This document shows positions 1 through 64,000 of a stretch of DNA of 64,000 nucleotides, in pieces. Position 1 is the stretch's first letter. Each line of letters begins with the position of its first letter. The stretch lies in assembly GCF_040436345.1 (NCBI RefSeq), contig NC_133237.1, positions 28,952,379-29,016,378 on the forward strand, given 5' to 3'. Source of the DNA: Pagrus major. Taxonomy: Eukaryota; Chordata; Actinopteri; Spariformes; Sparidae. The notes below the pieces were generated by a model, which made no database searches, had not been told where the DNA came from, and saw only the letters and a list, made by a program, of their open reading frames with translations. A program made the translations under genes and the position numbers.

Positions 1-7011
<7,011 letters not shown>

Positions 7012-9300
7012 TGACAGCTGATGATGAACTCACCTGTGGCGTTACCTGTCGGAGGATCAGTGACTTCTGTAAAGACTCAGCAGAGCGTCAGATTGCAGCA
7101 GAGACAACTTCCAGTTCGTCAGACTGACGACCTGAACGCTGCAGAAACTCTTGAACTGCTCTTCTTCTTCTTCTTCTTCTGGCTTTTTATTACTGCGTGT
7201 GTCTTCTGGGAGTTTTAATCTTGGAACAGAGCTCAGTGTTTGCAGGTGAACCAGGTGATTTAAATACTCACACTGTCTGTAAATCCACCACTATAGCTGT
7301 TGTTGACAGAAATAGAATAACATAGAAAAGACGTTTTTAATTATACAGGTACTCAATCATCATCCAGGTGATTCCTACCTGTCCACAGGTGTGTATGAGT
7401 CACACTGACTGTGTTCTTTAACATGTCCAGGAGTCACCTGCTCCGAGATGACCAATCACGTGGCATTATTCACCTGCTCAAACCATCATTAAACTCTTTA
7501 ATCAAAGCTCGGGTTTGTTATTGACTTCTAGAAGCATTTTCTGTTAAATTTGTAGAAAATCTCAGAACATCGTGACAGAAGTCAAAAAATCAAATTATCT
7601 GACAAAAACAATCAAATAGTTGATTCACAAGTTGGTGCACAAAGCACCCAGCCCCTGAACCCAACAAGAGGAGGGAGGAGGGTGGAGGTGGAGGCCCCGC
7701 CCACAGCTCTAAATGTTAATGGATGTTTCATGAACTGTCTCGTCTACTCTGTAATACCTCTCGTGTCGTTTCAGATCCTGTCCTGCAGTAACCTCCCATC
7801 ATTCCCATCAGCTGACCTCCCCCGCCTGCCTGCACACCTGTTCCTCTCCTCCATCAACTCCACCTGCAGCATACCGTCTCATTCACCCTTCGCTCTCTGT
7901 CTAAACTTTCCCTCAGCCTGCTTCCTTCTGTCGCCTGCGTCTGGCTTCTAGGACCACAAACAAACAAACAAACAAACAAACAAACAAAGTAACTAACTTG
8001 ATTTTTAACATCTCGTCTCTGAGACGTCGATCTGTTCAAACCTGTCAGCACAGACACGAACGAGCAGACAGCCAATGAGAGAGCAGCATTTGAACAGATG
8101 AGACGTGATTTAAAGATCTGATGTTCAGACTGAATTAAACATGTCCTGTGTTTATGAGCAGATATGATGTCACTATGATATCACTTGAAATGTCATCATC
8201 AATCAGCTGCTGAGGTGAACCAGCCAATAGCAGCTTAGAATGGAGCGGTTAACAGCCAATCAGAACTGAAGCTAAAACCCATCACACTGACTGAGTTTTC
8301 AGGTCCTGAACCGTCTTGTCAAAGCTTCAACAGCCGACCAATCAGAATGAGCCGTTAGCAGAGTGGAGGTGAGGTCATCTGTTCTTTAATCTTCTGATTC
8401 TCTTTAGAACCAATCAGATGATTGTTTACAGAATGTGAAGAACCCCCCCATCACATCACACACACTATTTCATTTTTGTTATTCATGATGTTTTTTCAGT
8501 CACAGATTTTTAATCAATTACCTGATGGAGGCCAGTGAGACGTCATATATTAGTGTGAACGAGCAGTGACTCTGTTTCTCTGGCAACACCTGAGGGTCCG
8601 ACTAACAGCTGGAACAGTCATACAGTCAGGTTCTTATGTAATGGAAACGTTCACTGCTCCAGGAAATAGGACGGACCTTCAGCAGGAGATAAACTAGTCC
8701 TCTCAGCTGTTAGCCAGAAAGCTAACATTAAGCTAACAAGATTCAGAGTCGGTAACAGTGTGTACGGCTGATCAACAGGAAGTGTAATCTGACATGTGAC
8801 CGTCCTCGGATCAATATGATGATCAGAACAGGTGATCGTACAGGTGTCCTGTCAGCTCAGACTGAAGCGGAGCTGAACAGCCAATAAGATGTGAGATGAG
8901 TGGTCATGCTCAGAGGAACGGTGCAGGCTACTTCCTGCAGCTGGTGTGTGAAAGCGCCATCCTGTGGTCTTCAGAGGAGCTGACGGAGGAGACGCACTGA
9001 TGGAGGCGACTCATCAGACAGGTTCAGCCACTCAGGTGTCTGTGTGTCAGCAGCTAATTGACACCTTGCAGCCAATCAGAATCGAGTATTCACCCAGATC
9101 ACACCTCCGTCATCTATAATGTGTGTTTGATGCTTTCCGTCAGGTGGAGGTGTGGCTGCACCAATCATCATTCAGCTGTAGGGGGAATGTGTTTGTTTGA
9201 ACCAATCACAGTCCTCTGGGGCGGGGCCACTCCCAGGACGCAGCGTTGGTGCTCGTGTCACGAGAAGAAGTGCTTAATTAATAAAACTGATCATTATTGA
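7012..9300 (+). other. scn4a 3'UTR and flank
   Basis: No coding exon is recognisable after the stop at 7009-7011. A TTC run is at about 7160 and a CAAA run at about 7962-7987. AATAAA at 9280-9285 is the first strong polyadenylation signal I noted, giving a UTR of about 2.3 kb; earlier weak signals (ATTAAA near 7490) could be used instead. CD79B, which lies between GH1 and SCN4A in mammals, was not found here. Confidence 0.4.
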
Positions 9301-9847
9301 TTGAATTGATCAGCAGCTCTTCTTCCCGGAGTAGATCTCTGATCACTCTCTCTCTCTCTCATGTCATGTTGTCATGATGTATTGATCCTGTCATGATGTA
9401 TTGATCCTGTTATTTTGGTATATCAGTGCTGTTGATGAGTTTATTGATCTGTGCTTTCATCTTGTTGCTGTTGTTTTTTCACTCAGAGAAATGAAATTTG
9501 TCAAACTCAGGCGCTTCGTGTGATTGGTGGAAGGATGGTTGTCAGAGTCAGCAGTCTGCTGATTGCTCAGTTTAAAGTGTTGGAGGATGATGATTGGCAG
9601 ATGTGACCTGCAGTGAACACAAAATGATTAAAGTTACAAACTCTCCTGAAAATGTATCTGCTGTTGTTCTTTAGGCTCACCTGACCTGCACACCTGTAGA
9701 CCTGTTCCCCTGTTCACCTTTAGTTCCACTTCCTGCCTGGCTCCGAGGCAACGCTGCAGCAGCTGTTGTCAGATCTTAACGGCCAAAGTTCAAAGAGAAA
9801 GACAAGAAGAGCAACAGCTGCCAGCAGAGCTGACATTACTGAGGATT

Positions 9848-9851
<4 letters not shown>

Positions 9852-9902
<51 letters not shown>
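9852..9902. repeat. (CA)n microsatellite
   Basis: Uninterrupted CA dinucleotides for about 50 bp between scn4a and the transposon cluster. Confidence 0.95.
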
Positions 9903-9905
<3 letters not shown>

Positions 9906-10095
9906 GAGTTTCTTGTTTCAAACAGCTCGACTGTGAATCAGTTTTCAGCTGCAGACGTCTTGTTTCTGTTTAACACAAAGTGAAAGCTGGACTCGTTGTG
10001 AGGTTCTACGGATCATCAGAACAAACTCCACCGAAACCTTCTGTTGTGTGAAGAGTTTCTGAACCATCTACAGCAGAACGAGGTGGAAACATTAC

Positions 10096-11350
10096 AGTTT
10101 TTCTCAATTGCTAAAACACTAAAACCCATTGGCTGAACAAAGTTCGCAGTTGCCTGAACTCATTTAGCTAATTGTAATTGTCTGTTGTCAATACCTTAAG
10201 CCATTTCACATGGTAAAACACAATTTGCAGATCTCACTTAGACTTTTCAGCAGAACTCTAAACATATTCTCATTCTCAAAACACATTCTGCACTCTAATG
10301 CACATGTCATCCATACTGGTAAACACAAGTGGCAACAATCAAATACAAATAGAGAACACATGTCATTGATTAAACACAACCACTCAAAATTGATTTCACT
10401 TGTTTCAAATCATGTGACACAACCAATATAAGCCAGTTCAGAGAGCACACAGGTTGTTGAAGGTGGGATGGAGAAAGTCTAAGAATGGATGGAAGAAACA
10501 ATGTGAGAGGACGAGTGCGTATGCGAGGTGGGCGACGAGGAGGAAGAGGAGGAGGGCAAGAAACATGATTGGACGGCAGGCCATTGTTGATGTCCCTGGT
10601 CAACGAGGTGGCAGTGTCACAATCTGTGCTGCTATCAGCAACCGTGGTGTTCTACATCACCATGTTACACTCGGGCCATATAACACCCAGCACCTTCTAC
10701 GATTTCTTGCCAATCTAAGAGATATTTTATTTGAGCAGCAGGTTCAAGAGCAGCAGGGTCAAGAGCTAAATGAGAATCCCATTCCCACCTATGTGATAGT
10801 GTGGGACAATGTCAGTTTCCACCGAGCTGCTCAGGTAAGGGAATGGTTTAACATCAATGGGCAGTTTATGAACTTGTACCTCCCTCCATACTCGCCTTTC
10901 CTGAGCCCGATTGAGGAGTTTTTCTCCTCTTGGAGATAGAAAATATATGATAGACAACCCTACACCAGAGTAAATCTGCTGCAAGCCATGGATTTAACCT
11001 GTGGTGATATAGGTGAGGAACCATGTCAGGGCTGAATACGGCATACAAGAGGCTTCGATGATGTCGACGAAGTGCTCTGGCCTGACCCAGCCCAAAGACA
11101 AGAAGAAGCACACTGATCACATGTTTACTCCTTTGATTTATTGTAGTATTGTATACTGTAGTACAGTGCATTGTAGGCTGTATACTGTACAATAAACAAA
11201 TTGTCTGGCCCTGAACATTGTGCTTTCCATTTGTTTACAGTACTGACTGCTCAATAGATTTTGACTGGTTGCAGGTTCATATCAACAAAGAACAAGAATT
11301 ACAGTATCACAGAAACAAAGGACAAGTTTGTGAGATGCAGGGTACACTAC
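10096..11350 (+). mobile_element. Internally deleted IS630/Tc1-like DDE transposon, copy 1
   Basis: It begins with a terminal-repeat-like TACAGTTTTTCTCAATTGCT. A frame from ATG 10484 (MDGRNNVRGRVRMRGGRR) stops at TGA near 10566. A second frame then carries the DDE half to 10939: VIVWDNVSFHRAAQ (catalytic Asp), LYLPPYSPFLSPIEEFF (catalytic Glu region), ending at TAG just before the expected WRWK continuation. The helix-turn-helix segment and first catalytic Asp are missing between the frames, so the copy is inactive. No matching right-hand terminal repeat was found before 11500; the 3' border is approximate. Confidence 0.7.
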
Positions 11351-11527
11351 TGTAAAAATAGGGTTACAAGGAGGAGGAAGAACAAAAAAAAATGCAAAGA
11401 GCAAAGCAGAGTATCATTTCTGATCAATTTTGAGCTACTATGATAGAACATGTTTTCATTCATCAAAAGACAATGATGGAAAAATATGAAATTTGTTTTG
11501 AGATTAAAAATGTACTTCTCCCTGAGA

Positions 11528-13540
11528 ACTATTTATTTATTTATTTAATGTTTATTTAACAGGGACAATACAGACAACATTGCCACAGAAAATGGGAAAA
11601 TGTGATGCATAGAAGACGTCTAGCTTCAGCTAATGTGCAGTCTTTGTCCCTGGTCAGGCTTTAGAATAGAATAAAATATACTGAATACAATAAATGCAAT
11701 GATACAAATCCAGTGGATAATACAGTGAGTAGGTACCATGAATAAATAAACACAGTTGCAGTTATAAATTTCAGATTAGAACAAAAAAGTTAAATTTAGC
11801 ATTAAACATTAGTAAAGTGCTGTATTGACAATGAGTTGAGAGAAGTTAATGTTCATATTTCTGCTGCTGCTTAAGCCAATGTTTAACTTTCACACTAAAC
11901 CTCTTTAGTTCTGTTTGGGATTTAATTTCTGATGGTAAAGAATTGTGTACCTCGCACTGAGAGAGATGATTGGCCAAATGTTGTCCTGCATCTTCGAATT
12001 TTACAGTTTTGCTTGGTTATGCTCCTTGTCATTGTCTTACAGTTGTCTGTCTTTTTAAAGATCTGAGACATCGCTTGTGGGGCCAGTCCATTTACGCACT
12101 TAAAAACAACTTTCAGAAAAGAGAATTTTATAAAATTGGAAAAAGTCAACAAATTTTTAAAGCCTGTTTATAGAGTGAGAATAGAGGTCTAGTAGCTGAG
12201 TCAGTGGCCTGGCCCCAGGCAGTGATGCAATAGGACAAATATGAAAGAACCATGACATGCAGATATAAATGAGATGCCGTAAAAGAGAGACATGACCTGA
12301 TAAGTCTAAAGCAGTTCAGACTAGTTTTTACAGTTTTAGATAGCTTCTTTATATGTGCGTCAAACTTAAGTTGAGGATCTAGAGTTATACCTAAATATTT
12401 AAACTCATTTACCACCTCAATTTCTTTACTATCAATAGTGAAGTCAAATTTCTCTAGGACTTTTTTTCTTATTGAGAAGCACATTGATGCTGTTTTTTTG
12501 TGATTAAGTGTTAAGTGATTCCTTTGTAGCCATTCTGAAACAGTAACCATCTTTCTGCTTAAGATCTCTGAAGCTTGACAGGGATTCTTTGCTGAAACAT
12601 AAAACACTGTGTCATCAGCATACATCTGACATTCAGTGTCTGTACAAATGGTAGGCAAATCATTTATGTATAAGCAAAAAAGAATAGGACCTAAAACTGA
12701 TCCCTGTGGCAGACCGGTCTTACTGTTCAGAGGAGATGTTTTCACATTCTGTAGGCGAACACACTGTTGTCGATATTCCAAATATGAGCTAAGCCAACTA
12801 ACAGCAAGAGCAGAAAAATTAAATTCATGTCTTAATTTACTGACAAGTATCTCATGACTTACAGTGTCAAAGGCTTTCTTCAAGTCCAAAAACACTACTC
12901 CAACCGCATTTCCATTGTCAAGGGAACATTTTATTCTCTCAATGAAGTGGCACAGTGCCATCTCAGTTGAACATTTTTTGCGGAATCCAAATTGCTTAGA
13001 ATGATAAAACTGATTGTTTTCAAGAAAGGTCATTAATTGATTAGCGATAACCTTTTCAAGTACTTTTGACATTGCTGGGAGAATTGATATCGGTCTATAA
13101 TTACTGGCATCAGTTAATGCACCAGATTTATAAATTGGGGTAATAATAGCCATTTTAAAACTTTGGGGACATTTCCCTTCTTTAATGGACAAATTTATCA
13201 GATGAAGTAATGGGCTTATCAAAATGGCACTATGTTTTTAAAAAAATAAAACATCGATTCCAAATGTATATTTTGCCTTTGAGTTGTGTAATTGCATTAT
13301 GATTTTTTGAATTTTGGTGTGGTCAGTTTGTTCGATGTTAAAGTAGGAAGACTGACCATTAGTTATGTTTTTTAAGTTTTGTAATTGTTGAAAATCTAAG
13401 TTAAGTTCATCTGTGTTGAGAGTTTTTTGGAAGTTTGATGTAAGTTCATCTACAGATTGTATGAAGTATGTATTCAATTCATTAGCTATTTCCTTGATGT
13501 TAGTGGAAATCATTCCTTTATTTCTGCATGGTGCTTTGGC
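11528..13540 (-). mobile_element. Non-LTR retrotransposon (LINE), reverse transcriptase region, decayed
   Basis: The main frame (12146-13222, minus) is a reverse transcriptase: NYRPISILPAMSKVLEKV, FLDLKKAFDTVSHEIL, TGLPQGSVLGPILFCLYIND and the YADD active site (CQMYADDTVFY). The upstream part continues in another frame at 13238-13513 and the C-terminal part at 11922-12152, so at least two frameshifts break it. The 3' end at about 11528 is an A/T-rich TAAATAAA-type tail on the minus strand. The endonuclease domain is not seen, so the copy is 5' truncated. The clade looks CR1/L2/Rex-like; I cannot assign it further. Confidence 0.85.
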
Positions 13541-13556
13541 TTACGGTTTAAGAGTG

Positions 13557-14340
13557 TATTACAGTTTTTGCCTAATGCTTAAACACTAAAAGTGGTTGCT
13601 ATGCCCAAAGCATCACAACCTCTAACTTAGGTGACCATGTCCTAAACAAAAGCACCAACCCTGCAAACACAATATATGATTTGCACTGTGTTTGAAATTC
13701 TCCAACACACTTCTTGCAAAACACTACACACTGTTTTTTACATAAGACACATTGTTCAAAAAGGAAATCACATACAATCATTGGGAAAACACATCTATTT
13801 AAAATACAAAACACAACTACAATTGGAAAAGCACACAGATTCACACATGTGTGAGTCTGTGTGCTTTTCCAATTTTGGTCTACAATTAGATTTTAAATGT
13901 TTTCACGTGCACACGAAAACATTTAAAATCTAATTGTAGACCCGTCAGTCTAAGCCACAGCACTACACATACATACACATACACATACACACACATACAC
14001 CTGATGTGAGCTCAGCTCCTTTGTGCCAACTTTGGAAACATGGAGGCAGAAAGAGGAAGAGGGAGAGTAAGAGCAGCAGCAGGACGAAGAAGAGGACGAA
14101 GAAGGGGAGCAGGCAACAGAGGGAGACAAATATCTGATGACATGAGGGCCACTTTGGTGAACCATGTAATAAATCATGGCCTTACAATGAGGGGGGCTGG
14201 GCAGAGAGTCCAGCAAAACCTAAGTCGCTACTCAGTTGCCTCAATTATAAGAACTTCCAGACTGGAAAACAGGCATGTTTGAAGTTTCCACACTAAACTG
14301 TACCAAAGAAATTACAGTATTGCACATTGTTCAAACGCAC
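13557..14340 (+). mobile_element. IS630/Tc1-like transposon, copy 2 (5' fragment)
   Basis: It opens with TACAGTTTTTGCCTAATGCT, like the left end of copy 1. From ATG 14040 it encodes a basic Arg/Gly-rich leader and the helix-turn-helix part ISDDMRATLVNHVINHGLTM, then GAGQRVQQNLSRYSVASIIR, ending at 14282. The catalytic domain is absent. It supplies the module deleted from copy 1 in the same orientation, so these are two independently broken copies of one family. Two hairpins (13819-13941) sit in its leader. Confidence 0.6.
13819..13941. repeat. Two back-to-back long hairpins
   Basis: The first palindrome pairs TTGGAAAAGCACACAGA with TCTGTGTGCTTTTCCAA around TCACACATGTGTGA (one mismatch beside the stem). 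The second, directly adjacent, pairs GGTCTACAATTAGATTTTAA with its exact complement ending at 13941. Each could extrude as a stem of 25 bp or more. Confidence 0.85.
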
Positions 14341-14344
14341 AGTA

Positions 14345-15560
14345 CAATACATTGCTCCAAATTTAACATCAGGTGAAGATGATCTGAAACGTCTGAGAGG
14401 AATTTGGATGGTGATCAGATCCAATAATCAATGACAACAATTATTGATTTGTATGGACTTGTACTTCAGCTGCGTGTAGTTCATATCAGTGGAGTTTTAT
14501 TTTGATGTTTCTTCATCAGCAGAGGAACATGTTGACTACAAACTGATGTGCAGCTGTCGCCCCCTGCTGGACCTCTGTTGACATTTCATCCACACAGGAA
14601 CATTATAAAGTGTTTGACACGGCTGAGTGACCTTCAGCTTCAAACAGATCAATCAGACAACATGTCAAATGAAACCGATTAACTGTACCAAGGATTTTTA
14701 AATAGCATTTTCAGCTAAAAGACTGTTTTTTTGTAAAGTCAGGTGAAGTTAATTTTTATTTATACAGTCTAAAATCAGTTTTCTCAACGAAAAACTCATC
14801 AACAAAAAAAGGAATCCTGTGGAGATTCAACAGAGGACGGACAGACAGGAAGTAGAAGTGGACAGAAGTAGATCAACAACAAAAATCTCAAAATCTACAC
14901 ATTCTGCTGTCCTGATCCGTGTGGACACATTTCATTCACTGACGTGTCATCAAACAGCAAGAAGAAGAATTTCAGCATCATGCAGGAATCATCAGAAAAC
15001 ATCAGAAAACAAGAGATTGTCCAAGACAAGAAAATAAAGACATGAAAGCTGAATGTTTGAGATTCTCTTAAACACATCTGATTGGTTCTTACTGCTGGAG
15101 GCAGCGTCACCTTCACAGCGTCATTATCACCATGGCAACCAGTTGATGGAGGTCTGTTCAAATGAATGAGTTTGTTTCTGCTTTAAACACACACACACAC
15201 ACACACAGTCATTTTATACAGGTCATATAATCCTGCAGCACTGACAGTGTATCTCATTAATAAACTGGAATGGGACTCAGTAGAGTGCATACCTCCACTC
15301 AGGCCCAACAGACCACCTTAATTCAATCAGCTCTGCTTCATATTAAACTCTGAAGTCATGAAACACAACCAACAACAAACCATCAAAACAACCAACAACT
15401 GGGCGTCCATTAGCTCAGCTGGTACAGAGGCTCTGTCCTCGCTGCAGCGTGTCATCTCTCTGAAGCTGTCATTAATAAAGCTATACAAATACCAAAAAAA
15501 TAACAAAAAAAACAAACAAACAACAAACCATCAAAACAACCAACCAATCAACCAGTTAAC
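14345..15560. other. Intergenic stretch without recognised gene
   Basis: Contains a short (CA)n at about 15187-15208, a CTCF-like core on the minus strand at 14557-14570, and a tRNA-like A-box TAGCTCAGCTGG at about 15410 without a clear B-box. No protein with a recognisable domain was seen on either strand. Confidence 0.4.
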
Positions 15561-15561
15561 C

Positions 15562-16632
15562 AGTTGTTTGTGGTGACGACTGCAATGAGATGAACCTGTT
15601 GTTGTTTGCGTTGACGACTGCAATGAGATGAACCTGTTGTTGTTTGCGTTGACGACTGCAATGAGATGAACCTGTTGTTGTTTGCGTTGACGACGGTAAT
15701 GAGATGAACCTGTTGTTGTTTGCGTTGACGACGGTAATGAGATGAACCTGTTGTTGTTTGCGTTGACGACTGCAATGAGATGAACCTGTTGTTGTTTGCG
15801 TTGACGACAGTAATGAGATGAACCTGTTGTTGTTTGCGTTAACAATGGTAATGAGATGAACCTGTTGTTGTTTGCGTTGACGACGGTAATTAGATGAACC
15901 TGTTGTTGTTTGCGTTGACGACAGTAATGAGATGAACCTGTTGTTGTTTGCGTTGACGACGGTAATGAGATGAACCTGTTGTTGTTTGCGTTGACGACGT
16001 TAATGAGATGAACCTGTTGTTGTTTGTGGTGACGACTGCAATGAGATGAACCTGTTGTTGTTTGCGTTGACGACGGTAATGAGATGAACCTGTTGTTGTT
16101 TGCGTTGACGACGGTAATGAGATGAACCTGTTGTTGTTTGCGTTGATGACGGTAATGAGATGAACCTGTTGTTGTTTGCGTTGACGACAGTAATGAGATG
16201 AACCTGTTGTTGTTTGCGTTGACGACGGTAATGAGATGAACCTGTTGTTGTTTGCGTTAACGATGGTAATTAGATTAACCTGTTGTTGTTTGCGTTAATG
16301 ACGTTAATGAGATGAACCTGTTGTTGTTTGCGTTGACGACGGTAATTAGATGAACCTGTTGTTGTTTGCGTTAACGACGTTAATGAGATGAACCTGTTGT
16401 TGTTTGCGTTGACGACGGTAATTAGATGAACCTGTTGTTGTTTGCGTTAACGACGTTAATGAGATGAACCTGTTGTTGTTTGCGTTGACGACGGTAATTA
16501 GATGAACCTGTTGTTGTTTGCGTTAACGACGTTAATGAGATGAACCTGTTGTTGTTTGCGTTGACGACGGTAATTAGATGAACCTGTTGTTGTTTGCGTT
16601 AACGACGTTAATGAGATGAACCTGTTGTTGTC
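15562..16632. repeat. 38-bp minisatellite, about 28 copies
   Basis: The unit contains GATGAACCTGTTGTTGTTTG followed by CGTTGACGAC(GG/TG)(T/C)AAT; successive GATGAACC words are 38 bp apart (15589, 15627). Variants carry TTAACGACGTTAATGAG. From about 16250 two variants alternate, giving a 76-bp higher-order unit. Open frames across it (QQQVHL-type) arise because 38 is not a multiple of three; they are not genes. Confidence 0.95.
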
Positions 16633-17080
16633 TCCGTCATGTATCTGGTGTCTCTGTGCTCGTCTCTCTGTCCTGCAGCGTTGAATAAAGTCAGGTTCCT
16701 GTGATGTCACGGCTGCAGTCTGACCTGAGATCAGTGACAGCTGTGAATAAATTCATCAAACACCTGTTCTCACAGCAGCAGCAGCAGCTTTCCTGCGAAT
16801 CACCTGTAAATATTCAGAGTCACATGTCGTCACATCGCTTCATCTGATGGATTCTGTTCCATTGAACTTTATTCATATTTGTAATCAGTCTGTATTCAAA
16901 CCTGCATCCACCAGCCTCCATCACTGATCACAACTAAACTGATCAGTGATGATGTCACAAACATTCCTGCTTGAATACTGAAAACATTTTATTGATCAGT
17001 CAGAAAGACAAAACAACACGTTCACCATGACAACACCTGTGTCTCCACGACAACAAGTAGTTACTGAGAAAGTTACTTTT

Positions 17081-20000
17081 ACTGTTCTCTACTGTTCTCT
17101 GCTGTTCTTTACTGTTCTCTGCTGTTCTTTACTGTTCTCCGCTGTTCTTTACTGTCCTCTACTGTTCTTTACTGTTCTATGCTGTGCTTTACTGTTCTCT
17201 GCTGTTCTTTACTGTTCTCTGCTGTTCTCTACTGTCCTCTGCTGTTCTTTACTGTTCTCCGCTGTTCTTTACTGTCCTCTACTGTTCTTTACTGTTCTCT
17301 GCTGTTCTTTACTGTTCTCTACTGTTCTCTGCTGTTCTTTACTGTTCTCTGCTGTTCTTTACTGTTCTCCGCTGTTCTTTACTGTCCTCTACTGTTCTTT
17401 ACTGTTCTATGCTGTGCTTTACTGTTCTCTGCTGTTCTTTACTGTTCTCTGCTGTTCTCTACTGTCCTCTGCTGTTCTTTACTGTTCTCCGCTGTTCTTT
17501 ACTGTCCTCTACTGTTCTTTACTGTTCTCTGCTGTTCTTTACTGTTCTCTACTGTTCTCTGCTGTTCTTTACTGTTCTCTGCTGTTCTTTACTGTTCTTT
17601 ACTGTTCTCTGCTGTTCTTTACTGTTCTTTACTGTTCTCTGCTGTTCTTTACTGTTCTCTACTGTTCTTTACTGTTCTCTGCTGTCCTTTACTGTTCTCT
17701 AGTGTTCATTACTGTTCTCCACTGTTCTCTACTGTTCTTTACTGTTCTCTGCTGTTCTCTACTGTTCTCTACTGTTCTTTACTGTCCTCTACTGTTCTTT
17801 ACTGTTCTCTAGTGTTCATTACTGTTCTCTACTGTTCTCTGCTGTTCTTTACTGTTCTCTACTGTTCTTTACTGTTATCTACTGTTCTCTACTGTTCTTT
17901 ACTGTTATCTACTGTTCTTTACTGTTCTCTACTGTTCTTTACTGTTCTTTACTGTTCTCTGCTGTTCTTTGCTGTTCTCTACTGTTCTCTGCTGTTCTTT
18001 GCTGTTCTCTACTGTTCTTTACTGTTCTCTACTGTTCTTTACTGTTATCTACTGTTCTCTACTGTTCTTTACTGTTCTCTACTGTTCTTTACTGTTATCT
18101 ACTGTTCTCTACTGTTCTTTACTGTTCTCTACTGTTATTCACTGTTCTTCACTGTTCTCTGTTGTTCTCTACTGTTCTTTTATGTTCTCTACTGTTCTTT
18201 ACTGTTCTCTACTGTTCATTACTGTTCTTTTCTGTTCTCTACTGTTCTCTACTGTTCTTTACTGTTCTCTACTGTTCATTACTGTTCTTTACTGTTCTCT
18301 ACTGTTCATTAATGTTCTCTACTGTTCCTTACTGTTCTTTACCGTTCTTTACTGTTCATTACTGTTCTTTACTGTTCTCTACTGTTCTTTACTGTTCTCT
18401 AGTGTTCTCTACTGTTCTTTACTGTTCTCTACTGTTCTTTACTGTTCTCTACTGTTCTCTACTGTCCTCTACTGTTCTTTACTGTTCTCTACTGTTCTCT
18501 GCTGTTCTTTACTGTTCTCTGCTGTTCTTTACTGTTCTCTGCTGTTCTTTACTGTTCTTTACTGTTCTCTGCTGTTCTTTACTGTTCTCTACTGTTCTTT
18601 ACTGTTCTCTGCTGTCCTTTACTGTTCTCAAGTGTTCATTACTGTTCTCCACTGTTCTCTACTGTTCTCTGCTGTTCTCTACTGTTCTCTACTGTTCTTT
18701 ACTGTCCTCTACTGTTCTTTACTGTTCTCTAGTGTTCATTACTGTTCTCTACTGTTCTCTGCTGTTCTTTACTGTTCATTACTGTTCTCCACTGTTCTCT
18801 ACTGTTCTTTACTGTTCTCTGCTGTTCTTTACTGTTCTCTACTGTTCTTTACTGTTCTCTAGTGTTCTCTACTGTTCTTTACTGTTCTCTACTGTTCTTT
18901 ACTGTTCTCTACTGTTCTCTACTGTCCTCTACTGTTCTTTACTGTTCTCTAGTGTTCTCTGCTGTTCTTTACTGTTCTCTACTGTTCTTTACTGTTCTCT
19001 ACTGTTCCTTACTGTCCTCTACTGTTCTTTACTGTTCTATGCTGTGCTTTACTGTTCTCTGCTGTTCTTTACTGTTCTCTGCTGTTCTCTACTGTCCTCT
19101 GCTGTTCTTTACTGTTCTCCGCTGTTCTTTACTGTCCTCTACTGTTCTTTACTGTTCTCTGCTGTTCTTTACTGTTCTCTACTGTTCTCTGCTGTTCTTT
19201 ACTGTTCTCTGCTGTTCTTTACTGTTCTCTGCTGTTCTTTACTGTTCTTTACTGTTCTCTGCTGTTCTTTACTGTTCTTTACTGTTCTCTGCTGTTCTTT
19301 ACTGTTCTCTACTGTTCTTTACTGTTCTCTGCTGTCCTTTACTGTTCTCTAGTGTTCATTACTGTTCTCCACTGTTCTCTACTGTTCTTTACTGTTCTCT
19401 GCTGTTCTCTACTGTTCTCTACTGTTCTTTACTGTCCTCTACTGTTCTTTACTGTTCTCTAGTGTTCATTACTGTTCTCTACTGTTCTCTGCTGTTCTTT
19501 ACTGTTCTCTACTGTTCTTTACTGTTATCTACTGTTCTCTACTGTTCTTTACTGTTATCTACTGTTATCTACTGTTCTTTACTGTTCTCTACTGTTCTTT
19601 ACTGTTCTTTACTGTTCTCTGCTGTTCTTTGCTGTTCTCTACTGTTCTCTGCTGTTCTTTGCTGTTCTCTACTGTTCTTTACTGTTCTCTACTGTTCTTT
19701 ACTGTTATCTACTGTTCTCTACTGTTCTTTACTGTTCTCTACTGTTCTCTACTGTTCTTTACTGTTCTCTACTGTTATTCACTGTTCTTCACTGTTCTCT
19801 GTTGTTCTCTACTGTTCTTTTATGTTCTCTACTGTTCTTTACTGTTCTCTACTGTTCATTACTGTTCTTTTCTGTTCTCTACTGTTCTCTACTGTTCTTT
19901 ACTGTTCTCTACTGTTCATTACTGTTCTTTACTGTTCTCTACTGTTCATTAATGTTCTCTACTGTTCCTTACTGTTCTTTACCGTTCTTTACTGTTCATT

Positions 20001-21910
20001 ACTGTTCTCCACTGTTCTCTACTGTTCTTTACTGTTCTCTGCTGTTCTTTACTGTTCTCTACTGTTCTTTACTGTTCTCTAGTGTTCTCTACTGTTCTTT
20101 ACTGTTCTCTACTGTTCTTTACTGTTCTCTACTGTTCTCTACTGTCCTCTACTGTTCTTTACTGTTCTCTACTGTTCTCTGCTGTTCTTTACTGTTCTCT
20201 GCTGTTCTTTACTGTTCTCTGCTGTTCTTTACTGTTCTCTGCTGTTCTTTACTGTTCTTTACTGTTCTCTGCTGTTCTTTACTGTTCTCTACTGTTCTTT
20301 ACTGTTCTCTGCTGTCCTTTACTGTTCTCAAGTGTTCATTACTGTTCTCCACTGTTCTCTACTGTTCTTTACTGTTCTCTGCTGTTCTCTACTGTTCTCT
20401 ACTGTTCTTTACTGTCCTCTACTGTTCTTTACTGTTCTCTAGTGTTCATTACTGTTCTCTACTGTTCTCTGCTGTTCTTTACTGTTCATTACTGTTCTCC
20501 ACTGTTCTCTACTGTTCTTTACTGTTCTCTGCTGTTCTTTACTGTTCTCTACTGTTCTTTACTGTTCTCTAGTGTTCTCTACTGTTCTTTACTGTTCTCT
20601 ACTGTTCTTTACTGTTCTCTACTGTTCTCTACTGTCCTCTACTGTTCTTTACTGTTCTCTAGTGTTCTCTGCTGTTCTTTACTGTTCTCTACTGTTCTTT
20701 ACTGTTCTCTACTGTTCCTTACTGTTCTTTACTGTTCTTTACTGTTCTCTACTGTTCTCTGCTGTTCTTTACTGTTCCTTACTGTTCTCTACTGTTCTCT
20801 ACTGTTCCTTACTGTTCTCTGCTGTTCTCTACTGTTCTTTACTGTTCCTTACTGTTCTCTGCTGTTCTCTACTGTTCTTTACTGTTCTCTACTGTTCCTT
20901 ACTGTTCTCTACTGTTCTCTACTGTTCATTACTGTTCTTTACTGTTCTCTACTGTTCATTAATGTTCTCTACTGTTCTTTACTGTTCTCTACTGTTCCTT
21001 ACTGTTCTCTACTGTTCTCTACTGTTCATTACTGTTCTTTACTGTTCATTAATTTTCTCTACTGTTCCTTACTGTTCTCTACTGTTCTTTACTGTTCTCT
21101 GCTGTTCTGTGCTGTTCTCTACTGTTCTCTACTGTTCATTACTGTTCTTTACTGTTCTCTACTGTTCATTAATGTTCTCTACTGTTCTTTACTGTTATCT
21201 ACTGTTCTCTACTGTTCTCTGCTGTTCTCTACTGTTCATTAATGTTCTCTACTGTTCCTTACTGTTCTCTACTGTTCTTTACTGTTCTCTGCTGTTCTCT
21301 GCTGTTCTTTATTGTTCTCTACTGTTCTCTACTGTTCTTTACTGTTCTCTGCTGTTCTTTACTGTTCTCTACTGTTCTCTGCTGTTCTCTACTGTTCCTT
21401 ACTGTTCTCTGCTGTTCTCTACTGTTCATTAATGTTCTCTACTGTTCCTTACTGTTCTTTACTGTTCTCTACTGTTCTCTGCTGTTCTCTACTGTTCATT
21501 AATGTTCTCTACTGTTCCTTACTGTTCTCTACTGTTCTTTACTGTTCTCTGCTGTTCTCTGCTGTTCTTTACTGTTCTCTACTGTTCTCTGCTGTTCTCT
21601 ACTGTTCCTTACTGTTCTCTGCTGTTCTCTGCTGTTCTCTACTGTTCATTTATGTTCTCTACTGTTCCTTACTGTTCTCTACTGTTCTTTACTGTTCTCT
21701 ACTGTTCTTTACTGTTCTTTACTGTTCTCTGCTGTTCTCTGCTGTTCATTAATGTTCTCTACTGTTCCTTACTGTTCCTTACTGTTCTCTGCTGTTCATT
21801 ACTGTTATCTACTGTTCTCTACTGTTCCTTACTGTTCTCTACTGTTCTTTACTGTTCTCTACTGTTCTTTACTGTTCTCTACTGTTCTCTGCTGTTCTCT
21901 GCTGTTCTCT
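17081..21910. repeat. Decamer satellite (ACTGTTCTCT)n, 483 units in perfect register
   Basis: Every ten bases from 17081 to 21910 form one unit, mostly ACTGTTCTCT, ACTGTTCTTT, GCTGTTCTCT or GCTGTTCTTT, with no insertion or deletion that shifts the 10-bp phase. Rare marker units reveal nested duplications: ACTGTTCTAT-GCTGTGCTTT at 17171, 17401 and 19031; GTTGTTCTCT at 18161 and 19801; ACCGTTCTTT at 18341 and 19981. This implies a duplicated block of about 1.64 kb. The long open frames here are all the same low-complexity SLLFFTVLYC cycle and are not proteins. The array ends about 370 bp upstream of the gh1 TATA box. Confidence 0.98.
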
Positions 21911-22250
21911 ACTGTCTGATAATCTTCAGCGTGTGTTCTTTTCCCTGTTGTAGTGCGTTGGACAGTGAAGTCCATGACTGTGAACAGATGAATGACTTCA
22001 TATGATTGTGATGAGAGTTTTCTATCTGACTGAAGTCTCAACATGTTTTTTATTTATTTATTTATAAAAACAAAAGCTTTAGTTATTGATCAAAACAAAA
22101 ATCAGTTTCACCTTAAAAATTAGTTCAGCCGTCAACATGCAGTGATTTTATGATCTATAAACATTATTATTAAGGTATTAATGTTAAACACACACACACA
22201 GAGACACGTACACACACACGCACAACTTGTTTACTGGTTTCATGTTTCTG

Positions 22251-22270
22251 TTGATGAATTTATTCATCAA
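22251..22270 (+). promoter_or_regulatory. Palindromic Pit-1-like site of the gh1 promoter
   Basis: TTGATGAATTTATTCATCAA holds two opposed ATGAAT/ATTCAT halves, resembling the Pit-1 (POU1F1) sites known in vertebrate growth hormone promoters. It lies 10 bp upstream of the TATA box. Binding is inferred from the motif only. Confidence 0.55.
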
Positions 22271-22279
22271 GTTTTCTGC

Positions 22280-22286
22280 TATAAAA
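22280..22286 (+). promoter_or_regulatory. gh1 TATA box
   Basis: TATAAAA lies about 110 bp upstream of the start codon at 22398. Transcription is expected near 22310, giving a 5'UTR that includes a CAGAAC hexamer run (about 22370-22395). Confidence 0.75.
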
Positions 22287-22364
22287 CCACAAAAGTCTGA
22301 GCAGGAAACATCAGAACGACTGAACTCAGATCAGATCCAGTCACCAGAACTTGAACCTGAAGCT

Positions 22365-22396
<32 letters not shown>

Positions 22397-22397
22397 C

Positions 22398-25300
22398 ATG
22401 GACAGAGGTAAGACATCAAGATCAGCATTTCAGACTCCTTCACATCTGACTGACCTGTCTGTCTCTCTCTCTCTCTGTCTGACCTGTCTGTCTCTCTGAC
22501 GTGTCTGTCTCTCTCTCTCTCTCTCTGTCTGACCTGTCTGTCTCTCTGACCTGTCTGTCTGTCTCTCTCTCTGTCTGACCTGTCTGTCTCTCTGACCTGT
22601 CTGTCTGTCAGTGGTGCTCATGCTGTCGGTGCTGTCTCTGACCTGTCTGTCTCTCTGACCTGTCTGTCTCTCAGTGGTGCTCATGCTGTCAGTGTTGTCT
22701 CTGACCTGTCTGTCTCTCTGACCTGTCTGTCTGTCAGTGGTGCTCATGCTGTCGGTGCTGTCTCTGACCTGTCTTTCTCTCTGACCTGTCTGTCTCTCAG
22801 TGGTGCTCATGCTGTCGGTGTTGTCTCTGACCTGTCTGTCTCTCTGACCTGTCTGTCTCTCAGTGGTGCTCATGCTGTCGGTGCTGTCTCTGACCTGTCT
22901 GTCTCTCTGACCTGTCTGTCTCTCAGTGGTGCTCATGCTGTCGGTGCTGTCTCTGACCTGTCTGTCTCTCTGACCTGTCTGTCTCTCAGTGGTGCTCATG
23001 CTGTCGGTGCTGTCTCTGACCTGTCTGTCTCTCTGACCTGTCTGTCTCTCAGTGGTGCTCATGCTGTCGGTGCTGTCTCTGGGCGTCTCCTCTCAGCCGA
23101 TCACAGATGGCCAGCGTCTGTTCTCCATCGCTGTCAGCAGAGTTCAACACCTCCACCTGCTCGCTCAGAGACTCTTCTCTGACTTTGTGAGTCTACGGCA
23201 GCTCGAAGGGACAAAACTCACAAACATATGAGATTTCATTAAAGCTGGGGTTGGTCAGGAAGCAGCAGAAAGTCTGTCTGAATCTCATGCACACTGTCTG
23301 ACTACAGCAACTCTCTCGTAGTTTTACAGCGTCTCTCTGTGTTAGCAGCTAGTTCGCTACGTCCAACGAGCTCTCTGAGCTTCACAGTCGAATAGTTCCA
23401 GAAATAAACAAGTCTGAACACCACGGTCTTACAGGTTACACCCCGCCTTTCCGAAACCCAGCTGTTCCGAAAAGACTTCCATTCTTCGTAATGGCCGGGT
23501 GTCCCATGTTTTCTAAAGACCCCGCTATTCCGAAAAGGCTATTGGGGAACCCCTGACCCTGACCCTGACCCTGACCCTATTGGGAAGTAATTGGAACTTG
23601 AAAGTCGGATTCGGAACAGCGGTGTTTCGGAGTGGAAGGCCGTCCCCGGTCATAAACACAAGCTGAACGGCATGATGGTCCGTCAGTCTGAGGAGGCTGT
23701 TAACAGTCACTGCTTGGTGCTAATGTTAGCTGCTAACAGAGCTAATGGAAGCTGTTGCTGTGGTTCTGCTGTTAGCTTTGTGCTAACTGAGTTAGCTGCT
23801 GAACGACTGTGTGACCAACTCCAGCTTTAACCATCACTGTTTGCAGTGTTGTGTTTACAGCGTTGTGTGTCTGTGTGTGTGTGTTAGGAGAGCTCTCTGC
23901 AGACGGAGGAGCAGCTAAAGCTCAACAAAATCTTCCCTGATTTCTGCAACTCTGATTACATCATCAGCCCCATCGACAAGCATGAGACGCAGCGCAGCTC
24001 AGTGAGTACACACAGTACTACATGATACTGCACACAGTACTACATGATGCTGCACACAGTACTACATGATACTACACACGCACTACATGATACTACACAC
24101 GCACTACATGATACTACACAGTACTACATGATACTGCACACAGTACTACATGATGCTGCACACAGTACTACATGATACTACACACGCACTACATGATACT
24201 ACACACGCACTACATGATACTACACAGTACTACATGATACTACACACAGTACTACATGGTACTACACAGTACTACATGATACTACACATAGTACTACATG
24301 ATACTACACACGCACTACATGATACTGCATACAGTACTACATGATACTACACACAGTACTACATGATACTACACACAGTACTACATGATACTGCACACAG
24401 TACTACATGATGCTGCACACAGTACTACATGATACTACACACAGTACTACATGGTACTACACAGTACTACATGATACTACACACGCACTACATGATACTG
24501 CATACAGTACTACATGATACTACACACAGTTCTACATGATACTGCACACAGTACTACATGATGCTGCACACAGTACTACATGATACTACACACAGTACTA
24601 CATGATACTACACACGGTACTACATGATACTGCACACAGTACTACATGATACTACACACAGTACTACATGATACTGCACACAGTACTACATGATACTACA
24701 CACAGTACTACATGATACTGCACACAGTACTACATGATACTGCACACAGTACTACATGATACTACACACAGTACTACATGATACTACACAGTACTACATG
24801 ATACTACACAGTACTACATGATACTACACACAGTACTACATGATACTACACACAGTACTACATGATACTACACACAGTACTACATGATACTACACAGTAC
24901 TACATGATACTACACACAGTACTACATGATACTACACACAGTACTACATGATACTACACAGTACTACATGATACTACACACAGTACTACATGATACTACA
25001 CACAGTACTACATGATACTACACGTACTTCAACTCGCTTCAGGACAGACATTTCAGACATTTTGTTTATTTTCCTCCTCAATGTTCTCGTTGTTCTCTCA
25101 GAACCTCATTAACAAAAAAGATAGAACAAGAAGCGTCTCTGCTTCTGTCTCTTATTGATTGATTGATTGGTTCTAGGTGTTGAAGCTGCTGTCTATCTCC
25201 TATCGATTGGTCGAGTCTTGGGAGTTCCCCAGTCGTTCTCTGTCTGGCGGTTCTGCTCCGAGGAACCAGATTTCACCCAAACTGTCTGAGCTGAAGATGG

Positions 25301-25694
25301 GAATCCATCTCCTGATCAGGGTGAGAACACACACACCAATCATCTGCTACACATGGATCTGATGTATGTGTGAGTACCTGTGTGAGTAAACACCTGGTCC
25401 TGCAGGCCAATGAGGACGGAGCAGAGATCTTCCCTGATAGCTCCGCCCTCCAGCTGGCTCCTTATGGAAACTATTACCAAAGTCTGGGCGCCGACGAGTC
25501 GCTGAGACGAACCTACGAACTACTCGCCTGTTTCAAAAAAGACATGCACAAGGTGAGGAGGAAGAGGGGTGATGAGATAATGAAGATGTAGTGATGATGT
25601 CATGATGATGTCATGATATTTGTGTTTACAGGTGGAGACCTACCTGACGGTGGCGAAATGTAGACTCTCTCCAGAGGCCAACTGCACCCTGTAG
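22398..25694 (+). CDS. gh1: Growth hormone (somatotropin), six exons, 203 aa
   Basis: Secreted pituitary hormone acting through the GH receptor. Exons: 22398-22407, 23053-23186, 23888-24001, 25177-25320, 25406-25552, 25632-25694 (612 nt including stop). The 10-nt first coding exon (Met-Asp-Arg + 1 nt) and six-exon layout are typical of many teleosts. Signal peptide is about residues 1-17 ([14 protein letters not shown]), with the mature chain starting [20 protein letters not shown]. Four Cys (in DFCNSD, LACFKK, AKCRLS and NCTL) fit the two conserved disulphides, and Asn-Cys-Thr at residues 200-202 is the usual fish glycosylation sequon. Helix-4 signature [20 protein letters not shown] is intact. 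No lesion is seen. Introns 1 and 3 are minisatellite-filled; intron 1 carries seven extra copies of the exon-2 acceptor. Confidence 0.98.
22600..23079 (+). repeat. 63-bp minisatellite containing the gh1 exon-2 acceptor and exon start
   Basis: The junction CAG/TGGTGCTCATGCTGTC occurs with its first exon base at 22612, 22675, 22738, 22801, 22864, 22927, 22990 and 23053, exactly 63 bp apart. Only the last copy continues into GGGCGTCTCC and the rest of exon 2. The other seven run into GACCTGTCTGTCTCTCTGAC, with an in-frame TGA. The region before it (about 22450-22600) is a CTGTCTGTCTCT-type pyrimidine repeat. Confidence 0.97.
23446..23642. mobile_element. Short inverted-repeat element in gh1 intron 2
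   Basis: GAAACCCAGCTGTTCCGAA on the left is mirrored by TTCGGAACAGCGGTGTTTC on the right. Together with the GCCTTTCC / GGAAGGC tips this forms an imperfect terminal inverted repeat of about 30 bp around a 200-bp body. Inside are four CCCTGA hexamers (23551-23579). Probably a small non-autonomous DNA element; no target duplication was identified. Confidence 0.5.
24002..25027. repeat. gh1 intron 3 minisatellite
   Basis: About 1 kb of units of 16-24 bp built on CACACAGTACTACATGATAC, with variants lacking CAC or carrying GCACTACATG. It starts within about 10 nt of the exon 3 donor at 24002, whose own sequence GTGAGTACACACAGTAC is the first partial unit. Confidence 0.95.
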
Positions 25695-25900
25695 CCCCCC
25701 CCCTTCTGTGAAACTATGGCCCCTGTTGATGATGTAATCCTGTGTGTTCTGTAGCTCCGCCTCCACGATCTCTGACTCTGATAAGTAGCGTTAACACTAG
25801 CATTAGCATTAGCTCCTGTTCAGAGGTGGATGATGTAATTGAAGGTGGTCTGGTGTCATGATGATGAAAGCTTTGAACAGGAAGTGATGTCATACTGTGA

Positions 25901-25906
25901 AATAAA
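25901..25906 (+). terminator. gh1 polyadenylation signal
   Basis: AATAAA lies 207 bp after the stop codon and is followed by a TG-rich stretch (GTCTGTGCTGTTTG), as expected of a cleavage signal. Confidence 0.8.
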
Positions 25907-26072
25907 GTCTGTGCTGTTTGCATCCAGATTCTTGTGCAGACGTTTCTTCTTTGTGTGTTCCCGTCGATTTCTCTTTGTCTTCAGTGACAAACCATCATTA
26001 TTTCTGTCAGCAGAGTCGACTGTCACACTGGACCTGATGGTAACTTATCTATAACCTATAATCATATATATA

Positions 26073-26322
26073 CACAGTGCATTCAGAAAGTATTCACACC
26101 ATTTTGTTATGTTGCAGCCATTTAATTAAATAATTTATAATAATATAATAATCAATACACCATGATGACAAAACGGAATCAGAGTGAAGTATTCAGAACC
26201 TTCACTCAGTACAGAATCGGGTCTTCTTGGGTATGGCGTGAAAAGCTTTGAACAGCTGGATTTTCTGCCATTCTTCTCTGGAGACTGAATCAAGCTTTCT
26301 GAATACTTTCTAAATACACTGT
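26073..26322. mobile_element. Tc1/mariner-like relic
   Basis: The left tip ACAGTGCATTCAGAAAGTAT is mirrored by the right tip (ATACTTTCTAAATACACTGT), and both sides are TA-rich. A remnant resembling the first coding part of fish Tc1 elements survives (GGATTTTCTGCCATTCTTCT). It is only about 250 bp, so non-autonomous. Confidence 0.65.
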
Positions 26323-26352
26323 GTGTGTGTATATATGTGTATATACATATAC

Positions 26353-26440
<88 letters not shown>

Positions 26441-26462
26441 TAAACAGTAAAAAAAAAAAAAA
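26323..26462. repeat. (TA)n microsatellite with A-run
   Basis: TG then TATATA repeats, nearly pure for about 80 bp, then an A-run at about 26450-26462. It abuts the right end of the Tc1-like relic, a TA-targeting family. Confidence 0.95.
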
Positions 26463-26768
26463 ATCCAGGATGTCGTCTTCAGGTGACCTGTTTAGTTTAA
26501 AACTCAATTAATATTAATTTTCTTGTGAAAACTCAGATCTGACCTGACACACTGAACAAAATGACACTGACAGCTGCTGATTGATATTTGACTTTATAAA
26601 AATAAAATGTATTATAAAATGTTTTAAACAAATACTCTGTCTCTTAGGTGTATTCATATTCTAAAGTCCCTTCATGTTTGTATGATCACATTTATTTGAG
26701 CTCATTGATCCGTTTAACCCTCCAGTCTGACTGGTCGGCGGCTTGATGACAGCTTTACAGCCGCGTCA

Positions 26769-26809
26769 CCAGCAGGGGGCGCAGCAGCCGCGTCACCAGC
26801 AGGGGGCGC
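26769..26809 (+). promoter_or_regulatory. Tandem CTCF-like motifs between gh1 and cdc27
   Basis: Two exact CCAGCAGGGGGCGC cores at 26769-26782 and 26796-26809, 27 bp apart and in the same orientation, just upstream of the CpG-rich cdc27 promoter. Both satisfy the vertebrate CTCF core CCASYAGRKGGCRS. They separate a tissue-specific gene from a housekeeping gene, the usual setting of an insulator. Binding is inferred. Confidence 0.55.
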
Positions 26810-27026
26810 AGCCGCCGCTTCGGCTCGGTCAGTTTCACGGTCGTTCATTTCCGCCCCGACCTTGTTCCCTCTTCGGTCTTCTTCGGCTGTGTTCGGCTGG
26901 TAACGGTCGGTGTGTTCGGTTCAAATCTTCGGCCGCAGCTCCTCCTGGAGACTGAAGTAAAGAAAGAGCCGAGAGAAAAGAAGGAAAACAGACGACAAGA
27001 AGCGACAGACGGAGTCTCGAGGCGGA

Positions 27027-46728
<19,702 letters not shown>

Positions 46729-46998
46729 CCCCGCCCCTTCATTTAAACCCCGCCCCCGCTCAAGCCAAGCCCCTGCTGCTCTGATTGGCCGGAGGAGTAC
46801 TGTTGCTAGGCAACATTCTGACAGACGGACCTTCAGTTTTGCTCCGCTCCCGGTCATCCTTCCTGTCGTCTGATTGGCTGAAACAGACTGCTGCTGCCCT
46901 GAAGCCCCGCCCCCTGTCTTTCCTCTTCCTCGTATGTCATCGAGCTCGTCCTCTGACATCACAGCTGTTTTTTATGTTCTTTTTATCATCGTTATGGA

Positions 46999-47013
46999 AA
47001 TAAATCAATAAAA
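46999..47013 (+). terminator. cdc27 polyadenylation signals
   Basis: Two overlapping-range AATAAA signals at 46999-47004 and 47008-47013, about 275 bp after the stop codon, followed by a TGTCTGTC-rich region. Confidence 0.8.
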
Positions 47014-47350
47014 ACATGTAAACTCTGCCAACTGCTGTCTGTCTTCTTCCTGTTACCAGCAGCCAATCAGAGCAGCTCTGCACTGATTGGAGCAGGTGAA
47101 TGAAGGTATGTTCGCAGACCCCAGGGCATGATGGGAAACACACGGTTTAATCAGTAATATGACACATTTTGTTTATCAGAGAAATTCAGTTTGAGTTTGT
47201 TCACAGAGAAATGTGACTTATAATAATAATAATAATAATATATAAGGATAATATTAATAATCAATAGTAATAATGAAACTTCCGAACTTCACTAATTACA
47301 CGTTAAGTTCCTATTTATAAAGTGGAGACGACATCATGAACATTTCATGT

Positions 47351-47875
47351 AGGTGGCATTACATCCCGGTGTCAGTGGGCGGCGTTACATCCCGGTGTCA
47401 GTGGGTGGCGTTACATCCCGGTGTCAGTGGGTGGCGCTACATCCCGGTGTCAGTGGGTGGCGTTACATCCCGGTGTCAGTGGGTGGCGTTACATCCCGGT
47501 GTCAGTGGGTGGCGTTACATCCCGGTGTCAGTGGGTGGCGCTACATCCCGGTGTCAGTGGGTGGCGTTACATCCCGGTGTCAGTGGGTGGCGTTACATCC
47601 CGGTGTCAGTGGGTGCCGCTACATCCCGGTGTCAGTGGGTGGCGTTACATCCCGGTGTCAGTGGGTGGCGCTACATCCCGGTGTCAGTGGGTGGCGCTAC
47701 ATCCCGGTGTCAGTGGGTGGCGTTACATCCCGGTGTCAGTGGGTGCCGCTACATCCCGGTGTCAGTGGGTGGCGTTACATCCAGGTGTCAGTGGGTGGCG
47801 CTACATCCCGGTGTCAGTGGGGTGTCAGTGGGCGGCGTTACATCCCGGTGTCAGTGGGCGGCGTTACATCCTGCT
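47351..47875. repeat. 26-bp CpG-containing minisatellite downstream of cdc27
   Basis: About 20 copies of TACATCCCGGTGTCAGTGGG plus TGGCG(T/C). Each unit holds at least two CpG sites (CCCGG and GGCG). Three different reading frames stay open (YIPVSVGGVTSRCQWVALHP), which is a repeat artefact. Confidence 0.97.
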
Positions 47876-48829
47876 TAGTTTGAACGTAATATCTAAGGAC
47901 AGAGTTTTCGCTCTTAACATCTGAATGTTTGCACCGACTTGAACAGTTTGATCATAGGCAGGAGTTATAATCTGACTCCGCCCTCTCAGGAGCTGTGAAG
48001 TCTGTAAAATAGCAGTTGTCATGGCGATCATTTTGAGTGAATTTTAATGTTATAGTGTTGACAAGTAAATAAATCTTCGAGTTAGATGACTGTCTAATTA
48101 ACAACTACCTACTGATTTATTACAGTTAGCATGTGTAGCATCATGGTTTATTGTCACAATTTGTTCAGCTCCATAACAAACCGGCTGAATCACTGTTGTA
48201 GTTGACAGTTTCAACTTGGGGGACAGACCAATCAGCCAGATGTGGGACAATGTCGGACATGTCACTGATGTACGGATGTAGTCTAAAATTTAGATATATT
48301 GTCTAGCTAACTTTAAAAAATAAACATTTCTATTCTGCCTGGTAGCTCATAACATCTATGCTTTACCTTCTCATTGATTTAGTAGCACACAATAGACTAA
48401 ACAGGTTACAGGTAAGACCTTTATTAACACGTGAAGGACTTTACAATTATATTTCAAGCAGCCCTGTTTATATTTTCAGATTTGAACAAATGGTATGGTT
48501 GTACAATCCAAACACAATACCTTCAGTTATTCAGACTTTTCTAACAACCCTATACTGAAGTAGAACCATATACTTAACCATAGCAGGAGGCATTATTCAA
48601 AATATCTTGTGGTTTCTCCTCCTAACACAAATGCAACTCCTGCATTTCATCAACAATTAGGCACAAATAGATCAAATACAATCAGATGAATACAAATGAA
48701 AGCGTTCAGGAGGAAACAGGAAGTGAAAGGCTGCATTCTCAGCACCACAGACAGCAGCTGGCTGAAACTCAAGAATAACAACAGTCTAACAACAGACACT
48801 TTATTCTTATTTTAATTAACTCAATCCTA

Positions 48830-49800
48830 CCTGAGATGTTCTTGACTTGACTTGAGTGCATCGCTGTAGAATCCCTTACAGCTGGATACAAAGTTGCTCT
48901 TGACTTGAATCTCATATCATATAATCAAGTCATACCACTTTTGAAGGTAGCTGAGTGCGACCTGGTAGAAGTTGGAAGGATCACATTTGATTGCTGCCGT
49001 CTTTTGGGCTGGAAGCTGTCGGAGGATATCACTGGTCTCTGCTCCTAAGAAGGAATCCACCTGTGGTTGTTGGAGCTTTGTTGAAGAGTGCACATCATCT
49101 CATACAACTCACAAACAGTCACGTCCTCTCGCTCCAACTGCAGCACAACATCATGGAAGATCTTCAGCACATTATTGAGGAAAGACAGGTAGACCTGTAG
49201 GTCAAGGGGTCGCCCATCACCGTCCTGATCTTTTTTAAATAAGTGCCACAGTTATTTTGGGCACCTATCCTCCCCCAGTGACAAAAAATAGCTCTTGATA
49301 TCTGCCCGGTTGTCATGTAGTCTCTCTCCAGCTGGACATAAGCTTTGCCATCTTGTGTCCACGTGTCTCAGTACAGCCTGATAGTCTTCCACAAATGTGA
49401 ACACATTTCAGTTCTGTACATTTTGAGGATGCTGAAAAGTGACTGAATATTTTGTTCACTGTGAACTCTGTGTCAGTGTCCAACCTGTCTCCAGCATGTT
49501 CTGCACAGCTGTGCACTATGTGGGCCTGACAGTTTGCCTTTATGATGCATTTGTAAGGGAAATTCTTCTTGTTGAGGTTGAGAGTTGCTAATTCTCTGAA
49601 GAATTTTAGACTCAGTGTGATGAATCAGATCTCTTTAACACCTGCAGCATGGACAGAAGACCTGAGTGTCTCTGCAGTCTTCAGATGTTTCTGACTTAAA
49701 CACAACAGAATACAGAGATCACAAACTTTATGACAGTCATTAATCATTTCTTCCCAAAACAATGACCCTCTGATGTTTGTGTTGATCATGTCTTTCAGGA
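48830..49800 (-). pseudogene. Decayed hAT-type transposase
   Basis: The minus strand reads, through frameshifts and stops, as a transposase: AGVKEI and LRELATLNLNKKNFPYKC near 49570-49640, ANCQAHIVHSCAEHAGDRL and NKIFSHFSASSK at about 49430-49540, then VFTFVEDYQAVLRHVDTRW in a shifted frame at about 49340-49400, and HDVVLQLERE with LYEMMCTLQQSSNN at about 49080-49160. This order is that of the TTF/ZMYM-like hAT transposases common in fish. No intact frame longer than about 70 codons remains and the ends are unclear. Confidence 0.6.
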
Positions 49801-49849
49801 CGGTCACCCTCTGATGTTTGTGTTGATCATGTCTTTCAGGACGGTGACC

Positions 49850-50800
49850 CTCTGATGTTTTATTGGACAGTAAGTGTCATCCTGTCTACCTTCCTGTGAC
49901 ACCTCAGGTGAAGAGAACTGCCCCTCATGTGACTTTCTGACCTTCACACCTTAAAGAGGAACCTCCTCCTCTCACATCCTGACATGTTCTCTACAGTACA
50001 TTGATTACTGAATTCAAAACTATTTAACTTCTCACACATTGTTGTCTGCTCTTAGTTTCTGGAAAACAGAATTGTTTTTTCCATAATTTACATGATCAGC
50101 AGTGTCCAGTCATCTTTCCACTTGTTTATAATGTGGCGGTGTATGTAAGCAGATGACTCATCGCTGTCCTTGTTTTTCAAACCCAGCTCAGGTGTCCAGT
50201 ATCTAACAGGCAGTGGGAACAGTCTCTCCTTTCTTCACAGCCATTGGATCAATGACAAGTTTTAGAGGAAGCATCTGTCCTGCAGTGGTTTCAAACTAGA
50301 GCCAATTAAATTGCAGATATCATCTTGTGACGTCAGGTCACCTTAGTCTCAGCGTCACAGTGGTTATTAGCTGTAGTTGAAGGTTGGAGGATAGTTTTCG
50401 TCATCATGATGCTTCGTCCTGTTTCACAGAACGTTATCTTCTGTTGTTTGTTGATTAACGATAGTTAACAGAATTATATATTTTCAGGTGTTTGCTTGCT
50501 CACTGATCGGCCACAGGAAGTGAAAATGTCATTTTCTGTGACAATGTTTTGGTTAGTTTGGACGTTACGTCTCTGTGGTGCAACCAAACGACGTCGCACT
50601 CTGAAGACAGAAATGACACTGAGCTCTTATCAAACATGTGGCCGCACTGAAAATACTCACAATAACTTCCTGTTTTTGTTTTGTTTGATCCTGTAAAGGG
50701 CCAAAAATACACACTTCAAAATGGCTGACTTCCTGTTGGGTTTAGACAAGGATGTGATGATGTAGTTACACAGTTTTGGTTTCCGATTCAAGCCAGAGAA
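49850..50800. other. Intergenic stretch between cdc27 and mapt
   Basis: Unique-looking sequence after a duplicated segment of about 52 bp (ACCCTCTGATGTTTGTGTTG at about 49765 and 49807). No gene seen. Confidence 0.4.
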
Positions 50801-50802
50801 AC

Positions 50803-50808
50803 TTTATT
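50803..50808 (-). terminator. Candidate mapt polyadenylation signal
   Basis: AATAAA on the minus strand, about 1.37 kb after the mapt stop at 52176. The 3'UTR between holds a tandem TTAGCCTAGCTTAGCA-type repeat (51700-51850). Confidence 0.5.
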
Positions 50809-52175
50809 GGTACAAAGCACTTTAACAGCCAACAAGCAGAGAGAAACAGTGGAGTTTGGCACCTGGTATCAAACTGCATTCTGGGTAGTGTTAATGATGG
50901 GGTGGGAGGTCATTAGGGGGGCCTACAACAAGTTAGCATTCAGAAACACAGAACAGATGAAGATGATTGGCTGAGAGGGATGACATCAGAGAGACAGAGA
51001 CTTTACACAATTGGAGAGATTTCATAAAGGAAGCTAACGAGCTAATCCAGGCTACTTAGCAGTTAGCCTGGATTAGCATGTTTTCCAGGAGACACCTGGA
51101 ACAACCTCCTGGATTCCCCTAACTTTATTCAAGGACCTTGTAACCTCCTCAAGGACCTCCTGAACATCTCACTGACCATGAGAACTTCTGTCTGATCAGT
51201 CGATATAATTAATTATCACAATATAAATGAGTCGTCAATACTTTTCAAATTGCTCCGGTGGATCAACACACAGGAAGTCATTTTAAATAAATCAATAACT
51301 CCTCAGCTGATTCATTTTCATTATTTCATTCACAAAGTCAGAAATCCTTTCTTTTTAGCAGCTATTTGTTTCAGGTTCTTCTGATTGTTTTCTTGTTTCG
51401 TCGTCTAACGATGTGACATCACTGACAAACGTTTAGCCAACAAGCTGAAGCTCTGTCATGTGATTGGTTTGAATTAGCATGCTGTCATGTAATGTAACTT
51501 CAACATTACAATACAACTTTTAATTTTCTTTTGAATCCTGCAGCCCAACCTGGAACTTCCTCTGGTTCAGAGCACCTCCTCAAGGACCCAAAAACCTTTT
51601 CAAGTAGTCCTGGAACCAACTCAAGGCCCTTGAAATGTCAGATTTCACCTCTGTACAGGAGCTCCAGGAAGTGCTCAACCTAGCTTAGCACAAAGACTGG
51701 AATCTGAGGGAAACTACTAGCCTAGCTTAGCATGATGACTGGAAGCAAAGGGAAACTGTTAGCCTAGCTTAGCATAATGACTGGAAGCAGAGGGAAACTG
51801 TTAGCTTAGCTTAGCATAATGACTGGAAGCAGAGGGAAACTGTTAGCCTAAATAAGAGACACAGTGAGCTTTGTTCCGTTAGAAGAGCAAAAATCCACCT
51901 CCACAAGTGAGATTCCAGTGTTTGTGCTAAGCTAGGCGCTAAGCTAGGTGTTGCTTCATAAATTGACCAGTCCCCTGACCGACTCCGCTGTGATTGGCTG
52001 ATAATCTGGATGAGGGTCAGTTTGAGGCGTCACTTTAATAAAATCGCTCCAATCATGTTCATGTGACATCAGACGACGGTCAGGAGGAAAAAGGCAGGTG
52101 AAGATTTTTTTCTTTCTTCCATCAGTTTCCTTGTTAAGAGGAGGGGGCGGGGCTAGTAGGCACAGCGTCGTCCAG

Positions 52176-52981
52176 TCACAGGCCCTGTTTGGCGAGGGAG
52201 GCAGACACCTGATGGAAAGAGGAAGTTGACAATGCGGGTGATTATATTTATACAGATGAACAAGATTCCAGATGCAAAGACTATTGACTATTAAGACTAT
52301 TGTGAACCGCTCACCTGCGGCCGAAACACTTTCTATCTTCCAGGTTTACTTTCTGGTCACGTGACCAACTGAACACCTGAAACAGCGACGAGCTGCAGTT
52401 CAAACTCACGACCCCTCCGGCTGTCAGCTGCAGTGCCGACAGGCCGGCAGAGGTCGGTGTGTTTACCAGGAAACTACAGCTCATAAACTGCCGTATCAGA
52501 CCCGCGACCAGAAATGCTGTGAGTTAACAGTCATGAAGGCAGCCAATCAGAGGTGGGGGAGGGGTCCATGATAACGCAGGTATTACACCTTGACTTTGAC
52601 TTCTGAACAAGTAAATCTTACCTGATCAGCCAGGTTGTTGAGGGGTGGAGCTTCAGCAGCATTGAGGCTTCCGGGGGAGGAAGTGTTGCTATGGTGATGA
52701 GGGGAGGAGTCAGGCTGGATGACGATTTCAGCACCGTGGTCGGTTCGAGCTCTGGCGTTCTCCCTGAAGCTCAGCTTCTGACTTTCAATCTGTACACACA
52801 AATCAGTTATATACAAACATACATGTACACATGTTTATATGTGTTGTTAGCATGTTGTTAGCATGTACCCTCTTCCTCCCTCCTCCTGGAACATGAGTGA
52901 CGTTCTCCAGAGAACCGACTTTTGACTGAACAGATTTAAAATCCACCTTCTCTGATTTAATCTCCAGTTTCCCTCCACCTG

Positions 52982-53014
<33 letters not shown>

Positions 53015-53085
53015 AGTACATTATTATAAAAATTATTATGATAACAGTCATACGGCGCTCTATACAGCTGATACAGGAAAGTACA

Positions 53086-53179
<94 letters not shown>

Positions 53180-55944
53180 CCTGGTTTGTGGTGGATGTTC
53201 TCTTTGGAGCCACATTTTGATGTCACATTAGTGAGATCCAACTTCTTATGAACAATCTGAACCTGCAGACAGACAGACAGGTGGAGAGACAGACAGGTTA
53301 GTGTTATGAGGATCACACAGAAACATGTCGGCAGTTAAACGGTTGTTTCCTGTCTGCCCCGCCTGAGCTCTACAGGGACAGGTGTGTGTGTGTTACCTGA
53401 CTGACAGGTGTGTGTGTGTTACCTGACTGACAGGTGTGTGTGTGTTACCTGTCTGACAGGTGTGTGTGTGTTACCTGTCTGACAGGTGTGTGTGTGTTAC
53501 CTGACTGACAGGTGTGTGTGTGTTACCTGTCTGACAGGTGTGTGTGTGTTACCTGACTGACAGGTGTGTGTGTGTTACCTGACTGACAGGTGTGTGTGTG
53601 TTACCTGACTGACAGGTGTGTGTGTGTTACCTGTCTGACAGGTGTGTGTGTGTTACCTGTCTGACAGGTGTGTGTGTGTTACCTGTCTGACAGGTGTGTG
53701 TGTGTTACCTGACTGACAGGTGTGTGTGTGTTACCTGACTGACAGGTGTGTGTGTGTTACCTGTCTGACAGGTGTGTGTGTGTTACCTGTCTGACAGGTG
53801 TGTGTGTGTTACCTGACTGACAGGTGTGTGTGTGTTACCTGACTGACAGGTGTGTGTGTGTTACCTGACTGACAGGTGTGTGTGTGTTACCTGTCTGACA
53901 GGTGTGTGTGTGTTACCTGACTGACAGGTGTGTGTGTTACCTTTCCTCCTCCAGGTACGTGTTTGAGGTTCTCAGTGGATCCGACCTTTGACCTCACATT
54001 GCTGAGGTCAGGCATGGGGTGGGAGGGTGGGGGGGGCGTCCGTCCACGGGCAGAGCCGGGAGACCTGGGGGGGGTCCGGACCACCGCCACCTGCAGCACC
54101 ACGTCACCAGAACCAGTTTAACCAGTAACAGCTATCACCAACAGAACCATCCGACAGACAGACAGGTAAACAGATAGTGAGACAGGTGTTCTGACCTTCT
54201 TGACGTCTCTGTTGGGAGTGGACGATCGACTGGCAGGAGACCGACTTCCTGGACTGTTGACTCCGTCCACTGACTCTGACAGACAGACAGACAGGTGGAC
54301 AGACAGACAGGTTTAGTGGGTCAGACTAGTAGAACTGGTGTTATTGGTTGAACTAGTGCAGAGTCAGACCTGTACTCTTGGCTGAGATCATCTTAGCTGC
54401 TCTGGCGCCTCCTGCTGTCTTGGAGGCCTGAAACACAAACATGTTGTTGTTGTTGTTGTTGTTGTTGTTGCATCGTCCACTCAGTGTCCACTTTATTAGT
54501 AACACATCTCAAGTCAATAAATAGAAATCACTGTAACTGATCACTAATAATCAATCACCAGCTCTGAAACATCCTGAATATTTCATAAGAGATTTATTGA
54601 TTATTATTTACCTTCATGGATTCTTCAGTCGCTTCCTTCACAGCTGCAAGAAGCAAACAGAGCAGGAAGTGATGTCATCAATAACAACATTCACATCTTA
54701 CAACGATGTGATCAATCAATATGAATCTGATCCATCATCAATAATGATCAATACTGAGGATGCAGGGCAGCAAACAGGAAGTACAAGCAGAGGTCAAAGG
54801 TCAGGGAGACATGTTTCCATGACAACCAGAGGTCATCAGGAAGTGTCCCGTCTATGTCACTTTCAAAATAAGAGATGGAAACATGACACAGAGGAGGAGG
54901 AGGAGGAGGAAGAGGAGGAGGAGGAGGATGGGGAGAAATAAAGAAAGGTGGTGCAGACAGACGTGAGGAAAAGGAGGAGAATAAAAGAGGAGGAGGTGAG
55001 AGAGGAGGAGGTGCAGAACGACAGACCTTTGTTTAGAGGAGGAGGAGCGTTTGATTTCCTCACTTGGGCAGCCTGTTTGGCTGGAGGAGCGCTTGTTTTT
55101 CTGGGTGGAGCAGCCTGTTTTGGAGAGGAGGAGCTTGTTCTCGTCACTGAGGCAGCTCCTGTGAGAGGAGCTTTGGTTGTGGAGGGAGGAGCTGCAGCAG
55201 AAATCAAGCGTCCCTCCTCTTTAAGGACTCCGTTAGTTAGAGGAGCGTTTGTTTCATCAGCAGGGACCTCCTGCTCTTCATAGGAAGGAGGAGCAGGAGG
55301 TGTGTTTGTTTTCTCCTCCTCAGCAGGAGGCTCTGAGCTGGTGGGAGGCTGGAGCTCTGTGGACTCCTCCTGCTCCTCCTCAGCTAACATCACACCTCTG
55401 CCTGAACTCTCCCTCATCACCTGCTCCTCCTCCTCCATCACCTGCTCCTCCTCCTCCATCACCTCCTCTTCCTCTCCGGCAGTCTTTGTCTTCTCCTCAG
55501 CATCAGGAGGAGGTGTGATGGAGGAGCAGAGAGTCTCTGCTGGAGCCTCCTTCATCTCTCCAGCTCCTCCTTCTAGTTGCTCCTCCTTTTTCTTCTCCTC
55601 TGTCACATCTTCTTCCTCTTCACCCATCATTTCTTTCTGCTCCTCTTCCTCTTCTCCTCTGACATCCTCCTCTTTCTCACCACCTCTCTGCTCCTGTTGT
55701 AAAGGAAGAGATGTGATGGAGGAGCAGGGAGTCTCTAGCTTCTCCCTCTCTTTCTCTTCATCTCCTAGCTGCACCTTGTCCTCCTCCTCCTCTTCCTCAT
55801 GAGTCTTCATCGTGGATCTCTCCTCTTCCTCATCCCTCCTCTCTGGCTGCTCCTCAGAGCTGCTCCTCATCAGTTCACCTCCATCTGCTTGCTCCTTTTT
55901 CACCTCCTCCTTCTCCTCAGAAGCTCTGTTTCCATTTGGGAGGT
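52176..55944 (-). CDS. mapt: Microtubule-associated protein tau, 3' nine coding exons
   Basis: Neuronal protein that binds along microtubules. Minus-strand exons in transcript order: 55944-55027, 54643-54612, 54427-54370, 54275-54196, 54090-53941, 53262-53181, 52978-52869, 52789-52622, 52208-52176; 542 residues, phases consistent. The 918-bp first exon here is a Glu-rich acidic projection region ending in a basic Pro/Ala/Lys part ([20 protein letters not shown]). Next come a Ser/Pro region ([20 protein letters not shown]), [16 protein letters not shown], and three repeats: [54 protein letters not shown]. The tail has [17 protein letters not shown] and ends [10 protein letters not shown]. Repeat spacing, tail and the crhr1 neighbour identify tau rather than MAP2 or MAP4. 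The 82-bp R3 exon equals the mammalian size. No exon for a second repeat is visible, and the last coding exon is split. The N-terminus is unresolved. Confidence 0.9.
52985..53180. repeat. (CA)n/(TG)n tracts flanking the mapt R4 exon boundary
   Basis: On the minus strand the R3 exon donor (53180) starts GTCACACAC and runs into about 90 bp of CA repeat. About 100 bp further a second TG/CA tract (52985-53012) precedes the R4 exon acceptor at 52979. Confidence 0.9.
53386..53940 (-). repeat. 26-bp minisatellite seeded by the mapt R1 donor
   Basis: Read on the minus strand the unit is GTAACACACACACCTGTCAG plus (T/A)CAG, about 21 copies. The first GTAACACAC is the actual donor of the R1 exon (exon ends at 53941), and each unit recreates CAG/GTAACA. 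Confidence 0.97.
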
Positions 55945-56193
55945 CTGAGGGGAGGAGGAGATGGGAGGAAGAGAGGAGGAAAGAAAGGAGGAGAGAGGAA
56001 GACGAGGAAGAGATGAAGACAAACACTGAGGACAAACACATCACTATGGTAACGAGAATGTTTCTTTGTTACAGTGGTTGCTAACGGTTACAGGAGATGA
56101 CAGAGAGTCAGAAGAGGAGGAGGAGGGGGGGGTATTCATCATTCAATAAAACACAGTGTCTGATTGATAATCTGTCAGATATCTGATCTGTGA

Positions 56194-56395
56194 TCAGTTT
56201 AAATTCAGACTATAGACTTCAGCTCTATAGAGTACAGCTCTATAGACTTCAGCTCTATAGACTTCAGCTCTATAGAGTACAGCTCTATAGACTTCAGCTC
56301 TATAGAGTACAGCTCTATAGACTTCAGCTCTATAGACTTCAGCTCTATAGACTTCAGCTCTATAGAGTACAGCTCTATAGAGACCAGCTGACAAA
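56194..56395. repeat. 15-bp repeat array
   Basis: Alternating AGCTCTATAGACTTC and AGCTCTATAGAGTAC units, about 13 copies, in the long mapt 5' intron. All frames are open by coincidence of period. Confidence 0.95.
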
Positions 56396-56439
56396 CAGTC
56401 ATCAGCTGTGGCCGTGGTTCTGATGCAGCCCTGTCCGGT

Positions 56440-58720
56440 GTCTCTCTATTACTCTCTGTTACTCTAGTACTCTCTGTTACTATCTGTTACTATCTGATAC
56501 TCTGTTACTCTCTGTTACTCTAGTACTCTGTTTCTCTCTGTTACTCTGATACTCTGTTACTCTCTGTTACTCTGATACTTTGTTACTCTGATACTCTTAC
56601 TCTTACTCTTTGTTACTCTGTTACTCTCTGTTACTCTGATACTCTGTTACTCTCTGTTACTCTGTTACTATGTTACTCTCGTACTCCCTGTTACTCTGGT
56701 ACTCTAGTACTCTCTGTTACTCTAGTTCTCTCTGTTAATCTGGTACTATCTTTTACTCTGTTACTATCTGTTACTCTGATACTCTCTGTTACTCTGATAC
56801 TCTGTTACTCTCTGATACTCTGTTACTCTGATACTCTGTTACACTCTGATACTGTGTTACTCTCTGTTACTCTGATACTCTGTTACTCTAGTACTCTCTG
56901 ATACTCTGGTACTCTCTGTTACTCTGGTTCTCTCTGTTACTCTGGTACTATCTTTTACTCTGTTACTATGTGTTACTCTGTTACTCTCTGTTACTCTGGT
57001 ACTCTCTGTTACTATGTGTTACTTTGTTACTCTGTTATTGTAGTACTCTGTTACTCTGTTACTCTCTGTTACTCTGTTACTATCTGTTACTCTGTTACTC
57101 TCTGTTACTATCTGTTACTCTCTGTTACTCTGGTACTCTCTGTTACTCTGGTACTCCCTGTTACTCTGTTACTATCTGTTACTCTGTTACTATGTCTTAC
57201 TATGTGTTACTCTGTTACTCTCTGTTACTCTAGTACTCTGTTACTCTGTTACTATCTGTTACTATGTGTTACTCTGTTACTCTCTGTTACTCTAGTACTC
57301 TAGTACTCTGTTACTATCTGTTACTCTGTTACTCTCTGTTACTCTAGTACTCTAGTACTCTGTTACTATCTGTTACTCTGGTACTCTCTGTTACTTACTG
57401 TTACTCTGTTACTATCTGTTACTATCTGTTACTCTTTTACTCTCTGTTACTCTGTTACTCTCTGTTACACTAGTACTCTCTGTTACTCTGTTAGTCTCTG
57501 TTACTCTGTTACTCTCTGTTACTCTGGTACTCTCTGTTACTCTGTGTTACTCTGATACTCTGTTACTCTCTGTTACTCTGATACTCTGTTACTCTCTGAT
57601 ACTCTCTGTTACTCTGTTAATCTCCGTTACTCTTTACTCTCTGTTACTCTGATACTCTGATACTCTGTTACTCTGTTACTCTCTGTTACTCTGTTACTCT
57701 CTGTTACTCTGATACTCTGTTACTCTCTGTTACTCTGCTACTCTCTGTTATTCTGTTACTCTCTGTTACTCTGATACTCTGTTATGCTGTTATTCTCTGT
57801 TACTCTGTTACTCTGATACTCTGTTACTCTCTGTTACTCTCTGTTACTCTGATACTCTGTTACTCTCTGTTACTCTGCTACTCTGTTACTCTCTGTTATT
57901 CTGTTACTCTCTGTTACTCTGATACTCTGTTATTCTGTTACTCTCTGTTACTCTGCTACTCTGTTACTCTCTGTTATTCTGTTACTCTGCTACTCTGTTA
58001 CTCTCTGTTATTCTGTTACTCTCTGTTACTCTGATACTCTGTTATTCTGTTACTCTCTGTTACTCTGATACTCTGTTACTCTCTGTTACTCTGCTACTCT
58101 GTTACTCTCTGTTATTCTGTTACTCTCTGTTACTCTGATACTCTGTTATTCTGTTACTCTCTGTTACTCTGTTATTCTGTTACTCTCTGTTATTCTGTTA
58201 CTCTCTGTTACTCTGCTACTCTGTTACTCTGCTACTCTGTTACTCTCTGTTATTCTGTTACTCTCTGTTACTCTGATACTCTGTTATTCTGTTACTCTCT
58301 GTTACTCTGCTACTCTGTTACTCTCTGTTATTCTGTTACTCTGCTACTCTGTTACTCTCTGTTATTCTGTTACTCTCTGTTACTCTGATACTCTGTTATT
58401 CTGTTACTCTCTGTTACTCTGTTACTCTGCTACTCTGTTACTCTCTGTTATTCTGTTACTCTCTGTTACTCTGATACTCTGTTATTCTGTTACTCTCTGT
58501 TACTCTCTGTTACTCTGATACTCTGTTACTCTCTGTTATTCTGTTACTCTCTGTTACTCTGTTACTCTGCTACTCTGTTACTCTCTGTTATTCTGTTACT
58601 CTCTGTTACTCTGATACTCTGTTATTCTGTTACTCTCTGTTACTCTGATACTCTGTTACTCTCTGTTATTCTGTTACTCTCTGTTACTCTGTTACTCTGA
58701 TACTCTGTTACTCTCTGATA
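56440..58720. repeat. TACTCTG/TACTCTCTGT satellite, 2.3 kb
   Basis: Irregular mixture of GTTACTCT, GATACTCT, GTTATTCT and GCTACTCT words separated by CT. Longer blocks (such as TTATTCTGTTACTCTCTGTT) recur every 60-140 bp from about 57760 on. It occupies the presumed mapt intron upstream of 55945. No exon visible. Confidence 0.95.
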
Positions 58721-58830
58721 CTTTCTGCCTGTTTCAGCCCTGAGTTTTGTCTGCAGGTGAAGTCAATGATAAACTCAGACTGGTCGACACCAACCTCCCA
58801 TCATGCTCTGCTCTTTAGGGGCGGGGTCAC

Positions 58831-58861
58831 CTCCGAAAGGGGTGGAGTGTCCATCCATCAT
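58831..58861 (-). other. Candidate first coding exon of mapt
   Basis: On the minus strand ATGATGGATGGACACTCC (58861 down) reads MMDGHSTPFG plus one nucleotide to a GTGACC donor at 58830. That phase joins correctly to 55944 (Gly/Asp-Leu-Pro-Asn-Gly). A TTTAG acceptor lies just upstream. It would make a 553-residue tau, but the peptide has no likeness I recognise to tau N-termini. Confidence 0.2.
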
Positions 58862-59025
58862 TACTCCTAAAGATGAGGAGAGGAGAGGAGAGGAGAGGAG
58901 GAAACAGGAGGAGTCAGTGAGCATGCTCAGTAACAGTCAGTCCTCCATGATGGTGAAGATGAAGATGATGATCAAGATGATGATGATGATGATGCAGTAA
59001 ATACAGTTTCATCTCCACCTGTCAA

Positions 59026-59477
59026 TCACCCGTCCCGACACACAAGCACGCGCGCGTCCTCGTGTGTTTGAGGTGAAGCTACGTTAGCATTTGCCTGCGG
59101 GCTAACATGCGGCAGCAGAGCGGCGCGCAGAATATTGAAGCAGGCGGTGACAGGCGGTAAACGAGCGGAAAATACCGCGTCTGCCGCTCTTGTCGCTTCT
59201 GCCGCAGCCTGCAGACGGCGGGGCGGCAGAGACACATGGAGGAGAGACAGAGAGAGAGACAGGTGGAGGACAAAGAGACAGGTGGAGGACAGAGAGACAG
59301 GTGCAGGACAGAGAGAACGACAGGTGACAGAGACATAGACAGGTGTAGATGTTGTCTTACCTCCTGGCTGCTGTCCGTCTGTCTGCTGCTCCACCCTGCT
59401 GCACTACCACCTGCTTCCGCTCTCAGGAGGAGGGGGGGCTGCTGGTGCATGCTGGGAGAGGAAGCTGCTGTTGCCAT
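59026..59477 (-). other. CpG-rich putative two-exon 5' end (mapt leader or separate small ORF)
   Basis: Minus strand: ATG at 59477 in an ACCATGG context, frame MATAASSPSMHQQPPLLLRA to a CAGGAG/GTAAGA donor at 59361. A 145-bp intron follows, with a CT-rich tract and CTGCAG acceptor, then an exon from 59216 continuing in phase (AAAEATRAADAVFSARLPP) to TGA at about 59026. The GC-rich exons and good splice sites suggest a real promoter-proximal transcript. It could be the mapt 5' leader, or an independent peptide of about 100 residues that I do not recognise. Confidence 0.3.
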
Positions 59478-59599
59478 GGTAACCTGCTGCATCACTGCTT
59501 GAGAGATGAAGACCGGAAACAGATCCTGAAGTAACTCAGTACATTTACTCAAGTACTGTACTCGAGTACTCTCTGAGGTACACAGATGCTGTAAAAACT

Positions 59600-59711
59600 G
59601 ATCAATAAACTGATCAATAAACTGATCAATAAACTGATCAATAAACTGATCAATAAACTGATCAATAAACTGATCAATAAACTGATCAATAAACTGATCA
59701 ATAAACTGATC
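59600..59711. repeat. 12-bp repeat (CTGATCAATAAA)n
   Basis: Nine consecutive units. Each contains the palindrome TGATCA and an AATAAA on the plus strand, so it presents nine polyadenylation-like words. Confidence 0.95.
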
Positions 59712-59939
59712 CAGATGAACAAAGTGTATTAATTCAGTATCAGTAAGTTCAGACTGAAGTACTGCACATGTAAAAATACTTCTCTGCTACATAATGAGTA
59801 CTTTTACTTCTGATAATTAGAGTAACTGAGTACTTTTACTGATGCTGCTGCAGAAGAAAACTACATTTTTACATGTGAGAACATCACAGTACTGCAATAT
59901 GTACTGATGTAAAGTATCCGAGTATTTCAGACATTACAA

Positions 59940-61110
59940 AGCAAAAGGAGGAGGAGCAGGAGCAGGACAAGGAGGAGGAGGACGAGGAGGAAGAGGAGGA
60001 GGAGCAGGAGGATGAGGAGGAGGAGGAAGAGGAGGAGGAGCAGGACAAGGAGGAGGAGGAGGAAGAGGAGCAGGAGGAGGACAAGGAGGAGGAGGAGGAG
60101 GACAAGGAGGAGGAGGACGAGGAGCAGGAGGACGAGGAGGAGGACAAGGAGGAGGAGGACGAGGAGGAAGAGGAGGAGGAGCAGGACAAGGAGGAGGAGG
60201 AGGAAGAGGAGCAGGAGGAGGACAAGGAGGAGGAGGACGAGGAGCAGGAGGAGGAGGAGGAAGAGGAGCAGGAGCAGGAGGATGAGCAGGAGGAGGAGGA
60301 GCAGGAGGACGAGGAGGAGGAAGAGGAGAAGGAGGAGGAGGAGCAGGAGAAGGAGCAGGAGGACGAGGAAGAGGGACAGAAGGACGAGGAGCAGGAGGAG
60401 GAGCAGGAGTAGGACAAGGACGAGGACAAGGAGGAGGAGGAGGAGCAGGACAAGGAGGAGCAGGAGGACGAGGAGGAGGAGGAAGAGGAGGAGCAGGAGG
60501 AGGACAAGGAGGAGGAGGAGGAAGAGGAGGAGCAGGAGGAGGAGGAGGAAGAGGAGGAGGAGGAGGAGAAGGAAGAACAGGAGGGGCAGGAGGAAGAGGA
60601 GGAACAGGAGGACGAGGAGGACAAGAAGGAGGAGGAGGAAGAGGAGGAGCAGGAGGAGGAGGAGGAGCAGGAGAAGGAGGAAGAGGATGAGGAGGAGGAG
60701 CAGGAGGACGAGGAGCAGGATGAGGAGCAGGAGAACAAGAAGGAGGAGCAGGAGGAGGACAAGGACGAGGACAAGGAGGAGGAGAAGGAAGAGGAGGAGG
60801 AGCAGGAGGAGGAGGAGCAAGAGGAGGTGCAGGAGGACGAGGAAGAGGAGTAGGAGGAGGAGGAGCAGGAGCAGGAGGACGAGGAAGAGGAGCAGATGGA
60901 TGAGGAGCAGGAGGAGGACAAGGAGGAGGAGCAGGAGGAGGACAAGGATGAGGACAAGGAGGAGGAGCAGGAGGAGGACAAGGAGGAGGAGGAGCAGGAG
61001 GAAGAGGAGCAGGAGGAGGAGGAGCAGGAGGAGGACAAGGAGGAGGAGGAGCAGGAGGAGGACGAGGAGCAGGAGGAGGACAAGGACGAGGAGCAGGAGG
61101 AGGATCCCTC
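59940..61110. repeat. 1.17-kb polypurine/polypyrimidine array
   Basis: The plus strand is almost wholly A and G (GGAGGAGGAGGA, GGACAAGGA, GGAGCAGGA), with isolated C in GAC or AGC and a rare T. Open frames of about 400 codons occur on both strands (Ser-rich, Leu-rich, Arg-rich, Glu-rich), which marks them as composition artefacts. Potential triplex or G-rich secondary structure. Confidence 0.97.
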
Positions 61111-61371
61111 TACAGGACGGACAGACAGGAAGTAGATGACAGTTTCCTGTCAGACTGTGAGGAAAGACAAACATCATTGATCGTATTGATGAATTGATTT
61201 ATTAGACATCAGGGTCACATCATGTACAATAAACTCCACCCGGCCCAGTGAGACTGGTGCATAAAACGAGCGCTCCTCGTCTCACTGAGTCTTCTCCCAT
61301 TATAAATTTATTTAATGTGATTTATCATAAATTCAATATTTACAAAATCTTATCACCTGCTTCAGCTTTTA

Positions 61372-61374
<3 letters not shown>

Positions 61375-61421
<47 letters not shown>
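61375..61421. repeat. (CA)n microsatellite
   Basis: About 45 bp of CA repeat in the interval downstream of crhr1. Confidence 0.95.
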
Positions 61422-61424
<3 letters not shown>

Positions 61425-61429
61425 GAGTG

Positions 61430-62050
61430 TTTCCCTCCAGGTACAAACTACTCTATGGTTACTATGGTTACTGTTGGTCGGGTCCACGAGAGCAGAACCA
61501 GGCTGAAACAAAGATTTACAGTTTAAATTACTGATCAATAAAAAGTGAATCTGCTGCTGGACAGCGACCTTTCATCAAAGTGCAAATATTAAACGATTTA
61601 TATTTTTATATTAAACATATTAAATCACAAAAACATTTTAAAGTCGTCAACAACGTCTGTCGCTCCCGATCAGTTCATCAGAACTCACTGTGGTTCTGTT
61701 TCAGATGAAGATGATGAATTTGAATCAAACTGCTTCGTTTTGTAACAATTTGACTGATTTTAGATGTTTAACTCCCCGAGATCTGATATGACGACAACAA
61801 CAACAACAACAATTCAGTCATGTTGAACTGTTTCAGGAGCAACAGATATTGATCAGATATTGATCAGAGGACCTGTTCAGTGTGTTGGAGCGCCCCCTGG
61901 TGGCAGCCCAACTCTGGTGTGTTCATGTTGCGTTCAGGAGCTTCAGCTGTAACTACGGAGCTTCTGATTGGTGGACAGTTTTAACTTTTATATTGTGGAT
62001 CAGTTGAAGGAAAAACATTTGTTTTCTTCTCACATTGTTAACAGGAAGTG
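61430..62050. other. Probable crhr1 3'UTR or intergenic sequence
   Basis: No coding feature seen. A minus-strand AATAAA at 61198-61203 could end a crhr1 3'UTR of about 1.5 kb. A CTCF-like core lies at 61890-61903. Confidence 0.35.
61890..61903 (-). promoter_or_regulatory. CTCF-like core, minus orientation
   Basis: GCGCCCCCTGGTGG, whose complement CCACCAGGGGGCGC fits the CTCF core exactly. It faces the plus-oriented pair at 26769-26809. Binding is inferred. Confidence 0.45.
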
Positions 62051-62056
62051 GACTGA

Positions 62057-62059
<3 letters not shown>

Positions 62060-62091
<32 letters not shown>

Positions 62092-62288
62092 TGTGAGTGT
62101 GAGTGTGTGTGTGAGTGTGAGTGTGAGTGTGTGTGTGTGTGTGAGTGTGAGTGTGTGTGAGTGTGAGTGTGTGTGTGTGTGTGTGAGTGTGTGTGTGTGT
62201 GTGTGTGTGAGTGTGTGTGTGTGTGTGAGTGTGAGTGTGTGTGTGTGTGTGTGAGTGTGTGTGTGTGAGTGTGTGTGTGTGTGAGTGT

Positions 62289-62323
<35 letters not shown>

Positions 62324-62325
62324 CA
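62060..62325. repeat. (GT)n/(GTGTGA)n microsatellite
   Basis: 265 bp of GT with regular GTGAGTGT interruptions. The His/Thr and Cys/Val open frames are artefacts. Confidence 0.97.
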
Positions 62326-62690
62326 TGTGTGCTGTTAGCTCTGTTAAAAGAGAGAAAGCTGGTTATCAATATTACAATAGAGACAAATATAGCTGATCAA
62401 TAACACTAATCAATAAATAAACTTGATTACAGATCATGAACACAGTCCAGCTGCCTGACATCACGACTGCCTGTGACTTTGTGGAAGCAGCTGATTGGTC
62501 GAGTCCAGTGATTGGTCATCACAAGAAGAGGGGCAGGGCCAGGCAGAGTCTCCCTCTGATTGGCTCCACAAATCTGTGCCCAGCACTGTGATTGGCTAGT
62601 CTGATCTGATCCATTGGTTGTTGTTACCAGGTCCTGACTCTGATTGGCTGACTGGACTGACATCACAGCCTGTGATTGGATGAGAGTGTG

Positions 62691-62992
62691 TCAGAGGTTG
62701 GAGGACTGTTTGATGCTGTGGAAGGACACTCTGCTCGGTGACGTCGGCAGTGAAGTGGCGCGCACCGCCCGGCTGCGGAACGAGCTGCGGTCCTGCCAAC
62801 GAATCCAACGCTTCCTGACTGCCGACCGCACCTGCACACAGACAGACAGGTAGAGACGCTAACGTATGACATCAGCATATAAAATATAAAGGTTCCGGGT
62901 GTGGAAGTCTGAGGAACCTGTTCAAGATCCCAGAACAGGAGATCATTTACCTCACTGTTGAGGAAACAGTAGAACACCGAGACGAAGAAGCC
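62691..62992 (-). CDS. crhr1: Corticotropin-releasing hormone receptor, last two exons
   Basis: Class B G-protein-coupled receptor for CRH peptides. Minus-strand exons 62992-62951 (42 bp) and 62831-62691 (141 bp with stop). The first encodes [14 protein letters not shown], the end of transmembrane helix 7 and start of the C-tail; a 42-bp exon here is a class B receptor hallmark. The second encodes [20 protein letters not shown] and then [20 protein letters not shown], very like the CRHR1 tail, with an SSNL class-I PDZ-type end where mammals have STAV. The mapt neighbour supports CRHR1 over CRHR2. Upstream exons lie beyond the repeats and LINE at 63015-64000, outside the window. Confidence 0.9.
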
Positions 62993-63014
62993 CTGCAGAG
63001 ACACAGAGGACCAG

Positions 63015-63215
63015 AGTTAGCTGCTTACTGTGCTAACAGGCTGCTAACTGTGTTACCAGGCTGTTAACTGTGCTAACAGGCTGCTTACTGTGCTAACAGG
63101 CTGCTTACTGTGCTAACAGGCTGCTAACTGTGTTACCAGGCTGTTAACTGTGCTAACAGGCTGCTTACTGTGCTAACAGGCTGCTAACAGTGTTACCAGG
63201 CTGCTAACAGTGTTA
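63015..63215. repeat. 20-bp minisatellite next to the crhr1 acceptor
   Basis: About nine copies of GCTGCTTACTGTGCTAACAG with GTTACCAG variants. It lies about 20 bp upstream (in transcript direction) of the crhr1 acceptor at 62993. Confidence 0.95.
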
Positions 63216-63224
63216 AGATAGATA

Positions 63225-64000
63225 ACTTTATTAATCAAGAGGGGAAATTAGGTTATCACAGCAGCAGGTACATTCAAGTACAAATACAATCAAAATACAA
63301 GGGCAGATATAGAAACAATAAAGTACTATATACAATAAAATGCTGAAGTACTTATAAAATAAAATAAAATACTGAGGTAAATAAAATATAAGGTGCAGTT
63401 TTATTTACAGTAATAGTAATTTAAGATTATTTGTGCGTTGTAAAGTCTGATGGCAGCAGGTTGAATGATTTCCTGTGCCGTTCCTTTAGGCAGCAGGTTG
63501 AATGAGTCTGTTGCTTGTCCAGAGTTTTGTGGAGGGGGTGAGAGACATTGTCCATGATAGCCTGCAGTTCTGCCAGCATCCTGTCCTCCACCACCTCCTC
63601 CGGGGTGACGAGCTCAGAGCCAACAACAGACTCTGTCTTCTTGATGAGTTTGTTCAGTCTGTTGGCGTCCTTCGCTTTGATGCCTGCACCCCAGGACACC
63701 ACAGCCAAGAAGATGGTGCTCGCAACAACAGACTGATGGAACATCTGGAGCATCCAGTTGCAGACATTAAGGACCTGAGCCTCCTCAGGAAGTAAAGCCG
63801 GCTCAGGCCCTTCTTGTAAACTGCCTCCGTGTTTGTAGACCACTCCAGTTTATTGTCCAGCACCACACCCAGGTCTTTGTTTGAGTCCACAATGTCAACA
63901 TCTTTCACACCAATGCAGACTGGAGAGAGCGAGGGCTGGTTCCTCCTGAAGTCCACCACCATCTCTTTCGTCTTCACCACGTTCAGCTGCAGGTGGTTCT
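63225..64000 (-). mobile_element. LINE, C-terminal part, running off the window end
   Basis: Minus-strand frames 63654-63980 and 63427-63843 overlap with one frameshift: KTKEMVVDFRRNQPSLSPV, DLGVVLDNKLEWSTNTEAVY and GLSRLYFLRRLRSL, then DANRLNKLIKKTESVVGSEL and IMDNVSHPLHKTLDKQ. These are the post-polymerase segments of a fish non-LTR reverse transcriptase. The 3' end at about 63225 has the A-rich tail GATAGATAACTTTATTAATC in inverse. The polymerase core lies beyond 64000. Confidence 0.8.

Follow-up and report, generated by a model that had tools for sequence, protein, structure and literature searches.

Eight tandem copies of the exon 2 acceptor in the growth hormone gene of Pagrus major

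Results

The growth hormone gene and its neighbourhood

The window, that is the whole stretch of 64,000 nucleotides of Pagrus major DNA that was analysed, contains on its forward strand a gene that the original prediction had named gh1. This identity was upheld, as the deduced protein matches the Pfam family Hormone_1 (PF00103) over residues 20-201 with an E value of 2.8e-20 and growth hormone (GH) structures are its top matches in the PDB. In the PDB search, the best solved chain was growth hormone 1hwg_A (E 5.3e-20), human GH 3hhr_A matched with an E value of 6.3e-20 and the prolactin chains ranked below GH (E 1.4e-12 or weaker). Searches of prokaryote and virus contig collections gave no relative of the GH protein, as expected of those collections. 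The reading frame of gh1 is intact, with six exons, 203 amino acids and GT-AG introns, and its product is a member of the somatotropin family. Two exon joins leave this frame open, and the join that keeps the E of FESSLQ was chosen, a residue that we assume to be expected from fish GH. The elements of the gene are the following.

22280 to 22286, + strand: TATAAAA, likely TATA box of gh1 (position of the pattern; presumed role)
22398 to 22407, + strand: coding part of gh1 exon 1, ATGGACAGAG, with the donor GT at 22408
23053 to 23186, + strand: gh1 exon 2 proper, bounded by the eighth acceptor and the donor GTGAGT (134 nt; the sole copy that reads into GH)
23888 to 24001, + strand: gh1 exon 3
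25177 to 25320, + strand: gh1 exon 4
25406 to 25552, + strand: gh1 exon 5
25632 to 25694, + strand: coding part of gh1 exon 6, up to the stop codon

The gene has two neighbours. One is cdc27, for which matches to human CDC27 (E below 0.001) span 32404 to 46719. The other was recognized by eye as a voltage-gated sodium channel gene, which, from its sequence and its place, we take to be scn4a. Arrays also lie on both sides of the first exons of gh1: a 4.8-kb array of TACTGTTCTC-type units (17078-21915) stops 365 bp 5' of the TATA-like box at 22280, and intron 3 (24002-25176) consists mostly of a 22-bp minisatellite (24007-25023) that starts 6 nt past the end of exon 3. On the - strand, a 363-codon open stretch at 12149-13237 resembles, by eye, the reverse transcriptase of a non-LTR element.

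A 63-bp minisatellite spanning the exon 2 acceptor

An exon 2 acceptor present eight times at intervals of 63 bp, with exon sequence included in the repeated unit, had been proposed. Both points were confirmed: the window holds exactly eight AGTGGTGCTCATG, starting at 22610, 22673, 22736, 22799, 22862, 22925, 22988 and 23051, with every step equal to 63 bp, and in each copy the unit contains intron and exon sequence around the splice site. The corresponding exon starts are 22612, 22675, 22738, 22801, 22864, 22927, 22990 and 23053. In 1000 first-order Markov resamples of 22400-23190, not even one AGTGGTGCTCATG was obtained. The array and the seven upstream exon starts are arranged as follows.

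22445 to 22609, + strand: CU-rich array of CTGACCTGTCTGTCTCT-type units (46-50 bp) that contains neither exon sequence nor an AG
22574 to 23081, + strand: 63-bp minisatellite with the 3' splice site and the start of exon 2 (TRF: 8.1 copies, 97% matches, score 974)
22612 to 22640, + strand: exon 2 start, copy 1, with the acceptor AG at 22610-22611 and the tract CTGTCTGTCAG
22675 to 22703, + strand: exon 2 start, copy 2
22738 to 22766, + strand: exon 2 start, copy 3, with the tract CTGTCTGTCAG
22801 to 22829, + strand: exon 2 start, copy 4
22864 to 22892, + strand: exon 2 start, copy 5
22927 to 22955, + strand: exon 2 start, copy 6
22990 to 23018, + strand: exon 2 start, copy 7

The claim of one identical junction in all the upstream copies was only partly borne out, since the literal CTGTCTCTCAG is present in five of the seven and copies 1 and 3 read CTGTCTGTCAG instead. 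Relative to the 63-bp consensus, three changes are found in copy 1, two in copy 2, one in copy 3, two in copy 4 and none in copies 5-8; one variant is common to copies 1 and 3 and another to copies 2 and 4. The exon part of the unit terminates in GTGCTGTCTCTG and the intron motif is GTCTCTCTGACC, while the 46-50 bp array located just 5' of the 63-bp array is built from the same CTGACCTGTCTGTCTCT motif. In the window as a whole, 78 copies of CCTGTCTGTCTCTC lie on the + strand, the one that carries gh1 and cdc27, as against a single copy on the - strand, and all 11 occurrences of CTGTCTCTCAG are located at acceptors or at array copies of acceptors.

Strength of the eight acceptors

An AG, a C/T tract and branch-point-like CTGAC motifs are present in all eight acceptors, the A of the motifs lying 33 and 16 nt ahead of the final AG base. 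A small, home-made weight matrix, built on the remaining acceptors that had been hand-placed in the window, gave a score of 8.05 to copies 1 and 3 and of 10.34 to the six others (2 and 4-8); in leave-one-out scoring, the 31 hand-placed acceptors ranged from -6.0 to 19.8. As copies 2 and 4-8 score equally, the eighth copy is not distinguished by its own site. The context of the copies differs at both ends of the array. No AG occurs from 22434 to 22609, so that the longest AG-free run in the array region is the one ahead of the first acceptor, which is also preceded by six additional CTRAC motifs. At the other end, the sole GGG of 22398-23200, at 23081, follows the last copy only. Beyond the array, a ninth strong acceptor-like site, CTCCTCTCAG/CCG, was noticed at 23097 (score 10.95), 44 nt inside exon 2 and out of frame.

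Two explanations by which the upstream sites would be disabled were rejected. The first, degradation of these sites, is contradicted by the presence of AG and of both CTGAC motifs in 7/7 of them, the tract of copies 1 and 3 being slightly weaker. The second, an RNA fold that masks them, is contradicted by the folding of the region, which is worse than that of shuffled sequence: for 22398-23187 the z score was +2.87 and 20/20 shuffles folded at least equally well, and for a two-unit piece of the array it was +0.97, with 166/200 shuffles folding at least equally well.

Products expected from each acceptor

When the joins were translated, GH was obtained only with the last acceptor (23053). Exon 2 then measures 134 nt, against 197 to 575 nt with the upstream acceptors, and the length of intron 1 increases from 204 nt with the first acceptor to 645 nt with the last. 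Use of an upstream acceptor had been predicted to read LMLSVLSL and then TGA; every upstream acceptor does end at a TGA, but the five codons TCLSL follow LMLSVLSL first, and all seven give one identical 18-codon open reading frame. It had also been pointed out that a 63-bp unit keeps the phase. The copies do share phase, yet this rescues nothing because each upstream unit contains an in-frame TGA. Between the TGA reached by upstream use and the end of exon 2 lie 150 to 528 nt, and four further introns follow. As a stop codon well before an exon end and followed by introns usually leads to nonsense-mediated decay, the mRNAs spliced at upstream acceptors are predicted targets of this pathway.

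Re-splicing from within the array, which the original prediction had left as a way out, has little support and is not favoured. With the donor matrix, the best GT in the unit scores 3.9 vs 12.0 for the exon 1 donor, the joint highest value of the 28 hand-placed donors in a matrix that includes that donor itself. A score of at least 5.9 was obtained for 26/28 of these donors, but the two others, at 2.3 and 3.1, fall below the GT in the unit, so that re-splicing keeps some likelihood; the donor scoring 3.1 is that of gh1 exon 2.

Repeats at other splice junctions of the window

Counting every period, TRF arrays occupy 22,143 of the 64,000 bases (35% of the window), and in cdc27 four arrays reach a splice junction. 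Exon 3 of this gene (32503-32647) resembles gh1 in that tract, AG and exon start are repeated in tandem, here 73 bp apart. It differs from gh1 by the presence of two copies, of which the first acceptor leaves an intron of 38 nt and the second one of 111 nt. The reading from the first acceptor stops after EEALYLLATC and the second gives the correct protein. An intron of 38 nt being probably too short to splice, the geometry may settle acceptor choice in cdc27. On the donor side, the exon 17 donor is present three times in 60-bp steps (44281-44444). A 44-bp minisatellite (37906-39051, 26.4 copies by TRF) fills intron 12 almost completely; it starts within exon 12 and takes in the donor of that exon, ACACAG/GTAACAC, near copies of which recur at +475 and +952. 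Finally, a 32-bp array starts at the first base past exon 19 (45317-45393). With these further arrays in cdc27, arrays at junctions are a habit of the locality and are not special to gh1.

The frequency of repeats at junctions was compared with that of the surrounding sequence, the junctions being hand-placed from protein matches and reading frames, with scn4a incomplete (7 acceptors, 4 donors). When 24-mers centred on the junction were compared with the sequence within 1 kb (at most 3 mismatches), near copies were found for 2/31 acceptors and 2/28 donors. For gh1 and cdc27 together this gives 4/48 junctions vs 2563/7661 control positions taken at every third base. A TRF array with a period of at least 8 lies over the tract of 12/31 acceptors, namely 12/24 in gh1 and cdc27 and 0/7 in scn4a; as a control, such arrays covered a fraction of 0.435 of 5000 segments taken at random from the introns of gh1 and cdc27. 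Enrichment of junctions in repeats was rejected, as neither measure is clearly above the expectation from repeat density. Given how rich in repeats the region is, the gh1 array probably arose as a by-product of it.

A 1,934-bp array (41179-43112) made of 24-bp units resembling a branch point and tract contains no AG and reaches the exon 14 acceptor of cdc27. Selection against AG in this array is unsupported: among 57 of its 68 pieces, 11 being left out for length, six distinct substitutions were counted, and since 5/72 of the possible ones make an AG, about 0.4 would be expected.

Discussion

A junction-spanning minisatellite with a probably productive last acceptor

The arrangement described here points, with slightly better than even probability in our estimation, to a junction-spanning minisatellite of the kind found in human CBS, spread by slippage, in which the last acceptor is productive and some unproductive splicing upstream is likely. 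Such an array could have begun when the similar C/T-rich stretches of the intron end and the exon start slipped against each other in replication or exchanged unequally, and the break appears, by eye, to display about 4 nt of shared sequence, TCTG. The C/T-rich codons of the hydrophobic signal peptide resemble the adjoining tract, which would invite slippage across the junction. Further slippage, including a two-unit step, would account for the variants shared by copies 1/3 and 2/4, and a recent run of slippage may have generated the identical copies 5-8. We infer this slippage origin from the anatomy of the array alone.

Concerning acceptor choice, exon definition would favour the last acceptor, the only one to form a short exon 2 (134 nt) together with the donor of that exon, and would lead to productive mRNA. 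Since the fish needs GH and its gene is intact, this site is taken to carry enough of the splicing. Because the upstream acceptors are complete, some use of them is probable; their messages, with the 18-codon open reading frame, would be degraded, and the array would act as a passive sink for part of the GH pre-mRNA and not as a switch.

Published data bear on this choice in both directions. In human CBS 844ins68, the distal copy is strongly favoured in splicing (PMC2630376, in excerpt); the excerpt speaks of a 'donor', and the title of the work cited there of a 3' splice site. A reporter library assayed in K562 cells revealed no effect of order on the choice between two equal tandem 3' splice sites (native spacing 2-59 nt), in contrast to 5' splice sites, of which the first was favoured (PMC6783452, in excerpt). 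Extended naively to eight sites, the result for equal acceptors would leave about 1/8 of the splicing to the last one, which argues against the productive last acceptor. The presence of a single GGG in 22398-23200 counts against a CBS-like distal choice by way of G-runs. Romano 2002 reportedly linked the distal choice in CBS to such runs. The AG-free stretch and the extra CTRAC motifs of the first acceptor also count against use of the last one.

Other interpretations

The array could instead be silent, exon definition being so strong that the seven upstream acceptors stay unused and GH does not depend on copy number. This interpretation is unlikely but keeps real weight, as a 134-nt exon 2 is formed solely with the last site, the strong distal choice in CBS 844ins68 offers a precedent (PMC2630376, in excerpt) and the intact six-exon frame means that GH is presumably made. 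It is opposed by the completeness of all the upstream sites, five of the seven scoring equal to the last, and by the lack of order preference for equal tandem acceptors in the reporter library (PMC6783452, in excerpt).

If, on the contrary, the acceptors compete about equally, productive splicing would vary as about 1/n and copy number could be a selected or selectable growth dial, in line with the tuning of GH output suggested in the original prediction. The finding that two equal acceptors show no order preference (PMC6783452, in excerpt) and the length polymorphism of GH intron 1 in sea bream (PMC3045353, PMC3361217, in excerpt) are consistent with this idea, as is the identity of copies 5-8, expected after a recent change of copy number. 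It is improbable, however, in view of the nearby arrays that also reach junctions and of the fact that junctions are not over-represented in repeats (4/48 vs 2563/7661). The related proposal of a heritable in-line splicing attenuator is speculative and quite improbable: n near-equal acceptors, the last of them productive, would make GH mRNA fall with n (as about 1/n under equal competition), and slippage alleles would set growth.

It is very improbable that the junction is duplicated but that the number of eight is an assembly artefact. The identical run of copies 5-8 (4 x 63 bp) is of a kind that can be miscounted, but the private and shared variants of copies 1-4 follow a regular order, which is unexpected from a stuttering assembler, and the entire array, at 508 bp, fits one long read. 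A damaging allele, in which the first acceptor wins and the haplotype yields little GH, is hardly credible: no other acceptor of the array is preceded by so long a stretch free of AG or by so many branch-point-like motifs, and an early experiment with duplicated acceptors, in which the upstream site was reportedly favoured, was counted in its support, but the tract of the first acceptor is of the weaker type (8.05 vs 10.34) and the six-exon coding sequence is intact, as expected under selection.

Relation to known repeats

Human CBS c.844_845ins68 is, like the gh1 array, a tandem duplication of an intron/exon junction, with 3' splice sites 68 bp apart, nearly the spacing of the gh1 copies (PMC2630376, in excerpt). 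It has two copies instead of eight and belongs to another gene and host, and the preference for the distal site that is reported for CBS is for gh1 a prediction. A second CBS repeat, the 31-bp VNTR c.1444_1467+7(16_21), has a unit that by its coordinates comprises the exon end and the intron start, and provides many copies of a splice site as in gh1. It differs in that it lies on the donor side, with 16-21 copies, and is polymorphic in people, whereas the gh1 array is on the acceptor side and was found in one sequence (PMC2630376, in excerpt). The ABCA7 VNTR, which is reported to affect the splicing of its gene, is described as intronic (PMC5954066, in excerpt); it is not known to carry a splice junction.

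The earlier statement that GH minisatellites are known in sea bream proved correct, as they have been published for introns 1 and 3 (PMC3045353, in excerpt). The GH gene of the gilthead sea bream (Almuly et al.) resembles the present gh1 by its tandem repeats in introns 1 and 3, which there vary in length (PMC3045353, PMC3361217, in excerpt), and the sea bream GH fragment from exon 1 to intron 2 measures 1045 to 1900 bp (PMC3361217, in excerpt). No fish GH repeat including exon 2 is named in the titles and abstract starts of the literature matches listed. Among these matches, which were available in part and from a scope with most subscription journals outside it, none is an eightfold acceptor array, in GH or elsewhere. 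Junction-duplicating repeats, as in CBS, and sea bream GH minisatellites are thus known, and an eightfold acceptor array, in GH, is apparently new, not having been found in the literature searched, as far as the excerpts go.

Significance

Eight near-identical and complete 3' splice sites, of which the last alone makes the protein, constitute a natural duplicated-splice-site experiment on acceptor choice. Under equal competition, the productive share would be only 1/8. If the choice is made stepwise from 5' to 3', a pass-over probability of about 0.906 per upstream site would be required for half of the mRNA to be productive, and of 0.985 for nine tenths. The gene in which this experiment is set, gh1, matters for the growth of farmed fish.
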